In this document: positions 1-64,000 of the stretch, piece by piece | How positions within the stretch are numbered: position 1 is the first letter of the stretch | Layout of the letters: the number at the start of each line of letters is the position of its first letter | Assembly (NCBI RefSeq): GCF_963678245.1 | Contig: NZ_OY782770.1 | Coordinates: forward strand, 372,001 to 436,000 | DNA length: 64,000 nucleotides | From: an uncultured Sunxiuqinia sp. | Lineage (GTDB): Bacteria; Bacteroidota; Bacteroidia; Bacteroidales; Prolixibacteraceae | Direction: 5' to 3' | Position numbers and translations under genes: made by a program | Notes under the pieces: generated by a model | The model's database searches: none | What the model was told of the DNA's origin: nothing | Seen by the model: the letters and a program-made list of their open reading frames with translations, nothing else

Positions 1-1475
1 ATATTGTAATTTGCATTCACACTGCCAGAATGCGCTTGCTTAGACGCCTGAAAAACAAATGGAAGTTCGTCTTCTGAAATACCAACTCCAGTATCAACTA
101 CGGTAAATTTCAACATAGCCTCTTCGTAGTTTTCATGAACAAGTGAACAAGATAAAGAGACCATCCCCTTCTTTGTAAACTTAAAAGCGTTGATTAACAG
201 GTTCAATAAAATCTGTTTTACGCGGTAAAGATCTCCACAAAAATTGATTGGTTGATCAAACTCAATATTCATCTGGAAATCAATTTTCTTTTCCATTGCT
301 TCAGCCAAAAACTGCTCCGAAAGCTCACCAAACAACTCATGGATATTAAAAATCAGATTTTCAGATTTCAGCTTCTTCTCATCCTGCTTTGACATATTCA
401 TGACCTCATCAACCAAATGCAAAAGCTGATCAGACGTTTCATGGATCAAAAAATTAAATCGAGCTTGTTTCTCATCTAAATCACTAAGCTGCAGCAGTTC
501 TGTAAAGCCCAAAATACCAATCAGCGATGTTCTGAACTCATGTGTAAAATTGGCAATAAAACTTTCCTCCTCATCCCCACGTTTTTCTATCATCGGATAC
601 ATCGATTTGTAATGGGAAACAATACTCCGATTTATAACAGCCACTCCGGCAATAACATTTCCGCCATTATCCTTAATCGGGAAAGAATTGACTTGGCATG
701 GCTGGCCTTGAAACCGCACAAAACCTTCATCGGCATTTCCATGAATTGATTTATAAAAGAAAGTATATAATTTTCCTGCCATTGACTGGTCAAACACATC
801 AAAAAGAGTTTTACCTACTATCTCCGATTCTTTCAATCCACAACATTCCTTTTCTTTACCTCCAACCATCAAAAATCGAAAGTTACAATCATACAAATAG
901 ATAGCTACTCCCGGGATATTTTGCAATAAAAAACTTTGGTAATCGAGACCAGGATTAAAATAACTTTTCGAAAAAGACACATAGGAAATCTCTGCCTGAA
1001 ATAGCTTTTCCCGGTAAGGTTTTATTTCAAGAATCAGATCATGTACAAAACCATTGACTCCCTTCAATGCAACATTAAAACTGTAACACTCCTGATGTTC
1101 TTTCGCAAAATTTATTAAATCCACCAACCTATCGGCCTGATCTTTTCGATCAATAAAATTTAAAAACGAAAGCTGTGGGCTCTTTTCAAACTCACGACCA
1201 ACAAAATAAGAGAATGCACCCTTGTAACTAATGATTTGTAGATGCTCATCAAAAATCAGCACTGTACTTTCCCCTTGATAACTATTACCGCTCATAAAAG
1301 TCTCCATCAAACTTTCATTTATTTTTAACATTCTTATCTTTTGAATTTGCTCCAAAAGCCAACTTTCAAGCGCAACTACTTCATCTGTAAATCCAGAGGA
1401 ATTTTCTGATACCTGCATATCAATTAGTTCTTTCATTTGATCTAGCAGGTTTAGGTATTTATTGTTGTTCTTCAT
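1..1475 (-). CDS. PAS-domain sensor histidine kinase (C-terminus cut off by the window edge)
   Basis: Signal-transduction kinase that would autophosphorylate on a histidine and pass the phosphate to a response regulator. Reading the minus strand from the ATG at 1475 gives an open frame to the window edge (491 codons). The N-terminal half is PAS-like sensory sequence with no membrane segment seen, so it is probably cytoplasmic. The H-box FTHEFRTSLIGI has its histidine near residue 312, followed by an N-box (LLINAFKFTK) and the G1 motif DTGVGI near residue 460. The rest of the ATPase domain, and any receiver domain, lies outside the window. The next gene is on the other strand, so no partner can be assigned. 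Confidence 0.9.
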   Translation of the reverse strand, partial: MKNNNKYLNLLDQMKELIDMQVSENSSGFTDEVVALESWLLEQIQKIRMLKINESLMETFMSGNSYQGESTVLIFDEHLQIISYKGAFSYFVGREFEKSPQLSFLNFIDRKDQADRLVDLINFAKEHQECYSFNVALKGVNGFVHDLILEIKPYREKLFQAEISYVSFSKSYFNPGLDYQSFLLQNIPGVAIYLYDCNFRFLMVGGKEKECCGLKESEIVGKTLFDVFDQSMAGKLYTFFYKSIHGNADEGFVRFQGQPCQVNSFPIKDNGGNVIAGVAVINRSIVSHYKSMYPMIEKRGDEEESFIANFTHEFRTSLIGILGFTELLQLSDLDEKQARFNFLIHETSDQLLHLVDEVMNMSKQDEKKLKSENLIFNIHELFGELSEQFLAEAMEKKIDFQMNIEFDQPINFCGDLYRVKQILLNLLINAFKFTKKGMVSLSCSLVHENYEEAMLKFTVVDTGVGISEDELPFVFQASKQAHSGSVNANYN

Positions 1476-1872
1476 TTAATTTCTCAGAATGTTTATAAAT
1501 TTATGAGATAGTAAAATGTAGTGTTCGTTTCTTCTAATTGCCATAAATTAAAGTTATATTTCAGTAAATTCGATCAGTCGGCTTACAACATTTAATCTTT
1601 TGCAGTCTCCCTCAAGAATTTTTAAAATCAATTTTTTTATTATTTTTCCTAAATTTAAGAATGAGTGACCAGAAAGAACGAGACATTTTTAACAATCAGC
1701 TCACAAACAAGGCATTGCCACAAACCTCACTCACATAAAAATAAAATGAACACAAAATTTAAAAAACGAAATTAGAACTAAATGTCAGCATCAATTAATA
1801 AATCACTTTTCGCGGCACGAATAGTTCCATACAAAGCATATTAAAAATATAATCACCCATTTCAGAAAAAAT
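1476..1872. other. AT-rich intergenic region between divergent genes
   Basis: This 397-base stretch separates the histidine kinase (minus) from the AraC regulator (plus) and should hold both promoters. I see no match to the TTTG-N19-TANNTTTG promoter, no convincing hairpin and no coding frame. Confidence 0.5.
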
Positions 1873-2904
1873 ATGGAAATTCTAGTAGAATCTTTTGACC
1901 CCCAGGATGTAATTAAAATTATTGCAGAAAAGTACCGGGTAAAACTTCAGTCAAATGGTGCTGAAGTTTCCCTAACCCTTCCTAAACGTAGTGGAGAAGG
2001 GACAATTAAAGGAATCAATTTTTTAGATGGTATTGGCTTTACACGGATCGATTGCACGTTTGTTAAAGACACCATTTTGCGCTTCGAAAGCAACAAAAAC
2101 CAACCGATCCGTTTTATTTTTTGTGTTGAAGGGGAACTGGTTCATGTACTCAATCCCGATAACTTCCGGTATAAATTGGGCCCTATGATTGGCTCCATTG
2201 CCAGTAGCAGCAATAGCAACCAACAGTTGTTTATTTTTCCTCCAAATAAACGAATCTGCTATTTTACTCTCGATATTGATAAGGAAAAATTTTATCCTAA
2301 AATTGAAGATGAATTAGACACTATACCCGATAAACTAGCCAATGTTTTCAGAGATCGCAAAAGTATTGAACATTTTCTATATCAGTCAGACTACAGTTTA
2401 AATATTTCGGAATGCCTCAACGAAATCGAAAATAACACCCACGAAGGCATGGTCAGACGAATCTTTCTAGAATCAAAAGCCCTCGATTTGCTATGGATGC
2501 AAATCAAACAATACAAAGATGATCAAAACATTATCTCAAAACAGTCTATCATAAGAAAAACTGATGTCAAGTTAATTATGAAGGCAAAGAAAATTCTGAT
2601 TGAAGATTTAAAAAATCCGCCAAGCATTAACGAACTAGCCAAACAAACCGGCACAAATCCGACAAAATTAAAAAAAGGGTTTAAGCGATTATTTGAACTT
2701 ACTATCAATGAATATCTTCGAAACGAGCGGCTGAACCAAGCCAAATTATTTTTAGCCGAAGAAAATCTAAGCATCAAGGAAGTTTCGGAGCTAGTTGGCT
2801 ATTCAAATAAAAGTGTGTTTTCAAAACGATTCAAAGAAAAATTTGGCGTTCTTCCGAGTCGGTTCATGCAACGTTACAAAAATCAAAAATCAAAAAAACA
2901 ATAG
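1873..2904 (+). CDS. AraC-family transcriptional regulator
   Basis: DNA-binding regulator of 343 residues. The C-terminal ~100 residues form the double helix-turn-helix of the AraC family: first helices around SINELAKQTGTNPTKLKKGF, second around LSIKEVSELVGYSNKSVFSK, ending in the family signature FKEKFGVLPSRF. The N-terminal ~220 residues would sense a ligand or mediate dimerisation and are not recognisable beyond that. It stands alone between a kinase and a protease, so the target is unknown. The call to family is firm; the effector and targets are not visible. Confidence 0.9.
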   Translation: MEILVESFDPQDVIKIIAEKYRVKLQSNGAEVSLTLPKRSGEGTIKGINFLDGIGFTRIDCTFVKDTILRFESNKNQPIRFIFCVEGELVHVLNPDNFRYKLGPMIGSIASSSNSNQQLFIFPPNKRICYFTLDIDKEKFYPKIEDELDTIPDKLANVFRDRKSIEHFLYQSDYSLNISECLNEIENNTHEGMVRRIFLESKALDLLWMQIKQYKDDQNIISKQSIIRKTDVKLIMKAKKILIEDLKNPPSINELAKQTGTNPTKLKKGFKRLFELTINEYLRNERLNQAKLFLAEENLSIKEVSELVGYSNKSVFSKRFKEKFGVLPSRFMQRYKNQKSKKQ

Positions 2905-3133
2905 AAAAACGATACCTTACAATTTGTATCACATACAGGATCCAAAAGTCAAGGGGTTCTACATTTTGGGGAAATAAGTGGACACCCAGTAAGCAACAGC
3001 CACGCTCCAACTACGTCCAAAAAAACTAAAAATCAACCAAATAAGTCGAATCAATTTATTTCCTAAGTTTTGGTATGTGTTTGGTTTCATTTCCATATGA
3101 AGCCAAACAATTTACATATTAAAACAGCAAACT

Positions 3134-3922
3134 ATGAAACAAATTATCTTGGTCGTCACTGTCGGAATTCTCTCTGCATGCAGTACGGTTCCGCTAACAA
3201 ACCGGAAACAGTTTACAGCAATTCCAACGGCTCAAATGCTCACGCTTAGTAACCAGAGTTACAGTCAGGTGCTGCAGGAAGAGAATAGCATTCGTAATAC
3301 CAATGAAAGTCAAGCAATTGCCAGAGTCGGAAGACGCATTGCCAATGCTGTTGAAGTGTACCTCGCAAGTATTGATAGAAAAGCCTTGATTGATGGTTAT
3401 GAATGGGAATTCAACCTGATAAAAAGTGATGCACTTAACGCTTGGTGCATGCCAGGTGGAAAGATCGCATTTTACACAGGTATTCTCCCCATTTGTCAGA
3501 ACGATAACGGAATAGCCGTTGTGATGGCCCACGAGGTAGCTCATGCTATTGCCAAGCACGGTAATGAGCGTATGTCACAGCAGCTTGTCCTCCAGATGGG
3601 AGGTACTGCACTCTCTGAAGCATTAAAGGAAAGCAAAGAAACGACCATGCAAATAGCCATGACTGCCTTTGGCCTTGGCGCGCAGCTTGGTGTAACATTA
3701 CCTTATAGCCGAAAGCATGAAAGTGAAGCTGACGAACTGGGCCTTTATTTTATGGCAATGGCTAATTATGACCCCAGAGAAGCACCAGAATTTTGGATAC
3801 GAATGATGAGCCAAAGCGAAGGAAATCCTCCAGAGTTTTTATCGACCCACCCGAACCCACAAAAACGAATAAACAACCTGAAACGGCTGATGCCTAAAGC
3901 AATGGAATATTATAGAAATTAA
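3134..3922 (+). CDS. M48-family metalloprotease, lipoprotein
   Basis: Zinc endopeptidase of 262 residues, probably tethered in the periplasm. The first 16 residues are a lipoprotein signal ending in the lipobox LSAC. The zinc-binding motif HEVAH is present with the third ligand in ESEAD about 60 residues later, the standard M48 arrangement. Relatives (LoiP/YggG, BepA) take part in outer-membrane quality control; a similar role is inferred. It ends with the usual repeat of helical residues around HPNPQKRI. It appears to be monocistronic. Confidence 0.9.
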   Translation: MKQIILVVTVGILSACSTVPLTNRKQFTAIPTAQMLTLSNQSYSQVLQEENSIRNTNESQAIARVGRRIANAVEVYLASIDRKALIDGYEWEFNLIKSDALNAWCMPGGKIAFYTGILPICQNDNGIAVVMAHEVAHAIAKHGNERMSQQLVLQMGGTALSEALKESKETTMQIAMTAFGLGAQLGVTLPYSRKHESEADELGLYFMAMANYDPREAPEFWIRMMSQSEGNPPEFLSTHPNPQKRINNLKRLMPKAMEYYRN

Positions 3923-4120
3923 TCTCTTCTCAACATGAAGCACGCTACCCCTTCAACCTTATTCAGAAAGCGACTGATTAAAGGGACTCTTCATTTTGCC
4001 TTGATTTTAGAAAACTAAAGCCTGGGAAAAATCGATTTTTAAAGGGGACTATTAGAAATACTGATTAGTTTATTTACCTTGCTTCTTGTTTTTGAAAACA
4101 ATTAACAAAAGAAATACACA

Positions 4121-4465
4121 TCACCCTCCCGATCGCTTCACTTTATAACCTTCCTTTTGAAGAATTTGAACGACTTTATCACGTAAATCGCCCTGAACAA
4201 GAATCTCCCCTTCTTTAGCTGAGCCTCCCACTCCACAATTGGTTTTTAGCAATTTGCTCAAATCTTTTAAATCGTTATCATTGCCTACAAATCCGGTAAC
4301 TAATGTTACAGCCTTACCTTTGCGATTTTTCTTGTCCAGGCTGACTCTCAAATCCTGTTTTCGGGGCGGCAAAGTTTCCTCCTTCTCCTGTTCTTCTTTG
4401 TTGTAACCAAAATCAGGATTGGTCGAATAAACTACTCCCAAACGCTCTTTCCAATCTTTTGCCAT
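4121..4465 (-). CDS. SUI1/YciH-family translation initiation factor-like protein
   Basis: Small protein of about 114 residues with the SUI1 (eIF1-like) fold. The conserved core is seen as KAVTLVTGF, then LLKTNCGVGGSAKEGEILVQG and a C-terminal GYKVKRSGG, very close to bacterial YciH. The N-terminal ~40 residues are charged linker. I choose the start at MAKDWKERLG (4465); in-frame ATGs at 4489 and 4471 would add only 8 or 2 residues. Bacterial members affect start-site fidelity in vitro but the physiological role is unclear. The stop side faces the carbonic-anhydrase-like gene's upstream neighbour and no operon is apparent. Confidence 0.88.
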   Translation of the reverse strand: MAKDWKERLGVVYSTNPDFGYNKEEQEKEETLPPRKQDLRVSLDKKNRKGKAVTLVTGFVGNDNDLKDLSKLLKTNCGVGGSAKEGEILVQGDLRDKVVQILQKEGYKVKRSGG

Positions 4466-4607
4466 AATCATATTCCTTTCGTTCTTCAAAAGTAAAAAGA
4501 AAAACTTTGTCGAGTAAAAAATCTATAATTCTTTTCTGGATGACATTTTTTTTGAACTTTTTAGGAGCTCGACTGGTTGGTGTTACAAATAAACTAGAAA
4601 GAAGAAA

Positions 4608-5150
4608 ATGGCAGGACTAGTTGAAATTATTTCAAAGAAAGATATATTCCCCGAATACCAAAATACACCAATTGGCTTACTGTTGGAATACCATAATTTA
4701 AACAAACGATTTTCGAACTATGAAGCTCCTAAACTGCTGATTGGCATGTGCATGGACAACCGCAAAAACTTATGGATTCCGGAGAATTTCGCCTACATTA
4801 TTCGCTCAGGGGGAGCCAACCTTTTTTATCACGAATTTCAGGTTTCCTTTGCGATTGGCGTCGGGAATATTCAACATATCGCCTTGATTGGACATACCAA
4901 TTGTGAGATGGTTCAGCTGGATTCCAGAAAGGATGAGTTTATTGCAGGGATGGCTAAGAATGCTGGATGGACTCTGGAAAATGCGCAAATGCATTTTGAA
5001 AATCTATCACCTTTTTTTGAGATTGGCAACTCAGTTGACTTTCTGCTGGCAGAAGCTGGAAGACTACGTAGGCGATATCCGAAAGTAACGATTGCACCCT
5101 TATTTTTTGATGCAGAAAACAGCAAGCTTTATCAAATTGAAAAAAAATAA
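4608..5150 (+). CDS. Beta-carbonic anhydrase-like protein
   Basis: A 180-residue protein with the zinc-site elements of beta-class carbonic anhydrases: CMDNR (zinc Cys and the Asp-Arg dyad) near residue 48 and HTNC (zinc His and Cys) near residue 97, with the intervening IRSGGANL strand. Beta enzymes hydrate CO2 to bicarbonate in the cytoplasm. All three zinc ligands are present, so activity is possible. It belongs to a short, divergent 'carbonic anhydrase family' branch whose activity is less certain. It is a single gene, and its stop codon lies within a symmetrical hairpin shared with the facing TonB receptor gene. Confidence 0.8.
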   Translation: MAGLVEIISKKDIFPEYQNTPIGLLLEYHNLNKRFSNYEAPKLLIGMCMDNRKNLWIPENFAYIIRSGGANLFYHEFQVSFAIGVGNIQHIALIGHTNCEMVQLDSRKDEFIAGMAKNAGWTLENAQMHFENLSPFFEIGNSVDFLLAEAGRLRRRYPKVTIAPLFFDAENSKLYQIEKK

Positions 5151-5178
5151 CCCTCAAAACTATAGTTTCAAGGGTTAT
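5147..5178. terminator. Bidirectional terminator between convergent genes
   Basis: An almost perfect palindrome (ATAACCCT ... AGGGTTAT with an inner AAACTATAGTTT) spans the stop codon of the carbonic-anhydrase-like gene and lies 9 bases after the end of the facing TonB receptor gene. A-runs precede it on the plus strand, giving a U-run for minus-strand transcripts. Confidence 0.65.
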
Positions 5179-5186
5179 CAACTGAT

Positions 5187-7640
5187 CTAAAATTTGAAAT
5201 CTATTCCGGCAAAGAAATGAGTTCCGGCTTGTGGAAAATATCCGTCCATTTTGTAGCGCTCGTCGCCGTAAATATAGGAATAAACCCAAGCATTACTTTC
5301 GTATTCCACATCAAACAGATTATTGACCATTAAATGCAACTTAACTTCATCAAAGAATTTGCAGTTGCTCGTATATTCAATTTTCAAACTATTGATAAAC
5401 CAAGCATCCAGTTTACGATCCTCGCTTGAGGTATTATCAATATACTGATCGCCAACATAGTTTGATAGTAAACTTAAGCTGAATGCAGGTGCTGGTTTAA
5501 ATTTCAATTGGCTATTGACAATTACATTTGGAGAAAATGCTAAATTAGTTTCACCTAAACTAAAGGCTGCTTGTCCCCCAGCGTCCCAATTATCAACATA
5601 CTCCGTAAAATCTTTTATTTTATTTTGGCTGAAAGTCACGTTTCCATCCCAATTCAGACTACGCGTAATTTTCAGTCCCCCGGCTAATTCAATTCCGGCA
5701 CGATAGCTATCATCCGCATTGACCATGATTGGAGCACCAACATCGTTAATTTCACCGGTTTGAATCAACTGATCTTCGTAACTCATATAATACAAATTAG
5801 CTCCAACTAAAAAGGTTGATGTTTTGTACGTGTAACCAGCCTCCAGATCTCGTAGGGTTTCAGAAACCGGCTGTTTGCCGGCCGGATCAGCATCGACAAA
5901 ATTACTTCGAGTTGGCTCGCGGTGAGCTACGGCATAGCTCAAATAAGCTTCCTGTGCATTGCTTGGCCGGTAAAAAACACCAAACTTAGGATTGAAAAAA
6001 TCGTACTGATGCGACTGTGTCAAATCCCGCAAATCATCATCAATGCCATCAATATCGTAATCAATATGGCGATACTGTAGATCAGCAAATAAATTGAAAG
6101 CCTCTGTGAGTTGGTAACCATATTTCCCAAACACATTGAAGTCTTTTTTCAATCCGGTTCCCCGGTACCATTCATGGTCCTTTTCATTCTCGCCCATGTA
6201 CTGAGCCCAAATCACATTTCCAAAATGATCGCCATCATATGTACTATGACCTCCTCCGAAAGTGAATGCTGAATTATTTCTTTCGTAATTCAACGAAAAA
6301 GTAGCCCCATAGAAATCATTGTCCAACCATTTTCTGGCAACAAGGTCTGTCACTTCAACTCCTTCAGGAACTGTCATCTGATAATCGGTGAAATCTTCAT
6401 CATATTCATAGTTTTCGTAATAGCCACGACCATAGGTGTAGTGCAATGCCGCGTTGATATTCAGGAAGTCATTCAACTGATGAGAAAAATGCAATTGATA
6501 GTGATCTTGCTGATAATGGTCTACTTCATTTTCATACGTATAAAAATTGTATGTTCTGGCATCAGAATTCATGACGTGATCAAATTGTTCTTCGTTCGCC
6601 CGAGCCGAATGTGAGTTCCATAACCAATGATCGCGATAACGCTCCAATCCTGCAACATCATTGTTCAGTTTTGCTGAAGGCACACCATACCACGCCTGGT
6701 AAGTCTTCTCAAAACCGGAAAATACGTTGACTTTTATAACCGTGTTCTCCGAATAATATCCGGCAGATGTAAAAAATGACTTCAGATCAGCTGAAGCCCG
6801 ATCAATAAAACCATCAGAATTTACCTTCGATAAACGAACATCAAAGGTAAAATGGTCTTTTAACAAACCTGTTCCGGCACTTACCGAGTTTTTAAATGTA
6901 TTAAACGAACCAACCGAAGTCCGATACTCGGCATAGGCATCTTTGTTCAACGTTGATGTTTGCAGATTAATCGTGGCTCCAAAAGCCGCAGCACCATTGG
7001 TCGAAGTTCCAACTCCCCGCTGTATCTGGATATTTTCGATCGATCCGGCTAAGTCAGGTATATCAACAAACCATGTTCCATGCGATTCGGCATCGTTCAT
7101 GGGAATACCATTTACGGTAACATTGATTCGATTTAAATCGGTTCCACGAATTCGGAAATTGGTATACCCGACTCCTGCACCTGCATCCGATGTCGCCACA
7201 TACGACGGTGTCATGGTCAGCAAATAAGGTATATCCTGTCCCATATTTCGGCTTTCGATGGTTGATTGGTTGACTGTGGTTTTCGCTACAGGCGTTTTAT
7301 CTCCTGCACGAGTTGCCGAAACCAACACTTCTTCAGCCATAATATGACGTGGCTCCAAGCGGATGTTTCGCTCTGTTTCTCCATCCACATTCACAGAAAT
7401 ACTTTTGGGTTCGTAACCAATGTAGGTCACCTTCAAGGTATAAGTACCAGCTTTAAGTTTCTCGAACTCGTACTTACCATTCTCGTTCGTTGAAGTTCCT
7501 TTGTAGCTTCCCGACAACATCAGGTTGGCCCCAACCAATTTTTCTCCTGATTCACTCAACACAGTTCCACGAAGTGAATACTCTGCAAATGAATACACGA
7601 CAAAACACTGCATCAGCAGTATTAATCCTAATCTTTTCAT
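5187..7640 (-). CDS. TonB-dependent outer-membrane receptor, probable thiamin uptake
   Basis: Outer-membrane transporter of about 817 residues. It has a Sec signal at MKRLGLILLMQ, a carboxypeptidase-like regulatory domain (SLRGTVLSESGEKLVGANL), a plug domain (RAGDKTPVAKTTVNQSTI through TNFRIRGTDLNRINVTVNGI) and a long beta-barrel ending in a terminal aromatic (GIDFKF). The frame is open to 7679, but the upstream ATG would lie in the riboswitch leader and spoil the signal peptide, so 7640 is preferred. Substrate is inferred from the TPP riboswitch directly upstream: Bacteroidota commonly carry such riboswitch-controlled receptors (the OMR1 type of comparative genomics studies). No pnuT or thiamin kinase gene follows, so inner-membrane partners must be elsewhere. 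Confidence 0.92.
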   Translation of the reverse strand: MKRLGLILLMQCFVVYSFAEYSLRGTVLSESGEKLVGANLMLSGSYKGTSTNENGKYEFEKLKAGTYTLKVTYIGYEPKSISVNVDGETERNIRLEPRHIMAEEVLVSATRAGDKTPVAKTTVNQSTIESRNMGQDIPYLLTMTPSYVATSDAGAGVGYTNFRIRGTDLNRINVTVNGIPMNDAESHGTWFVDIPDLAGSIENIQIQRGVGTSTNGAAAFGATINLQTSTLNKDAYAEYRTSVGSFNTFKNSVSAGTGLLKDHFTFDVRLSKVNSDGFIDRASADLKSFFTSAGYYSENTVIKVNVFSGFEKTYQAWYGVPSAKLNNDVAGLERYRDHWLWNSHSARANEEQFDHVMNSDARTYNFYTYENEVDHYQQDHYQLHFSHQLNDFLNINAALHYTYGRGYYENYEYDEDFTDYQMTVPEGVEVTDLVARKWLDNDFYGATFSLNYERNNSAFTFGGGHSTYDGDHFGNVIWAQYMGENEKDHEWYRGTGLKKDFNVFGKYGYQLTEAFNLFADLQYRHIDYDIDGIDDDLRDLTQSHQYDFFNPKFGVFYRPSNAQEAYLSYAVAHREPTRSNFVDADPAGKQPVSETLRDLEAGYTYKTSTFLVGANLYYMSYEDQLIQTGEINDVGAPIMVNADDSYRAGIELAGGLKITRSLNWDGNVTFSQNKIKDFTEYVDNWDAGGQAAFSLGETNLAFSPNVIVNSQLKFKPAPAFSLSLLSNYVGDQYIDNTSSEDRKLDAWFINSLKIEYTSNCKFFDEVKLHLMVNNLFDVEYESNAWVYSYIYGDERYKMDGYFPQAGTHFFAGIDFKF

Positions 7641-7697
7641 TTTCTTTTTGATAATCTGGTTAAAAACTACATTAACCAATGAGGTAGGAATTTTTCC

Positions 7698-7779
7698 TTA
7701 TGCCCTCCCTACGCCGGTACTAACCGGATCAGGTTCATTGGGTATGATCTCAGCCCTTAATTATTAAGGCACCCCATTG
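7698..7779 (-). promoter_or_regulatory. TPP (thi-box) riboswitch
   Basis: The minus strand carries the hallmark thi-box blocks in order: GGGGTGCC, then GGGCTGAGAT, ACCC, GAACCTGATCCGGTTAGTA and CCGGCGTAGGGA. These form the two arms that bind the pyrimidine and pyrophosphate of thiamin pyrophosphate. It lies about 60 bases upstream of the TonB receptor start, so high TPP should switch the receptor off. No strong intrinsic terminator follows; a small hairpin AAGGAA-AAA-TTCCT sits between it and the start, so the output mechanism (transcription or translation) is unresolved. Confidence 0.96.
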
Positions 7780-7794
7780 CAATAAATACAATTG

Positions 7795-7802
7795 CAAAGG
7801 TA
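7795..7802 (-). promoter_or_regulatory. Promoter -7 element for the TPP-riboswitch transcript
   Basis: TACCTTTG on the minus strand matches the Bacteroidota -7 consensus TANNTTTG, placing the transcript start just before the riboswitch. A -33 element is weak (ATTG about 21 bases upstream). Confidence 0.5.
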
Positions 7803-8032
7803 TGCGAAAAAAAGTGAATTTTGCAATGCCCACATTGCACCTTAAACTTCAAAAACCTGAAATTATTTCATAATCAGCCAATTATAATATGAAAAATTGT
7901 CTTTTAAAAAGACAAAATGGCAATGATCGGCTTAATTTTAATCGAAAATAGCAGCAAAAGTCTGTTGGTACATTGTTTGAAATTTATTTGTTGTAATCAT
8001 TGATGTTGAACTAAAAAAAGGAGGATTTAGTT

Positions 8033-8467
8033 ATGTTACCATTAATCAAACAAAACAGAAACGTGCCGAATTTATTCGACGATTTCTTTGGGAGAAATTT
8101 CTGGAACGATGTCTTTGATAAACCAGAATGGAGTTCAAGCCCCGCGGTAAATGTGTATGAACATAAAGAGGATTTCGAGATTGAAGTAGCTGCACCAGGA
8201 TTGGACAAGAAAGATTTTCAGATCGACCTGAAAGACAATGTTCTGACCGTTTCGTCTCAAAAGAAAGAGCAAAAAGAAGAGAAAGATGGAAAAAAGATTG
8301 TATTCAGTGAGTTTAACTATTCTTCATTCAGCCGTTCATTCAGATTACCGGAAGGTGTTGATGCCAAAAAAATTAAGGCAAAACACAAAGACGGTATTTT
8401 AACAATTCTACTTCCTAAAAGGGAAGAATACAAAGAACATGCACCACGAATGATAGACATTTCATAG
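8033..8467 (+). CDS. Hsp20/alpha-crystallin small heat-shock protein
   Basis: ATP-independent chaperone of 144 residues that holds unfolding proteins. The alpha-crystallin domain spans about residues 35-135, with PAVNVYEHKEDFEIEVAAPG, the region DFQIDLKDNVLTVSS, and the conserved KHKDGILTILLPK; a final MIDIS-type tail replaces the usual IxI motif. It has an unusually strong Shine-Dalgarno (AAGGAGG) for this genome, fitting high heat-induced expression. It is monocistronic and closed by a terminator. Confidence 0.95.
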   Translation: MLPLIKQNRNVPNLFDDFFGRNFWNDVFDKPEWSSSPAVNVYEHKEDFEIEVAAPGLDKKDFQIDLKDNVLTVSSQKKEQKEEKDGKKIVFSEFNYSSFSRSFRLPEGVDAKKIKAKHKDGILTILLPKREEYKEHAPRMIDIS

Positions 8468-8497
8468 GAAGGTAGTTTTAGTTTAGTTAGTAAATGA

Positions 8498-8522
8498 GCC
8501 TCACCAATTGGTGGGGCTTTTT
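8498..8522. terminator. Rho-independent terminator after hsp20
   Basis: GCCTCACC-AATT-GGTGGGGC followed by a T-run; an 8-bp stem with one G-T pair. It ends six bases before the end of the facing lipoprotein gene and may serve both directions. Confidence 0.85.
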
Positions 8523-8527
8523 GCTAA

Positions 8528-9199
8528 CTAGTATGTTGAGACAACTTGAAAATCGACATCGTGCTTTACAATTCTCAAATGCTCCAACACCTCTTTGCTT
8601 CTAATTCCAATTATACCATAAACTGCTTTTCCGGGCCAAAGGACTTGCCTTTCGAGCTGAAAATTCATCAGCTCATCTTTCAGTTTTAGGTTCTCATTCT
8701 TTCGTTGATTATCAACCGCAGAAGCAATATCACCAGTTATACTCGGAGTATCTTCTTCGAAATAAGAACGCTCGTAATAATAGTCGTCATCGTCATCAAG
8801 CGAAGAGTAAAAGGCCGCCTCTGCCAACCAAACCGGAGCAAATAAAATCATTAGTGGTGACCTTCTCTGTCTTACTTTTTTTGCTAACCAGGCATTGTGT
8901 ATGCGCTCAACTGGTTCGTCACCGTTATAAAAAGACAATTGCATTCCATGAACAGGTTTTTTCCCATTGTTCATGATTCGAACACTGATTACATGAATAT
9001 GCTTTCGTTTAGCCCAGCGAGACGCTTGTTTATTCCCTGTTTTATCCAACACCCCATCAACATAACTAAAACCAAACTGCTGATCATCCTGAAGCTGTGG
9101 GTACGACCACGCACTAATCGCTGAAATTGTTTTGTGTTGCGTGGCACAAGACGAAAAAAGGCAAACTGTAATTAATAGTAAAATAGAAATACGACACAT
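8528..9199 (-). CDS. Hypothetical lipoprotein
   Basis: A 223-residue protein with a lipoprotein signal peptide (LFSSC lipobox near residue 18), so probably anchored in the outer membrane or periplasm. The middle has a short hydrophobic stretch (PLMILFAPVWLAEAAF) and a very acidic/tyrosine-rich run (DDDDDYYYERSYFEEDTP). I recognise no family. It ends in a beta-rich segment with ordinary composition. No operon partner is evident. Confidence 0.7.
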   Translation of the reverse strand: MCRISILLLITVCLFSSCATQHKTISAISAWSYPQLQDDQQFGFSYVDGVLDKTGNKQASRWAKRKHIHVISVRIMNNGKKPVHGMQLSFYNGDEPVERIHNAWLAKKVRQRRSPLMILFAPVWLAEAAFYSSLDDDDDYYYERSYFEEDTPSITGDIASAVDNQRKNENLKLKDELMNFQLERQVLWPGKAVYGIIGIRSKEVLEHLRIVKHDVDFQVVSTY

Positions 9200-9247
9200 G
9201 ACTAAACAACATAAATATGAGATGCAAAGATATTATTTTACAAAATA

Positions 9248-10213
9248 CTAAAGCCACCTATTCTTCTTAAATAACCAAAATTGAAAGCCAACAATTGTTA
9301 AAAGAATAATAATAAAGATCAAAAATGCTAAGGGACTATCAGCTTTTGGTATTCCGGCCAAGTTCACCCCAAGCAGTCCGGTAAAAAAGCCCAGAGGTAA
9401 AAAAAAGGCAGCAACAATTGTCAACACGTACATCCGTTTATTCATCTCATCGTTTTGCCTGTTGTACAAGGTCTCCTGGCTAACAGTTCCCATGTCACGT
9501 GCCGCATCCAGCATTTCAATATATCGAATAAGCTGATCAGTAATTTCCCGAAAGCGAAGTTGTTGTTTTTGAGTAATCCAGCTTGTTTTTTCAAGTTGAA
9601 TTTTCAAAAAAGCCTCTCGCTGAGGAACCAAAAAACGCTTTAGTTGAATAATTTGTCTGCGGATATTGTGAATGTCATTTCGATAGTCTTTATCTTCATT
9701 ATCTAATACCAATTCTTCAATTTCAGCCGAACGATCTTCGATATCCTCCATAAAATCCCCCATTCTGAGAATCAGGCGTTCGCATAAGTAAACAAGAAAA
9801 TGGGCAGCCGACTTGGGACTGTTCCCCGCTTCAATTTGAGAAGCCAGATCATTTACCGACAGAATACTGCGTCTTTGGCAGGTGATAATCCGGTTTTTAC
9901 CAACCAACATCCGAACAGAAACCATGTCCTCGGGATCTGCCCCTTCAGCCAGATTGACTCCTCTCAACATGAACAGCATATCATCGTTGGAAATTGACAG
10001 TCTTGGTCTTGTTTCTCCTTTTAATAAAGCGTCAACAAACAACTCATCGAGACCATCAATAGATCGGATTGTATCGGAAGTATCAGGCTTTGTTAAATCA
10101 AACTGCAACCATTGATAGGCATTGTGAGGAATGGGTTGGTGAACTTGATCCTCACTTATTTTTTCAAAAGATTTTGTTGTTGGAAAAATATTGAATCCAT
10201 TAATAAGTGACAT
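9248..10213 (-). CDS. ZntB/CorA-family divalent cation transporter
   Basis: Inner-membrane channel/transporter of 321 residues. The N-terminal ~250 residues form the cytoplasmic alpha/beta and long-helix funnel; two C-terminal transmembrane helices carry GFFTGLLGVNLAGIP. The GVN in place of the CorA signature GMN, followed by NLAGIP, is typical of ZntB, which moves zinc (proton-coupled import in recent work). Substrate is inferred from the motif only. It is transcribed alone. Confidence 0.9.
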   Translation of the reverse strand: MSLINGFNIFPTTKSFEKISEDQVHQPIPHNAYQWLQFDLTKPDTSDTIRSIDGLDELFVDALLKGETRPRLSISNDDMLFMLRGVNLAEGADPEDMVSVRMLVGKNRIITCQRRSILSVNDLASQIEAGNSPKSAAHFLVYLCERLILRMGDFMEDIEDRSAEIEELVLDNEDKDYRNDIHNIRRQIIQLKRFLVPQREAFLKIQLEKTSWITQKQQLRFREITDQLIRYIEMLDAARDMGTVSQETLYNRQNDEMNKRMYVLTIVAAFFLPLGFFTGLLGVNLAGIPKADSPLAFLIFIIILLTIVGFQFWLFKKNRWL

Positions 10214-10285
10214 AACGAAATCGAATTAATTTGATTCAATATACAAAGGTTTTCCGATAATGCGAACAGAACAGATAAGCAAAAA

Positions 10286-11314
10286 CTACTTGTTTACTTC
10301 TCGAAATGTTCTTTTCCTCTCCAAATAAAATTTCCAGATAATGCTCTTCACCAAAATTTCATCATGCCACTGAGGTGTCGCAATTTTTTTGAGTTGAATT
10401 CTCTTTTTTCGAAGTTTTTTGTGTGAACGGTAAAATGCGGCATGTGCCTGAAAGACGCTGAAAAAACCTTTCGTGTTTCCTTCACTCAATAGCTTAAATG
10501 CAGCAGCACCGTCTAAAAGCATCCGAACAACAATAACTTTATAAAATTTTCGGCGGGGAAGATTTTTGTACAACAGCCACAAGCTATTTCGAAAATTCAG
10601 GAACAACTTTTTAGGATTGTCATACGACAAAGTTCCGCCTCCGAGATGATAAACCTTACTGAATGGGGTGTATCGAATTTGAAAACCCATATTTTTTAAA
10701 CGCCAGCAAATGTCGATTTCCTCCATATGGGCCCAGAAATCAGAATCGAAACCACCTGCTTTATGAAAATAACTGGCACGAACCGCCATGCACGCTCCGG
10801 TTGCCCAAAAAATATTGCAAACTTGGTCGAACTGCCCTTCATCCTTCTCCATCACATTAAGAATACGTCCCCGGCAAAAAGGAAAACCTAGCTTGTCGAT
10901 AAACCCGCCGGCAGCTCCTGCATATTCAAACTCATCCTTTTTATTCCAACTAAGCACTTTGGGTTGAACGGCTGCAACGGAATCGTCTTCTTCCATTGCT
11001 TGAATCAATGGGCTAATCCAGTCGGGTGTAACCTCAACATCTGAATTCAGCAAAATGTAATAATCAGCTTCAATATTCTTTAACGCCAAATTATAGCCTT
11101 TTGCAAAACCATGATTTTCACCCAAATGAATAATCTTCAACTGCGGATAATTGCTTTCAAGAAAAGTTATAGAATCGTCGTCAGAATTGTTGTCGGCGAT
11201 AATAATTTCAACTCCTTCATCCTGACTATTTTCAATAACAGAGGGTAAATACTGCTTTAGCAATTTCTTGCCGTTCCAGTTTAAGATAACAATCGCAACC
11301 TTGGGTGAATTCAT
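10286..11314 (-). CDS. Family 2 glycosyltransferase
   Basis: GT-A fold transferase of 342 residues, related to rhamnosyltransferases. The N-terminal nucleotide-sugar site is seen as VAIVILNWNGKKLL, with IIIADNNSDDDS and the metal-binding LLNSDVEVTPDW (DxD variant SDV), then the acceptor-side ATGACMAVRASYF and EEIDICWRLKNMG. A C-terminal amphipathic/basic segment may touch the membrane. It probably adds a sugar to a surface polysaccharide; donor and acceptor cannot be read. The 13-base gap to the gene downstream suggests co-transcription with it. Confidence 0.88.
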   Translation of the reverse strand: MNSPKVAIVILNWNGKKLLKQYLPSVIENSQDEGVEIIIADNNSDDDSITFLESNYPQLKIIHLGENHGFAKGYNLALKNIEADYYILLNSDVEVTPDWISPLIQAMEEDDSVAAVQPKVLSWNKKDEFEYAGAAGGFIDKLGFPFCRGRILNVMEKDEGQFDQVCNIFWATGACMAVRASYFHKAGGFDSDFWAHMEEIDICWRLKNMGFQIRYTPFSKVYHLGGGTLSYDNPKKLFLNFRNSLWLLYKNLPRRKFYKVIVVRMLLDGAAAFKLLSEGNTKGFFSVFQAHAAFYRSHKKLRKKRIQLKKIATPQWHDEILVKSIIWKFYLERKRTFREVNK

Positions 11315-11327
11315 CCGACAAATATAG

Positions 11328-11798
11328 TCAGGAAATTAGAATTCGGGAAAGGATACTTATTAGGTTTTCTTTCTCCATATTGCCAAGTACTTCCTGAACT
11401 TTTGCCAACTTGTTTTTTTTTGTCGATTCAACAATGGCTTTCAATGCTTTAAACTGCTTCCCTGTGAGTTCCTCCTCCATCAGTTCCCATACTTTATCTG
11501 CCGAGGATGCCGGGTCAGGCAAACCTAAACTTTCCAACTCTAAAATAGCAGCTTCCAGTATTTCATCAGCCTGCATTTTTACAGGATCATCCGACTTTTC
11601 GTTGCCCGTTGCATCGCGTAAGTTCCAGCTCGAATAATCGTATTTAAGTTCCGTGATCATTCGAACAATAGCATGGTCGGCACCAAAAATACGATGCAGG
11701 AAAAGTGTGGTTTGTTTTTTCCACGCTTCCAGATCAAAACTTTTATCGGCTAGTTTTTCCCGTTGTTTTTGAAGGAGGGCAATCTCTTTTTCAGCCAT
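11328..11798 (-). CDS. Hypothetical protein, helical
   Basis: A soluble, strongly helical protein of about 156 residues that I do not recognise. The start MAEKEIALLQKQR (11798) is preferred over the ATG at 11816 because it opens a clean coiled-coil-like segment. Features are an N-terminal KQREKLADKSFDLEAWKKQT, a conserved-looking FGADHAIVRMITELKYDYSSWNLRDATG, and a charged C-terminal half. It lies just upstream of the glycosyltransferase gene on the same strand, but no functional link is implied. Confidence 0.7.
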   Translation of the reverse strand: MAEKEIALLQKQREKLADKSFDLEAWKKQTTLFLHRIFGADHAIVRMITELKYDYSSWNLRDATGNEKSDDPVKMQADEILEAAILELESLGLPDPASSADKVWELMEEELTGKQFKALKAIVESTKKNKLAKVQEVLGNMEKENLISILSRILIS

Positions 11799-11861
11799 AG
11801 TTGCTTTTTTATGCAATTTAGTTCATTGCCCGACGATGTACAATATTAGCAGCGAAAAAAA

Positions 11862-12653
11862 CTACCCTAAAAATTCGTTTACTTTCGAGAAGAACGCCGG
11901 GAAATAGTTCTCATTGGAAGCGACAATCTCTTTACCAAACAAATAATTGTCACCACCTTTAAAATCGCAAACTTTTCCACCTGCCTCTTGCAGGATAATG
12001 ATTCCTGCGGCAATATCCCAGGCATGCAAGGCGTGCTCAAAAAAACCATCAAAACGTCCGCAAGCCACATAAGCCATATCAACAGCGGCAGAACCCATTC
12101 GCCGCATGCCACGTGTTTCCATCATAAAAAACTCAAGGAGTTTGAGGTATTCGTTCAGCATCTCGAAATTGTAATATGGAAATCCGGTGGCAAGCAGTAC
12201 ATCTTCGTGTGTCTTGTTTTTCGATACCGAAATTGGCTTGCCATTTAGCCAGGCACCACCATCCTGCCAAGCAGCAAAAAGTTCATCCTGTCCAACTTCG
12301 TATACCACTCCCACAATGGGTTGGTCATTTTTCATTAAAGCAATGGAAACCGAGTGTGGAAATATCCCATGAATAAAATTTGTGGTTCCATCCAGCGGGT
12401 CGATTACCCACCTCAGAGTTTCTCCATCCGAATCGGCCGTTCCTTCTTCAGTGATAAAACCCGCTTCAGGAAGTATCTGGGTAAGTTCGTCGACAATTAA
12501 CTTTTCAGCATTTTTGTCGACATAGGTCACCAAGCTGGCTTTACCTTTCAATTCAATATCATCATCGGTAATTTTCAGTCGTTCTTCTCGAATAAACTGA
12601 CCAGCCTTTTTGGCAACTGTTTCTATTTGTTTGCAAATATTTTCTAAATCCAT
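11862..12653 (-). CDS. Inositol monophosphatase family protein
   Basis: Mg-dependent, Li-sensitive phosphatase of 263 residues. The three metal-site motifs are present: LVTYVDKNAEK, EEGTAD with WVIDPLDGTTNFIHG, and the C-terminal HAWDIAAGIIILQEAGG. Family members hydrolyse inositol-1-phosphate and other sugar or nucleotide phosphates; the bacterial SuhB type also aids rRNA transcription. Substrate here is not determined. Length and domain order are normal. Confidence 0.93.
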   Translation of the reverse strand: MDLENICKQIETVAKKAGQFIREERLKITDDDIELKGKASLVTYVDKNAEKLIVDELTQILPEAGFITEEGTADSDGETLRWVIDPLDGTTNFIHGIFPHSVSIALMKNDQPIVGVVYEVGQDELFAAWQDGGAWLNGKPISVSKNKTHEDVLLATGFPYYNFEMLNEYLKLLEFFMMETRGMRRMGSAAVDMAYVACGRFDGFFEHALHAWDIAAGIIILQEAGGKVCDFKGGDNYLFGKEIVASNENYFPAFFSKVNEFLG

Positions 12654-12750
12654 GAGGTTTTATTTTTCTTCGAAATTGCATTAAAGCCCCATGGATTCAA
12701 AATTATGGATGTTATTTATTTCTGAAAAAGATAGATTATTCCTTTTTAGA

Positions 12751-14088
12751 TTAAAGAAGATCACTCGCTAATTCGGCCAAATAACTACGCTCACCTTTCA
12801 CCAGATTAACATGTGAAAAAAGCTCCTGGCTACGCATTTTATCAGTCATGTAGGCCAAACCATTTGATTTCATATCCAAATACGGTGAATCGATTTGTTG
12901 CATATCGCCGGTGAATACCATTTTGGTTCCCTCGCCGGCCCGGGTAATAATTGTTTTTATTTCGTGCGGAGTGAGATTTTGAGCCTCATCAACAATAAAG
13001 AAGGCATTTGACAAACTACGTCCGCGAATGTAGGCTAGCGGAGTTATAAGCAAGCGCTCCTCTTTGAGTAATTCTTCAATTTTTTGGTATTCCTGACTAC
13101 GGGGATTAAAGGCATGCTTTATCACCGACAGGTTATCAAACAAAGGTTGCATGTACGGACTAATTTTTTCGGTGGCATCGCCCGGCAGGTAGCCCAAATC
13201 ACGGTTGCTCAACGCAACGATTGGACGAGCCAACAGAATTTGTTCGTATTGCTTATTTTGCTCCAACGCGGCAGCCAAAGCCAATAAGGTTTTTCCGGTT
13301 CCCGCTTTACCTGTTAACGACACCAATTTAATATCGGAGTTCAGCAAGGAATTCAGGCTAAAGGTTTGCTCTGCATTTCGCGGCTTTATGCCGTAAGCAA
13401 CTCGCTTCTCAACTCGAACAACTCGTTGTGAAGTTTTATCAAACCGACCTAAAACACTTGATTTGTTCCCTTTCAGAATAAAGTATTCGTTGGGCTTTGG
13501 TGCTTCCTTAATTTCCGACTCAGCAATAGCAAAAGAGCCTTCATCATACAAACGACTAATCAGTTCATCCTTGAAATTATCCACTTCCTTAATGCTCTTT
13601 TCAAAAACCTGTGGGTCCTTAATTTTGTCGTTTTGGTAGTCTTCTGAAAGAATTCCCAACGATTTCGCTTTCATCCGAAGATTGATATCTTTTGACACCA
13701 AAACGGTTTGGCGCTTAGGATTTTCATTCTTCACGTATTCAGCAACTGCTAAAATCCGATGATCCGGAATATCTTCCTTGAATGATTGAGTCATTGCATC
13801 GGTAAATGGCTTACCAGTCGCAATAATCAACTTCCCAAGAGAGTCACCCAGTTTAATGCCTCCGTTGAATAATTTCTCACCAACAATTCCATCCAGAATC
13901 CGAACAAATTCACGAGCCTGAAAGTTGATTGGATCATTACCTCGTTTAAACTTATCAAGTTCTTCCAACACCGTCAAAGGAATAATGATATCATTATCTT
14001 TGAACTGGTAAATACAGGTGTGATCGTGAAGAATTACATTTGTATCAAGTACAAATAATTTTGAGTCAGCCGGCTGTTTTGTTGCCAT
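12751..14088 (-). CDS. phoH: PhoH-family protein with N-terminal PIN domain
   Basis: A 445-residue PhoH2-type protein: an N-terminal PIN ribonuclease domain (FVLDTNVILHDHTCI, acidic residues continuing to about residue 150) fused to a PhoH ATPase with Walker A GKAGTGKTLLALAAAL and Walker B FFIVDEAQNLTP, followed by VFTGDMQQID. PhoH2 proteins are RNA helicase/ribonucleases. It is divergent from folC with a 124-base intergenic space. The fusion is common in Bacteroidota. Confidence 0.95.
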   Translation of the reverse strand: MATKQPADSKLFVLDTNVILHDHTCIYQFKDNDIIIPLTVLEELDKFKRGNDPINFQAREFVRILDGIVGEKLFNGGIKLGDSLGKLIIATGKPFTDAMTQSFKEDIPDHRILAVAEYVKNENPKRQTVLVSKDINLRMKAKSLGILSEDYQNDKIKDPQVFEKSIKEVDNFKDELISRLYDEGSFAIAESEIKEAPKPNEYFILKGNKSSVLGRFDKTSQRVVRVEKRVAYGIKPRNAEQTFSLNSLLNSDIKLVSLTGKAGTGKTLLALAAALEQNKQYEQILLARPIVALSNRDLGYLPGDATEKISPYMQPLFDNLSVIKHAFNPRSQEYQKIEELLKEERLLITPLAYIRGRSLSNAFFIVDEAQNLTPHEIKTIITRAGEGTKMVFTGDMQQIDSPYLDMKSNGLAYMTDKMRSQELFSHVNLVKGERSYLAELASDLL

Positions 14089-14212
14089 AGTATAGAATTT
14101 TGCTTTTGATAAATGTAGGAAAATTTAGGTCAATTGATTTTGAAATTATTTGAAAAAACAAAGGATGTTATTAACACTAATGCCTGATATTTTATTAAAA
14201 CACTGATTAATA

Positions 14213-15514
14213 ATGACAAGATATAAACACACGCTTGATTTTTTATATAACCGTCTCCCCATGTATCAGCGAACCGGACCGGCTGCTTATAAAAATACAT
14301 TGGACAACACACTTAAACTTGATGAATTATTTGATTTTCCTCATCATCAATTCAAAAGCATTCATGTAGCCGGAACAAATGGCAAAGGCTCCTGCTCCCA
14401 TATTTTAGCATCGGTGCTACAAGAGGCGGGTTATAAAGTTGGTTTGTATACATCGCCACACCTGGTTGATTTTAGAGAACGAATTCGGGTGAATGGGGAA
14501 ATGATTTCGGAAAATGCAGTTGTGGAATTTGTTGACCAATTTCGTAAGACAAATAAGTCGGCAAATCTTGAGCCATCGTTCTTTGAAATTACTGTAGCCA
14601 TGGCTTTTGATTACTTTAGAAAAAGCAAGATCGATATTGCCGTTATCGAAGTTGGGCTGGGTGGCAGACTCGACTCAACGAACATCATTCAGCCAGAAGT
14701 GTCACTAATTACCAACATCAGTTTAGATCACACCGCGCTGCTTGGTAATTCGATCGAACAAATTGCCAGAGAAAAAGCAGGAGTGATCAAATCAGGAACT
14801 CCAGTTGTTGTTTCCGAAAGCAGTAACTCTTACAACGAAACATTTAAGCAAACTGCAGCACAAAAAAAAGCGTCTATTTATTTTGCTGATCATGAATTCG
14901 ATGCCAAGTACTCCATGTTTCTTGCCGAAGGGCTTCAACTCTTTAATTTCAAAAAAAATGACAAACTGATCTTTCCTGAATTAAAGACTGATTTACTCGG
15001 CCATTATCAGCGTAAAAATATTGGAGGAGTTTTAAAAACCATTGAACTGCTTAATGAGGCCGGATGGAAGATCAGTCGGGAATCAATATATGATGGCCTA
15101 TTTAAGGTTTCAAAAAACACGGGACTGCGGGGTCGGTGGGAAGTTGTTGGCCATAACCCTCTGATGATTTGCGATACAGCACACAACGAGGCGGGGTTGA
15201 CGAGTGTTGTTTCTCAACTAAAAAATACGCCATGGAAAAATTTATGGATCGTTTTAGGCCTTGTAAATGATAAGAATCTGGATCAGATTTTTGGAATTCT
15301 ACCTCAAGAAGCAACTTATTTTTTCACCCAGGCAACTATTTCTCGTGCCCTACCTGCGGGCGAACTAGCCGCCCAAGCGAGAATGTATGGACTAAAAGGA
15401 GAGGTAATTTCATCTGTACATGAAGCAGTTGCAAAGGCTAAAAGCAAGGCACAGACAAACGACCTAATATTCATTGGCGGGAGCACCTTTGTTGTCGCCG
15501 ATTATTTCTCTTGA
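14213..15514 (+). CDS. folC: Bifunctional folylpolyglutamate synthase / dihydrofolate synthase
   Basis: Mur-ligase-type enzyme of 433 residues that adds L-glutamate to dihydropteroate or tetrahydrofolate using ATP, in folate biosynthesis. The P-loop HVAGTNGKGSCSHILAS is followed by the omega-loop YTSPHLVDFRERIRVNG, IEVGLGGRLDSTN, and the C-terminal domain with ICDTAHNEAG. Length is normal. It sits alone on the plus strand, just before the tRNA-Val array, whose promoter begins 18 bases after its stop. Confidence 0.95.
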   Translation: MTRYKHTLDFLYNRLPMYQRTGPAAYKNTLDNTLKLDELFDFPHHQFKSIHVAGTNGKGSCSHILASVLQEAGYKVGLYTSPHLVDFRERIRVNGEMISENAVVEFVDQFRKTNKSANLEPSFFEITVAMAFDYFRKSKIDIAVIEVGLGGRLDSTNIIQPEVSLITNISLDHTALLGNSIEQIAREKAGVIKSGTPVVVSESSNSYNETFKQTAAQKKASIYFADHEFDAKYSMFLAEGLQLFNFKKNDKLIFPELKTDLLGHYQRKNIGGVLKTIELLNEAGWKISRESIYDGLFKVSKNTGLRGRWEVVGHNPLMICDTAHNEAGLTSVVSQLKNTPWKNLWIVLGLVNDKNLDQIFGILPQEATYFFTQATISRALPAGELAAQARMYGLKGEVISSVHEAVAKAKSKAQTNDLIFIGGSTFVVADYFS

Positions 15515-15531
15515 AAATTTTGATTTTTTCT

Positions 15532-15562
15532 TTTGGTAGAGAGAAAAAAGAATTTATATTTG
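15532..15562 (+). promoter_or_regulatory. Promoter of the tRNA-Val array
   Basis: TTTG at 15532 and TATATTTG at 15555 are separated by exactly 19 bases, a full match to the Bacteroidota sigma-A-type promoter. Transcription should begin about 10 bases later, 30 bases before the first tRNA. Confidence 0.85.
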
Positions 15563-15603
15563 CAACGCCTTTCTGAAAAGGGGGTACGTTCAGAAAATAT
15601 TTA

Positions 15604-15678
15604 GGGCGATTAGCTCAGTTGGTTCAGAGCACTTGGTTTACACCCAAGGGGTCGGGGGTTCGACTCCCTCATCGCCCA
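15604..15678 (+). tRNA. tRNA-Val (anticodon UAC), copy 1
   Basis: A 75-nt cloverleaf with acceptor GGGCGAT/ATCGCCC, anticodon arm CTTGG-TTTACAC-CCAAG giving anticodon TAC, T-arm GGGGG-TTCGACT-CCCTC and discriminator A. The 3' CCA is not encoded. Identical in sequence to copies 2 and 3. Confidence 0.97.
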
Positions 15679-15685
15679 CTCAAGA

Positions 15686-15717
15686 AAAAGGAAGTTTCTG
15701 TTGGAACTTCCTTTTTT
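15686..15717 (+). terminator. Terminator-like hairpin in tRNA spacer 1
   Basis: AAAAGGAAGTT-loop-AACTTCCTTTT followed by more Ts, directly after tRNA-Val copy 1. It has the form of an intrinsic terminator yet lies between tRNA copies. Confidence 0.75.
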
Positions 15718-15760
15718 AATGAAGCTTTTCTAAAAAGAAGGCACGTTCAAAAAATATTCA

Positions 15761-15835
15761 GGGCGATTAGCTCAGTTGGTTCAGAGCACTTGGTTTACAC
15801 CCAAGGGGTCGGGGGTTCGACTCCCTCATCGCCCA
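15761..15835 (+). tRNA. tRNA-Val (anticodon UAC), copy 2
   Basis: Base-for-base identical to copy 1. No TTTG/TANNTTTG promoter is present in the spacer before it. Confidence 0.97.
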
Positions 15836-15842
15836 CTCAAGA

Positions 15843-15874
15843 AAAAGGAAGTTTCTGTTGGAACTTCCTTTTTT
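15843..15874 (+). terminator. Terminator-like hairpin in tRNA spacer 2
   Basis: Exact repeat of the hairpin in spacer 1, 157 bases further on. Confidence 0.75.
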
Positions 15875-15917
15875 AATGAAGCTTTTCTAAAAAGAAGGCA
15901 CGTTCAAAAAATATTCA

Positions 15918-15992
15918 GGGCGATTAGCTCAGTTGGTTCAGAGCACTTGGTTTACACCCAAGGGGTCGGGGGTTCGACTCCCTCATCGCCCA
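15918..15992 (+). tRNA. tRNA-Val (anticodon UAC), copy 3
   Basis: Base-for-base identical to copies 1 and 2. It is followed by a different, stronger terminator. Confidence 0.97.
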
Positions 15993-16016
15993 CAAGAATG
16001 GATTTCAAATGAAATC

Positions 16017-16049
16017 AAAAAGCAGTAAATAGTTGACTTACTGCTTTTT
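16017..16049 (+). terminator. Terminator of the tRNA-Val array
   Basis: A perfect 12-bp stem, AAAAAGCAGTAA with TTACTGCTTTTT, around a 9-base loop and ending in a T-run. Confidence 0.88.
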
Positions 16050-16062
16050 ACCCTTTTCCTAG

Positions 16063-16323
16063 ATCATAACACGGATCACACGATTACTCAAATAATTCCA
16101 AAATGATGGCGTTATCAAAGCTGATAGAAACAGCATTTTAATTTTAAATGAGCCCAAGCTAGAGGAAATAAAGAATAAGCTAAAGAAGTGGAGCTTATTC
16201 CCAGATCCTCTAATATTGCTGTGCATCAAGCAAAAAGACATCAACAAACCATTCACCTCCGATTTCTCTTTTCCATACTATAGCAAGACATGTCATAAAA
16301 TTTTAAATCAACTCCTGATTTGA
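16063..16323 (+). pseudogene. Remnant of a Crp/Fnr-type regulator C-terminus (tentative)
   Basis: One reading frame from 16063 gives IITRITRLLK, a TAA stop at 16093, then FQNDGVIKADRNSILILN and a further ~55 residues to TGA at 16321. The part around the stop resembles the recognition helix and beta-wing end of Crp/Fnr regulators (pattern TRxTRLLKxFQxDGxI...ILN). An upstream TAG at 16060 blocks the same frame, and there is no start codon or sensor domain. I therefore read it as a decayed 3' fragment. The last 50 residues fit nothing I know. The family assignment rests on a short match. Confidence 0.45.
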
Positions 16324-16361
16324 AAGGAAAAACAATGGCTTATAAAAAATGCATGTTTTTA

Positions 16362-16392
16362 TTTTTTAATGAACTTATGTTCCTTATATTTG
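16362..16392 (+). promoter_or_regulatory. Probable promoter of the NifX/MinD cluster
   Basis: TATATTTG at 16385 matches the -7 element. Nineteen bases upstream is TTTT rather than TTTG. The predicted transcript start is about 20 bases before the first gene of the cluster. Confidence 0.55.
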
Positions 16393-16420
16393 TATTAAAA
16401 TAAATATAACCCAGAGAGAG

Positions 16421-16741
16421 ATGAAAATAGCAATAACAGCAACAGGAGATACATTGACATCGAAATTAGATAACCGCTTTGGACGGTGTTCCTATTTTGC
16501 CATTTATGATCCCGAAACAAACAATACAAAATTCATTCTGAACCCGAACAAAGAAGCAGCAGAAGGCGCGGGTCCAGCTGCGGTTCAAATGATAGCATCG
16601 CAAGGTGTCAAACAAATAATATCTGGAGAATTTGGAAGTAAAGTAAGATCCATTTTGGATGATCTAAATATTCAAATGGTCATGTTCACTGATCCTGAAA
16701 AAAGCATTCAGGAAATCGTATCACTAATGGTCGTAAAATAA
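16421..16741 (+). CDS. NifX/ORP-like iron-molybdenum cluster-binding protein, first copy
   Basis: A 106-residue protein of the dinitrogenase Fe-Mo cofactor biosynthesis (NifX/NifB C-terminal) fold, RNase-H-like. The family motifs are LDNRFGRCSYFAIYD near residues 17-31 and EGAGPAAVQMIASQGVKQIISG. This length and layout match the 'orange protein' (ORP) of Desulfovibrio, which holds a Mo-Cu sulfide cluster non-covalently, and related anaerobe proteins. No nitrogenase genes occur in the window, so a nitrogenase role is not suggested. It heads the plus-strand cluster; the next gene begins 21 bases later. Confidence 0.88.
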   Translation: MKIAITATGDTLTSKLDNRFGRCSYFAIYDPETNNTKFILNPNKEAAEGAGPAAVQMIASQGVKQIISGEFGSKVRSILDDLNIQMVMFTDPEKSIQEIVSLMVVK

Positions 16742-16762
16742 TTATAAAAAGGAGGTGTTATT

Positions 16763-16996
16763 ATGCCCGGATTTAACAGAAGAGGTCCTCAAGGTGAAGG
16801 ACCAATGACTGGTCGAAAACAAGGAAGGTGCGCTCGTAGAAGTGAAAATCCTTCCAGTCGCGACACAGGTACAGAAGAACCAAAACCAAAACCAAAACCA
16901 AACCAAGAAAACGATGAAACACTCGGTTGGTTTGGCCGAAGAAGAGGAATAGGGCTCAGAAATGGTCAGGGACACGGTTTCCGAAACCGAAGCTAA
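16763..16996 (+). CDS. DUF5320-type glycine/arginine-rich small protein
   Basis: A 77-residue basic protein with the N-terminal signature MPGFNRRGPQGEGPMTGR and KQGRC of DUF5320 proteins, a (KP)4-type repeat in the middle, and a Gly/Arg tail (RRRGIGLRNGQGHGFRNRS). Function is unknown; such proteins are frequent beside NifX-like genes in anaerobes. It has a strong Shine-Dalgarno (AAAGGAGG) that fixes the start. A second, shorter member closes the cluster at 25119. Confidence 0.8.
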   Translation: MPGFNRRGPQGEGPMTGRKQGRCARRSENPSSRDTGTEEPKPKPKPNQENDETLGWFGRRRGIGLRNGQGHGFRNRS

Positions 16997-17013
16997 GCTG
17001 CGCGTAGTTAAGA

Positions 17014-17050
17014 ACTGGCAGTAAAATGGTCCTATGCTGCCGGTTTTTTT
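17014..17050 (+). terminator. Terminator after the first DUF5320 gene
   Basis: ACTGGCAG pairs with CTGCCGGT (one G-T) across a 15-base loop and is followed by seven Ts. It may partly separate the first two genes from the rest of the cluster. Confidence 0.75.
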
Positions 17051-17071
17051 ATCTTAAAAAAATAATGAATC

Positions 17072-17407
17072 ATGAAAACATTTGCAATTCCAGTAGAGAA
17101 CGGACAACTGTGCACACACTTTGGGCATTGTCAACAATTTGCGATCATCCAGGTTGATGACAACAAGGCACTCCAACCAGATTATCTAACTCCCCCACCT
17201 CACGAACCAGGCCTTTTGCCCAAATGGTTGGGACAACATGGAGTCACCAATGTTATCGCAGGAGGTATCGGACAACAAGCCATCAACTTGTTCAATAAAC
17301 AAAATATCCAAGTAACAATAGGCGCCCAAATCAAAACCCCTGATGAACTCGTGGAAGAATGGCTGGCTGATTCTTTGATTTCAGGAGAGAACGCCTGCGA
17401 CCACTAA
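17072..17407 (+). CDS. NifX-like protein, second copy, with C-terminal CxH tail
   Basis: A 111-residue NifX-family protein. Conserved features are CTHFGHCQQFAI near residues 13-24 and GVTNVIAGGIGQQAINLF. The two cysteines and two histidines in CTHFGHC, plus the terminal NACDH, offer soft-metal ligands that the first copy lacks. It is followed 9 bases later by the DUF89 gene, so the two are surely co-transcribed. Cluster or metal carriage is inferred from the family. Confidence 0.85.
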   Translation: MKTFAIPVENGQLCTHFGHCQQFAIIQVDDNKALQPDYLTPPPHEPGLLPKWLGQHGVTNVIAGGIGQQAINLFNKQNIQVTIGAQIKTPDELVEEWLADSLISGENACDH

Positions 17408-17416
17408 TTAAATGTC

Positions 17417-18319
17417 ATGGGAGCTGATTATCGTTGCTTTTTTTGTTTCAACCGTGCATTTGAAAAACTAATGATCCAGGAACAACTAGAACCTGCAGAG
17501 GCAAAATATTTTACCAACGAAATAATGCAATTATACCTGGATAAACAGGAGGAGTTTTCAACACCTCAATTAGCCCGTGAACTACATGCACGACTAAAGA
17601 AATGTACAAACAATGCTGATCCATACGAAATAAGAAAGAAGCAAAGTAATGATTTGATACTTGCGGGTTATCAAAAGTTTAAAAACCAAATTCAATCTAG
17701 TCAGAACCCTTTTGACACGGCACTTCGGCTAGCGATTGCAGGAAATATAATTGACTTCGCTATTGATGATTCTTACAAGCTCGATGCGACCATTGATAAA
17801 GTATTGCATTCAGACTTTGCCATCGATCATTCGAGCCAGCTAAAGTCAGACTTGGACAATGCACAATCGGTGTTGTATCTGGGAGATAATAATGGTGAAA
17901 TTGTATTTGACAAACTTTTGATTGAAACGATCAACCATTCAAACCTAATCTACGCCGTGAGGGATAAGCCAATTATCAACGACGTTACCCTGGCTGATGC
18001 AAATTATGTCGGACTGGATCAATTGGTTCCTGTTATTTCGAATGGTTATGATGCACCTTCAACGATTTTGGAGTATTGTTCCAAAGACTTCTTAAACGTT
18101 TTCAACCAAGCCGATGTCATCATTTCGAAAGGGCAAGGGAACCTAGAAGGATTAATGGAAACGCAAAATCGAAACATCTTTTATCTATTAATGGTGAAAT
18201 GTGATGTTATTGCAGAAAAGCTTCATGTCAAGAAAGGTGATTTTGTTGTAACAAAAACGACTGCATTAAACCAGGGAACAGAAACACCTGATAGTAACGA
18301 AAAATACTCAAAGGAATGA
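17417..18319 (+). CDS. DUF89/ARMT1-like family protein
   Basis: A 300-residue protein of the DUF89 family, metal-dependent phosphatases proposed to remove damaged sugar-phosphate or nucleotide metabolites. The N-terminal CFFC is typical of the prokaryotic branch; the active-site region is LYLGDNNGEIVFDKLL, with conserved ADVIISKGQGNLEGL and VKCDVIAEKL near the C-terminus. Substrate is unknown. Location between NifX-like and MinD-like genes suggests it clears or trims a phosphorylated precursor in the same pathway, which is inference. The C-terminal ~20 residues are divergent. Confidence 0.85.
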   Translation: MGADYRCFFCFNRAFEKLMIQEQLEPAEAKYFTNEIMQLYLDKQEEFSTPQLARELHARLKKCTNNADPYEIRKKQSNDLILAGYQKFKNQIQSSQNPFDTALRLAIAGNIIDFAIDDSYKLDATIDKVLHSDFAIDHSSQLKSDLDNAQSVLYLGDNNGEIVFDKLLIETINHSNLIYAVRDKPIINDVTLADANYVGLDQLVPVISNGYDAPSTILEYCSKDFLNVFNQADVIISKGQGNLEGLMETQNRNIFYLLMVKCDVIAEKLHVKKGDFVVTKTTALNQGTETPDSNEKYSKE

Positions 18320-18366
18320 TGAGCTGAAAGCACCTAATTTCAAGATTCAATTAAGTTAGAAAAAAG

Positions 18367-19227
18367 ATGAAGATAGCTGTTGCAAGTGGGAAAGGCGGAA
18401 CCGGGAAAACACTGGTATCTACAAACCTGTTCAACGTAGTTCAAAAATCAGGAATTGCCGTTGAATTGATTGATTGCGATGCAGAAGAACCCAATGACCA
18501 ACCATTTATTGGAGGTCGGTTAGACGACGAAGAAATGGTCACTCAAAACATTCCATCAATCGATAAGGCCAAATGTACCTTTTGTGGAAAATGCCAGGAA
18601 TATTGCAATTACAATGCAATCATTATCCTACCAAAATTACAGCATATTCAGGTGATCGAAGATCTTTGCCACGACTGTGGGGCATGTAGCTATGCCTGTC
18701 GGGTTGGCGCAATTACAGAAAAAACAAAAACCATTGGAACTATCACAAGGTATGAATTGGACAATGGTTGTGCATTAATTGAAAGCCAAATAGAGATTGG
18801 GGTGTACTCTTCCGTTCCATTAATCAACCAGGCCATTAAAAGTTCTCAAGAAAACCAACTGGCAATTTTAGATGCACCTCCTGGAACTTCGTGTCCTTTT
18901 ATTGCGACTGTTTCCGCTGCCGATTTTGTCATTTTAGTAACCGAACCAACCCCATTTGGGATGAATGATCTCAAATTATCGGTTGATACCCTGATCCATT
19001 TGGATAAACCTTTCGGGGTCATCATTAACCGCGCCGGACTTGGTGATAACCGGGTGTATGACTATTTAAAAGAAAACAACATTCCTCTGTTATCGGAAAT
19101 TCCTTTTGACCGGAAGATTGCAAAAACCTACTCCGAAGGTCAACTAATTTCGGATACAATGCCTGAATACGATGATCACTTCCATCAGTTGTTCACAACC
19201 ATAAAAAATCAACTTCAAAATGACTGA
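18367..19227 (+). CDS. MinD/ParA-type ATPase with two [4Fe-4S] motifs, first
   Basis: A 286-residue deviant Walker A ATPase. The P-loop SGKGGTGKT lies near residues 7-15. An insert near residues 62-110 carries two ferredoxin motifs, CTFCGKCQEYC and CHDCGACSYAC. The switch/Walker B area reads ILDAPPGTSCP, followed by VTEPTPFGMNDL. Such proteins occur as adjacent pairs in ORP operons (DVU2103/DVU2104 in Desulfovibrio) and may deliver or assemble metal-sulfur clusters. It overlaps the second ATPase gene by 8 bases, implying tight coupling and perhaps a heterodimer. Confidence 0.92.
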   Translation: MKIAVASGKGGTGKTLVSTNLFNVVQKSGIAVELIDCDAEEPNDQPFIGGRLDDEEMVTQNIPSIDKAKCTFCGKCQEYCNYNAIIILPKLQHIQVIEDLCHDCGACSYACRVGAITEKTKTIGTITRYELDNGCALIESQIEIGVYSSVPLINQAIKSSQENQLAILDAPPGTSCPFIATVSAADFVILVTEPTPFGMNDLKLSVDTLIHLDKPFGVIINRAGLGDNRVYDYLKENNIPLLSEIPFDRKIAKTYSEGQLISDTMPEYDDHFHQLFTTIKNQLQND

Positions 19228-20104
19228 AATAGCCATACTCAGCGGGAAAGGGGGAACAGGCAAATCAAGCCTGAGTGCAGCCCTGGCAAGCTTGACCTCT
19301 AAAATAGTAGTTGCCGACTGCGATGTGGATGCTGCGAATCTGCATCTTGTCCTTCAGCCAAATGACTACCGCGAAGAAGTTTATATTTCGGGACAGAAGG
19401 CGGTTATCGATTACCAAAAATGCACCGATTGCGGCCAGTGCCTGGAATACTGTCGGTTTGATGCCATTCATTATCAAAACAACCGCTACCAAATTTCGGG
19501 AACAGCCTGCGATGGTTGTAAGCTTTGTGCACATGTCTGCCCAAGTGAGGCTATAAGCATGGTCAATCACGATGAAAGCCGATGGTATGTTGGTGACATT
19601 CCCAACGGGAAAATGGTTCATGCAAGGCTGGCACCGGGAGAAGACAACTCCGGCAAGCTTGTCAATATTGTGAGGGATGAGGCACGTGAAGTTGCCTTCG
19701 ATATCAAAAGCGACATAATCCTCATTGATGGACCGCCGGGAATCGGTTGCCCTGTCATCTCCTCGCTCTCTGGTATCGACAAAGTGGTCTTGGTAACAGA
19801 ACCTACCCAGTCAGGCATTCATGACCTAAAACGAATCGTCGAATTGGTGCGCCATTATAAACTGCAAACTTATGTCGTTATCAATAAATTCGATTTGAAC
19901 CAATCGTTAAGCGAGGAACTAAAAACCTGGTGCCACACCCTGCAAATACCTGTAATTGGGGAGTTGCCTTTTGACGAGCTTGTGGTTGATGCCATGGTCC
20001 ACTGCGAAAGCATCACCAATTGGGCGCCCGATTCATGCATCACCAACGAAATAAAAAAAATATGGAACAAATTAATACGTTATGAGCCAACAGAATCCTT
20101 TTGA
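19220..20104 (+). CDS. MinD/ParA-type ATPase with two [4Fe-4S] motifs, second
   Basis: Paralogue of the preceding gene, 294 residues. P-loop LSGKGGTGKSS near residues 7-17; ferredoxin insert CTDCGQCLEYC and CDGCKLCAHVCPSEA; nucleotide switch ILIDGPPGIGCP and VTEPTQSGIHDL. Unlike the first copy, its second ferredoxin motif has the classical CP ending. GC content rises from here through about 23.7 kb compared with the gene before. It overlaps the Mrp gene by 23 bases. Confidence 0.92.
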   Translation: MTEIAILSGKGGTGKSSLSAALASLTSKIVVADCDVDAANLHLVLQPNDYREEVYISGQKAVIDYQKCTDCGQCLEYCRFDAIHYQNNRYQISGTACDGCKLCAHVCPSEAISMVNHDESRWYVGDIPNGKMVHARLAPGEDNSGKLVNIVRDEAREVAFDIKSDIILIDGPPGIGCPVISSLSGIDKVVLVTEPTQSGIHDLKRIVELVRHYKLQTYVVINKFDLNQSLSEELKTWCHTLQIPVIGELPFDELVVDAMVHCESITNWAPDSCITNEIKKIWNKLIRYEPTESF

Positions 20105-20897
20105 AAAAATAGAACTGCCCGGGGTAAAAAACATTCTGGTGGTGGCCTCCGGAAAAGGCGGTGTAGGAAAATCAACTGTAGCTGCCAATCTGGCTGTTGC
20201 ATTGGCACGCGAAGGCTTTCGGACGGGCATTTTTGATGCAGACCTCTATGGGCCCTCCATTCCATTGCTATTTGGGGTGCAGCATGTCAAACCAGATGTC
20301 ATTCATCACCAAGGGAAAGAGAGCATTGTCCCAATTACAAAATACGGTGTTAAAATCATTTCTATTGGGTTTTTCATGGTCTCCAACAAATCACTCATCT
20401 GGCGCGGCCCGGCAGCTTCAGCCGGTTTAGCCCAATTGCTATCGGACACCGAGTGGGGCGAACTGGACTTTCTGATTATCGATTTTCCTCCAGGCACAGG
20501 CGACATTCAACTGACCACCCTCCAACGACTAAACCTATCTGGCGGAATTTTAGTGACCACGCCCCAGCAATTGGCCATTGCCGATGCCCAAAAAGCTGCC
20601 GATATGTTCAACACCAAAATGATTCAGGTTCCCTTGCTGGGAGTGGTTGAAAACATGGCTTGGTTCACACCTGAAAAACATCCTGACGAAAAATACTACT
20701 TGTTTGGAAGCGGTGGCGGACAACAGCTAGCCGACCAACTTCAGATACCTTTGCTAGCTCAAATCCCATTGGTTTGCGACGCTTGCGAACTAAGCGATAC
20801 CGGCCAAACCATTTTTGCTTCAAAAGATGGGAACTTGATCAGCCAGTTTGAAACATTAGCCAATAAGATAAATCAGTCTTTAACATCACTTGTTTAA
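20082..20897 (+). CDS. Mrp/NBP35-type Fe-S carrier ATPase lacking the CxxC motif
   Basis: A 271-residue P-loop ATPase of the Mrp/ApbC family, with ASGKGGVGKSTVAANLAVAL near residues 24-43, then FDADLYGPSIP and LIIDFPPGTGDI. Family members bind and hand over [4Fe-4S] clusters through a CxxC after the ENM sequence. Here ENMAWF is followed by TPEKHPDEKYYLFGSGGG without any cysteine pair; the only Cys residues are in VCDACEL near residue 230, which form an alternative CxxC. It matches the third ATPase of ORP operons (DVU2109 type). Confidence 0.9.
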   Translation: MSQQNPFEKIELPGVKNILVVASGKGGVGKSTVAANLAVALAREGFRTGIFDADLYGPSIPLLFGVQHVKPDVIHHQGKESIVPITKYGVKIISIGFFMVSNKSLIWRGPAASAGLAQLLSDTEWGELDFLIIDFPPGTGDIQLTTLQRLNLSGGILVTTPQQLAIADAQKAADMFNTKMIQVPLLGVVENMAWFTPEKHPDEKYYLFGSGGGQQLADQLQIPLLAQIPLVCDACELSDTGQTIFASKDGNLISQFETLANKINQSLTSLV

Positions 20898-20907
20898 ACC
20901 GAACCTT

Positions 20908-21393
20908 ATGCAACCCATTTCATTTCAACCCATTGGCATCATTCATTCGGATCACTTGGAACCGCAAGGCACTCCTATCCAGTTTTCAGGAGCAAAAGAC
21001 GCCCGTGGAGAAATTGAGATCTTTCCTGAATTTCAGGATGGACTGATTGATCTTGATGGTTTTTCACATCTCATTCTGATCTATTATTTCCACCAGATCA
21101 AAAATCCGGCACTGATCGTGAAACCTTTTATGGACGATGCGGAACATGGTGTTTTTGCCACACGCAGTCCAGCACGTCCCAATCCAATTGGGTTCTCCAT
21201 TGTCAAACTAAATAAAATTCATGGCAGCCGACTATACGTGCAAGGACTGGACATAATCAACGAAACGCCTTTGCTCGACATCAAACCGTATGTTCCCAAT
21301 TTTGACCATATCGAAGCCGACAGAATCGGGTGGCTCGAAACAAATATTCATAAACATTCAATAACTAAAGATGACGGGAGGTTTATCAAATGA
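20908..21393 (+). CDS. trmO: TrmO/TsaA-family methyltransferase
   Basis: A beta-barrel SAM-dependent methyltransferase of about 161 residues. E. coli TrmO methylates N6 of threonylcarbamoyladenosine 37 in threonine tRNAs. Signatures are PIGIIHSDH at the N-terminus, FSHLILIYYFH, and GVFATRSPARPNPIGFSIVKL. I prefer MQPISFQPIG (20908), because family members begin close to this strand; an ATG at 20890 overlaps the Mrp gene end. The C-terminal domain of E. coli TrmO is missing, as in archaeal-type short members, several of which lie beside metal-cofactor genes. The substrate here may not be tRNA. Confidence 0.85.
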   Translation: MQPISFQPIGIIHSDHLEPQGTPIQFSGAKDARGEIEIFPEFQDGLIDLDGFSHLILIYYFHQIKNPALIVKPFMDDAEHGVFATRSPARPNPIGFSIVKLNKIHGSRLYVQGLDIINETPLLDIKPYVPNFDHIEADRIGWLETNIHKHSITKDDGRFIK

Positions 21394-21821
21394 AAATCAG
21401 ACTTGCATTCGCCGTAAATCGGGCAGAAGTTTTTGAGCAAAAACATTTTGGGGAAGCAGAAAAATTTCTCATTTATAAATGGGAGGCAAACCAACTGGTT
21501 TTTCAACAAGCGATCGAGAATCCACTAGTTCAAACACCCCTGGAGCGCCATTCTCCTGAAAAAGCAGAACTACTCATTTCCCTTCTAAAAGAACAGGGAA
21601 TAAACATATTGGTGTCAAAACAATTTGGGAAAAATATAAAAAGAGTCAATGCCTTGTTTGTTCCTGTTCAAGTCGGTACTTCCAGCCCCGATGAGTTATT
21701 TCCAATTCTCAAAAAACAAATGAGATGGATCGAAGAGGAATTGCTCCAAAATGCGGGCAATTATAAACTTTTCAACCTACAAAAAGGCACTATAAAAACA
21801 GCCGTTAATTCTAAAAACTAA
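21390..21821 (+). CDS. NifX-like protein, third copy
   Basis: A 143-residue NifX-family protein that starts inside the TrmO stop (4-base overlap). It has the family motif KHFGEAEKFLIYKW near residues 19-32, HSPEKAELLISLLKEQGINILVS and KRVNALFVPVQV. It has no cysteine, so if it binds a cluster it must use other ligands or a partner. The ~40-residue C-terminal extension with repeated basic residues is absent from the other two copies. Confidence 0.82.
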   Translation: MKIRLAFAVNRAEVFEQKHFGEAEKFLIYKWEANQLVFQQAIENPLVQTPLERHSPEKAELLISLLKEQGINILVSKQFGKNIKRVNALFVPVQVGTSSPDELFPILKKQMRWIEEELLQNAGNYKLFNLQKGTIKTAVNSKN

Positions 21822-21830
21822 CCATCCATA

Positions 21831-22472
21831 ATGTTCGAGATCCAACATAAACAAATCAGAACCCCCGGGCTGGAAATTGGGGAACGGGTTCAGCTTCCGA
21901 CTGTTTACGGAACTTTCGAGCTGATTCCATTTTTGGAAAAGGCAACGGGCAAGGAACATATCGCCTTGTTTAAAGGGCAACCTGAAAACCGAAAGCATGT
22001 GCTTGTTCGGATTCACTCGGCTTGTGCCACTGGCGATTTGTTTGGCTCCATGCGCTGCGATTGCGGCGAACAACTGCACCAGTCTTTAAACCTGATTGAA
22101 CAGGCGGGCTGCGGCATACTGATTTATTTGCAACAAGAAGGCAGAGGGATTGGCCTGATGGAAAAAATGAAAGCATACAAACTTCAGGAAAACGGATTGG
22201 ACACGGTCGATGCCAATCTCCACCTTGGACACCAGGCCGACGAGCGGGATTACCATGTTGGTGCAGAAATCCTTCACTACTTCAACATCAACCAGATAAA
22301 ACTATTAACCAACAATCCCGATAAAAAACAAGGGCTTGAACATAATGGGATAATCGTGGAAAGTTGTATTCCTGTGCTGTCAGAGCCGAACAAATACAAC
22401 GCCTTCTATTTGAAAACCAAACAAGAACGAATGGGCCATTTATTGGGACAATTAAATTTTGAAGGAATATGA
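21831..22472 (+). CDS. ribA: GTP cyclohydrolase II, stand-alone
   Basis: Zinc enzyme of 213 residues that opens GTP to 2,5-diamino-6-ribosylamino-pyrimidinone 5'-phosphate, the first step of riboflavin and some deazaflavin/pterin-like pathways. The zinc cysteines are in CATGDLFGSMRCDCGEQL, the catalytic/GTP loop in QQEGRGIGLMEKMKAY, and DANLHLGHQADERDYHVGAE is family-typical. There is no fused DHBP synthase (RibB) domain, unlike the usual Bacteroidota RibBA, and no other riboflavin gene nearby. Its place inside the NifX/MinD cluster suggests a dedicated role, which is inference. Confidence 0.93.
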   Translation: MFEIQHKQIRTPGLEIGERVQLPTVYGTFELIPFLEKATGKEHIALFKGQPENRKHVLVRIHSACATGDLFGSMRCDCGEQLHQSLNLIEQAGCGILIYLQQEGRGIGLMEKMKAYKLQENGLDTVDANLHLGHQADERDYHVGAEILHYFNINQIKLLTNNPDKKQGLEHNGIIVESCIPVLSEPNKYNAFYLKTKQERMGHLLGQLNFEGI

Positions 22473-22915
22473 AGAAGCTAATTGAAAATACCATTCAACT
22501 TCGTCCGCGTTATGGTGAGGTAGACCAAATGGGATATGTTTATCACGCCAGTTATGTGAGCTATTGCCATCAGGCACGTACCGAGTTGCTCCGCGAACTG
22601 AACATCGACGATAAAACGCTGGAGGAAAATTACATCATGCTGCCGGTCATCAGTATGAATTTGAAATATCATAAACCAGCCGGCTATGACGAACTACTGA
22701 CCATAAAAACAAGTATTCCGGAGATGCCGGCTACCCGTTTTTCATTTCATTTTGAAATTCGGAATGAACACGATGAATTGATTTGCTCCGCCGATTCAAC
22801 GACTGTTTTTGTGAACAGCACAAGCAGAAAGCCAATGAAAGCGCCGCCAATCATAATTGAAGCGATTGGAAAACAGCATAAAACCCAACAAAATGAAGCT
22901 TACCATACTCACTGA
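22469..22915 (+). CDS. Hotdog-fold acyl-CoA thioesterase (YbgC/FadM type)
   Basis: A 148-residue single-hotdog 4HBT protein that probably hydrolyses acyl-CoA or a related thioester in the cytoplasm. The active-site region YGEVDQMGYVYHASYVSYCH near residues 12-31 has the family Asp and the YH pair, followed by ARTELLRELN. It overlaps ribA by 4 bases and the next gene by 23 bases. Its presence in the cluster hints at a thioester step. Confidence 0.88.
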   Translation: MKKLIENTIQLRPRYGEVDQMGYVYHASYVSYCHQARTELLRELNIDDKTLEENYIMLPVISMNLKYHKPAGYDELLTIKTSIPEMPATRFSFHFEIRNEHDELICSADSTTVFVNSTSRKPMKAPPIIIEAIGKQHKTQQNEAYHTH

Positions 22916-23690
22916 AAATACTGCCGGAGGTCGCTTTGGTGCAGAGCATGGACTATCGTACCTGATTGAACATGACGGACGAACAATTTTGTTCGATACC
23001 GGGAGCAGTGATTTGTTTTTGAGGAATGCCCAAAAGCTGAACATCAAGCTTCAGGAAAAAGTGGATCTGATTGTTTTGAGCCACGGCCATTGGGATCACG
23101 GGGACGGGCTGCGCTATTTCAAAAATAAGCCACTGCTCACCCATCCGGGTGCATTTATTAAACGGTTTCGGAAATCGGATGGAACAGCTGTTGGACTGTC
23201 CTTATCTGAATCAAGCATCCACGACAAATACAAAGTAATCACTTCCAGCAAACCCTACCGGATTTCAGAACACATTTATTTTTTAGGCGAAATACCACGC
23301 CAAAACAATTTTGAATCACAGTCAACTTCTTTTATGGATGAAACTGAGATGGACGACTTTGTGCCGGACGACTCGGCATTAGCAATTATAAACAACCAAA
23401 AATTAACGGTGATCACCGGTTGCTCCCACTCGGGAATTTGCAATATCTGTGAATATGCCAAACAAATCACAGGAATATCCACCATCGAGCGAGTTATTGG
23501 CGGTTTTCACCTGAAACACAATGATGAACAGACCCAGCAAACCATCGGGTATTTTCATCAGGAAAAAGTAAACACCCTACTCCCCTCTCACTGCACAGAA
23601 CTGCCGGCACTTGCGGCATTTAGTGCCGATTTTGGGATTTCCCAAGTAAAAACAGGACAACTATTCAACTTCACCAAAACAATAAAATAA
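22893..23690 (+). CDS. COG1237-type metallo-beta-lactamase-fold hydrolase
   Basis: A 265-residue MBL-fold protein. The metal motif SHGHWDHGDGL lies near residue 62, with GCSHSGICNI and GGFHLKHND supplying the other ligands. The start MKLTILTENTAGG (22893) fits the family N-terminus; an ATG at 22857 gives an unlikely extension. Databases often label this family a methanopterin-pathway 'dihydropterin ... phosphate synthase', but that is weakly founded. Next to a GTP cyclohydrolase a pterin-like substrate is conceivable, not shown. Confidence 0.87.
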   Translation: MKLTILTENTAGGRFGAEHGLSYLIEHDGRTILFDTGSSDLFLRNAQKLNIKLQEKVDLIVLSHGHWDHGDGLRYFKNKPLLTHPGAFIKRFRKSDGTAVGLSLSESSIHDKYKVITSSKPYRISEHIYFLGEIPRQNNFESQSTSFMDETEMDDFVPDDSALAIINNQKLTVITGCSHSGICNICEYAKQITGISTIERVIGGFHLKHNDEQTQQTIGYFHQEKVNTLLPSHCTELPALAAFSADFGISQVKTGQLFNFTKTIK

Positions 23691-23752
23691 TGAACACTCC
23701 TTAAGTTGTAAATAAACAGAACATCAAGTCTATACAAATAATAAAGCAAAAA

Positions 23753-25108
23753 ATGAAAAGCACAGATGTATTAATTATTGGTGGAAGTGCAGCAGGAATG
23801 GTTGCTGCAATATCCGGGAAGACTTCATGGACGGATAAAAGCTTCATCTTGGTAAAAAAACAAAAAGACGTGATGGTGCCATGTGGAATACCATACATCT
23901 TTGGCACGCTTGACAGCAGTCAACAGAATATTATGCCTGTTGATAACATGTTGGCAAAAGCAGGTATTGAATCGCTTGTTAATGAAGTTGTTTCGATCGA
24001 CAAGGAAGCAAAAATTGCGACCATGAAAGATGGGAAACAAATTAGATACGACAAACTGATTATTGCAACTGGATCGACTCCAATAAAACCCAAATGGCTC
24101 AAAGGAGCTGAGCTAGACAATGTTTTTGTGATACCAAAAGATCGGGTCTATCTGGATTCGATGAAAGAAAAAATCAGTGGGTTAAAAAAAGTTGTTGTGA
24201 TTGGTGCCGGTTTTATCGGGGTTGAGTTCTCTGATGAACTAAAAAAACAAGGACATGAAGTTATCCTTGTTGAAAAAGAAAAGGACATTCTTTGTGCCGC
24301 TTTCGATGAAGAAATAGCTTCACGGATTGCTGGAATACTTGAAAACAGGGACGTACAAATAATAACAGGAAATGGGATCAGCGAAGTGATCGGCGATTCG
24401 AAGGTGAAAAGTGTGAAACTTGAAAATGGTGACCTGTTGGATGCCGACGCCGTTATCCTTTCGATGGGATATTTGCCAAATACAAAGTTGGCCAGCGATT
24501 CGGGAATTTACGTTGACGAGAGCGGTTTTATAGCCGTTGACGAATACATGCGCACCCACGAAAAGGATGTGTTTGCCATCGGCGATTGTGCCCAGAAACG
24601 TGATTTTATTACCCGCAAACGTATTCCTACGATGTTGGCTTCAACGGCTTGTGCCGAAGCAAGGGTTGCCGGAATGAATTTGTTTAATATCCATGTGGTT
24701 AAAACTTTCAGCGGAACCATCGGGATCTATTCAACAGCGATTGGCGAATATGGATTTGGGACAGCAGGAATTACCGAAAAACGGGCCGAAGAAGAAGATG
24801 TTTCGGTTGTTACCGGCTTTTTCGAGGGCGTTGACCACCATCCGGGAAACCTACCTGAAACCCACAAACAATTGGTTAAACTGATCGTGGCCAAATATTC
24901 GGGCGTTATTATTGGCGGCGAAGTAATCGGCGGAATAAGTGCCGGTGAATTGACCAACGTAATCGGATTGGCGATTCAAAACAGGATGTCTGTCAATTCA
25001 TTGTTAATTTCACAAATAGGTACCCACCCCTGTTTGACTGCCTCACCGGCTGGCTATCCTTTAATAAAAGCTGCCGAAATTATTTCAGCTAAAATGAGAA
25101 ACCAATAA
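23753..25108 (+). CDS. CoA-disulfide reductase/NADH oxidase-like flavoprotein
   Basis: FAD-dependent pyridine-nucleotide-disulfide oxidoreductase of 451 residues. FAD motif DVLIIGGSAAGMVAA at the N-terminus, single active-site cysteine C44 in MVPCGIPYIFG, NAD motif VVVIGAGFIGVEF and the second FAD motif VFAIGDCAQ. C44 as a lone redox Cys places it with CoA-disulfide reductase, NADH oxidase and NADH-dependent persulfide reductase. In this setting it could supply reduced thiol or persulfide sulfur or remove oxygen. A 62-base gap separates it from the previous gene. Confidence 0.9.
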   Translation: MKSTDVLIIGGSAAGMVAAISGKTSWTDKSFILVKKQKDVMVPCGIPYIFGTLDSSQQNIMPVDNMLAKAGIESLVNEVVSIDKEAKIATMKDGKQIRYDKLIIATGSTPIKPKWLKGAELDNVFVIPKDRVYLDSMKEKISGLKKVVVIGAGFIGVEFSDELKKQGHEVILVEKEKDILCAAFDEEIASRIAGILENRDVQIITGNGISEVIGDSKVKSVKLENGDLLDADAVILSMGYLPNTKLASDSGIYVDESGFIAVDEYMRTHEKDVFAIGDCAQKRDFITRKRIPTMLASTACAEARVAGMNLFNIHVVKTFSGTIGIYSTAIGEYGFGTAGITEKRAEEEDVSVVTGFFEGVDHHPGNLPETHKQLVKLIVAKYSGVIIGGEVIGGISAGELTNVIGLAIQNRMSVNSLLISQIGTHPCLTASPAGYPLIKAAEIISAKMRNQ

Positions 25109-25118
25109 AAAAATAAAG

Positions 25119-25307
25119 ATGCCAAAATTAGATGGAACTGGTCCCGAGGGCAATGGTCCCAAAACTGGACGAGGGTTGGGTAAAAGCAGCACAGTTAATG
25201 AAGAAGAAAAACTTCAGAAACTTGGCAAAGGCATTGGTAAAAAAAGAAAAACGGGCGGTGGAACAGGCCATGGCAACCGGTTAAAAAGCGGGTTGAAAGA
25301 TACTTGA
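25119..25307 (+). CDS. Second DUF5320-like small protein
   Basis: A 62-residue, Gly/Lys-rich protein beginning MPKLDGTGPEGNGPKTGRG, the DUF5320 N-terminal signature also seen at 16763. The rest is KLGKGIGKKRKTGGGTGHGNR, very basic and probably disordered. It follows the flavoprotein by 10 bases and looks like the last gene of the cluster proper. Function unknown. Confidence 0.72.
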   Translation: MPKLDGTGPEGNGPKTGRGLGKSSTVNEEEKLQKLGKGIGKKRKTGGGTGHGNRLKSGLKDT

Positions 25308-25469
25308 AAAACTAAATTTATAGGGCTACAAGTTTTCACCAGACAGTTTTACTACCGCAAGTTCATAGATGCTTCCACATGGAGGTAATTAGACGGTTGA
25401 AACCATACAATCTATGAGAAAACCAGATAAACATCAATTATTTTATTCACATCTAAAAATTAAAAAAAA

Positions 25470-26189
25470 ATGGAAGAAAATCAAGGACAACAAATCGTAA
25501 GTATGCCCCGCATAGGAGAAGCAGCTCCTGTATTTAAAGCCGTAACTACACAGGGCGAAATCAATTTTCCTGCTGATTATAAGGGAAGTTGGGTAATCCT
25601 GTTCAGTCACCCTGCCGATTTCACGCCTGTCTGTACCTCTGAGTTTATGACCTTTGCAACCATGGAAGAACAATTCAACAAGGCCAATTGTAAGCTTGTT
25701 GGTCTTTCTATCGATGGACTTTACAGCCACATTGCCTGGTTGCGCACCATTAAAGAAAAAATTGAATACAAAGGAATGAAAGATGTCGAAGTAACTTTTC
25801 CACTCATTGAAGATATCACAATGGAAGTTGCAACCAAGTATGGCATGATGATGCCTGGCGAAAGTAACACCAAGGCTGTCAGAGCTGTATTTTTCATTGA
25901 CCCCAAAGGGATTATCCGTACTATTATTTATTATCCGCTCAGCTTAGGCCGTAATTTCGAGGAACTTTATCGAGCATTGATTGCCCTCCAAACCGCTGAT
26001 GAATTTGGGGTGGCAACTCCGGCCGATTGGCAACCCGGCGACGATGTAATCGTTTCCCCTGCCGGATCGTGTGGATCAGCTAAAGATCGGATGGAAGGGA
26101 AAGAGGAAGGTCTCGATTGTAAAGACTGGTTCTTTTGCACTAAAAAAATGGACAAAGAAACGGTGCTGAATAAAATCCTGAAAAAATAA
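25470..26189 (+). CDS. Peroxiredoxin, 1-Cys (Prx6) type
   Basis: Peroxide-reducing enzyme of 239 residues. The peroxidatic cysteine is C55 in HPADFTPVCTSEF; the C-terminal domain carries NFEELYRALIALQTAD as in Prx6 proteins. Extra cysteines in the tail (SCGSAKDR and DCKDWFFC) may act as resolving or metal-binding residues. It is 162 bases downstream of the cluster and has its own terminator, so it is likely separately expressed, though oxygen defence would suit an oxygen-sensitive pathway. Confidence 0.93.
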   Translation: MEENQGQQIVSMPRIGEAAPVFKAVTTQGEINFPADYKGSWVILFSHPADFTPVCTSEFMTFATMEEQFNKANCKLVGLSIDGLYSHIAWLRTIKEKIEYKGMKDVEVTFPLIEDITMEVATKYGMMMPGESNTKAVRAVFFIDPKGIIRTIIYYPLSLGRNFEELYRALIALQTADEFGVATPADWQPGDDVIVSPAGSCGSAKDRMEGKEEGLDCKDWFFCTKKMDKETVLNKILKK

Positions 26190-26224
26190 TCAGATCTCAA
26201 TCAGCTTCTGACTTCTGAAAATTA

Positions 26225-26266
26225 ATAAAAGGATTCTTGTTTTACCCTAAACTCGAATCCTTTTTA
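26225..26266 (+). terminator. Terminator after the peroxiredoxin gene
   Basis: AAAAGGATTC pairs perfectly with GAATCCTTTT across an 18-base loop, ending in a T-run. Confidence 0.82.
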
Positions 26267-26435
26267 TTGCCTTAATATAGCATCACAAAATTTTAAGTTC
26301 CCATCGGTGGTAGTCGTTTCTGAAGCGATCCTGTTTCCAAATCTAATACACAGGTGGTACCTCAAAATTGTCAAAGCAGAAATAAAAACACCCCTTAAAC
26401 TTATTTACAGGAAGCAAGCAATTCTTTTTGTAAAC

Positions 26436-26908
26436 ATGTTCTCTAAAAAAAAGATCTTGGGTTTTAAAGATAATCCATTTCGAAGGTTGAAACATTTCAT
26501 TATGGTGATCGGATATCTGGCGTTGCTTTACAAAACCATCTTTTAAGATTGGTTTGGGACATCAAATTTATTTGTCGTCTGGTGGGCTACATCGAAAGTG
26601 CCATCATTTTTGTCGTCACTTTTGATTTCGTATTGAGCCAAATAAAAAAGAGTAAAGAATTCAGCTCTCATTCACAATCGCCCGATTAGTCTTTTGTGAT
26701 TTGGGTGCTATTGATGGGCTTGTCTGCCTTTGTCGTCCGTCTGTTTATTGATCTAAATCTACTGGAAAACAATAGTTGGATTTACCTGGTGTATTTGACG
26801 ATTTTAGCTCAGTGGGTAATAATTATTGTTCCTTTTGGAAAATGGGTACACTTTCGTTATGGTTCCTTTGCCATGTATGTTGACAAGCTGATTAATTTAT
26901 CGAAGTAA
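26436..26908 (+). pseudogene. Decayed membrane protein gene, quinone-linked cytochrome b-like
   Basis: From 26436 one frame reads KKKILGFKDNPFRRLKHFIM and a hydrophobic helix to a TAA at 26544. A different frame, open from about 26549, continues with further hydrophobic sequence, is interrupted by a TAG near 26690, then runs through three more hydrophobic segments to PFGKWVHFRYGSFAMYVDKL and a stop at 26906. One frameshift and one nonsense codon thus break what looks like a single polytopic protein. The ends resemble the membrane subunit of NarI/QmoC/HdrE-like respiratory complexes, a tentative match. The fragment 26696-26908 might still be translated but is unlikely to function. Confidence 0.5.
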
Positions 26909-27227
26909 ACAATAAACTTGTGCCAATGTGAAATTTCTTTTTAAATTTTCGAGTATTACATTATCTGCTCTAAAATATTCAATAGTAACTCATTTGATTC
27001 AAAAACAAAATCTCAAATAGTTATAATTCTAGATTTTTAGTTTAAAACCAACGTTAGCTTGACCAATAAAACTCATCTTAATATCTTTGATATCAAATAT
27101 TTGTCATCAAATAGTTTTGTTGAAGAATACGGTGAGTTCTTTTGATTTTGACTGAGTAACTTAAAGATATACAATGATTTAACGGGCAGGGTTCGACTCC
27201 CTCTTTTTTTTGTTATTCAATGCACAC
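26909..27227. other. Intergenic region with a T-arm-like sequence
   Basis: AT-rich, no coding frame. At 27188-27202 the sequence AGGG-TTCGACT-CCCT has the form of a tRNA T-arm and is followed by eight Ts; 15 bases (GGGTTCGACTCCCTC) equal part of the tRNA-Val T-arm. No rest of a tRNA can be folded upstream, so it is at most a 3' remnant. Confidence 0.4.
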
Positions 27228-29303
27228 CTACTTCAATCTCCAAACCAACACACCCGCCGTAGGAATTAATTTATCTCCAATCAATATTTCAACATCATCA
27301 GAAAGATCCATTACATAATCCTCATTCGCGTAATTCATGGCGATTCCAAACCCATCCCGGTATTCGACAGTAATTCCTTCTGGATAGTTTTCAACACTGA
27401 TATCCAAACGCTTGTACAATTTTCGTAGGACAGTGTCTTCCAAATCCCCTTGATTACTATCGGCGCCAACATAGGTTACGGTGCCTTCACCAAGTTGATT
27501 ATATGTTACGGAAGCTTTCCCAGCATAAAAATCACCCGAGTATTCAGCCCAGGTTTCAGTTTCAGCATTCGGACTTAAAACATCTCCCCAACTCGTCCAG
27601 GCAAATTTCTCTTTGTCCATAGCAATCGTATCAGGAGCATAGGGTCTTAACAGATCATAAAACTCAATGCTACTTCCAATTAGCTCATAAATTGGTTCTG
27701 CGTGTTTTGCCTCCCACAAATGGCCCAATTCATCCTGAAGACCTGTGCGGCACGACATAATCAAGTTGCCACCGCCTTTCACGTAATCCGTTAGTTTTTC
27801 AACCAAGTCCAAACTCATTTGCTGATAAGCAGGAACAACAATCGCTGGATATCCCGAAAAATCCATGGTGTCGCGAATAAAATCAACCGGAGAACCAAAT
27901 GATTTTAAGGCTTTGTAATACTTCAAGACATGCTGCTCGGTGTCCCAAACAGTAGTCTGTTTATTTTGATTAATTGCAACGGTATTGTCCGGATCATAAA
28001 GAATAGCCGTTTTTCGTTTTAGATAATCTGCTGGAGTTTCTCCTAAAGATGATTTTCCTCTTAACTGCTTCACCTCTTCAATAAATTGCTGATATTCCCG
28101 CCCCCCTTGTGTAGGAGTTACGCCATCGGGGCCAACAATGCCATAGTGATACTGTTCGTAACCATAAATGGGAGCGCGAAAACGATAGGTACAGGTAAAC
28201 TGACTTCCACCTGCAAAAACATGCCACAACCACAAACGCACAGCTCCCGGAAGCGGCTGAGAATTAATTGTCCCCCAGTTCACCTGCCCGGGCTGTAGCT
28301 CCATCACGCCATAAACAGGAGTCAGTGTCCTGAAATAATCATTAGCCATTGCAATTCGAGAATACTCTCCAACGCGATAACCCTTGGAACCAATCCCTTT
28401 ATGATCGCCATACACCATGTAGCGAGTATAACTGATGAAATCCAGTTCCTTGCTAGCACCAATAAAGCGAGCGTCGTACATCGGAATGTAGTTCGTGGTA
28501 ATCCACTGCTCCGGACTGACGTAATCACGAATTGTTTCCGCCTGCTCATCTAAGAATGAAGAAGTCTCATAATCACAAAAACGACTATGATCCAAACGCT
28601 GATAAAGATTCATGCCCCATTGCTCGTGCTGAGGAATATTGATTTCTGAAAAATGACGATAGGTTCCACTCCAGAAATTAGTTCCCCAGGCATCATTTAA
28701 CGCATCGATGGTTTGGTACTTATTTTTTAGCCATTGGCGAAAACGTTGCTGAGCATCGTCTCCGTAATCAACATTTGAGTGAGGTTCGTTATCCAATTGC
28801 CACCCCATAATTCGATCATCATCGCCATAATGTTTAGCCAGCTCGGCAATCATCTTTTGAGCATATTCACGATAAAATTCATTCGAGAAAGAAGCGTGCT
28901 GACGTGATCCATGATCGTATTGTGTTCCATCTTCCCGGGTAATTAAAATATCAGGATGTTTGCGAACCAACCAAACTGGTGGTGTAGCGGTCGATGTACA
29001 CATAATGACTTTTAGTTGGTGTTTTGCGGCTAAACCTACGGCCTTATCCAACCATTCAAAATCATAAACTCCTTCTTCCGGTTCCAGCTGAGCCCAGGCA
29101 AATTCAGCAAAGTGAGTAAATTCAAATCCCATTTCCGCCATTTTCTGCAAATCCCTGTCCCATTGCGCTTCATCCCAATGCTCCGGATAATAGTAAGCAC
29201 CAACTGTTGTTAATTCTTCTGAAGGAAAATATCTCTCCGTTTTTTGGGCAAAACTGCCGCATGACCAGAATATCAATAAACCAATAAAGAGTTTCTTTTT
29301 CAT
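27228..29303 (-). CDS. GH42 beta-galactosidase, secreted
   Basis: Glycoside hydrolase of 691 residues that removes terminal beta-galactose, probably from galactan or arabinogalactan side chains. A Sec signal (about 19 residues) targets it to the periplasm. The TIM barrel opens with GAYYYPEHWDEAQW; the acid/base is E173 in WQLDNEPHS and the nucleophile E335 in VMELQPGQVNWG. The trimerisation-type domain follows (FSGYPAIVVPAYQQM) and a small C-terminal beta domain ends the protein. The acetylesterase gene lies 90 bases upstream on the same strand. Confidence 0.93.
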   Translation of the reverse strand: MKKKLFIGLLIFWSCGSFAQKTERYFPSEELTTVGAYYYPEHWDEAQWDRDLQKMAEMGFEFTHFAEFAWAQLEPEEGVYDFEWLDKAVGLAAKHQLKVIMCTSTATPPVWLVRKHPDILITREDGTQYDHGSRQHASFSNEFYREYAQKMIAELAKHYGDDDRIMGWQLDNEPHSNVDYGDDAQQRFRQWLKNKYQTIDALNDAWGTNFWSGTYRHFSEINIPQHEQWGMNLYQRLDHSRFCDYETSSFLDEQAETIRDYVSPEQWITTNYIPMYDARFIGASKELDFISYTRYMVYGDHKGIGSKGYRVGEYSRIAMANDYFRTLTPVYGVMELQPGQVNWGTINSQPLPGAVRLWLWHVFAGGSQFTCTYRFRAPIYGYEQYHYGIVGPDGVTPTQGGREYQQFIEEVKQLRGKSSLGETPADYLKRKTAILYDPDNTVAINQNKQTTVWDTEQHVLKYYKALKSFGSPVDFIRDTMDFSGYPAIVVPAYQQMSLDLVEKLTDYVKGGGNLIMSCRTGLQDELGHLWEAKHAEPIYELIGSSIEFYDLLRPYAPDTIAMDKEKFAWTSWGDVLSPNAETETWAEYSGDFYAGKASVTYNQLGEGTVTYVGADSNQGDLEDTVLRKLYKRLDISVENYPEGITVEYRDGFGIAMNYANEDYVMDLSDDVEILIGDKLIPTAGVLVWRLK

Positions 29304-29393
29304 AGTAGGAAATCGTTCGTTTGATTAATTTGTTGACCGTTTAAGCTCACTGATTTTCAGGAACCATGACTCGTCAATTTCAATGCTATCCAG

Positions 29394-30137
29394 TTACCTT
29401 AAGTTAGTTATCAAGATATTCTTCTTCTTTAGCTCTTCGACTACCATCTTTGCAACTACATGTGCACCAAAATTATTAAAATGAGTATTATCTTGAAGTC
29501 CTTCGGGGTAATTGGGGTATTCCCCCGGATCAAGACACATGTATAATTTACGAGACTCTTGAGGTCCCATTTCAATAACCTTCATTTCTGTCAGCAGTTG
29601 CAAGTCAATAAAAGGAACATTTACTGATTCAGAAACCATTCGGGTGACTAAAGGATAGAGGCCATGGGTATCGACCAGCGTTCCTTCATCATTAAAATTT
29701 CGTCGCACAACCGAGCTTAGCAAAATGGGATGTGCCCCTTTTTCTCCAGTTTCGCGAACGTATTTCTCCAGATTAGCACGATAAGTTGTTACGGGATTTG
29801 TATACCGATCGGGCTTACGCTCTTTTTGATCATTGTGCCCAAATTGGATAAAGACATAATCTCCGGGCTGTAGTTTATTCAACACCTCATCCCAGTGGCC
29901 TTCGCCAATAAAACTTTTAGAACTCCGTCCATTTAATGCATGATTATCGACAACTACCCCATCCTTGAAGAACTCCTGAAACGCCATCCCCCATCCGGTT
30001 TCAGGATATCTTTTTCCCGATTTATTAGCCATTGTTGAATCGCCAACTAAATACAAATGGATTTTTCGTTCTTCTGAAGATTTAAATGCACTTAACCCGA
30101 CACACATTAAGACTACGAATAAAAACCTTACTTTCAT
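29394..30137 (-). CDS. CE12-like rhamnogalacturonan acetylesterase (SGNH hydrolase)
   Basis: Secreted esterase of 247 residues. After a signal peptide, block I holds the nucleophile S34 in YLVGDSTMANKS; GRSSKSF and FGHNDQK are blocks II and III; DNTHFNNFG supplies the catalytic Asp-His. These match rhamnogalacturonan acetylesterases (YesT/RhgT, CE12), which strip acetyl groups from pectin. The pairing with GH42 supports use of rhamnogalacturonan I with galactan side chains. Confidence 0.9.
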   Translation of the reverse strand: MKVRFLFVVLMCVGLSAFKSSEERKIHLYLVGDSTMANKSGKRYPETGWGMAFQEFFKDGVVVDNHALNGRSSKSFIGEGHWDEVLNKLQPGDYVFIQFGHNDQKERKPDRYTNPVTTYRANLEKYVRETGEKGAHPILLSSVVRRNFNDEGTLVDTHGLYPLVTRMVSESVNVPFIDLQLLTEMKVIEMGPQESRKLYMCLDPGEYPNYPEGLQDNTHFNNFGAHVVAKMVVEELKKKNILITNLR

Positions 30138-30621
30138 ATACTTATAATTTTATGTTTTCTCTACTATTCGATAAAACTCTAACGTCACCACATCACAAAT
30201 CCTACTGATTTTAAAGACCTTAACCTACTCACTCCATATCAATTCAATTAAAAAACTAATAATTAAGCAAAACTACGATTGCTGGAAATATAAAAAAAAT
30301 CAGATTCAACGAATGTTTTATCCTGACATGACATAGAGGCCTGCAAATCGCTTCAACTTCGAAGAAGAGCGGAATTCACATTCTCCGAAACATAACAGTA
30401 GCAGTAGCAGTATACACCGTTAAATCAACTGTGACTCAATGGGCGGAACGACAAGCAAAAATACGATCAATAGCAGGAACAATTGGAATGAAGGTTCATA
30501 TTGATCAGCCTAAAAAAACTATACAGCTCTAGTTTAATGCAGAAAATACTATGGTTACTCAAAAAGCGGGCTGATACTATTCTTCTATTCCATCAGAAAA
30601 CGTTGCGACAAAAGCAAATCA
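30138..30621. other. 484-base region without a recognisable gene
   Basis: The first part should hold the promoter for the acetylesterase (minus). On the plus strand a frame without a start codon is open from about 30328 to the TAG at 30529 and includes the (AGTAGC) repeat; its translation matches nothing I know. No transposase, hairpin or promoter consensus was found. Confidence 0.35.
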
Positions 30622-31531
30622 CTAAAAATGACCAATCTCCTTTACAATTGCACTCCTCTTGTTTAGCATTTTAATAATTAAAGGATAACTAAAAACGGCA
30701 GCCAAAATAATTAATGTTCCGATGTAAAATCCCAACGACATGTATTCCGAATCCTTAAATATGAAAAAGGCCATTAGGATACCATAAATCGGCTCCATAT
30801 TAATTGTTAATACTACGGAGTATGCCGATAATACTTTCATTACATCAATGGACACAACGTAAGCATAAGCCGTGCAAGCAACACCTAAAACGAGCAACCA
30901 CATCCAATCTACGGCCGACGGTGCAGGTATTCCAGCGGAGAATCCACCTGTAACGATAAGTAAAAAGGTAATCCCGATAAATCCACTTCCCATTTCGTAA
31001 AAACTAATAACAACCGGGTTGTATTTAGGTATAAATGTTTTATTGAGTACTGTAAAAAGGCCGGCCAAAAATGCTGAGATCAAAGCTGTAACGATACCCC
31101 ATTTGTATTGAAAACTCGAATTGAAAAATTAAGTAAAGACCAATAAGGATAATGGTTCCAATAATTACCTCGAACCAAATAAATCGTCGTCGGGTAATTA
31201 TGGGCTCAAGTATACTTGTAAAAAGAGTTGTAGAAGCCATGCAACCTAAAGTGACCGACACATTTGAAATTTTAACAGCATGAAAAAAAGTAATCCAATG
31301 CGCAGCAACGATCAGTCCGACACCAAGTGTTTGCAATATGGCACGTGACGAATACACAACTAATCGCTTCCGAAAAAACAAAAAAACTCCTACAGCAACA
31401 AAGGCTATCAACATACGATACCAGACCATTTCGATAGCCGGCAAACTAATTAGCTTACCAATAATGGCTGTAAAACCTAAGATAAAAACAATAAAATGAA
31501 GCTTGATATGATTTTTTAGCAGATCGCTCAT
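30622..31531 (-). pseudogene. DMT (EamA) transporter gene split by a one-base frameshift
   Basis: Two overlapping frames make one normal ~300-residue EamA permease with ten helices. The N-terminal half starts at 31531 (MSDLLKNHIKLHFIVFILGF) and reads to LIFQFEF; the C-terminal half continues as QYKWGIVTALISAFLAGL to the stop at 30622. The join requires removing one base of the TTTT run on the minus strand at 31114-31111. Substrate is unknown (often amino acids or metabolites, export). Either the gene is recently inactivated or the base is a homopolymer sequencing error. An intact relative lies at 38051. Confidence 0.85.
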
Positions 31532-31733
31532 ATAAATAAATATTGAGTTTTTAAATGATTCAAGAGTGCTCCAAAATACACTTTGCCGATCAAATTAAAA
31601 ATGATTCTCACCTATCTTTTAAAAGCCGATTGAATAAAATCTTTAACTCAACCACATCTTTCAAGCAGAGATCACTTTCTTAAAATTAGTATTACTTAAC
31701 TTCTCTTAATATTTATTGTTATATATCATTCAT

Positions 31734-31741
31734 TATGTTTG
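31734..31741 (+). promoter_or_regulatory. -7 promoter element of the TonB/DUF4249 operon
   Basis: TATGTTTG fits TANNTTTG, with ATTT 19 bases upstream. Transcription would start near 31748, which excludes the in-frame ATG at 31735 and supports the start at 31798. Confidence 0.45.
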
Positions 31742-31797
31742 TATCGAATAAAAAAAACAGATCATTAATCACCATTAAACTTCTTACACATCGTGCT

Positions 31798-34185
31798 ATG
31801 GCGAAAATCTCTACGCTCATTCTTTTCATGCTATTTGCCCATGCAACATTGGCACAAACATTTACCATCAGTGGCTATATTACCGACCATCTGAATGGAG
31901 AACGCTTGCTAAATGCAAACATTTACGAACCGAATAACCTCAGGGGAACCATTTCGAACAATTACGGCTTTTACAGTTTAACCCTACCCCAAGACAACTA
32001 CACAATCAATTGTTCTTATGTTGGTTATCAGGAAAACTCATTTGTAATAAACCTAACTTCAGACACAGTAATTGATTTCAAGCTCCTCCCTCAGGTAGAT
32101 CTGGAGGAAGTTTTGATTGTGGGCCAGCAAACGGAATCAAAATTAAAAAGCACACAAATTAGCCGGGACAATATTTCGGTTGATAAAATTCAAAGCCTAC
32201 CGGCATTTTTAGGCGAAGCTGATGTTATAAAAACGATTCAGATGCTTCCCGGAGTTCAATCGGGAACAGAAGGAACAAGCGGACTTTACGTGCGAGGCGG
32301 CGGCCCCGACCAAAATCTAATTTTGCTGGATGATGTGCCGATATATAATGCCAACCATTTGTTTGGATTCTTCTCCGTTTTCAATCCCGATGCTATAAAA
32401 ACGGTTTCAATATACAAAGGTGGGTTTCCTGCGCGTTTTGGAGGCAGGCTCTCTTCGGTTCTCGACATCAGGCTAAAAGATGGCAACAGCCAGCAATTAC
32501 ACGGGAATTTTTCAATTGGACTCATTTCTTCAAAACTAAATATTGAAGGCCCCATTGTAAAAGACCAGACAACTTTCAACCTTTCGCTGCGGCGAACTTA
32601 TGCCGACTTATTAATGCGCCCGTTAATAAAATCCAGCTCTGGCGGTGAAGATGACGGCGGCTATTTTTTCCATGATGTGAACCTGAAACTAAGCCATAAG
32701 TTTTCGGATCGTAGCAAGCTTTACCTAAGTACTTATGCCGGAAAAGACAAAGCATTCTCAAACTACGACTACAGCTATGGAAGTGAAGATACGAGATTGC
32801 AGGAAAAGGAGAAATTTCACCTTGCCTGGGGAAATATTACAACGGCACTCCGATGGAACTACCTACTCACAAACAAGCTTTTCGTCAATACAACATTAAC
32901 CTACAGCAATTATTTATTTGATATTCAAGAGCACACGTCACAAAAAAATAAAACAACCGGAGAACGAGGCGATGAATACAAAATGTCATATAAATCGGGC
33001 ATTGAAGATATTGGCGCAAAAGTTGATTTCGACTACTATCCGATCCCGGATCACCGGATTAAATTTGGAGCTAACTTCGTTCATCATACTTTTAAACCAG
33101 GCATTATGGCTTATAAAGAAAGTTACGACAATTCGGCTGACATTGACACCACTTACGGCAATTCAAATATCAATGCCAATGAGTTTTACGCCTATATTGA
33201 AGACAACTTCGAGATCAACAGAAAACTAAGCGTCAATCTCGGGCTTCATGCTTCGGGGTTTAACGTCGATGGAGAGTTTTACTCATCGCTACAACCACGA
33301 ATATCGGCAAGATATTTAGCCAATGACCGCCTATCGTTTAAAGCTGCCTATTCAAAAATGAATCAGTACATTCATTTATTATCTTCGGCAACAATCAGCC
33401 TCCCGACTGACTTGTGGCTTCCAACAACGAAAAAAGTAAAACCACAAAACGCCCATCAGTTTTCGGTTGGCACAGTATACCAGTTAAAAAAAGGAATCGA
33501 CTTCAGTGTAGAAGGCTTTTACAAATCGATGGACAATTTATTGGAATACAAAGATGGAGCCTCTTACATCGGAACATCTACCGGATGGCAGGAAAAAGTT
33601 GAAATGGGAAAAGGTTGGTCCTATGGCACCGAGTTACTACTACAAAAAACAACCGGGAAAACAACGGGCTGGATTGGATACACCTTATCGTGGGCAGACC
33701 GACAATTCGAAAACCTCAACTTTGGCAAAAAATTCAGTGCTCGCTACGATCGCCGTCACGATGTTAGCTTCGTCATGACTCATCGTTTTTCAGACCAGTT
33801 TGACATTGGCCTGACTTGGGTTTATGGAACAGGAAATGCAGTCACTCTTCCAACACAAGCTGTTTCATCACCAACAATCCCTTTTTATAATAACTATTAT
33901 TCCGCCGATTCTCGGAATTATGAATACTATGGAAAACGAAACAACTACCGCACGCCCTCTTATCACCGAATGGATGTGGGTTTTAACTTCCATAAGAAGA
34001 AGAAACATGGAATACGCACCTGGAACATCAGCTTCTACAATGTGTACTCCAGACAAAACCCTTTCTTCCTGTTTTTCGACGAATCAACCAACAACGATTT
34101 TCAGCAAACAGGCAATACTAAATTATTGAAGCAACTCAGCTTATTCCCAATCATTCCATCATTCTCGTATAGTTTCAAATTTTAA
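31798..34185 (+). CDS. TonB-dependent receptor with carboxypeptidase-like N-terminal domain
   Basis: Outer-membrane receptor of about 795 residues. Signal peptide MAKISTLILFMLFAHATLA, then a CarboxypepD_reg-like domain (SGYITDHLNGERLLNANIYE), a plug domain with GLYVRGGGPDQNLILLDDVP, and a beta-barrel ending in FSYSFKF. The start at 31798 gives a proper signal peptide, while 31735 would add 21 basic residues and overlaps the promoter. It is followed 10 bases later by a DUF4249 lipoprotein, the usual partner for this receptor class. The ligand is unknown; these pairs are not SusC/D. Confidence 0.9.
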   Translation: MAKISTLILFMLFAHATLAQTFTISGYITDHLNGERLLNANIYEPNNLRGTISNNYGFYSLTLPQDNYTINCSYVGYQENSFVINLTSDTVIDFKLLPQVDLEEVLIVGQQTESKLKSTQISRDNISVDKIQSLPAFLGEADVIKTIQMLPGVQSGTEGTSGLYVRGGGPDQNLILLDDVPIYNANHLFGFFSVFNPDAIKTVSIYKGGFPARFGGRLSSVLDIRLKDGNSQQLHGNFSIGLISSKLNIEGPIVKDQTTFNLSLRRTYADLLMRPLIKSSSGGEDDGGYFFHDVNLKLSHKFSDRSKLYLSTYAGKDKAFSNYDYSYGSEDTRLQEKEKFHLAWGNITTALRWNYLLTNKLFVNTTLTYSNYLFDIQEHTSQKNKTTGERGDEYKMSYKSGIEDIGAKVDFDYYPIPDHRIKFGANFVHHTFKPGIMAYKESYDNSADIDTTYGNSNINANEFYAYIEDNFEINRKLSVNLGLHASGFNVDGEFYSSLQPRISARYLANDRLSFKAAYSKMNQYIHLLSSATISLPTDLWLPTTKKVKPQNAHQFSVGTVYQLKKGIDFSVEGFYKSMDNLLEYKDGASYIGTSTGWQEKVEMGKGWSYGTELLLQKTTGKTTGWIGYTLSWADRQFENLNFGKKFSARYDRRHDVSFVMTHRFSDQFDIGLTWVYGTGNAVTLPTQAVSSPTIPFYNNYYSADSRNYEYYGKRNNYRTPSYHRMDVGFNFHKKKKHGIRTWNISFYNVYSRQNPFFLFFDESTNNDFQQTGNTKLLKQLSLFPIIPSFSYSFKF

Positions 34186-34195
34186 TTGAGTAATC

Positions 34196-35200
34196 ATGAA
34201 AAAATATATTCTCCCCACATTAGTATTGGCTAGTCTTTTTATTGCCTCCTGTACAAAAACAATCGATTTTAAAGAAGGAGATACTGATCAGAAAATTGTT
34301 CTTAATAGTATAATGTGCCCCGACAGCACCTTTAAGGTTAGGGTTACCAAAAGTCAATCAGTGCTGCGCGACTTTTACTTCGAGCTGGTAAAAAACGCAC
34401 AGGTCTCGCTGCTTGAAGATGGCAATAAAGTTGGACAGGCAAAGGAAGAAAGTGGTTACTATCAGATCGCAGATTTTAAACCGCAAGCAGGAAAAAACTA
34501 TCAACTAGAAGTAATCGCCGGCGACAAAATAATTACTGCCGAAACAAATATTCCCAATCCCGTTGAAATCATTGAAACAGACACCTCAACAGTAGAAAAT
34601 GACTGGGGAAACAAATCATTAGATCTTAAAATAAAGTTTCGGGATTCTCCAAACGAAGACTACTATAGAATTTCAATTTCTCGGGAGTATCTTTATCGAT
34701 ACAAATATGACTATGACTATGACTATGACTCGTCAACCTATATTCTCCAAAACTCGCCAGTGTACATTTACCCAGACGATCCGGTTTTTACAAATTTATA
34801 TAGCAACTTTGGTGGAGATGAAATGGACATGGGACCTAGAAATGATTACAACATCTTCTCAGACGACTTTTTTAATGGAAAAGACTACAGTATTCATCTT
34901 AAGCTTAATTCCAGTTTTTATGCCAATGATAATATGATTTACGAGAAATATATTATTCATTTTCAAAAGCTTTCAAAAGATATGTTCTACTTTTTGAAAT
35001 ACCTCAATTTATACGACTACTATCGAGATGATCCGTTCTCGGAGCCAGTACAGGTATACTCGAATGTGATAGAGGGTGCAGGAATTGTTGCCGGATTCGA
35101 TGACAGCTCTCCGCTGGTGGTTGAAAAAATTTACCAACCTTTTTCCATGGACACTATTCAGCCCGAAACATCGGGATATGGAGGCGGATATCATTATTGA
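34196..35200 (+). CDS. DUF4249 lipoprotein
   Basis: A 334-residue surface or periplasmic lipoprotein (lipobox FIASC near residue 19). DUF4249 features include the N-terminal KIVLNSIMCPDSTFKVRVTK and a carboxypeptidase-like beta domain (QAGKNYQLEVIAGDKIITAE). A Tyr-Asp repeat around residues 171-178 comes from a DNA hexamer repeat. It is co-transcribed with the TonB receptor and probably forms its extracellular lid or binding partner by analogy with SusD, which is inference. Confidence 0.85.
   Translation: MKKYILPTLVLASLFIASCTKTIDFKEGDTDQKIVLNSIMCPDSTFKVRVTKSQSVLRDFYFELVKNAQVSLLEDGNKVGQAKEESGYYQIADFKPQAGKNYQLEVIAGDKIITAETNIPNPVEIIETDTSTVENDWGNKSLDLKIKFRDSPNEDYYRISISREYLYRYKYDYDYDYDSSTYILQNSPVYIYPDDPVFTNLYSNFGGDEMDMGPRNDYNIFSDDFFNGKDYSIHLKLNSSFYANDNMIYEKYIIHFQKLSKDMFYFLKYLNLYDYYRDDPFSEPVQVYSNVIEGAGIVAGFDDSSPLVVEKIYQPFSMDTIQPETSGYGGGYHY
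34706..34729 (+). repeat. Hexanucleotide tandem repeat (TATGAC)x4
   Basis: Four perfect copies in frame within the DUF4249 gene, encoding (YD)4. Copy changes would add or remove Tyr-Asp pairs without frameshift. Confidence 0.9.
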
Positions 35201-35362
35201 AGGAATTAAATAATGCCTGTGTGGATCGGCTTTGAGACAACAGACTCACCCCAATACCAGATAAAGACGCACAAAAAAGATATGAGCTCTTCCTATGGTG
35301 GAATGGTTTCATAAATCTCAAAAACAAGTCTAAAATAGCACATTCAAGATTAGCGATCTATT

Positions 35363-35398
35363 ACCCTACCCAACAGATAACAAGTAGGGTTTCTTTTG
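35363..35398 (+). terminator. Probable terminator of the TonB/DUF4249 operon
   Basis: ACCCTAC pairs with GTAGGGT over a 14-base loop, followed by a T-rich tract. The 160 bases between the operon and this hairpin hold no recognisable feature. Confidence 0.6.
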
Positions 35399-35444
35399 CT
35401 TTTACCCAGATTAAATTTCTTGATAACATTCCCTAATCTCCCGC

Positions 35445-35475
35445 TTTGCCCCACCCCAAAAAATGCTTACTTTTG
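35445..35475 (+). promoter_or_regulatory. Promoter of pheT
   Basis: TTTG at 35445 and TACTTTTG at 35468 with exactly 19 bases between. The start point is about 45 bases before the gene. Confidence 0.82.
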
Positions 35476-35527
35476 TCGGTCTCAAAAAGACTGACGTTCT
35501 CAAATTCAGTTTAAAAGCATTGCAATT

Positions 35528-37984
35528 ATGAAAATTTCTTACAAATGGTTGAAAGACTATATAAATACAGACCTGACTCCTCAGCAGCTGGAAGAAGTGC
35601 TGACCCAAACCGGCCTTGAGGTTGGTGGTATTGAAGAAGTTGAAAGCATCAAAGGCGGGCTTCGCGGATTGCTTATTGGCGAAGTATTAACCTGCGAGAA
35701 GCACCCAAACTCAGACCACCTCAGTAAAACAACGGTTGATGTTGGCACAGGAAATGTATTGCCAATTGTATGTGGGGCACCCAATGTTGCTGCCGGACAA
35801 AAAGTTGTGGTAGCTACAGTAGGAACAACTCTTTATAATGGCAATGACGAATTTGTAATCAAACGTGCTAAAATTCGTGGAGAAGAATCGCAAGGAATGA
35901 TTTGCGCCGAAGATGAAATCGGTGTTGGAGAAAATCATGATGGGATTATGGTTTTACCCGAAGATTCAGTGGTTGGAACTCCGGCCAGCGAATTTTTCAA
36001 GGTGGAATCCGATTTCGCCATTGAAATTGATTTGACACCCAACCGAATTGACGGAGCATCACACATTGGTGTTGCGCGCGATTTGGCCGCCTACCTGAAA
36101 CAAGAAAAAGACATTTCATATACCAAGCCATCAGTTGATGCATTTAAGGTGGATGACCATTCATTGGAACTTCCGGTTGAAGTGGTAAATCCCGAAGCTT
36201 GTCCACGATACTCCGGAGTAACGATCTCAGGAATTGAAATTAAGAAATCGCCAGACTGGTTTCAAAACCGACTGAAAGCAATCGGGCTCTCGCCAATCAA
36301 TAATGTAGTAGATATTACCAACTACGTTTTGTTTGAAACCGGCCAACCGCTACATGCTTTTGATGCTGAAGAAATTGCAGGCAATCGAGTGATTGTAAAA
36401 ACGATGTCCTCCGGAAGCAAATTTGTCACTCTGGATGATGTGGAACGTGAGCTGCACGAAGACGACCTGATGATTTGCAATGCAGAAGAAGGTATGTGTA
36501 TTGGCGGTGTTTTTGGTGGTATCAAGTCGGGTGTAAAGGAATCAACGACCTCCGTTTTCTTGGAGTCGGCTTGTTTCGATCCTGTTTTTATTCGTAAAAC
36601 AGCTCGTCGTCATGGACTGAATACCGACGCCTCATTCCGTTTTGAAAGAGGCACTGACCCCAACGGAGTCATTTACGCTTTAAAGCGGGCTGCAATGCTG
36701 ATTAAAGAAATTGCGGGAGGAAAAATCTCTTCAGAAATCGTTGATATCTATCCAGAGCCAATTGAAGACTTTAAAGTTGAAGTGAGCTATGCCAATATCA
36801 AACGGCTGATTGGCAAAGATCTTGGCGCCGAACGAATCAAACTGATTTTGGAAGGTCTGGAAATTAAGATTGATGAAGAAACGGAAACCGGACTGTCGCT
36901 TTCTGTTCCTCCATATCGTGTTGATGTGAAACGCGAAGCCGACGTTATTGAAGAAATCCTCCGCATATACGGCTACAACAATATTGAAATTCCAAGCCTG
37001 GTGAATGCTTCGCTACAATACTCACCCCTACACGACCCGGTAAAGATTCGCCGGGTAATGGCAGAAACATTAACAGCACAGGGATTTAACGAAATTTGGT
37101 CCAATTCGCTAACCAAAGCTTCGTATTACGAAAATGGTGAAACATTTAAGGATAAACACAGCGTTAAGCTTTTCAATCCGTTGAGTAACGACCTTGGCGT
37201 GATGCGTCAAACACTGTTGTTTGGCGGTTTAGAAGCGATAGCTTATAATGCCAACCGTCAGAATGCCGATTTGCGCTTGTACGAATTCGGTAATTGCTAT
37301 TTCCTGAACGGCCTGAAACTAAAAGAGGATGTGATGAAAAACTTCCGCGAGGAAGAGCACCTGGGAATTTTCATCAGCGGCCAAAAAGAAAAAGAAAGCT
37401 GGACTGTTGCGCAAAGTGAAAGCACTTTCTTTCAACTAAAATCATATGCTGAAAGCCTGCTGACAAAAATGGGATTGAAAGCCGACAAATTAGCGACTGA
37501 AGGTCTTAGCAACGAATTAATATCGGAAGGAATAGTTCTGTCAACCAAAAACGGAAATAAAAAGGTAGCAGAAATTGGTATCGTTCATCCTAAATTGAGG
37601 AAGCAATTTGACATTGAGAATTCGGTTTTCTACGCTGATCTTTCAATGGACAATATCATATTAGAACAGAAAAATAACAAGACGCTATTTAGCGAATTAT
37701 CAAAATATCCAGAAGTGCGCCGCGATTTAGCTTTATTGCTAAACAAAGACGTTCAGTTCGGGCAAATTCGAGACCTGGCGTTTAAAGTTGAGAAGAAGTT
37801 ACTTCGCTCGGTAGATCTGTTTGATGTGTACGAAGGGAAGGGAGTACCGGAAGGGAAAAAATCCTACGCCGTAAGTTTCACACTGCGCGATGATGACAAA
37901 ACACTTAAGGACAAACAAATTGACAAGATTATGCAGAAGCTGATCTTTCAGTTCGACAAAGAACTTGATGCTAAACTAAGATAA
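35528..37984 (+). CDS. pheT: Phenylalanyl-tRNA synthetase beta subunit
   Basis: Beta chain (818 residues) of the tetrameric enzyme that charges tRNA-Phe. It has the N-terminal tRNA-binding OB domain (GLLIGEVLTCEKHPNSDHLS), B3/B4 domains with editing site (NVVDITNYVLFETGQPLHAFD), the B5 domain, the catalytic-like core and the C-terminal ferredoxin-like anticodon-binding domain (LSKYPEVRRDLALLLNKD through TLKDKQIDKIMQKL). pheS is not adjacent, as is usual in Bacteroidota. Single gene with its own promoter and terminator. Confidence 0.97.
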   Translation: MKISYKWLKDYINTDLTPQQLEEVLTQTGLEVGGIEEVESIKGGLRGLLIGEVLTCEKHPNSDHLSKTTVDVGTGNVLPIVCGAPNVAAGQKVVVATVGTTLYNGNDEFVIKRAKIRGEESQGMICAEDEIGVGENHDGIMVLPEDSVVGTPASEFFKVESDFAIEIDLTPNRIDGASHIGVARDLAAYLKQEKDISYTKPSVDAFKVDDHSLELPVEVVNPEACPRYSGVTISGIEIKKSPDWFQNRLKAIGLSPINNVVDITNYVLFETGQPLHAFDAEEIAGNRVIVKTMSSGSKFVTLDDVERELHEDDLMICNAEEGMCIGGVFGGIKSGVKESTTSVFLESACFDPVFIRKTARRHGLNTDASFRFERGTDPNGVIYALKRAAMLIKEIAGGKISSEIVDIYPEPIEDFKVEVSYANIKRLIGKDLGAERIKLILEGLEIKIDEETETGLSLSVPPYRVDVKREADVIEEILRIYGYNNIEIPSLVNASLQYSPLHDPVKIRRVMAETLTAQGFNEIWSNSLTKASYYENGETFKDKHSVKLFNPLSNDLGVMRQTLLFGGLEAIAYNANRQNADLRLYEFGNCYFLNGLKLKEDVMKNFREEEHLGIFISGQKEKESWTVAQSESTFFQLKSYAESLLTKMGLKADKLATEGLSNELISEGIVLSTKNGNKKVAEIGIVHPKLRKQFDIENSVFYADLSMDNIILEQKNNKTLFSELSKYPEVRRDLALLLNKDVQFGQIRDLAFKVEKKLLRSVDLFDVYEGKGVPEGKKSYAVSFTLRDDDKTLKDKQIDKIMQKLIFQFDKELDAKLR

Positions 37985-37989
37985 AAGCA

Positions 37990-38020
37990 AAGCCATCAGG
38001 AACTTCCAGATGGCTTTTTT
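37990..38020 (+). terminator. Terminator of pheT
   Basis: AAGCCATC-AGGAACTTCCA-GATGGCTT followed by six Ts; a perfect 8-bp stem. Confidence 0.88.
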
Positions 38021-38050
38021 ATTTCACTTAATTTCACACGACATCCAAAT

Positions 38051-38971
38051 ATGACCAATAACCAGAAAGGTATTTTATATGCTATTATTACCGCATTCTT
38101 TTGGGGATTCCTTGCTATTTTCCTGAAAATAGCTGTTCAGGAAGTTGCACCTCAAACGGTAGTTTGGTTTCGTTTTGTAGTCGCTTTTGTTATGCTAGCT
38201 GGCTGGCAACTGTTTAAGAACCCTTCAAGCTTAAAAATACTAATCAAACCACCCAAATTACTTTTATTTGCAGCAATTGGTCTTTCATGGAATTACATGG
38301 GGTACATGCTCGGCATTCATTACACCAGTCCGAGCAACGCACAGGTGGTCATCCAAACTGGTCCAATTATTCTTGCTTTGGCCGGGGTTTTATTTTTTAA
38401 GGAGAGATTACAAAAAGTGCAACTGATCGGATTTGTTGTTGCCACTATCGGTTTTGCCTTTTTTTACAGTCAACAAATCGGGCAGATGATCGGACAGCAA
38501 GGACAATACAACATGGGAGTCTTATTCACGTTTAGCGGAGCTATCGCGTGGGCAATCTATGCTATTTTTCAAAAACAGTTGGTTGTATCAAATTCATCTG
38601 CAGGCCTAAACTTATTTCTGTTCGGATTTCCGGCTATAGTTTACATTCCCTTTATTGATTTTGCTCCATTAACAGAGATTAACTGGATTTGGTGGCTTGT
38701 TTTATTTTTTTTAGGAGTAAATACCTTGGTGGCTTATAGTTGCCTGGCCCTGGCTTTAAAGTACACACAAGCCAATAAAGTCAGCATTATTATCATTATC
38801 AATCCCATTATCACATTCGTTACAATGGGAATACTCACAAAAATGAATGTTTCGTGGATTGAAGGCGAACACTTTCCATTGCTATCGATCCTGGGTGCAG
38901 TAATCGTTTTGAGTGGCGCGGCTCTTGTGGTTGGAAAAAGGGAAAAGCTCAAAAAGCAATCAACGAACTAA
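38051..38971 (+). CDS. DMT-superfamily (EamA) transporter
   Basis: Inner-membrane permease of 306 residues with ten predicted helices in two EamA repeats: the first from ILYAIITAFFWGFLAIFLKI, the second from GVLFTFSGAIAWAIYAIFQK. Members export or import metabolites; substrate unknown. It is intact and clearly diverged from the frameshifted one at 30622. The C-terminus is short and basic, as usual. Confidence 0.9.
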   Translation: MTNNQKGILYAIITAFFWGFLAIFLKIAVQEVAPQTVVWFRFVVAFVMLAGWQLFKNPSSLKILIKPPKLLLFAAIGLSWNYMGYMLGIHYTSPSNAQVVIQTGPIILALAGVLFFKERLQKVQLIGFVVATIGFAFFYSQQIGQMIGQQGQYNMGVLFTFSGAIAWAIYAIFQKQLVVSNSSAGLNLFLFGFPAIVYIPFIDFAPLTEINWIWWLVLFFLGVNTLVAYSCLALALKYTQANKVSIIIIINPIITFVTMGILTKMNVSWIEGEHFPLLSILGAVIVLSGAALVVGKREKLKKQSTN

Positions 38972-39039
38972 CTACCAACATATCAACAGCTGATTATAAA
39001 TCTGCCTTATCTTCTAAAAAAACTTATTCTCGATTTGTA

Positions 39040-40404
39040 CTAATTGCAAAGAGTATTGATCAATTGGTCAGGAGTAACTACTTGCTGTTCACCCGTTTTC
39101 ATATTCTTGAGAGTTACCTTTCCCTGCTTAATTTCTTCCTCGCCCACCAAAACAACAAAAGCAACTTCTTTCCGGTTTGCCCAAGTCATTTGCTTTTTCA
39201 TTTTAGCCGATTCAGGATAGATCTCGGCATTTACTCGTTGAGCACGAAGCTTGGCCAAAATAGGTAAGCAGTAAGCTTCTTCTTTTTCGCCAAAATTCAC
39301 AAACATGACTTTGGTTGATGCAACGGCATCTTCGGGGAAAAGCTCCAGCTGGGTCATCACATCGTAAATACGGTCGGCACCAAACGAAATACCAACGCCT
39401 GACACATCCGGCATTCCAAAAATTCCAGTCAGGTCGTCGTAACGGCCACCTCCACAAATACTACCAATCTGCACATCTTTGGCTTTCACCTCAAAAATAG
39501 CACCGGTATAATAATTCAATCCACGCGCAAGAGTCAGATCAAGTTCTACTTCCGTTTTTAACTCAAAACCTGAAAGATATCCAAACAAAGTTCGCATCTC
39601 CTCCACCCCTTTTTTCCCAACAGTCGTTGCTCTAATCACTGCATCAATCTGATCCAGTTTTTCCTCATTGGTTCCACTCAACGTTAGAATAGGTTGAAGT
39701 TTGTCCACGGCATCTTGTGAGACCCCTTTATCCAACAGCTCAAGGTTTACTTTATCTAACCCAATTTTATCTAACTTGTCGATGGCCACTGTAATATCAA
39801 CAATGCGGTCTGCTTCGCCAATGGTTTCAGCAATTCCGGCTAAAATTTTCCGATTATTAATTTTCACCACCGTATTGATCTTCAACTTGGTGAAAACATC
39901 ATTAATAATCTGCACCAATTCCAGTTCATTCAACAATGAAGTGCTGCCAATCATGTCAACATCGCATTGATAGAATTCACGGTAACGACCTTTTTGAGGG
40001 CGGTCGGCACGCCAAACCGGCTGAATCTGGTAGCGTTTAAAAGGGAATGAAATATCGTTTCGATGTTGCACAACAAAACGGGCAAAAGGCACGGTCAGAT
40101 CGTACCGCAATCCTTTTTCTGAAATTTGATTGGTTAATCGAATGCTATTGCGTTTTTGTAACTCAGCATCGCTTACCTTCGAAATAAAATCACCTGAGTT
40201 CATGATTTTAAACAGCAGCTTGTCCCCTTCTTCGCCATACTTTCCCATTAAAGTCGACAGGTTTTCCATAGCTGGCGTTTCGATGGGCTGAAATCCGTAA
40301 CGTTGAAAAATTTCCTTAACAGTATCAAAAATGTAATTCCGGCGAGCCATTTCTACCGGAGAGAAGTCGCGTGTTCCTTTGGGGATTGAAGGTTTTTGAG
40401 CCAT
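39040..40404 (-). CDS. hisS: Histidyl-tRNA synthetase
   Basis: Class II synthetase of about 454 residues that charges tRNA-His. Motifs: [14 protein letters not shown] at the N-terminus, motif 2 region [26 protein letters not shown], His-specific [15 protein letters not shown] and [13 protein letters not shown], and the anticodon-binding domain at the end. I start at [14 protein letters not shown] (40404); the frame is open to 40488 but the added residues are not family-like. Confidence 0.96.
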
Positions 40405-40559
40405 AATCTGTTTTTTATTTCGAATTGCAAAAGTAACTAAAAACAAGAAAAGCCGGAATTGATCCGACTTTTTTCCATGCATTTTCAATATTTATTAATT
40501 CCGGATCCAGTAATCCTGCAAAATCTTTATTTTTGTTACTCATGTAAAGAATTGGTAGA

Positions 40560-41936
40560 CTACTTTTTCCAAATGTGTTCCATTTCTTCTAAGGTCTTTC
40601 CTTTTGTTTCGGGAACCATTTTCCAAACAAAAAAGAAAGAAAATACGCTCATAACACCGTAAAACCCGTAAGTTACAGCGCCACTAAATTCCATCATTGA
40701 TGGATAAGTTGATGAAATGAAATAGTTGGCAGTCCATTGTGCTACAACAGCTACAGCAACCGCACGCCCACGAATCTTATTCGGAAAAATCTCAGAAATC
40801 AAAACCCAGCAGATAGGACCCCACGACATCATAAACGAAGCCGTGTAAACAATGATGAATACTAAGGTACTGATCCCAATAATTTCAAAGAACGCCAAGC
40901 CTGCAATAGCAAACATGCCAATGGCCATTCCAATTGAACCAACCATCATTAGAGGTTTTCGTCCCCATTTGTCGACGGTGAGAATTGCGACTACTGTGAA
41001 AATTACGTTGATCAAGCCCATCACGACTGTCTGCAACATAGAAGCATCTTTTCCGGCGCCCATGCTTTCAAAAATCCGGGGTGCGTAGTAAAGTGCCACA
41101 TTGATACCAACAAACTGCTGAAAAACAGAAAGTAAAACTCCTATTACGATAACCATTTTCCCATACGAGAAGATTTTTCCTGAGTGGTGCTCTAACGTAC
41201 TTTTAATATCATTCAGGATTTCTTTCGCTCGGCTGGGACCATTAATTTTTTCAAGAATACTTAATGCCTCATTATCTTTTTGTTTTAACACCAGATACCT
41301 CGGTGTTTCAGGAACAAAGAAAAGCAAGATTCCAAACAGACCGGCAGGGATTGACTCAGACAGAAACATACGTCTCCATCCGATTGTATTCACCCATTCT
41401 ACTGTTTGACCGTTTGATATTCCCCAGTTTACAAAATAAACGACAAGCATTCCGAAGATGATTGTAAATTGGTTAAGCGAAACCAGACGTCCTCTAATTT
41501 CGGCAGGCGAAATCTCTCCAATATACATTGGAACAATTGCCGAAGCCATTCCGACGCCAATACCTCCAATAATCCGGTAAAAATTAAACATATATAAAAG
41601 CGCCATGGTTGCTTTTCCCTTTTCAAAAAACAAGAATTCCGGATATCCAGACCCCAAAGCTGATAAGAAAAACAAAAGAGCAGCAATCATCAAGGATCTC
41701 TTTCTTCCTATTTTTGACGCAAAAATACCGGAAATACCACCACCGATAATACATCCAATCAAAGCGCTGGAAATTGTTAATCCGTGAACCAGCGTACTGA
41801 GCCCCTGGCTGTCTATCAAAAAAGCCTGCACCGATTTTTCTGCACCAGAAATTACTGCGGTGTCGTAACCAAACAATAAACCACCAAGCGTTGCTACAAA
41901 AGTAATAGCAATGATAAAGAAATTGTTTTGTTTCAT
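40560..41936 (-). CDS. xylE: Sugar porter, XylE-type D-xylose:H+ symporter
   Basis: Twelve-helix MFS sugar porter of about 458 residues. Signatures are LLFGYDTAVISGAEKSVQ in helix 1, GRKRSLMIAA, the RGRLVSLNQF loop, PETPRYLVLK at the central loop and PETKGKTLEEME at the C-terminus. Start MKQNNFFIIAI (41936) leads straight into helix 1; upstream in-frame codons lie in the intergenic hairpin region. As the last gene after xylB and xylA it should bring in xylose. Confidence 0.92.
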   Translation of the reverse strand: MKQNNFFIIAITFVATLGGLLFGYDTAVISGAEKSVQAFLIDSQGLSTLVHGLTISSALIGCIIGGGISGIFASKIGRKRSLMIAALLFFLSALGSGYPEFLFFEKGKATMALLYMFNFYRIIGGIGVGMASAIVPMYIGEISPAEIRGRLVSLNQFTIIFGMLVVYFVNWGISNGQTVEWVNTIGWRRMFLSESIPAGLFGILLFFVPETPRYLVLKQKDNEALSILEKINGPSRAKEILNDIKSTLEHHSGKIFSYGKMVIVIGVLLSVFQQFVGINVALYYAPRIFESMGAGKDASMLQTVVMGLINVIFTVVAILTVDKWGRKPLMMVGSIGMAIGMFAIAGLAFFEIIGISTLVFIIVYTASFMMSWGPICWVLISEIFPNKIRGRAVAVAVVAQWTANYFISSTYPSMMEFSGAVTYGFYGVMSVFSFFFVWKMVPETKGKTLEEMEHIWKK

Positions 41937-42030
41937 TCGTATTGTTTTATTTCGTGATACTATGCTTGTTGCCTGTCGGCTTCTTGCACTATTTATCAGT
42001 ATTAGGTTAATGAACGATTGAAAATGCACG

Positions 42031-42064
42031 AACCCGAATCAAAACAAAAGTCTTGATTCGGGTT
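42031..42064 (-). terminator. Strong hairpin between xylA and xylE
   Basis: Perfect 12-bp stem AACCCGAATCAA/TTGATTCGGGTT with a 10-base loop. The U-run on the xyl strand is weak, so it may attenuate or stabilise rather than end the transcript, giving less xylE than xylAB mRNA. Confidence 0.55.
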
Positions 42065-42107
42065 TTCAATACAATTTTATTTAAGTTACAGCTTCATCAA
42101 TCGACGA

Positions 42108-43433
42108 TTAGATGTAGCTGTTAATGAGTTGTTCAAACATCTCTTGCTTACCGCTGATTTGTTTAGGTTCGCCAATTTCTTTAGAAGCAGCGTACAAGTC
42201 CTCCATTGATAATTTACCGGCTTCAAATTCGGCACCTTTTCCTGAACTATAAGAAGCATAACGCGCTTTTCTAAGTTCCAGATAATTTGAGTTTTTCAGA
42301 ATATCATCAGCAACAACCAGCCCCCGGGCAAAAGTATCCATCCCTGAAATATGGGCGATGAAAATATCCTCCAAATCAGTTGAATTACGACGTGTTTTAG
42401 CATCGAAGTTAATTCCGCCATGCGTGAACCCTCCGGCGCTGATAATCTCCAGCATCGCTTCAGTTGTTTCATAAATATTAGTTGGGAATTCGTCAGTATC
42501 CCATCCGTTTTGATAGTCACCTTTGTTGGCGTCAATCGATCCCAGCATGTCGGCATCAGAAGCCATACGCAATTCGTGGGCAAACGAATGTCCGGCCAAG
42601 GTAGCGTGATTTACTTCGATATTCATTTTGAAATCGTCGGCCAATCCATTCTTTTCCAAAAAGCCTAAAATTGTTTGTGTGTCGTAATCATACTGGTGTT
42701 TGGTAGGCTCCATCGGTTTTGGCTCAATCAGGAAAGTGCCTTTAAATCCTTGCTTGCGGCCATAGTCGCGTGCCAAACGCAGGAATTGCCCCATGTGGTC
42801 CAGTTCTTTTTTCGTATTGGTATTCAGCAGGCTCATGTAACCTTCGCGTCCTCCCCAAAATACATAACCTGTTCCACCCAAAGCGATTGTTGCATCAATG
42901 GCATTTTTAACCTGTACCGATGCATTTGCCAATACGTTGAAATCAGGGTTGGTTGAAGCACCATTCATATACCGGGGGTTAGAAAACACGTTAGCAGTTC
43001 CCCAAAGTAATTTTACACCGGTAGCTTCCTGACGGGCTTTGGCTTCATCCACCATTTTTGCCAATCGTTGCTCAATTTCAAATACTGTTCCGTCACCAAC
43101 AACGTCAGTGTCGTGGAAACAATAGAACGGAGCACCTATTTTTGTAATGAATTCAAATGCGGCGTCCATGCGCTCTTTTGCAGCATCAAGTTTGTCTGAA
43201 GCGCCATCCCACGGAAAAACATGTGTGCCGGGACCAAAAGGATCGCCACCATCACCGCAGAAGGTGTGCCAGTAGGCAACCGCAAAACGTAAATACTCCT
43301 TCATGGTTTTACCGCCAACAACTCGGTTTTCATCATACCATTTAAATGCCAGTGGATTTTTTGAATCCTGTCCTTCAAACTTGATTTTATCAATGCCTGA
43401 AAAGTACTCTTTGTTGCCTTTGAAAAATGTCAT
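42108..43433 (-). CDS. xylA: Xylose isomerase
   Basis: Converts D-xylose to D-xylulose; 441 residues, the long class II type with the N-terminal extension. Metal and catalytic motifs are present: YCFHDTDVV (catalytic His), [29 protein letters not shown] and [20 protein letters not shown]. Middle gene of the xyl operon, 73 bases after xylB. Confidence 0.97.
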
Positions 43434-43506
43434 AATCTCATTTATTAAATTCGTTATTAATTTATTTTATCGTATTCGGTGGATGTTTTTCCCAAATAAT
43501 AAATTC

Positions 43507-44994
43507 TTATTTGATTGCTTTCTCGAGTTCTTTTTTCCAGCTTTCGTAAGCTGCATGATAAGCTACTACACGCTGCGGATCTGGTTTTATTGTCTCTAAT
43601 TTCGTTAAGTTGGAAAAAGCTTCTTGTGAGGATGAATAATAGCCTGATCCAATTCCGGCACCACGTGCGGCACCAACCGAACCATCGGTATTGTACAATT
43701 CTATGGTAGCTCCGGTAACTCCGGCGAGTGTTTCTCTGAAGATTGGGCTCAAAAACATATTTGCTTTTCCCGCACGAATTACTTTCGCTTTAATGCCGAT
43801 GGTTTCCATCACTTCCATGCCATATTTAAAAGAGAAGACAATGCCTTCTTGCGCGGCACGGAAAAGATGAGCCTGACTATGAATATTGAAATTAATTCCA
43901 GCCAAAGTGGCTCCCGGATTTTTATTTTCCAGTACACGTTCTGCTCCATTTCCAAATGGCAAAATGCTCAATCCGTCAGATCCAATTGCGATTTCGGATG
44001 CCATATCGTTCATCTTTTCGTATGAAATGCCACTGTCTCCAACATTTTTATTCAACCAGGAATTTAGAATTCCGGTTCCGTTAATGCAAAGCAACACTCC
44101 CAATCGGTTCGATTTTGCAGAGTAGTTCACGTGAGCAAAGGTATTTACCCGCGATTTTGGGTCGTAGGCCACTTCTTCGCTAACACCATAAACAACTCCC
44201 GATGTTCCTGCAGTTGTGGCAATCTCTCCTGGATTTAGCACGTTAAGCGACAAGGCGTTATTGGGCTGATCTCCTGCACGATAGCTTATTTTTGTTCCTT
44301 TTTCCAAACCAAGCTCGTTGGCGGCAAATTCACTCACCTCACTTTGAACTGAGAATGTGGGAACTATCTCCGGAACGAACGAAGCGTCAAATCCGTAATA
44401 TTCCATCACCAGCTTCGAAACTTCATTTTGCTGGAAGTCCCAAAAAATGCCTTCTGACAGACCACTCACAGTTGTTTTAATTTCGCCACTCAGTTTCATG
44501 GCGATATAATCACCCGGAAGCATAATTTTATGAATGCGGCTGTATTGTTCAGGCTCATTGTCTTTGATCCACTTCAGTTTTGATGCGGTGAAGTTGCCCG
44601 GAGAATTTAGTAGGCTGGTCAGGCATTTTTCTTCGCCTATTTCTTTTAAAGCTTGGTTGCCAATAGCGGCAGCACGGCTATCGCACCAAATAATTGATGG
44701 GCGAATCACTTGCTGATCTTTATCAACCATAACTAAACCGTGCATTTGGTACGAAATACCAATTGAATCGATATCTTTTGGGTCAACTTTTGACTCTGAA
44801 AGTACTTCCTGAAGCGCTAGTTTCAAATTTCCCCACCATTGTTCAGGCTCTTGTTCTGCCCAACCGGTTTGCCTAGCAGTAATTTTCATTTCTTGTTTAG
44901 GGTAAAATGACGAAGAAACACATTCTCCTGATTTGCCTGCAATTAGTGAGACTTTGACAGATGAACTGCCGATATCAAATCCAAGTAAATACAT
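43507..44994 (-). CDS. xylB: Xylulokinase
   Basis: FGGY-family kinase of 495 residues phosphorylating D-xylulose to feed the pentose phosphate pathway. N-terminal phosphate-1 motif LLGFDIGSSSVKVSLI, the substrate residue region SYQMHGLVMVD, catalytic Asp in SYRAGDQPNNALSLN, and C-terminal phosphate-2/adenosine region with GGAGIGSGYYS-like sequence. First gene after the operon promoter. Confidence 0.96.
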   Translation of the reverse strand: MYLLGFDIGSSSVKVSLIAGKSGECVSSSFYPKQEMKITARQTGWAEQEPEQWWGNLKLALQEVLSESKVDPKDIDSIGISYQMHGLVMVDKDQQVIRPSIIWCDSRAAAIGNQALKEIGEEKCLTSLLNSPGNFTASKLKWIKDNEPEQYSRIHKIMLPGDYIAMKLSGEIKTTVSGLSEGIFWDFQQNEVSKLVMEYYGFDASFVPEIVPTFSVQSEVSEFAANELGLEKGTKISYRAGDQPNNALSLNVLNPGEIATTAGTSGVVYGVSEEVAYDPKSRVNTFAHVNYSAKSNRLGVLLCINGTGILNSWLNKNVGDSGISYEKMNDMASEIAIGSDGLSILPFGNGAERVLENKNPGATLAGINFNIHSQAHLFRAAQEGIVFSFKYGMEVMETIGIKAKVIRAGKANMFLSPIFRETLAGVTGATIELYNTDGSVGAARGAGIGSGYYSSSQEAFSNLTKLETIKPDPQRVVAYHAAYESWKKELEKAIK

Positions 44995-45055
44995 TCTTGT
45001 TAACTTATTAGTTTGTTTTATTATTCAGCCAACCGTTCTGTTCTGGTATGCTCTG

Positions 45056-45086
45056 CAAATATAGATGCAGGTGAGCCTATTTCAAA
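45056..45086 (-). promoter_or_regulatory. Promoter of the xylB-xylA-xylE operon
   Basis: On the minus strand TTTG and TATATTTG are separated by exactly 19 bases. The start is about 55 bases before xylB, so the operon can be expressed apart from the regulator gene. Confidence 0.85.
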
Positions 45087-45093
45087 ACGCTCA

Positions 45094-45103
45094 AAACATG
45101 TTT
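45094..45103. promoter_or_regulatory. Candidate XylR operator
   Basis: The palindrome AAACATGTTT lies 8 bases upstream of the -33 element of the xyl promoter, next to the end of the regulator gene. Location fits an activator-type site; binding is inferred. Confidence 0.35.
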
Positions 45104-45116
45104 AAAAACACCTCTA

Positions 45117-46112
45117 CTACAGAGAGCTACGCACCATTAACTTGGTAGGGATGCATAAATTCACATGATCGCCAGTCGAAACAAATTCGGCAGCTTTCCG
45201 GCCCATCAATTCAAAATCGGTCGATATTACGGTTACTCCATCTTTTACATATTTTTTCATTGGAGTTTCGTTGTACGAGATTACGCCTGCTTCTTTTCCA
45301 AGTGTGTACTGTTTTTGGTCGCATTGATCGAGAAAACGAGCCAACATCCGGTCGCTGACCATTAGGTAAAGATCTCCGGCATTCACATCCAATTCTTTCG
45401 ATTTTCTCATTGTCAGGAATGATATATTGTAATTCTTACAAAACGACTCAAAATATCTGATCGATTCTTTCGGGTGGTAAGTGAATTCCGGATACAAATA
45501 AATGAAACGTTTATATTTTTTTATGAGTTCAATATCCTTTTCAAAAGATTCGTACAAAGCTTGCCCAAACCCCTGATAAATGCACGAGTTCAGCTTTGAA
45601 ACGTGCACATTCCAGTCGATGATCAGTAGCTTATTACCAGGAATTTCTTTGATGATATCCGGTACTCGCTCATGATCAAAATTCATGATAATATACTTGG
45701 TGTATTTTCCGATACTTTCTTTAATAATCGTTTCAAATACATTGATATTGTAGTGATGAAAGTGAAGATCGACTGTAATGTTTTCGGGAAGATTGTCTAA
45801 AAACGAACCGTATAAAACTTCTTTGTATGCCTTAAAGGTATCCAGGAAGAGAAACACTTTGGTGGTAGCCTTGGCTACAAAGTAGCCTTTATGTGGCACC
45901 GATTCGATAATGCCCCTATTTTTTAGTTCAGCATATGATTTAAAAACCGTGTCGCGCGATAAAGAACTTTCTTTACACAACTGATTGACCGATGGCAAAA
46001 TGTCACCGGCCTGTAGCAAATTTTTACTAATGGCCTCTGTCACAGCGTCAATTAATTGTTGAAATTTTAGTTGGTTTGAGCTCTGGTCAATCTGGAAATG
46101 AAACTTGCTCAT
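45117..46112 (-). CDS. GntR-type transcriptional regulator of xylose use
   Basis: A 331-residue regulator combining an N-terminal GntR winged helix (QLKFQQLIDAVTEAISKNLL, then LPSVNQLCKESSLSRDTVFKS) with a C-terminal periplasmic-binding-protein-like sugar domain. This layout is that of the Bacteroidota AraR/XylR-type regulators. I start at MSKFHFQIDQ (46112) since the winged helix begins there. It lies immediately upstream of xylB in the same direction, so xylose or xylulose is the expected effector. Confidence 0.88.
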   Translation of the reverse strand: MSKFHFQIDQSSNQLKFQQLIDAVTEAISKNLLQAGDILPSVNQLCKESSLSRDTVFKSYAELKNRGIIESVPHKGYFVAKATTKVFLFLDTFKAYKEVLYGSFLDNLPENITVDLHFHHYNINVFETIIKESIGKYTKYIIMNFDHERVPDIIKEIPGNKLLIIDWNVHVSKLNSCIYQGFGQALYESFEKDIELIKKYKRFIYLYPEFTYHPKESIRYFESFCKNYNISFLTMRKSKELDVNAGDLYLMVSDRMLARFLDQCDQKQYTLGKEAGVISYNETPMKKYVKDGVTVISTDFELMGRKAAEFVSTGDHVNLCIPTKLMVRSSL

Positions 46113-46219
46113 AGTAAAAAAGCTAAATATGTTCTGTTCTGTTATGCAAACATACAAAACAAATCAGAAACTTGCTTTTTCTTTTTGGAATGTGGGTAAT
46201 AATAAAAAGGAATTATCGT

Positions 46220-46423
46220 TTAAAAGAAAAGGATAAGTGGAGAGTTTTTAATTATACTTCTTAATTTGATCAATTCGGTATATTCTCCCTTATCCTTTTC
46301 TATTTCTAAAATTAGACTTTTCGATTGATATTTTAAAGTATTCTGAATAGAAATAGTTGCTCCAGGTCTCCTTTTCATTTCAAAATCAAACTCATAGAGA
46401 GTTATGCATATGAAGTTAATCAT
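46220..46423 (-). CDS. Short open frame of doubtful coding value
   Basis: A 67-codon frame between the xylose regulator and the proline dehydrogenase terminator. From its internal ATG it reads MKRRPGATISIQNTLKYQSK followed by a charged helix and a hydrophobic end. No family match, no ribosome site, low complexity similar to surrounding DNA. It could be a gene remnant or chance. Confidence 0.2.
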   Translation of the reverse strand: MINFICITLYEFDFEMKRRPGATISIQNTLKYQSKSLILEIEKDKGEYTELIKLRSIIKNSPLILFF

Positions 46424-46439
46424 GTGCTCAGGAGTTCAT

Positions 46440-46482
46440 GAAAAAGGCAAGGGGCAGTTTTGATTGAACCACCACCCCTTGC
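46440..46482 (-). terminator. Terminator of the proline dehydrogenase gene
   Basis: On the minus strand GCAAGGGG pairs with CCCCTTGC across a 20-base loop, followed by CTTTTT. Confidence 0.75.
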
Positions 46483-46495
46483 TCCCCATTTATAA

Positions 46496-47407
46496 TTAAC
46501 CCCTAAAAAAAAGTGCTTTTATAATGTGGCTGGCAATTTTCGGATTTTCCTTTAAACGGCGGGTTGAATAGTTAAACCATTGTTTTCCAAAAGGTACATA
46601 AACACGCATCCGATGACCGGCATCAACAATTGAATTTCGCAACTCAGGTGTAACGCCGTACAACATCTGGAATTCATACATCGATTTGGAGACCTGGTAT
46701 TTTTCAATCAGTTTTAATGATTCGTCAACAAGGAATTTGTCATGCGTAGCAATTCCTGCAAACATCTTATTCTGAAACATAAACTCCAGATCATCTAAAA
46801 AGTGAGTTCTTACTTCCTGATATTCCTTAAAAGCGACCTGGGCGGGCTCCACATAAATTCCTTTACACAGGCGAAAATTCAGCGGGTGTCCATTTGAAGG
46901 GAACTTACTAAAATCAGTCAAATCATCGAGAGTTCGTCTTAAATAGGCCTGCACAACCAGACCAACATGACCACTGAATTCTTTTTTAAGCTTTTTAAAT
47001 AAGCTTAGTTCCGCATCAACACACTGCGAATCTTCCATGTCAATGCGGACGAAACTATTCCTTTCAGCCGCTTTACCGATAATCTCACTCAAATGACGGT
47101 AACAAACTTCCTGATCAATCAGTAAACCAAACATGGTAGGTTTTAAGGAAAAATTACCTTGAATATTTTCACTCGTGAATCGTTCAATAATTTGTAAGTA
47201 TTCATTTTTATTGTCTTCCGCTTGCTCCAAACTGCTTATAAATTCGCCAAGCAAATCAATAGTGACCTCAATCTGTTGTTCGTTGAGTTTGCGTGCCGCT
47301 TCAATGGCTTCGGTTATCGTTTCGCCGGCAATGTAGCGTTTACTAAAAAGCCAGACCAGCTTTTCGGGCATGTAAGGAAGCAGGTGTGAAATTACTTTAT
47401 TAAACAT
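46496..47407 (-). CDS. Proline dehydrogenase
   Basis: FAD-dependent TIM-barrel enzyme of 303 residues oxidising L-proline to pyrroline-5-carboxylate. Family motifs include FVRIDMEDSQ, LVVQAYLRRT, FRLCKGIYVEP, IATHDKFLV, YEFQMLYGVTPELR and VYVPFG, with YSTRRLKENP near the C-terminus for substrate binding. It is the monofunctional form (no P5C dehydrogenase domain). It stands alone. Confidence 0.95.
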   Translation of the reverse strand: MFNKVISHLLPYMPEKLVWLFSKRYIAGETITEAIEAARKLNEQQIEVTIDLLGEFISSLEQAEDNKNEYLQIIERFTSENIQGNFSLKPTMFGLLIDQEVCYRHLSEIIGKAAERNSFVRIDMEDSQCVDAELSLFKKLKKEFSGHVGLVVQAYLRRTLDDLTDFSKFPSNGHPLNFRLCKGIYVEPAQVAFKEYQEVRTHFLDDLEFMFQNKMFAGIATHDKFLVDESLKLIEKYQVSKSMYEFQMLYGVTPELRNSIVDAGHRMRVYVPFGKQWFNYSTRRLKENPKIASHIIKALFFRG

Positions 47408-47732
47408 GTGTTGACCTTGTTTTGAAAAAGATTAATTTGCTATTTAAAAATACGCATTTGAAGTACTGAGGTTCAATGACCTTTATCAGCGAATGAACAT
47501 GATTTTCCGCATGGTTTTATTCGAAGAAATTAAAGGAACACCTTCAAAAAAAATATTCAATTAAAGCTTTATTCCTGATATTAAATTTTTATTTTTGGTC
47601 GAAATTATTTGAGATACTAACTATTTAAAACTTACAAGTTGACTCGGCCGATTACTGAAAAAAGGGATTTTTCGATGGCAACAGAGCATTTGTTTGTTTT
47701 CTTTGAAGAAATAAAAACTAATAATTAACCAA
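47408..47732. other. Divergent intergenic region
   Basis: The 325 bases between proline dehydrogenase (minus) and the OmpH gene (plus) hold both promoters. I see TTTTTGG and TTATTTGAG near 47590-47615 as possible elements, without a full consensus pair. Confidence 0.3.
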
Positions 47733-48326
47733 ATGAAAAATACTTCATTGATCGTAAACGTGGTATTAGCCGTTGCCTTAATCGGAATCTATGTGATTCA
47801 TTTTAGTGGAAAAACTTCAAATGAAGGAATGGCGGGAAATTCAATAAGCCCTTCATCCAGTTCTGATTTGAAGATTGCTTATGTGAAGGTTGATTCGTTG
47901 ATTGTAAATTACGACTTGGCACAAAAACTTCACGAAGAGTTTACTAAAAATCAAGAAGCATACACCAAAGAATATGCTGAGAAGCGGTCTTCATTTGAAA
48001 AACGTGCAGCCGAATTTCAGGAAAAAGTTCAACGAGGTGGTTTTTTAACCCAGGATCGTGCCGTTCAGGAACGTGACCGATTGATGAGTGAAGAACAGGA
48101 GATTCTGACTCTGGATCAGGAATTATCGGCCAAACTGCAGGAAATGCAAGCAGCAAACAACCAACAACTGATTGATAGTTTGATGAGTTACCTGGAGAAA
48201 TTCAATGCAGACAAAAAATACAGTTATATTTTTAACGCCGGTGAAATTCTGATTGGCGATGAGGCACATAACATTACTAAAGAAGTGTTGACTGCCATGA
48301 ATGCTATTTACAATGAGAAAAAATAA
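47733..48326 (+). CDS. OmpH/Skp-family periplasmic chaperone
   Basis: A 197-residue membrane-anchored or periplasmic protein with one N-terminal hydrophobic segment (LIVNVVLAVALIGIYVIHF). The core is the OmpH pattern: KIAYVKVDSLIVNYDLAQKL, a long coiled coil rich in Glu/Lys/Gln (about residues 65-150) and the C-terminal YSYIFNAGEILIGDEAHNIT. Skp trimers escort unfolded outer-membrane proteins. Not beside bamA here. Monocistronic with a terminator. Confidence 0.9.
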   Translation: MKNTSLIVNVVLAVALIGIYVIHFSGKTSNEGMAGNSISPSSSSDLKIAYVKVDSLIVNYDLAQKLHEEFTKNQEAYTKEYAEKRSSFEKRAAEFQEKVQRGGFLTQDRAVQERDRLMSEEQEILTLDQELSAKLQEMQAANNQQLIDSLMSYLEKFNADKKYSYIFNAGEILIGDEAHNITKEVLTAMNAIYNEKK

Positions 48327-48347
48327 TTTCGCTTAACCATACCTATG

Positions 48348-48375
48348 AAATCCGGGCTTTGTCCGGATTTTTTTT
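48348..48375 (+). terminator. Terminator after the OmpH gene
   Basis: AAATCCGG-GCTTTGT-CCGGATTT followed by Ts; a perfect 8-bp stem. Confidence 0.88.
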
Positions 48376-48392
48376 ATCCCTAACTTTCGTGT

Positions 48393-49565
48393 ATGAGTTT
48401 TGCCAGCCGATACCTTCAACGCAATATAAGTTACCCGCCTTTTATTATAGATCGACCTTCTTCGAGTCTAGGAATGGTTGTCGTAATTCCATGCTATAAC
48501 GAGCCGACGGTTGTAGAAACAATAGAATCATTAGCGGCTTGCGAAAGGACATTGCAAGATGTTGAGGTGTTGGTTGTGGTTAATCAATCAGAGAAAAGCC
48601 CCCAAACGGTGGAGGTGCAAAACAAGCAAACGGTCCTGGAATTGAAACAGTGGAAGACTGAAAACTCCACGGCATTTTTCAATCTACATGTGTTGGTGCC
48701 GGAGCCATTTCGAAAGAAACATGCCGGAGCTGGCTTAGCACGAAAAACCGGAATGGATGAAGCTATTCGCCGTTTTGGAACCCTTGAAAAACCGAATGGT
48801 TTGATTATCTCATTGGACGCAGATACTTTGGTAGAACCTAACTATTTAGTTGAAATTGAAAATCACTTCGCAAACACAAAAAACGAAATTGGCACAACCA
48901 TTAAATTCAAGCATCGGGTAGACGAGTTGATCGATCCACTGCACATTAAAGGCATGCAATTGTACGAAGATTACCTGCACTATTATAAAAAGGCCATGGC
49001 TTTCACCGGTTTTCCGCATGCCATTTATACAATTGGTTCGGCCTTTACCGTTTGTGCTGATGCCTATGTAAAACAGGGCGGAATGAACAGAAGACAAGCT
49101 GGCGAAGATTTCTATTTTTTGCACAAGCTTACCGCAATGGGGTCAATTTCAGAGTTAAATACGACCTGCGTTTTTCCATCGGCACGGCTATCGAATCGAG
49201 TGCCTTTTGGTACCGGACCCAGTATCCAAAAGTGGATGGATGGAGACAAGAGTCTCTGCAAGACTTATGCCTTTCAAGCCTTTCTCGATCTGAAACAGCT
49301 ATTTGACTTGGTACCTGAATTGTACGAGTCTGAACTCGAATCATCCACACTTCCGGCATCTGTTCAACAGTTTTTGACCAAGGATCGTTTTTCGGATGAC
49401 TTATCTGAAATTCGCCGGAACAGCGGCTCTCCGCAAGCATTCCAAAAGCGATTCTTTCAATATTTCAATGCCTTTAAAATCTTGAAATATCTGAATGCTG
49501 TTCATCCAACATTTTATGATTTTCAGAAGTTAAAAGAAGCTTATACTGAATTGAAAGGACATTAG
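48393..49565 (+). CDS. Family 2-type glycosyltransferase
   Basis: A 390-residue GT-A transferase. Motifs are MVVVIPCYNEPTVVETIESL near residue 28, the metal site ISLDADTLVEPNY, and QAGEDFYFLHKLTAMG in the acceptor region. No membrane helices are seen, so it is cytosolic or peripheral. The substrate is unknown. The C-terminal ~90 residues are a helical extension of unclear role. Confidence 0.8.
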   Translation: MSFASRYLQRNISYPPFIIDRPSSSLGMVVVIPCYNEPTVVETIESLAACERTLQDVEVLVVVNQSEKSPQTVEVQNKQTVLELKQWKTENSTAFFNLHVLVPEPFRKKHAGAGLARKTGMDEAIRRFGTLEKPNGLIISLDADTLVEPNYLVEIENHFANTKNEIGTTIKFKHRVDELIDPLHIKGMQLYEDYLHYYKKAMAFTGFPHAIYTIGSAFTVCADAYVKQGGMNRRQAGEDFYFLHKLTAMGSISELNTTCVFPSARLSNRVPFGTGPSIQKWMDGDKSLCKTYAFQAFLDLKQLFDLVPELYESELESSTLPASVQQFLTKDRFSDDLSEIRRNSGSPQAFQKRFFQYFNAFKILKYLNAVHPTFYDFQKLKEAYTELKGH

Positions 49566-49617
49566 CTTACAGTCGGTTGTTATCCACGCCAACATAGTTA
49601 GCTCAACTCTTCATAAT

Positions 49618-49663
49618 GATAAAAAAGTGCCATGCATCCGACAACGATCAAATGCATGGCACT
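49618..49663 (-). terminator. Terminator of the Nif11-like peptide gene
   Basis: Perfect 12-bp stem AGTGCCATGCAT/ATGCATGGCACT with a 14-base loop; on the minus strand it is followed by six Ts. Unusually stable for a short monocistronic gene, suggesting an abundant, defined transcript. Confidence 0.85.
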
Positions 49664-49738
49664 ACTTGTAATATTGGAGGTTGGTTTTAGTTTTTCTGTT
49701 GATTAATCAACTTCAAAAAAACAAATTATGCAGTACAC

Positions 49739-49957
49739 TTAGACCCAGATTCCCTTTTTAGGTGGATTGCCGTATGAATCAAACGAATCTCCGTTTTCGC
49801 GCAAAGCCGCCTTTAAGTCATCTACTGTAAATTCGAAGCCATCTTCTTTGGCCAGTTCTACAAATTTCTCCATTGTAAACGCGTTGTCATACTTAATACG
49901 AAATTGCCTATCCTCGGCGCCTTTGTCCAATAAATCAAAAACTATTTCCTTCGACAT
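49739..49957 (-). CDS. Nif11-domain (NHLP-like) small peptide
   Basis: A 72-residue protein matching the Nif11-like leader peptide family: SKEIVFDLLDKGAEDRQF, then FTMEKFVELAKEDGFEFTV and DDLKAALREN. In many bacteria this domain is the leader of a ribosomally made, modified peptide, removed after a GG or GA motif. Here the leader is followed by NGDSFDSYGNPPKKGIWV, lacking Cys and a double-Gly site, so it may be a non-RiPP Nif11 protein. No modifying enzyme or peptidase-ABC exporter gene is adjacent. It has its own strong terminator. Confidence 0.75.
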   Translation of the reverse strand: MSKEIVFDLLDKGAEDRQFRIKYDNAFTMEKFVELAKEDGFEFTVDDLKAALRENGDSFDSYGNPPKKGIWV

Positions 49958-50254
49958 GTTTCCTAAAGTTTATATTAATAAAGGCGTAAATATAACGACA
50001 ATTAAAAACTAACACTTTAACTTCAAATAGAATCCAATAACGACAATAAGATAATTTAACAAACGGAATGCAAACAAAAAGACTGACAGTGTGAAAGATT
50101 TAATCTTTTCACAATAAAAAACGACTTATTAAATAGAAAATAACAGCACTATTATTTCTACTCTCAATTATTTCTATTCTCAATTTAAATATTACTTCAA
50201 AATAATTGGTCTCGCCGGCTTGGTTTAATGACGAGATAAAACGTTTTTACCCAA

Positions 50255-50629
50255 TCAGGAGGCAAACTGCTTTCTCGATTCCCTAATGTTGTTCATATTC
50301 TCCACAGCCCATGTTAAGAGACCATGCAGATGCGGCAGCAAACTTTTTCCTCGTTCAGTCAATTTATATTCAACCTTTGGCGGTATTTGCGGGTAAACGG
50401 TACGCTCAACCAACCCGTCAGCCTCAAGTGCTTTAAGCGTTACGGTTAACATCTTTTGCGAAATCGTTTCAATGGTTTTCTGAATTTCCATAAAACGCAT
50501 CACTTCGCCTTCTTCTAATAGCAGCAAAACCAGCAACGACCACTTGTCTCCAATTCGATCAACAACATTCCGAACAGGGCATTGCTCCGCATTACTATAT
50601 TTTTTCAATTTATTTTCGTCCATAATCAA
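50255..50629 (-). CDS. HxlR-family transcriptional regulator
   Basis: Winged-helix regulator of 124 residues. The HxlR signature is complete: CPVRNVVDRIGDKWSLLVLL with the conserved N-terminal Cys17, RFMEIQKTIETISQKMLT, LKALEADGLVERTVYPQIPP and VEYKLTERGKSLLP. Many members sense electrophiles or quinones through that Cys. It is divergent from the NmrA/QorB-like gene, the same pairing as ytfH/qorB in enterobacteria, and probably represses it. Confidence 0.93.
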   Translation of the reverse strand: MIMDENKLKKYSNAEQCPVRNVVDRIGDKWSLLVLLLLEEGEVMRFMEIQKTIETISQKMLTVTLKALEADGLVERTVYPQIPPKVEYKLTERGKSLLPHLHGLLTWAVENMNNIRESRKQFAS

Positions 50630-50650
50630 CTGATAATTAACTTACCTAAC

Positions 50651-50711
50651 TTACTAGTAACCATCTGAGGTATTTGTACGTTCTTGTTTAAAAGATACTA
50701 AGCAAATACCT
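50651..50711. promoter_or_regulatory. Candidate HxlR operator region
   Basis: The palindrome TTACTAGTAA (50651-50660) and a 9-base inverted repeat AGGTATTTG/CAAATACCT (50668-50676 and 50703-50711) lie between the divergent genes. Dyads of the TACT/AGTA kind are typical of HxlR/YodB sites. Binding is inferred. Confidence 0.5.
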
Positions 50712-50877
50712 TTGAGTATCCAAAAGTAACTAAAGAACTATTGTAAAGCAAGCAGGATTTTAAATTAGAATATATGAAACGAACATGAACTTTAATCTGC
50801 GATATTTCACAAACAAGCATAATTAAATTTCATCGAGAGTTCCATATGATACCTTATAAATAACCAATTTAAATCAT

Positions 50878-51720
50878 ATGAAAATAGGAATTACAGGAGC
50901 AACAGGCCAGTTAGGCCAAATTGTGGTTGAAAAACTAAAAGGGAAAGTAAATAGTGATGAAATTGTAGCTTTGGTTCGTACGCCTGAAAAGGCCGCTGAG
51001 CTTGGTGTCGAAGTTCGCGAATTCGATTACTCGAAGCCGGAAACACTGGTCGATCCTTTGGGGGGAATTGATCACTTATTACTGATTTCAAGTAGTGAAA
51101 TTGGTAAACGCGCCGAGCAGCATACCAACGTTATTGAAGCAGCAAAGGCGGCAGGCGTGAAATGGATTGTTTACACCAGTTTACTGCACGCTGATACGTC
51201 ATCGTTGAATTTGGCAGCCGAACACTTGGCGACCGAGGATGCACTGAAGGCTTCCGGAATAGCCTATAGCATTTTGCGTAATGGTTGGTATTCGGAGAAT
51301 TACACCGGGTCGATTGCGGGGGCATTGGCTGGTGGTGCATTTGTAGGTAGTGCCGGTGATGGTAAAATATCGTCAGCAACACGTGCGGATTTTGCCGAGG
51401 CTGCCACTGTGGTTTTAACCGGAAAAGGACACGAAGGAAACGTATATGAGCTGGCCGGTGATGAAGCGTATACTTTGACTGATCTGGCGGCTGAGATTTC
51501 GCGTCAGACCGGAAAAGATATTCCTTACAAAAATCTACCGGAAGGAGAATATGCCGAAGTGTTGAAAAGTTTTGGCTTGCCCGAATTTTTCGCAACTGCA
51601 ATTGCCAGCTGGGATACAGGTGCTTCGAAAGGCGATTTATTTGATGATGGCAAACAGCTTTCTAAATTGCTTGGTCGGCCAACAACTTCGTTAGCCGATG
51701 CCGTTGCTCAGGCATTATAA
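50878..51720 (+). CDS. NmrA-like NAD(P)H:quinone oxidoreductase (QorB type)
   Basis: Atypical short-chain dehydrogenase of 280 residues. The NAD(P) motif GITGATGQLGQIV opens the protein; IVYTSLLHAD and ILRNGWYSENY are family positions, and the C-terminal KLLGRPTTSLADAV is shared with QorB/YtfG. It probably reduces quinones with NADPH. Regulation by the divergent HxlR protein in response to quinones or electrophiles is inferred. Confidence 0.9.
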   Translation: MKIGITGATGQLGQIVVEKLKGKVNSDEIVALVRTPEKAAELGVEVREFDYSKPETLVDPLGGIDHLLLISSSEIGKRAEQHTNVIEAAKAAGVKWIVYTSLLHADTSSLNLAAEHLATEDALKASGIAYSILRNGWYSENYTGSIAGALAGGAFVGSAGDGKISSATRADFAEAATVVLTGKGHEGNVYELAGDEAYTLTDLAAEISRQTGKDIPYKNLPEGEYAEVLKSFGLPEFFATAIASWDTGASKGDLFDDGKQLSKLLGRPTTSLADAVAQAL

Positions 51721-51747
51721 AGGCAGCAAAAGCCATGAAAACAAGTT

Positions 51748-51781
51748 TGGCCTTTCACGATTCGTGAGGGCCATTTTTTTT
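51748..51781 (+). terminator. Terminator after the NmrA-like gene
   Basis: TGGCC(T)TTCACG-ATT-CGTGAGGGCCA followed by eight Ts; one unpaired base and one G-T pair. Faces the end of the decarboxylase gene. Confidence 0.8.
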
Positions 51782-51798
51782 TGATGTCGAGAGAAGAG

Positions 51799-53232
51799 CT
51801 AACTGATGCTTCGTGATTCCTCTCCGATCAGTCGCCAGGCATCCTGCACGTGTTTCAGCTCCGTTTGTGTTTGCCCAATGCTCATGCGCAGCCAAAATTG
51901 TCCGTTTAATACGGTATGTGTCAGGTAGATTTTGCCGCTCTTGTTCAGGCTTTGGATGAGCTTTTTATTGAATGCATCATTATTTTTATGCCGGAAGCAA
52001 ACCAGGTTAAAAGGCGGTTCATTGAGTAATTCAAAGTCGGCTGATTCTTTTACCCATTTGCTAAATTCACCGGCTAACCGGATATGTTCCCGGATATGAT
52101 ATTGCAATCCTTCAACGCCGTAATGTCGGATGACAAACCAAAGTTTCAATGCACGAAACCGGCGTCCTAACTGAAGATGCCAATCGCGATAATCAATCAC
52201 CGCTCCAGTTGCAGTTGCTTCGTTTTTCAGGTACTCGGGCAAAACACTAAGCGTTTTTATGAGCATCGATTTATCAGACACGAAAAAGCAGTCGCAATCG
52301 AAATTAGTAAACATCCACTTGTGTGGATTAAAGGCATAGCTTTTAGCAAGCTCCAGCCCATCAAATGCAGCCCGTTGTTCGGGGCAGATCGCAGCTGATC
52401 CGACCATGGCTGCATCTACATGCATCCAGATATCGTATCGGCGGCATATTTCTCCAATCTCCCGGATTGGATCAACAGCATTGGAGGAAGTGGTACCGAT
52501 TGTTGCACAAACAAAAAAAGGAATGTATCCTTCCTCTAGATCTTTCCTGATTTGCGCGTCAAGCTTCTCCGGAATCATCGCAAAGTTTTCATCAACCTCA
52601 ATTGTCCGAAGGTTTTGCGTGCCAACACCAACAACTTTAATGTCTTTCTCGGCCGAAGAATGGGTTTGCGACGAAATGTAAGCCACAATTTTTGGGCAGC
52701 CTCCAATTCGATTCGTTTCAAAATTCGTTTTCATTTCGCGGGCGCAAAGCATGGCCGTCAACAGTGCATTCGATGCAGTATCCTGAATCACCCCTCCACC
52801 ATTCCGGGTAGTTTTAAAATGCTGCGGTAAATCCATCATATCCACCAGCCAATCCATGACTTGACTCTCCAGCTCAGTGCAAGCCGGGCTGGTTGCCCAA
52901 AGCATGCCCTGTACTCCAAGTCCCGCTGAAAGCAACTCACCAAGAATTGAAGGCCCGGAAGTGTTGGCAGGGAAATAGGCAAAAAAGTTGGGCGATTGCC
53001 AATGGGTAATTCCGGGCATAATCAGTTGCTCCACATCCTGCATCATCGCGTCAAAGCTTTCTCCTTGGGCGGGCGCTGCATTAGGCAGGCTTTTGCGAAT
53101 ATCACCCGGCTCAACTTGCGACAAAACCGGGTAGTTTTCTACCTGCTCGTAATAGTCGGCAATCCAGTCAATCATTTTTTTGCCCTCCTCCCTGAACTGG
53201 GCGGGGCTCATATGGTAATTCTTTTTTGTCAT
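51799..53232 (-). CDS. Aromatic-L-amino-acid decarboxylase-like PLP enzyme
   Basis: Group II PLP decarboxylase of 477 residues. The PLP lysine is in AFNPHKWMFTNFDC, with VCATIGTTSSNAVDPI and MHVDAAMVGSAA lining the cofactor. N-terminal MSPAQFREEGKKMIDWIADY and the LSQVEPGDIRK segment are typical of DOPA/tryptophan/tyrosine decarboxylases. It would form tryptamine, tyramine or phenethylamine; the exact substrate cannot be told. The acylphosphatase gene ends one base before it on the same strand, so they may share a transcript. Confidence 0.92.
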   Translation of the reverse strand: MTKKNYHMSPAQFREEGKKMIDWIADYYEQVENYPVLSQVEPGDIRKSLPNAAPAQGESFDAMMQDVEQLIMPGITHWQSPNFFAYFPANTSGPSILGELLSAGLGVQGMLWATSPACTELESQVMDWLVDMMDLPQHFKTTRNGGGVIQDTASNALLTAMLCAREMKTNFETNRIGGCPKIVAYISSQTHSSAEKDIKVVGVGTQNLRTIEVDENFAMIPEKLDAQIRKDLEEGYIPFFVCATIGTTSSNAVDPIREIGEICRRYDIWMHVDAAMVGSAAICPEQRAAFDGLELAKSYAFNPHKWMFTNFDCDCFFVSDKSMLIKTLSVLPEYLKNEATATGAVIDYRDWHLQLGRRFRALKLWFVIRHYGVEGLQYHIREHIRLAGEFSKWVKESADFELLNEPPFNLVCFRHKNNDAFNKKLIQSLNKSGKIYLTHTVLNGQFWLRMSIGQTQTELKHVQDAWRLIGEESRSIS

Positions 53233-53233
53233 T

Positions 53234-53512
53234 TTAATATCGAATCGAAAAATTAGTGTAGTTGCTTGGCTCTATTTTACTTTGGTGAAGCTGATCCGTC
53301 CGGCTATACCCATTTCCAGCCTTGAGGTATTCGACAAAGCAGGACAAATCTGTTTCATCTCCCTCAGCCTCAATTTCTACTTTACCTTTTGGCAGATTTT
53401 TCACCCAACCGGTTAGTTGGCACTCCTTTGCTTTTTGATTCACAAAATACCTGCAACCACCCCTTTGAACTCGCCCGCTAACAATGATATGTTTGGCTAC
53501 TTTATGGCTCAA
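53234..53512 (-). CDS. acyP: Acylphosphatase
   Basis: A 92-residue acylphosphatase, hydrolysing acyl phosphates such as carbamoyl or acetyl phosphate. The catalytic arginine lies in GRVQRGGCRYFV and the catalytic asparagine in WVKNLPKGKVEIEAEG. The phosphate-cradle loop differs from the usual VQGVGFR (here VQRGGCR), placing an extra Arg and a Cys next to the active site. Co-directional with the decarboxylase and the small membrane protein. Confidence 0.9.
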   Translation of the reverse strand: MSHKVAKHIIVSGRVQRGGCRYFVNQKAKECQLTGWVKNLPKGKVEIEAEGDETDLSCFVEYLKAGNGYSRTDQLHQSKIEPSNYTNFSIRY

Positions 53513-53516
53513 CGGT

Positions 53517-53885
53517 TTAGTTCGTTTTTGCTTTGTTGAATTCGGCTACGACTTCGGGCTGAACCAAAGCCCAAATGGAGTAAGCACCAACTGCTGTTCC
53601 CAATGGGAAATTAAACAGCTGCAATACCGATACGATTAAAACTAAAATACGCGCCCACTCTTTTCTTTTTAACAATCCAATGCCACCCAGAATACCGGGA
53701 AGAGATAAAACGATAAAAAATACGGTGAGCGAATTTGCGATGATGTTCAAAATAAAATTGGCTTCCTGATCTCCGGAAAGATTGCCTGCAATATTCAGAA
53801 CAAAATAAATGAGAGCCGCAATAACAAGTCCGAAAATACTAAACCCAATCTGTATCGTTGCAACAATATTAATGTGCTTTTCCAT
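53517..53885 (-). CDS. Small integral membrane protein, unknown function
   Basis: A 122-residue protein with about four hydrophobic segments: IQIGFSIFGLVIAALIYFVL, ANSLTVFFIVLSLPGILGGI, ARILVLIVSVLQLFNFPLG and a final GAYSIWALVQPEVVAEF. I do not recognise the family beyond small DUF4064/DUF4870-like membrane proteins. First gene of the probable unit with acyP and the decarboxylase; only 4 bases separate it from acyP. Confidence 0.75.
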   Translation of the reverse strand: MEKHINIVATIQIGFSIFGLVIAALIYFVLNIAGNLSGDQEANFILNIIANSLTVFFIVLSLPGILGGIGLLKRKEWARILVLIVSVLQLFNFPLGTAVGAYSIWALVQPEVVAEFNKAKTN

Positions 53886-54341
53886 AACTAGCTTTTTTGT
53901 TTAAAAATAAGAAGAATCATAAACTATTTTAGATTATTCCAAATCTTTTTTCCTCGTGTAGCAGAATCGAAATATAAAGTCGGGCATTGGAATCCCCATC
54001 ACCCCAGTTTATTCAGATTCACTCTAAACTACTCTCCGTTCTCTTGCCACTTAAAATTCAAAAACCGCTCCTCCCAACTCAGAAACTACCCGCTTTTATG
54101 AGTAAGCTACAATTGCTGCGGGGCCTACCTGACGCCAAAGAATAGCTCCTGCAGGTGAGTGTCATGTGTTGATCTGACTAAGTGGTGCGAATGATTTAGT
54201 GTGATACTTCGAGTCTTTAACAATCTGTGATAGACGCAAAACCGAAAATATCAAATAGGTCTGTGACCTTAAAATGAGAAGAGGCTATCCATTTTCCCAC
54301 TGGACAGCCCCTTTTTTTCTCACAACCAATCAAGCGCACAA
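53886..54341. other. 456-base intergenic region with an orphan hairpin
   Basis: No gene is readable on either strand. At 54283-54318 GGCT-A-TCCA pairs with TGGA-C-AGCC and is followed by seven Ts on the plus strand, although no plus-strand gene precedes it. A terminator-like end could belong to an unrecognised small RNA transcribed rightward, or act on the facing queF end. Confidence 0.4.
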
Positions 54342-54827
54342 TTATCTATTATCAATTTTTTCGGGGTTTAGATCATGATTTTGCATGCGGAACCAGGCTA
54401 ATTCTTCATACTTGGTTCCCGGCTTCCCATAGTTTGCATACGGATCTATACTGATTCCGCCACGTGGCAGGAACTTGCCCCACACTTCAATGTATTTTGG
54501 ATCCATCAGTTTAATTAAATCTTTCATGATGATGTTAATGCAATCTTCATGAAAATCGCCATGATTACGAAAACTAAATAAGTACAATTTTAGCGACTTA
54601 CTTTCCACCATTTTGAGATTCGGAATATAACCAATGTAAATTGTTGCAAAATCGGGCTGCCCGGTTATCGGGCATAAGCTGGTAAATTCGGGGGCATTAA
54701 ACTTCACCCAATAATCATTCTCCGGGTGCTTATTATCAAATGCCTCCAGCAATTCCGGATTATAACTAAACCCGTAATTGGTATTACTCCCAAGGTGTTT
54801 TAAGTCATCCATTGTTTTAAAGCTCAA
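54342..54827 (-). CDS. queF: NADPH-dependent preQ0 reductase
   Basis: Unimodular QueF of 161 residues, which reduces 7-cyano-7-deazaguanine (preQ0) to preQ1 in queuosine synthesis. The catalytic Cys is in [14 protein letters not shown], and the NADPH motif is [20 protein letters not shown]. Length matches the single-domain type. Last gene of the operon, 3 bases after queC. Confidence 0.95.
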
Positions 54828-54830
54828 CAG

Positions 54831-55496
54831 TTAAACACAATCATTTATACTACGCTTTGCCAAATAAGCATACAAGCCATTTTTTCGTAATCGGCATGCC
54901 GGACAATGACCACAGCCATCACCAATTAGTCCATTATAGCAAGTGAGTGTTTCATTCCGAACCAAGTCAAAAATCCCCAACTCATCCGACAATTGCCAGA
55001 TCTCTTCTTTGCTTTTCCACATCAGCGGAGTATGTATTTCGTAATCAGTTTCCATCGACAAGTTCAATGTCTGATTCAGTGAGCGAATAAATTCATCTCG
55101 ACAGTCAGGATATCCGCTGTAATCAGCCTGTCCCACTCCGGTTACGAGGTTCTGAATTCCCTTCGACTTGGCAAACACTGCAGCGTATGTCAGGAAAAGC
55201 ATATTTCGGCCTTCAACCAAGGTGTTTGGCGGGCGATCAGCCGGCTTGTCTTGCTCCACCTCCATATCCGGATTTGTTAGTGCATTACTGGTGATACTGC
55301 CCAACAAATCCAACTTAAAAACATGGAAAGGAACAGCTGCTTTTTGAGCTATTATTGAAGCAACATCCAACTCTAACCGATGTTTCTGTCCATAATCGAA
55401 TGAAACAGCCTCAACTTCATCAAATTTTTGCTTGGCCCAATACAAACAAGTTGTTGAATCCTGCCCTCCCGAAAAAACTACTAATGCTCTGCTCAT
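54831..55496 (-). CDS. queC: 7-cyano-7-deazaguanine (preQ0) synthase
   Basis: ATP-dependent nitrile-forming enzyme of 221 residues, converting carboxydeazaguanine to preQ0. PP-loop [16 protein letters not shown] at the N-terminus and zinc site [19 protein letters not shown] near the end. It starts one base inside the end of the transporter gene (TAATG). queD and queE are not in the window. Confidence 0.95.
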
Positions 55497-56176
55497 TACA
55501 CTTGTTTTAGGCGAAATGGGTTGTATGAAACGTTCTCATCGAAGGTGTCAATACCTTCAATTGCTTTAACTTTTTTCACTACCACGTAGGTTAGCGGAAG
55601 TACCAGAATTTCGTACACTGTTTTTAATAAAGCCTGCGTAACAATCATTCCGAGAATGACCGGCAAAGGGAAGATACCGACAAAGGCAATGCAAATAAAG
55701 ATGAGAGAATCAGCTCCTTCACCCACCAAGGTTGACACAATAGCTCGCAGGGAGAAGTTTTTTCCCTTTGTCATTAATTTAAATCGACTCATTACATAGG
55801 CATTCAGGAAAGAGCCCACCATATAAGCCATCAAACTGGCAAACACAATTCGAGTCGAACTCCCTAAAATAGTTTGAAAAGCCTCCTGCGATTGGTAAAA
55901 TGAAGCTGCCGGAAGTTGAATAGCCAGCATAAAAAACAAGGCTGCTAATAGATTGGCTCCAAATCCGGCCCAAATAATTAACCGGGCTTTAGCGTATCCC
56001 CACACCTCTGCAATTACATCATTTATAATGTAAGCCAAGGGGAAAATAAGCACACCTGCCGGAGCAGACCAAGGTCCAATCATTATAATCTTTGACGCAA
56101 GGACGTTAGAGATTAACAGGCAAGATGCGAAAACTACCCCTGCCAACAGGAATAAAACAGAAACTTTATTTCTCAT
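55496..56176 (-). CDS. yhhQ: Queuosine precursor transporter (QPTR/YhhQ, VUT family)
   Basis: Six-helix inner-membrane protein of 226 residues. Family features are [57 protein letters not shown] and [19 protein letters not shown]. coli YhhQ imports preQ0/preQ1. First gene of the operon and directly under the preQ1 riboswitch, so precursor salvage and synthesis are switched together. Confidence 0.93.
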
Positions 56177-56181
56177 GATCT

Positions 56182-56212
56182 CTTGTTTTTTACGTGGTTA
56201 TCAAGAACACGT
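56182..56212 (-). promoter_or_regulatory. preQ1-I riboswitch
   Basis: The minus strand reads ACGTG-TTCTTGATAAC-CACGT-AAAAAACAAG. ACGTG/CACGT forms P1, the loop has the conserved GTTCT...TAACC pattern, and CTTG in the loop is complementary to CAAG at the end of the A-rich tail, making the H-type pseudoknot of class I preQ1 riboswitches. It ends 5 bases before the transporter's ATG, so ligand binding should hide the ribosome entry site. A -7 element TATATTTG lies at 56228-56235. Confidence 0.88.
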
Positions 56213-56353
56213 CGTTAATAGTCGCCGCAAATATAATTGATTTTTCACAAACGCCGCATTCTTAACCTGATAGAAATGAGCCATTCAAAATCTTCACCAA
56301 ATTACATCCGTAAATCGAACCAAATGATCTCCTTTTTTGTAGTTTTGTTATTG

Positions 56354-56384
56354 ATGTTACCATTTTACTAAAAGGTGTCACCAT
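56354..56384 (+). promoter_or_regulatory. Candidate regulator sites at the nikR-lar promoter
   Basis: Direct repeats ATGTTACCAT (56354) and GTGTCACCAT (56375) lie 21 bases apart, just after a -7 element TAGTTTTG (56340-56347). The second overlaps the nikR start codon. A third copy, ATGTCACCAT, lies at 56788 before larE, with a weaker GTGCTAC 21 bases on. Spacing of two helical turns suggests binding by the NikR-like protein. Confidence 0.5.
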
Positions 56385-56784
56385 GACTGTATCTCGCTTC
56401 GGCGTTTCACTAGAAAAAGATCTTCTTGATGCATTAGACCAATATGTAAAGGAAAATCAGTTCGCCAACCGATCACAAGCAATCCGCCAATTAATTAGCC
56501 GGAATATTGTAGAAAAAAAATGGCAATGCAACAACTATGTTGCGGGATCTGTAACCTTGGTATACGACCCAAATCGCCGGGAAATACTGAATCAACTGGC
56601 GGACGTACTTGAAAACTATCATCAGGAAATTCTATCAACCCAACGACTGATACTGGATAAGTCGAAACACATGGAAATTGTTGCAATAAAAGGTGTGGCC
56701 AGTAGACTAACCGAACTAGCCGATAAACTGATCACGATTAAAGGAATGCAACATGGTAAATTGACCATGAGCCGGGCAGATTAA
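56383..56784 (+). CDS. NikR-like ribbon-helix-helix regulator
   Basis: A 133-residue protein with an N-terminal ribbon-helix-helix (TVSRFGVSLEKDLLDALDQY, RSQAIRQLI) and a C-terminal ACT-like domain aligned with NikR (GSVTLVYDPNRREILNQLAD, then IVAIKGVASRLTELADKLIT). In NikR, nickel is held by His residues in an LHVHL-type strand and a Cys; here the equivalent strand reads STQRLILDKSKHMEI, with neither His pair nor Cys. It heads a nickel-cofactor operon, so it probably senses nickel differently or another ligand. Confidence 0.85.
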   Translation: MTVSRFGVSLEKDLLDALDQYVKENQFANRSQAIRQLISRNIVEKKWQCNNYVAGSVTLVYDPNRREILNQLADVLENYHQEILSTQRLILDKSKHMEIVAIKGVASRLTELADKLITIKGMQHGKLTMSRAD

Positions 56785-56837
56785 AACATGTCACCATTAA
56801 AAACTAAAGTGCTACTTCATTTTGAAATACAACAAAT

Positions 56838-57674
56838 ATGAAAATATTAGAACCACATCTTCAACATAAATTAGACCAGCTACAGGAATGGTACTCGAAG
56901 CGAAAAGGCTCCATTGTTGCTTTTTCAGGAGGAATTGACTCGACATTGGTACTTTTTCTAGCTCGTAAATTTCAGGGGAAAGAAAATACCATTGGGGTGA
57001 TCTCCAACTCTGAGAGCCTAAAAAAGAAAGATTTTCAGCTGGCTCAAACATTTTGTGAGGATTTCGACATTCAGCTTGAAACTATAAAAACAGAAGAACT
57101 GGCAGATTTACGCTATAATAAGAACCCTGAAAACCGCTGTTTCTTTTGCAAAGAACATTTGTTTCACGACTTGCAACAAGTGAAAGAAAAACATCCTGAC
57201 TTTGATGTTTTAAGTGGCACCAACAATGATGATTTGGGCGATTACAGACCGGGCTTACAAGCTGCAGCCAATTATCAAATTTTGTCGCCCATGGTCGATT
57301 GCCAACTGAACAAAGACGAACTCCGGCAAATTGCCAAACACTTTGAATTGCCCAACTGGGACAAGCCTGCAAGCCCTTGTTTAAGCTCGCGCATTCCATA
57401 CAATCATCACATCACCAAAGAAAAGCTACAACAAGTTGAAGCGGCCGAAAATTTATTAAATGAACTCGGCTTCGGCGATGTGCGTGTCCGGCATTATGGA
57501 TCATACGCACAAGTAGAAGTTCAAAAGGGGGAGCTAGAGAAATTAATGGCCATTGAGAACGATGTAATTGAACGAATTAAGGCTTTGGGTTTTGCGGAGG
57601 TTCAAATTGATCGCGAAGGATTGGTTTCCGGCAAGCTAAATCGGTTTTTACAAGGAATTAATAAATCAAAATAG
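56838..57674 (+). CDS. larE: LarE, ATP-dependent sulfur transferase for nickel pincer cofactor
   Basis: PP-loop ATPase of 278 residues that adenylates the carboxylates of the pyridinium precursor and inserts sulfur. P-loop IVAFSGGIDSTLVLFLA, conserved GTNNDDLGDYRPGL, and the sulfur-donor Cys region KPASPCLSSRIPY. A CxxC in NRCFFCKEH adds two more cysteines; with PCLSS this could be the Fe-S-dependent, non-sacrificial type of LarE (inference). Six bases before larC. Confidence 0.94.
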   Translation: MKILEPHLQHKLDQLQEWYSKRKGSIVAFSGGIDSTLVLFLARKFQGKENTIGVISNSESLKKKDFQLAQTFCEDFDIQLETIKTEELADLRYNKNPENRCFFCKEHLFHDLQQVKEKHPDFDVLSGTNNDDLGDYRPGLQAAANYQILSPMVDCQLNKDELRQIAKHFELPNWDKPASPCLSSRIPYNHHITKEKLQQVEAAENLLNELGFGDVRVRHYGSYAQVEVQKGELEKLMAIENDVIERIKALGFAEVQIDREGLVSGKLNRFLQGINKSK

Positions 57675-57680
57675 GGAACA

Positions 57681-58856
57681 ATGAAAATTCTATATTACGA
57701 CTGTTTTGCAGGAATCAGCGGCGACATGAACCTGGGCGCGTTAATTGATCTGGGAGTGGATGCCGATTACCTAAAAACAGAATTGGAAAAATTAAACATC
57801 GACGGCTTTCACCTCGAAATTAAAACCGACCAACGACGCGGAATAACCGGAACAAAAGCCGATGTGATTATCGAAAATCAGGAAAACGAAAAACATCGTC
57901 ACCTGCGTCATGTCGAAAAAATCGTCAACAACAGTTCACTGTCGGAATCGGTCAAAACGAACGCTCTCAAAATTTTCGATTTGGTAGCTGTTGCCGAAGC
58001 CAAAGTCCACAATATATCGAAAGAGAAAGTTCATTTTCACGAAGTAGGCGCACTCGACTCAATTGCCGACATTGTTGGTGCAGCCATCTGTTTGGACTAC
58101 CTGAAAGTTGACAAAGTGATGGCCTCGCCCATTCAACTAGGTGGTGGAACCGTAAAATGCGCCCATGGGATTATGCCTGTTCCGGCACCGGCAACTGCGG
58201 AGATTGTAAAAGGAATTCCGGTGAAAACAGGATTGGTAAGCCACGAGGCAACGACACCAACAGGAGCAGCAATTTTGGTTGCAACGGTTGATGAATTCAC
58301 CGAACAAATCAGCTTGCCAATTACTAAAATGGCTTATGGCATTGGAAACCGCGACAGCGAAGTCCCGAATGTACTGCGTGTTTACCTACTCGAAGATGCT
58401 ACTTCAGTAAATGATGTGACCAATGAAGAAGCCATTGTTCTGGAAAGCAACATTGACGACATGAATCCGGAGCACTATGATTTTTTACTGGAGCAACTAT
58501 TTGAATCCGGGGCAAGTGATGCCTGGCTGGTGCCGATGATCATGAAAAAATCGCGCCCCGCTGTCCTGCTTTCGGTTCTTTGCAAGCAGGAATTGAGAGA
58601 AAAATTGAAAGGATTGATTTTCACATTCAGCACTTCAATTGGCATACGCGAATACCGGGTAACAAAAAATATGCTTCGTCGCGAAGAATCGACAATAGAA
58701 ACCAGCTACGGAGCCGTTCGAATAAAGCAAAGCTTTTACAATGGCAAACTGGTTCGCACCAAACCCGAGTTTGACGATTGCAAAAAACTGGCGATTCAAC
58801 ACCAACTCAGCATTTCAGAAATAGAAAAAGAAGTTAACAAGCAAGTAGAATCATGA
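57681..58856 (+). CDS. larC: LarC, nickel-insertion cyclometallase
   Basis: CTP-dependent nickel insertase of 391 residues completing the nickel pincer nucleotide. N-terminal ILYYDCFAGISGDMNLGAL, histidine-rich EKHRHLRHVEKI, KVHFHEVGALDSIADIVGA and ESNIDDMNPEHYDFL. In Lactobacillus larC needs a ribosomal frameshift to join two parts; here both parts are in one uninterrupted frame. Overlaps larB by 4 bases. Confidence 0.95.
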   Translation: MKILYYDCFAGISGDMNLGALIDLGVDADYLKTELEKLNIDGFHLEIKTDQRRGITGTKADVIIENQENEKHRHLRHVEKIVNNSSLSESVKTNALKIFDLVAVAEAKVHNISKEKVHFHEVGALDSIADIVGAAICLDYLKVDKVMASPIQLGGGTVKCAHGIMPVPAPATAEIVKGIPVKTGLVSHEATTPTGAAILVATVDEFTEQISLPITKMAYGIGNRDSEVPNVLRVYLLEDATSVNDVTNEEAIVLESNIDDMNPEHYDFLLEQLFESGASDAWLVPMIMKKSRPAVLLSVLCKQELREKLKGLIFTFSTSIGIREYRVTKNMLRREESTIETSYGAVRIKQSFYNGKLVRTKPEFDDCKKLAIQHQLSISEIEKEVNKQVES

Positions 58857-59593
58857 GTCCAAAGGAACTGCTAGAAAAATATAAGAATGGCGAGATAAGC
58901 CTGACTGATGCCTTGGAACAATTTCCGGATCGCGGAATTGAAGAGATGGGATTTGCCACCATCGACACTGACCGTTTAACAAGAACCGGCCTCCCCGAAG
59001 TGATTTACGCCAGCGGCAAAACCGTGGAACAGGTCAGCCAAATTGCAGAGCGAATGTTCCAAAAAGGAATCGACGTATTAGCCACCCGCGCTACTTCGGA
59101 AATGTTTGCAGCCGTAAAAAAGCGGATTCCCGGAGCTAAGTACAACGAGATGGCAAAAACCATCACTTATAAAAAAACTGAAGAACAACTTACCGAAGGT
59201 TACATTGTGGTGGTTGCAGCTGGCACATCAGACATGCCAGTTGCCGAGGAAGCCGTGGAGACCGCCAAATTTCTAGGGAATCGGGTTGAGAAAGTTTATG
59301 ATGTTGGCATTGCCGGAATCCATCGACTCTTTTATCAACTGGAAGTCATCCGAAATGCCCGGGTGATTATTGTGGTTGCCGGCATGGAGGGTGCACTGGC
59401 AAGCGTTGTTGGCGGATTGGTCGACAAACCCGTAATTGGTATTCCGACAAGCATTGGTTACGGTGCTAATTTCCAGGGACTCTCAGCATTGCTATCCATG
59501 CTCAACAGTTGCGCTAGCGGGGTAAGTGTCGTAAATATTGACAATGGCTACGGAGCAGCCTGCCAGGCCTCACTCATTAACAAACTAAGCTAA
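58853..59593 (+). CDS. larB: LarB, nicotinate adenine dinucleotide carboxylase/hydrolase
   Basis: A 246-residue PurE-related enzyme that carboxylates nicotinic acid adenine dinucleotide at C5 and releases AMP, the first step of the pathway. The N-terminal domain has DRLTRTGLPEVIYASGKT; the AIR-carboxylase-like domain has VVVAAGTSDMPVAEEA and VVAGMEGALASVVGGL. Normal length. Five bases before the permease gene. Confidence 0.95.
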   Translation: MSPKELLEKYKNGEISLTDALEQFPDRGIEEMGFATIDTDRLTRTGLPEVIYASGKTVEQVSQIAERMFQKGIDVLATRATSEMFAAVKKRIPGAKYNEMAKTITYKKTEEQLTEGYIVVVAAGTSDMPVAEEAVETAKFLGNRVEKVYDVGIAGIHRLFYQLEVIRNARVIIVVAGMEGALASVVGGLVDKPVIGIPTSIGYGANFQGLSALLSMLNSCASGVSVVNIDNGYGAACQASLINKLS

Positions 59594-59598
59594 AAGCA

Positions 59599-60297
59599 AT
59601 GCAAGAACTATATCTACTATCCATATCCGCTGCGTCACTTGGTTTTATCCATACCATCTTAGGTCCTGACCATTACCTGCCTTTTATTGTGCTAAGCAAA
59701 GCACGACAATGGTCGAGCCAAAAAACCATGTGGATTACCTTCATCTCCGGAATTGGGCATGTTGGCAGTTCTGTTTTGATTGGATTTATTGGCATTGCCC
59801 TCGGTATTAGCCTCAACAAACTGAAATCGTTCGAAAGCTTAAGAGGCGAAATGGTGGGTTGGTTGTTAATTGCCTTTGGTGTTGGCTATACCATTTACGG
59901 AATCTACAAATACATAAAAAGTCTGCATCACGTTCATCTTCCGTCATTTCTTCTTCCAAGACGAATTCGAAATCTTCAACACCTGCCCACAGAAGAGCAA
60001 ACCGAAGACAACGTCAAATTAACGCCATGGATCCTGTTTCTGATTTTTGTGTTTGGTCCGTGCGAAGTACTTATTCCAATGTTGATTTTTCCGGCCTACG
60101 AACACAGCACAATCGGTATGCTAACCGTAGCAGTCATTTTTGGTATTGCAACCATTGGCACAATGCTCCTGGCTGTTTATCTGGGTCACAAAGGAACTTC
60201 GCTCGTACGTTTCAAAAAACATGAACGATACCTGCATTTAATTGCCGGACTAATCATCATGGTTAGTGGCATAGGCATTGTGTTCATGGGTTGGTAA
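59599..60297 (+). CDS. UreH/NicO-like probable nickel permease
   Basis: A 232-residue protein with about six helices. The first helix carries LGFIHTILGPDHYLPF, a His...Asp-His pattern like the signature of nickel-cobalt transporters and UreH. A histidine-containing cytoplasmic loop (KSLHHVHLPSF) follows. Position as last gene of the lar operon makes nickel import for the cofactor the best guess. Substrate not proven. Confidence 0.8.
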   Translation: MQELYLLSISAASLGFIHTILGPDHYLPFIVLSKARQWSSQKTMWITFISGIGHVGSSVLIGFIGIALGISLNKLKSFESLRGEMVGWLLIAFGVGYTIYGIYKYIKSLHHVHLPSFLLPRRIRNLQHLPTEEQTEDNVKLTPWILFLIFVFGPCEVLIPMLIFPAYEHSTIGMLTVAVIFGIATIGTMLLAVYLGHKGTSLVRFKKHERYLHLIAGLIIMVSGIGIVFMGW

Positions 60298-60486
60298 GCA
60301 AATAGTTGGAAGAATCTCTCTCCCGGCGGATTTAACATTCCGACTTAATAAAAACCGAAGAATTGGACAAAGTCTTCTTTCCAATAAAAAAATATTACTT
60401 TTGTGTTGAATGAAACTGGATAAGCATCTTTCTCAAAAGGTAAGCTTTACTTCTCTGGTAGTTAGAAATACATTCCTGTATATTTT

Positions 60487-61716
60487 ATGAAATTTGACGA
60501 GTTTGATTTACACGATGACATTTTAGATGCCCTGTATGACATGGGTTTTGATGAACCCACAGCCATTCAGGAAAGCACAATTCCAATCATACTGGAAGGG
60601 CACGACTTAGTAGCCTGCGCACAAACAGGAACCGGTAAAACGGCCGCCTTTATCTTACCAATTTTAGATAAAATTGAGGATCTCCCCGAAGGGAAAACGA
60701 GAGCCTTGATGATTGCTCCAACACGCGAACTGGCGATCCAGATCGAACAGCAAGTACAAGGATTTGCCTACTACCTCGGTATAACTTCGATCGCACTGTA
60801 TGGAGGTGGCGATGGTAGCGAATGGGAAAACCAACGACAAGCCCTAAATAAAGGAGTTGACATCATTGTTGCCACTCCGGGAAAACTTATTTCGTTTATT
60901 GACAATGGTATTGCAAAGCTCGACAACGTTGAGTTTGTTGTATTGGATGAAGCTGACCGGATGCTCGACATTGGTTTTCATGACGACATCATAAAAATAT
61001 TCAGTAATCTCCCGGGGAAACGTCAAACATTGATGTACAGCGCGACGATGCCTAATAAGATTCGTTCGTTAGCCTCAAAAATCTTGACTTCACCCAAAGA
61101 ATTCAGCACGGCCATTAGTAAGCCTGCCGAAGGTGTTTTGCAGGCAGCCTACTTGTGCTACGAAAAGCAAAAAACACCCTTGATCGAGCAATTGATCGAG
61201 GGCAAAGATGACTGCCCAAGCATCTTAATTTTCAGTTCAACAAAGAGAAAAGTTGCCGAAATTGCACGCTCATTAAAGAAAAAAGGATTTAGTACAGCCG
61301 GAATTTCTTCGGACTTGGAGCAGAAAGATCGCGAAGATGTGTTGATGCGTTTCAAAGCACGGCAGATTCGCATTTTGGTGGCAACCGATGTTATGAGCCG
61401 AGGAATCGATATTAAAGACATCAATCTGGTGATCAACTACGATGTGCCCGGAGATGCCGAAGATTATGTCCACCGTATCGGACGTACGGCAAGAGCCAAT
61501 ACGACGGGAATTGCCCTGACCATGATTAATGAAGATGACATGTACAAGTTTCAGCAAATTGAATCGCTAATTGAGTCAGAAGTTTTCAAAGCCCCACTCC
61601 CTCCCGAACTTGGAGAAGGCCCAAAATGGAAAGTAGCAACAAAGGGAAAAGGGAAAAGCAAATTCAATAAAAAAGGCCCCGGGAAAGGTAATCCCAGAGG
61701 CCATAGAAAAAACTAG
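60487..61716 (+). CDS. DEAD-box ATP-dependent RNA helicase
   Basis: RhlE/DeaD-type helicase of 409 residues. All motifs are present: Q motif FDEPTAIQ, I AQTGTGKT, Ia PTRELA, II VLDEADRM, III YSATMP, V ATDVMSRGIDI and VI HRIGRTAR. The C-terminal basic tail (KGKGKSKFNKKGPGKGNPRG) binds RNA non-specifically. A -7-like TACTTTTG lies about 85 bases upstream. Probably acts in ribosome assembly or mRNA turnover. Confidence 0.95.
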   Translation: MKFDEFDLHDDILDALYDMGFDEPTAIQESTIPIILEGHDLVACAQTGTGKTAAFILPILDKIEDLPEGKTRALMIAPTRELAIQIEQQVQGFAYYLGITSIALYGGGDGSEWENQRQALNKGVDIIVATPGKLISFIDNGIAKLDNVEFVVLDEADRMLDIGFHDDIIKIFSNLPGKRQTLMYSATMPNKIRSLASKILTSPKEFSTAISKPAEGVLQAAYLCYEKQKTPLIEQLIEGKDDCPSILIFSSTKRKVAEIARSLKKKGFSTAGISSDLEQKDREDVLMRFKARQIRILVATDVMSRGIDIKDINLVINYDVPGDAEDYVHRIGRTARANTTGIALTMINEDDMYKFQQIESLIESEVFKAPLPPELGEGPKWKVATKGKGKSKFNKKGPGKGNPRGHRKN

Positions 61717-61754
61717 TCTTCAGTTTCTGAACATCCCAAAAAAAGTGAGTATTG

Positions 61755-62145
61755 TTATCTCTTCCATAAAGGATAAGAGATGTTAAGTAATAACATTCTG
61801 TTTTTCACGGTCTGGCTTGTCAGCCAATTGCCAACAGTTGACTCGCCCATATACTGATCTTCGAATCCTTGGATATAACTCAACGATAATTGCAGATCTT
61901 GCTTTTTATAACCAAAGCCAAGCAACCAGCTAAAGTCTGGTCTTCTAGATACAGTTGAATAATTTAGCAGCCATTCTGTCTCAATTCCTGTTTCAATAAA
62001 AAACGCTTTTTCAACAAAATATTTGAATTTAAGCGGGATAATCAAGGACTTTTGAGGAATTGTAATTTTTTGCCGCGTTAAAACATAATCTTCGGGAGAA
62101 ATTGCTTCACTAGGATAATGATATCCGTCTCCGCCAGATCCGTAT
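61755..62145 (-). pseudogene. Fragment of an outer-membrane beta-barrel protein
   Basis: An open frame without an ATG runs from a TAA near 62148 to the stop at 61755. Its translation contains alternating barrel strands such as IPLKFKYFVEKAFFIETG, FSWLLGFGYKKQDLQLSL and a C-terminal aromatic strand RMLLLNISYPLW. The N-terminal half and signal peptide are absent, and tRNA genes lie directly upstream. I read it as the 3' remnant of a porin-family gene. A TTG at 62045 could start a 97-residue product but such a product would be non-functional. Confidence 0.55.
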
Positions 62146-62239
62146 GGTTAGATGTATATATCGAGAACAAAATGAAAACATACCCAAGATTTTCAAAGAC
62201 AGGTATAGAATAGTTTAATCCAGGAACGTTCTTTACAAA

Positions 62240-62276
62240 ACGAAAAAACACCTCATTTTCATGAAGTGTTTTTTCT
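62240..62276 (-). terminator. Terminator of the tRNA Gly-Leu-Gly operon
   Basis: On the minus strand AAAAAACACTTCAT-GAAA-ATGAGGTGTTTTTT, a 14-bp stem with one G-T pair and a GNRA-type loop, ending in Ts. Confidence 0.88.
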
Positions 62277-62281
62277 GGGAG

Positions 62282-62354
<73 letters not shown>

Positions 62355-62376
62355 AATAACAACGAACTTTAAAAAG

Positions 62377-62462
62377 TACCCGGAGCGGGACTTGAACCCG
62401 CACGACCGTTGATGGTCATTGGATTTTAAGTCCAACGTGTCTACCAATTCCACCATCCGGGC
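62377..62462 (-). tRNA. tRNA-Leu (anticodon UAA)
   Basis: An 86-nt class II tRNA with a long variable arm; anticodon arm TTGGA-CTTAAAA-TCCAA gives TAA. Acceptor GCCCGGA/TCCGGGT, discriminator A. Middle gene of the minus-strand tRNA operon. Confidence 0.96.
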
Positions 62463-62477
62463 ATCCTACAAAAATGG

Positions 62478-62550
<73 letters not shown>

Positions 62551-62596
62551 ATTTTTTTAAAGAACGTGCTGCTTTCAGCTCCCGAAAACAGCGATG

Positions 62597-62627
62597 CAAA
62601 TATATTGCTAATTTTTCTTTCTCCAAA
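62597..62627 (-). promoter_or_regulatory. Promoter of the tRNA Gly-Leu-Gly operon
   Basis: On the minus strand TTTG and TATATTTG are separated by exactly 19 bases, about 45 bases before the first tRNA. Confidence 0.85.
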
Positions 62628-62673
62628 AATAATAAATAAAAAATCTGAGAAATTAAATTATCACTGTAAACCG

Positions 62674-64000
62674 CTATTTTAAACCCGAAAGCTTTTTAAT
62701 TCCATGTAATTTGTTAAGTGCCTCTATAGGAGTTAGATTATCAATATCCAGCGTTTTAATCTCATCCCGAATCTGTTTCAAAACCGGGTCATCTAACTGG
62801 AAAAAACTCATTTGAAATCCTTCACGATGCTCTGCCATTCCTTCCAAAGGCTTAGCTAAACTATCTTTTCGGTTCGTTTCCTCCAGTTGAGCCAGGATTT
62901 CATCAGCACGACCGACCACAGAGGGTGGCATTCCGGCCATTTTAGCCACATGAATACCAAAACTATGGTTGCTGCCACCACGAACCAATTTACGCAAGAA
63001 AATCACCTTATTGGCCACTTCCTTTATCGTGACATTGTAGTTCTTTACCCGACCAAAGGATTTTTCCATTTCATTCAGCTCATGATAGTGCGTAGCAAAT
63101 AACGTTTTAGCTTTTGCCTTTGGATGTTCGTGCAAATATTCAACAATCGACCAGGCAATGGAAATTCCATCGTAGGTTGAAGTTCCACGTCCCAGCTCAT
63201 CCAGTAAAATCAAGCTTCTATCCGACACATTGTTTAAAATACTGGCAGCCTCATTCATTTCAACCATAAAGGTCGACTCGCCCAGCGAAATGTTGTCAGA
63301 TGCTCCAACACGAGTGAAAATTTTATCGACATAACCAATCTTTGCTTCCGTGGCAGGAACAAATGAACCAATTTGTGCCATCAACACAATCAGGGCAGTT
63401 TGTCGAAGCAAAGCGGATTTACCCGCCATATTTGGTCCCGTGATAATAATCACCTGTTGGTCTTCCTGATCTAAAACAACGTTGTTGCTGATGTATGTTT
63501 CGCCAATCGGCAGCTGTTGTTCAATTACCGGGTGTCGCCCTTCCTTGATATCGATTTTTGTTGAATCATTCATCTCGGGCTTGTAATAATCATATTCAAC
63601 CGCCGATGTGGCAAAAGAAAGCAAACAATCTAACTTAGCTATAACCACCGCGTTTAATTGAATGGATTGAATGTATTCAGACAAAGCCACAACCAACTCA
63701 TTAAACAATCGAACTTCCAATGCCAGAATTTTTTCCTCGGCTCCTAATATTTTACTCTCGTATTCTTTTAATTCTTCCGTGATGTATCGTTCTGCATTTA
63801 CTAACGTTTGCTTTCTGATCCATTCTTCGGGGACTTTATCTTTATGCGTATTACGCACTTCAATGTAATACCCAAAAACATTGTTAAACGCAATCTTCAG
63901 CGACGAAATACCTGTGCGTTTCGACTCCCGATCCTGCATTTGAACAAGGTAATCTTTTCCCGAATAAGCCAGTTTGCGAAGCTCATCCAGTTCCTCCGAA
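62674..64000 (-). CDS. mutS: DNA mismatch repair protein MutS (N-terminus beyond the window)
   Basis: C-terminal ~442 residues of MutS, which recognises mismatches. The lever/clamp region ([20 protein letters not shown]) leads to the ATPase with Walker [17 protein letters not shown], then [17 protein letters not shown], Walker [17 protein letters not shown] and the signature [10 protein letters not shown]. The C-terminal dimerisation helices end in [14 protein letters not shown]. The frame is open to the window edge, so the mismatch-binding domain lies outside. Confidence 0.96.

Follow-up and report, generated by a model that had tools for sequence, protein, structure and literature searches.

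Introduction

The ORP protein of the ORP operon holds a Mo-Cu sulfide cluster, and the CXXC/CPxC motif of Mrp/NBP35-type carriers binds a bridging cluster. In Desulfovibrio vulgaris, the ORP genes are arranged as two sigma54 operons of opposite direction that have a dedicated regulator. The fused MrpORP protein is described as passing Fe-S clusters to a complex of Orp3, Orp4, and Orp8 (PMC6345978). IssA of Pyrococcus furiosus, which forms thioferrate nanoparticles, is described as a NifX-fold domain fused with a cationic Gly-rich tail, and MTH1175 is termed IssA-type in the same source (PMC5524996). Npsr, a flavoprotein, is described as reducing persulfide and polysulfide (PMC7969121). Here, we compare these systems with a gene block in the window, a 64,000-nucleotide stretch of DNA from an uncultured Sunxiuqinia sp.

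Results

Extent and organization of the block

Family profile searches delimit a block at 16421–25307 with 14 genes, all on the + strand. The original prediction had counted 13 co-directional genes; the shared direction holds, and the number becomes 14 because the DUF5320 genes at 16763–16996 and 25119–25307 are members. Every family named at that stage was recovered in its place by Pfam and TIGRFAM profile matches. The features are:

16421–16741, +: NIFX1, NifX-fold protein, 106 aa (PF02579, 62 bits)
16763–16996, +: DUF5320a, cationic Gly/Arg-rich protein, 77 aa, pI 11.5 (PF17253, above cut-off)
17010–17052, +: hairpin and T run, terminator- or attenuator-like, between DUF5320a and ORP
17072–17407, +: ORP, stand-alone NifX-fold protein corresponding to the C-terminal domain of MrpORP (PF02579, 66 bits)
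17417–18319, +: DUF89 (ARMT1-like) metal-dependent phosphatase (PF01937, 207 bits)
18367–19227, +: MIND1, ferredoxin-MinD ATPase with two 4Fe-4S motifs and invariant Cys176 (CbiA/MinD and two Fer4 stretches)
19220–20104, +: MIND2, second ferredoxin-MinD ATPase with two Fer4 stretches and invariant Cys177
20082–20897, +: MRP, Mrp/ApbC-type ATPase without canonical CPxC (PF10609, 286 bits)
20890–21393, +: TrmO-type methyltransferase, start TTG 20890 or ATG 20908 (TIGR00104, 137 bits, cut-off 93)
21390–21821, +: NIFX3, divergent third NifX-fold protein (PF02579, 29.9 bits, cut-off 26.3)
21831–22472, +: RibA, stand-alone GTP cyclohydrolase II (TIGR00505, 235 bits, cut-off 206)
22469–22915, +: YbgC/FadM-type acyl-CoA thioesterase (TIGR00051, 94.7 bits, cut-off 68.7)
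22896–23690, +: metallo-beta-lactamase-fold (MBL) hydrolase, which we take to be COG1237-like (PF00753)
23753–25108, +: CoA-disulfide/persulfide-reductase-like flavoprotein, 451 aa, without a rhodanese domain
25119–25307, +: DUF5320b, 62 aa, pI 10.2 (PF17253, 42 bits)
25470–26189, +: 1-Cys-type peroxiredoxin, directly downstream of the block and possibly associated (NF009668, above cut-off)

With the TrmO start taken as 20908, 10 of the 13 intergenic spacings are overlaps or at most 25 bases, and wider gaps separate DUF5320a from ORP (75 bases), DUF89 from MIND1 (47 bases), and MBL from the flavoprotein (62 bases). The 75-base gap contains a hairpin with a T run, and the proposal that the genes form one unit is therefore not established. 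The hairpin, which divides nifX1-DUF5320 from the remaining genes, is kept in the genus, and its loop AATGGTCCT is kept in four species. A sigma70-type promoter scan found 17 sites, fewer than in shuffled sequences (mean 21.1). Matches to TANNTTTG, the Bacteroidota –7 element, occurred at chance level, both by itself (67 observed vs 72) and with a –33 TTTG (5 vs 3.0). One TANNTTTG lies at 16385–16392, just 5′ of NIFX1, and is no evidence of a promoter there.

The gene order recurs in relatives, and associations among the genes lie far above expectation, which confirms the block as real and beyond chance; cluster content varies even inside the genus. Among titles and abstract beginnings in the open-licence literature, searches on ORP, IssA, DUF5320, DUF89 with MinD, and TrmO returned no paper describing the block, and the two papers listed for DUF5320 have unrelated titles.

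The core resembles an ORP operon taken apart

The MinD pair, an ORP-type NifX protein, and Mrp were all matched, as predicted for a core equivalent to the gene set of Desulfovibrio ORP operons. Like the D. vulgaris operon (PMC6345978), the block has paired MinD-type ATPases, each with two 4Fe-4S motifs, an ORP (Orp8)-type NifX protein (the NIFX1 profile matches 2wfb, E 2.4e-10), an Mrp ATPase, and a counterpart of the MrpORP second domain. Unlike that operon, in which MrpORP is a fusion, the block encodes MRP (20082–20897) and ORP (17072–17407) separately, all 14 genes lie on one strand rather than in two divergent operons, and MRP lacks CPxC. The five ORP proteins described in PMC6345978 (Orp3, 4, 5, 8, 9) include no DUF5320, DUF89, TrmO, MBL, thioesterase, flavoprotein, RibA, or third NifX protein, a comparison of proteins rather than of the Desulfovibrio locus. 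In sequence, the core matches a Desulfovibrio ORP operon with its parts separated into single genes. ORP aligns with positions 266–364 of the NF041136 MrpORP model at 124 bits, the model cut-off of 450 being set for the whole fusion, and its CTHFGHC and CDH motifs compare with the CXHFGHCE and CDH reported in PMC6345978.

MRP shares the GKGGVGKST motif and PF10609 P-loop ATPase family with Mrp/NBP35/ApbC Fe-S carriers, but other residues occupy the position of the canonical CPxC. Among 30 aligned cluster Mrps of 255–300 aa, CPxC is present in 13 and absent in 17, including the window's.

NifX-fold proteins and their cationic partner

A profile of 11 relatives placed NIFX1 closest to the solved structures MTH1175 (E 3e-16), 1rdu, and ORP 2wfb, so that NIFX1 appears nearest to the ORP/IssA-type branch of the NifX fold. 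Doubt over NIFX3 as a NifX protein (29.9 bits) was settled by a structure model (pLDDT 85.7), a Foldseek search whose best match was NifX of the NifEN-NifX complex (E 1.3e-5), and a tree. In that tree, which has 142 rows and few columns, ORP and NIFX3 each fall on one side of a branch and NIFX1 needs two changes.

The MinD pair is present in 72 of 198 genomes of the order. By Pfam PF17253, DUF5320 occurs in 63 of these 72 genomes vs 10 of the 126 without the pair, and in 55 of the 63 it lies within 5 kb; its presence alongside the pair is nearly obligatory. Our own DUF5320a profile, which also matches NifU_N proteins, was not the basis of these counts, and some upstream 'DUF5320a' labels at distant loci of the hairpin survey may be NifU_N. 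Natural NIFX1-DUF5320 fusions, with both Pfam domains over cut-off in one protein, occur in Bacteroidota (L063) and in an archaeal locus (L136). A Gly-rich cationic tail is found on NIFX1 in 8 of 65 NIFX1 loci, and by sequence pattern 37 of the 65 have a cationic tail or a DUF5320-like ORF anywhere in the locus.

These fusions and tails match the architecture described for IssA (PMC5524996), which combines a NifX-fold domain and a cationic Gly-rich partner in a sulfur context, and we count them in favor of an iron-sulfur depot. The IssA tail is part of the same protein, however, whereas NIFX1 of the window is tail-less and the gene that follows it, DUF5320a, encodes the cationic part. The likeness to IssA was drawn through the nearest solved relative, MTH1175, rather than through the IssA sequence itself. 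Counting against a depot, DUF5320a has more Arg/Lys and fewer aromatic residues than the IssA tail as described, the Gly-rich tail in L108 has no DUF5320 match by Pfam, and 28 of the 65 NIFX1 loci have by sequence pattern neither a cationic tail nor a DUF5320-like ORF.

Linkage of DUF89, MBL, and TrmO to the MinD pair

In the order, DUF89, MBL, and TrmO are over-represented in genomes with the MinD pair and linked to it far above chance, with MBL matches weaker than E 1e-40 dropped (46 of 53 MBL genomes kept) and a MinD2 match adjoining MinD1 counted as one site. Outside the order, MinD pairs of other genera and phyla again have all three as neighbors, often interleaved with core genes. The outside set comprised 48 loci from 58 originally selected (ten on contigs under 8 kb were omitted; four records are titled 'bacterium' only); an MBL match split into halves was counted once, as were MinD2 matches. 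These three are thus not private to this genome, a restriction that had been named as fatal to a single pathway; of the co-occurrence foreseen for ribA, trmO, DUF89, and COG1237 genes with ferredoxin-MinD pairs, the RibA part held only at genus level.

In 93 loci, with neighbors counted on the same strand within 9 kb and many contigs short, and in the order-wide counts, the most frequent neighbors found for the pair were NifX proteins, DUF5320, DUF134, DUF89, and NifU_N. The NifU_N (IscU-type scaffold) sequence group, Pfam-checked on 4 members, lay beside the pair in 17 of the 93 loci. L059 and L060, duplicates of L031 and L035, were excluded from the 93-locus, NIFX1-tail, Mrp, hairpin, pI, and tree counts.

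DUF89 is nearest to the solved structure 2g8l, and no further PF01937 match turned up in the genome. Another TrmO is encoded at a different site of the genome (46% identical), and MBL is nearest by profile search to 2p4z (E 2.9e-72) and Tm1679, with the H, G, H, D, and H of its HGHxDH motif invariant in 17 relatives.

A loose anaerobic gene island, in which a functional ORP core is accompanied by DUF89, TrmO, MBL, and others kept by shared anaerobic expression, would account for the variable gene content, for the many genomes in which these three are unlinked to the pair or present without it, and for the 35 of 72 pair-bearing genomes with none of them within 20 kb. The strength of the linkage, its recurrence in several phyla, and the interleaving make this explanation unlikely.

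Sulfur-related neighbors

The flavoprotein is nearest to the solved structures 6pfz (Npsr) and 8a56 (CoA-persulfide reductase), scores under CoA-disulfide reductase cut-offs, and shares the fold and CGxPY active-site motif of these enzymes (PMC7969121). Unlike the CoA-disulfide-reductase and rhodanese fusions that fill its slot in all three relatives tested by Pfam, one of which was searched and was nearest to A. fulgidus Npsr, the window's 451-aa protein gave no rhodanese domain by Pfam. A peroxiredoxin also lies close to the cluster in four genomes (G001, G005, G008, G027).

Flavoproteins of persulfide-reductase type, peroxiredoxin neighbors, and the family name of DUF89 relatives, damage-control phosphatases, would also suit a sulfide, persulfide, or thiol stress operon, in which detoxification of persulfidated or damaged CoA and thiols falls to flavoprotein, thioesterase, MBL, peroxiredoxin, and DUF89, while NifX, MinD, and Mrp proteins repair damaged clusters. 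The flavoprotein is present in only 11, the thioesterase in 9, and the peroxiredoxin in 4 of the 93 loci, and these three are therefore not part of a defining core; we regard a stress operon as rather unlikely.

MinD-type ATPases

A fold search with the MIND1 model ranked MinD proteins best and placed McdA, FleN/FlhG, and Soj near the top as well. Together with the putative role of Desulfovibrio ORP proteins in cell division or septum positioning and the polar location of MrpORP (PMC6345978, PMC3897727), this ranking fits an ORP-type complex for division or pole positioning, with spatial MinD-like ATPases, Fe-S redox sensors, and anaerobe-specific partners. The same search also ranks HypB, ApbC, Cfd1, and NifH, and the commonest neighbors listed above, obtained from a general grouping rather than a search for division genes, are NifX, DUF5320, DUF134, DUF89, and NifU_N proteins; a division role seems improbable. 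The invariant cysteines of MIND1 and MIND2 follow the Walker B Asp at a distance of seven residues, as does Cys132 of NifH. The ATPases most likely serve in assembly and delivery, probably with a metal-sulfur rather than organic cargo.

RibA

In favor of a GTP-derived cofactor, RibA is full length and over its family cut-off. Of the 61 genomes in the relatives set (this one included), 4 carry a second, stand-alone RibA, all of the same genus and all with the gene inside the cluster; among the cluster regions retrieved from these four, DUF89 and Mrp are each found in 2, TrmO in 1, and a third NifX in 1. In L074, a stand-alone copy sits 2.8 kb past Mrp, behind a quinolinate-phosphoribosyltransferase-family gene; the remaining cluster regions that were examined yielded no RibA. 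The genome encodes a separate RibBA with both domains elsewhere. Because RibA is a genus-level addition beside RibBA and the parts vary within the genus, the original prediction of one pathway that assembles and loads a small cofactor, organic or metal-sulfur, from GTP is unsupported, was dropped as the main reading, and is now very improbable.

Discussion

We give roughly even chances to the reading that the block is an ORP operon relative, split up and enlarged, whose products act in anaerobes as a depot and delivery system for iron-sulfur material. NIFX1 and cationic, Gly/Arg-rich DUF5320 would form a store of anionic iron-sulfide, as a split version of the thioferrate store IssA. ORP, with its MrpORP-type NifX domain, and NIFX3 would be cluster carriers, a MIND1-MIND2 heterodimer would use ATP and electrons to load or mobilize the stored material, and MRP may be an additional carrier or chaperone. 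The flavoprotein, of persulfide-reductase type, would supply or protect sulfide, and with thioesterase, MBL, and peroxiredoxin could keep CoA-bound and thiol sulfur reduced for sulfide supply; RibA would have joined late, perhaps to provide flavins. DUF89 and TrmO would serve linked functions, without a clear place in the model. We count the DUF5320 distribution, the NIFX1-DUF5320 fusions, the closeness of NIFX1 to MTH1175, the recurring NifU_N, the cluster transfer described for MrpORP, and the persulfide-reductase-type fusions in the flavoprotein slot of relatives in favor of this depot reading, and the MRP without CPxC, the flavoprotein without rhodanese, and the unplaced DUF89 and TrmO against it.

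A more detailed version, which we hold only tentatively and consider doubtful, is a widespread split-IssA store of NifX scaffold and DUF5320, raised in level by the hairpin and mobilized by a NifH-like MinD heterodimer, with DUF89, MBL, and TrmO as dedicated parts. The hairpin after nifX1-DUF5320 would, in the genus, set expression of that pair above that of the other genes, and the invariant cysteines of both ferredoxin-MinD ATPases would hold an interface cluster.

The depot reading bears on the storage and traffic of iron and sulfide in anaerobes beyond SUF and ISC, and would tie ORP operons, IssA-like storage, and the uncharacterized DUF5320 into a testable protein set. The core recurs in many bacteria and archaea, often with small cationic proteins, a phosphatase, a hydrolase, and RNA-modifying enzymes. 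With the link to IssA-like storage, DUF89, the COG1237-like MBL, and the small TrmO of anaerobes become candidates for a common process.

A recurrent cluster of variable content

The cluster at 16421-25307 is a real, recurrent gene system. Its genes lie on one strand, as originally predicted, but number 14 rather than 13, with between -23 and 75 bases separating neighbors (25 or less at 10 of the 13 junctions).

16421-16741, +, NIFX1, NifX-fold protein
16763-16996, +, DUF5320a, small cationic protein
17072-17407, +, ORP, NifX-fold protein
next gene, +, DUF89
18367-19227, +, MIND1, ferredoxin-MinD ATPase
19220-20104, +, MIND2, ferredoxin-MinD ATPase
20082-20897, +, MRP, Mrp-type ATPase
next gene, +, TrmO
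21390-21821, +, NIFX3, NifX-fold protein
next gene, +, RibA, GTP cyclohydrolase II
next gene, +, thioesterase
next gene, +, MBL, metallo-beta-lactamase-fold hydrolase
next gene, +, flavoprotein
25119-25307, +, DUF5320b, small cationic protein
from 25470, after DUF5320b, peroxiredoxin

Three tandem tRNA-Val(TAC) genes with identical scores and a spacing of 157 bases (15604-15993) lie immediately upstream, and a TPP riboswitch occupies 7689-7786 on the - strand (73.9 bits against a gathering score of 54.3). The genome is 4.9 Mb.

Several comparisons bear on recurrence. First, in an order-level set of 198 genomes, 72 with the MIND1-MIND2 (MinD) pair and 126 lacking it, four neighbor families were associated with the pair. 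At least one of DUF89, MBL, and TrmO lay within 20 kb of the pair in 37 of the 72 genomes, and none of the three did in 35.

Association with the MinD pair in 198 genomes (family; genomes with pair; genomes without pair; p; linked genomes, with expectation in parentheses). The p-values overstate independence, as these genomes are akin to one another; expectations assume a genome size of 3.7 Mb and take no account of contig ends.
DUF89; 36/72; 9/126; 1e-11 (Fisher); 24/36 within 20 kb (0.46)
MBL; 31/72; 15/126; 1e-6; 19/31 within 20 kb (0.4)
TrmO; 38/72; 27/126; 7e-6; 14/38 within 20 kb (0.55)
DUF5320; 63/72; 10/126; 7e-31; 55/63 within 5 kb

Second, a wider search of bacteria and archaea with MIND1 as query covered the best 80 among no fewer than 308 loci, and whole genomes were searched for 48 loci with record titles not naming Bacteroidota. 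The predicted co-occurrence of DUF89, TrmO, and MBL with ferredoxin-MinD pairs beyond this genome was borne out there, with DUF89 within 10 kb of the pair at 10 of 48 loci (0.41 expected), MBL at 9 (0.48 expected), and TrmO at 7 (0.44 expected); by these counts each is missing from most such clusters, yet linkage is ~15 to 25 times expectation. Third, a protein search matched DUF89 in 26 of 61 genomes (the window's own included). Of the 28 regions fetched around these matches, 15 contain adjacent MIND1 and MIND2, with DUF89 immediately between ORP and MIND1 in 11, and the remaining 13 contain DUF89 without an adjacent complete MinD pair. Finally, thioesterase and MBL genes also lie downstream as neighbors in five relatives (G001, G028, G020, G024, and G005).

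Four members of the genus have a stand-alone RibA (G000, the window's own genome, G001, G005, and G006), and differences in cluster content among them argue against a single obligatory pathway, such as the one proposed to start from GTP. Their cluster regions contain RibA in four cases, thioesterase in four, MBL and flavoprotein in three each, DUF89 and Mrp in two each, and TrmO and NIFX3 in one each.

Across 93 MinD loci, the commonest neighbor absent from the window's cluster was DUF134, which was present in 37 and may act as a regulator of MinD clusters elsewhere. Other groups were a radical SAM protein (18), NifU_N scaffolds (17), and CGGC proteins (9), with Pfam identities based on four members for NifU_N and one each for DUF134, radical SAM, and CGGC; flavoprotein (11), thioesterase (9), and peroxiredoxin (4) were rarer. 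At L079, the gene next to the pair (13019-13741) encodes a putative heavy-metal chelation protein of the DUF364/DUF4213 type, whose group is present in 4 loci.

RibA and the flavoprotein

The genome also encodes RibBA, with both domains by Pfam, to which the cluster RibA (216-aa frame) is 59% identical. Among the RibA matches listed from the 198 genomes, frames were at least 400 aa except for 280 (G037), 287 (G109), and 308 (G175); further stand-alone copies may exist beyond the listed matches. We read the cluster RibA as a recent recruit, perhaps supplying flavin to the flavoprotein. In Plebeiobacterium marinum (L074, 10305-15159), peptide deformylase lies 5' of Mrp, and a stand-alone RibA follows a quinolinate-phosphoribosyltransferase-family gene, 2.8 kb past Mrp.

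The gene position following MBL was tested in three relatives and encodes, in each, a CoA-disulfide reductase of 564-602 aa that includes a rhodanese domain; the one searched was nearest to A. fulgidus Npsr, which PMC7969121 describes as specific for persulfide and polysulfide. The window's flavoprotein keeps the CGIPY motif, contains no rhodanese part, and has the persulfide-reductase enzymes (Npsr) among its nearest solved relatives.

A probable split iron-sulfur store

DUF5320 proteins are small, basic, and rich in glycine (median pI 10.9; pI above 9 in 94%, n=47). A NifX domain and DUF5320, both above Pfam cut-offs, occur in single proteins at L063 (Bacteroidota) and L136 (archaeal), and NIFX1 bears a Gly-rich cationic tail at 8 of the 65 loci with NIFX1; the Gly-rich tail at L108 had no DUF5320 match by Pfam. 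These fusions share the layout of IssA, a NifX-fold domain with a cationic tail, and that tail is proposed in PMC5524996 to wrap anionic thioferrate. The nifX1-DUF5320 pair is a likely split IssA store.

A hairpin of 14 pairs plus a T run (17010-17052; z -2.2) lies 3' of the pair. Three further species of the genus keep it, with paired stem changes and an unchanged loop, AATGGTCCT (z -2.1, -1.6, and -3.8); among these four species, the long T run occurs only in the window. A terminator-like hairpin precedes only 12 of the 44 ORP genes with a DUF5320a-type upstream neighbor, and the hairpin is therefore a feature of near relatives. Its role might go beyond termination, and it might allow the nifX1-DUF5320 pair to be produced in excess.

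Relation to the Desulfovibrio ORP operon

PMC6345978 describes a Desulfovibrio complex of two MinD-type proteins (two 4Fe-4S motifs each), Orp8 (ORP itself), Orp5, and MrpORP, in which an Mrp ATPase is fused to a NifX-fold domain, with the Orp3-Orp4-Orp8 complex receiving a cluster from MrpORP. The two MinD-type proteins, Orp8, and both halves of MrpORP have counterparts in the window, where MRP and ORP are separate genes rather than one fusion. ORP matched positions 266-364 of the MrpORP model (124 bits), and the Cys/His motifs given in that paper are almost unaltered in it. By sequence, NIFX1 is the ORP-like one (profile match to 2wfb, E 2.4e-10).

Pairwise identity among the three NifX proteins is 24 to 29%. 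In a 142-row tree, built on few columns and with many unresolved forks, the ORP and NIFX3 groups could each be separated from the rest by a single branch; rows from outside Bacteroidota occurred in all three groups. NIFX3 has a genuine NifX fold, its top Foldseek match being NifX bound to NifEN.

The MIND1 model (pLDDT 96.7) matched the folds of MinD, HypB, ApbC, Cfd1, and NifH. Eight ferredoxin cysteines and one extra cysteine are invariant in 59 MIND1 and 40 MIND2 sequences. The extra residue (Cys176 in MIND1, Cys177 in MIND2) falls within D-x-P-P-G-x-x-C, seven residues past the Walker B Asp, as does Cys132 of NifH; by this analogy of spacing, it is possible that Cys176 and Cys177 hold an interface cluster. 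In an alignment of 30 cluster Mrps, a motif check found the canonical CPxC in 13, none of them in records titled Bacteroidota, and not in the window's MRP, for which, judged by this motif, the usual mode of carrying a bridging cluster is therefore unlikely. The cluster is an ORP-type iron-sulfur operon in a new variant form, whose mechanism we infer.
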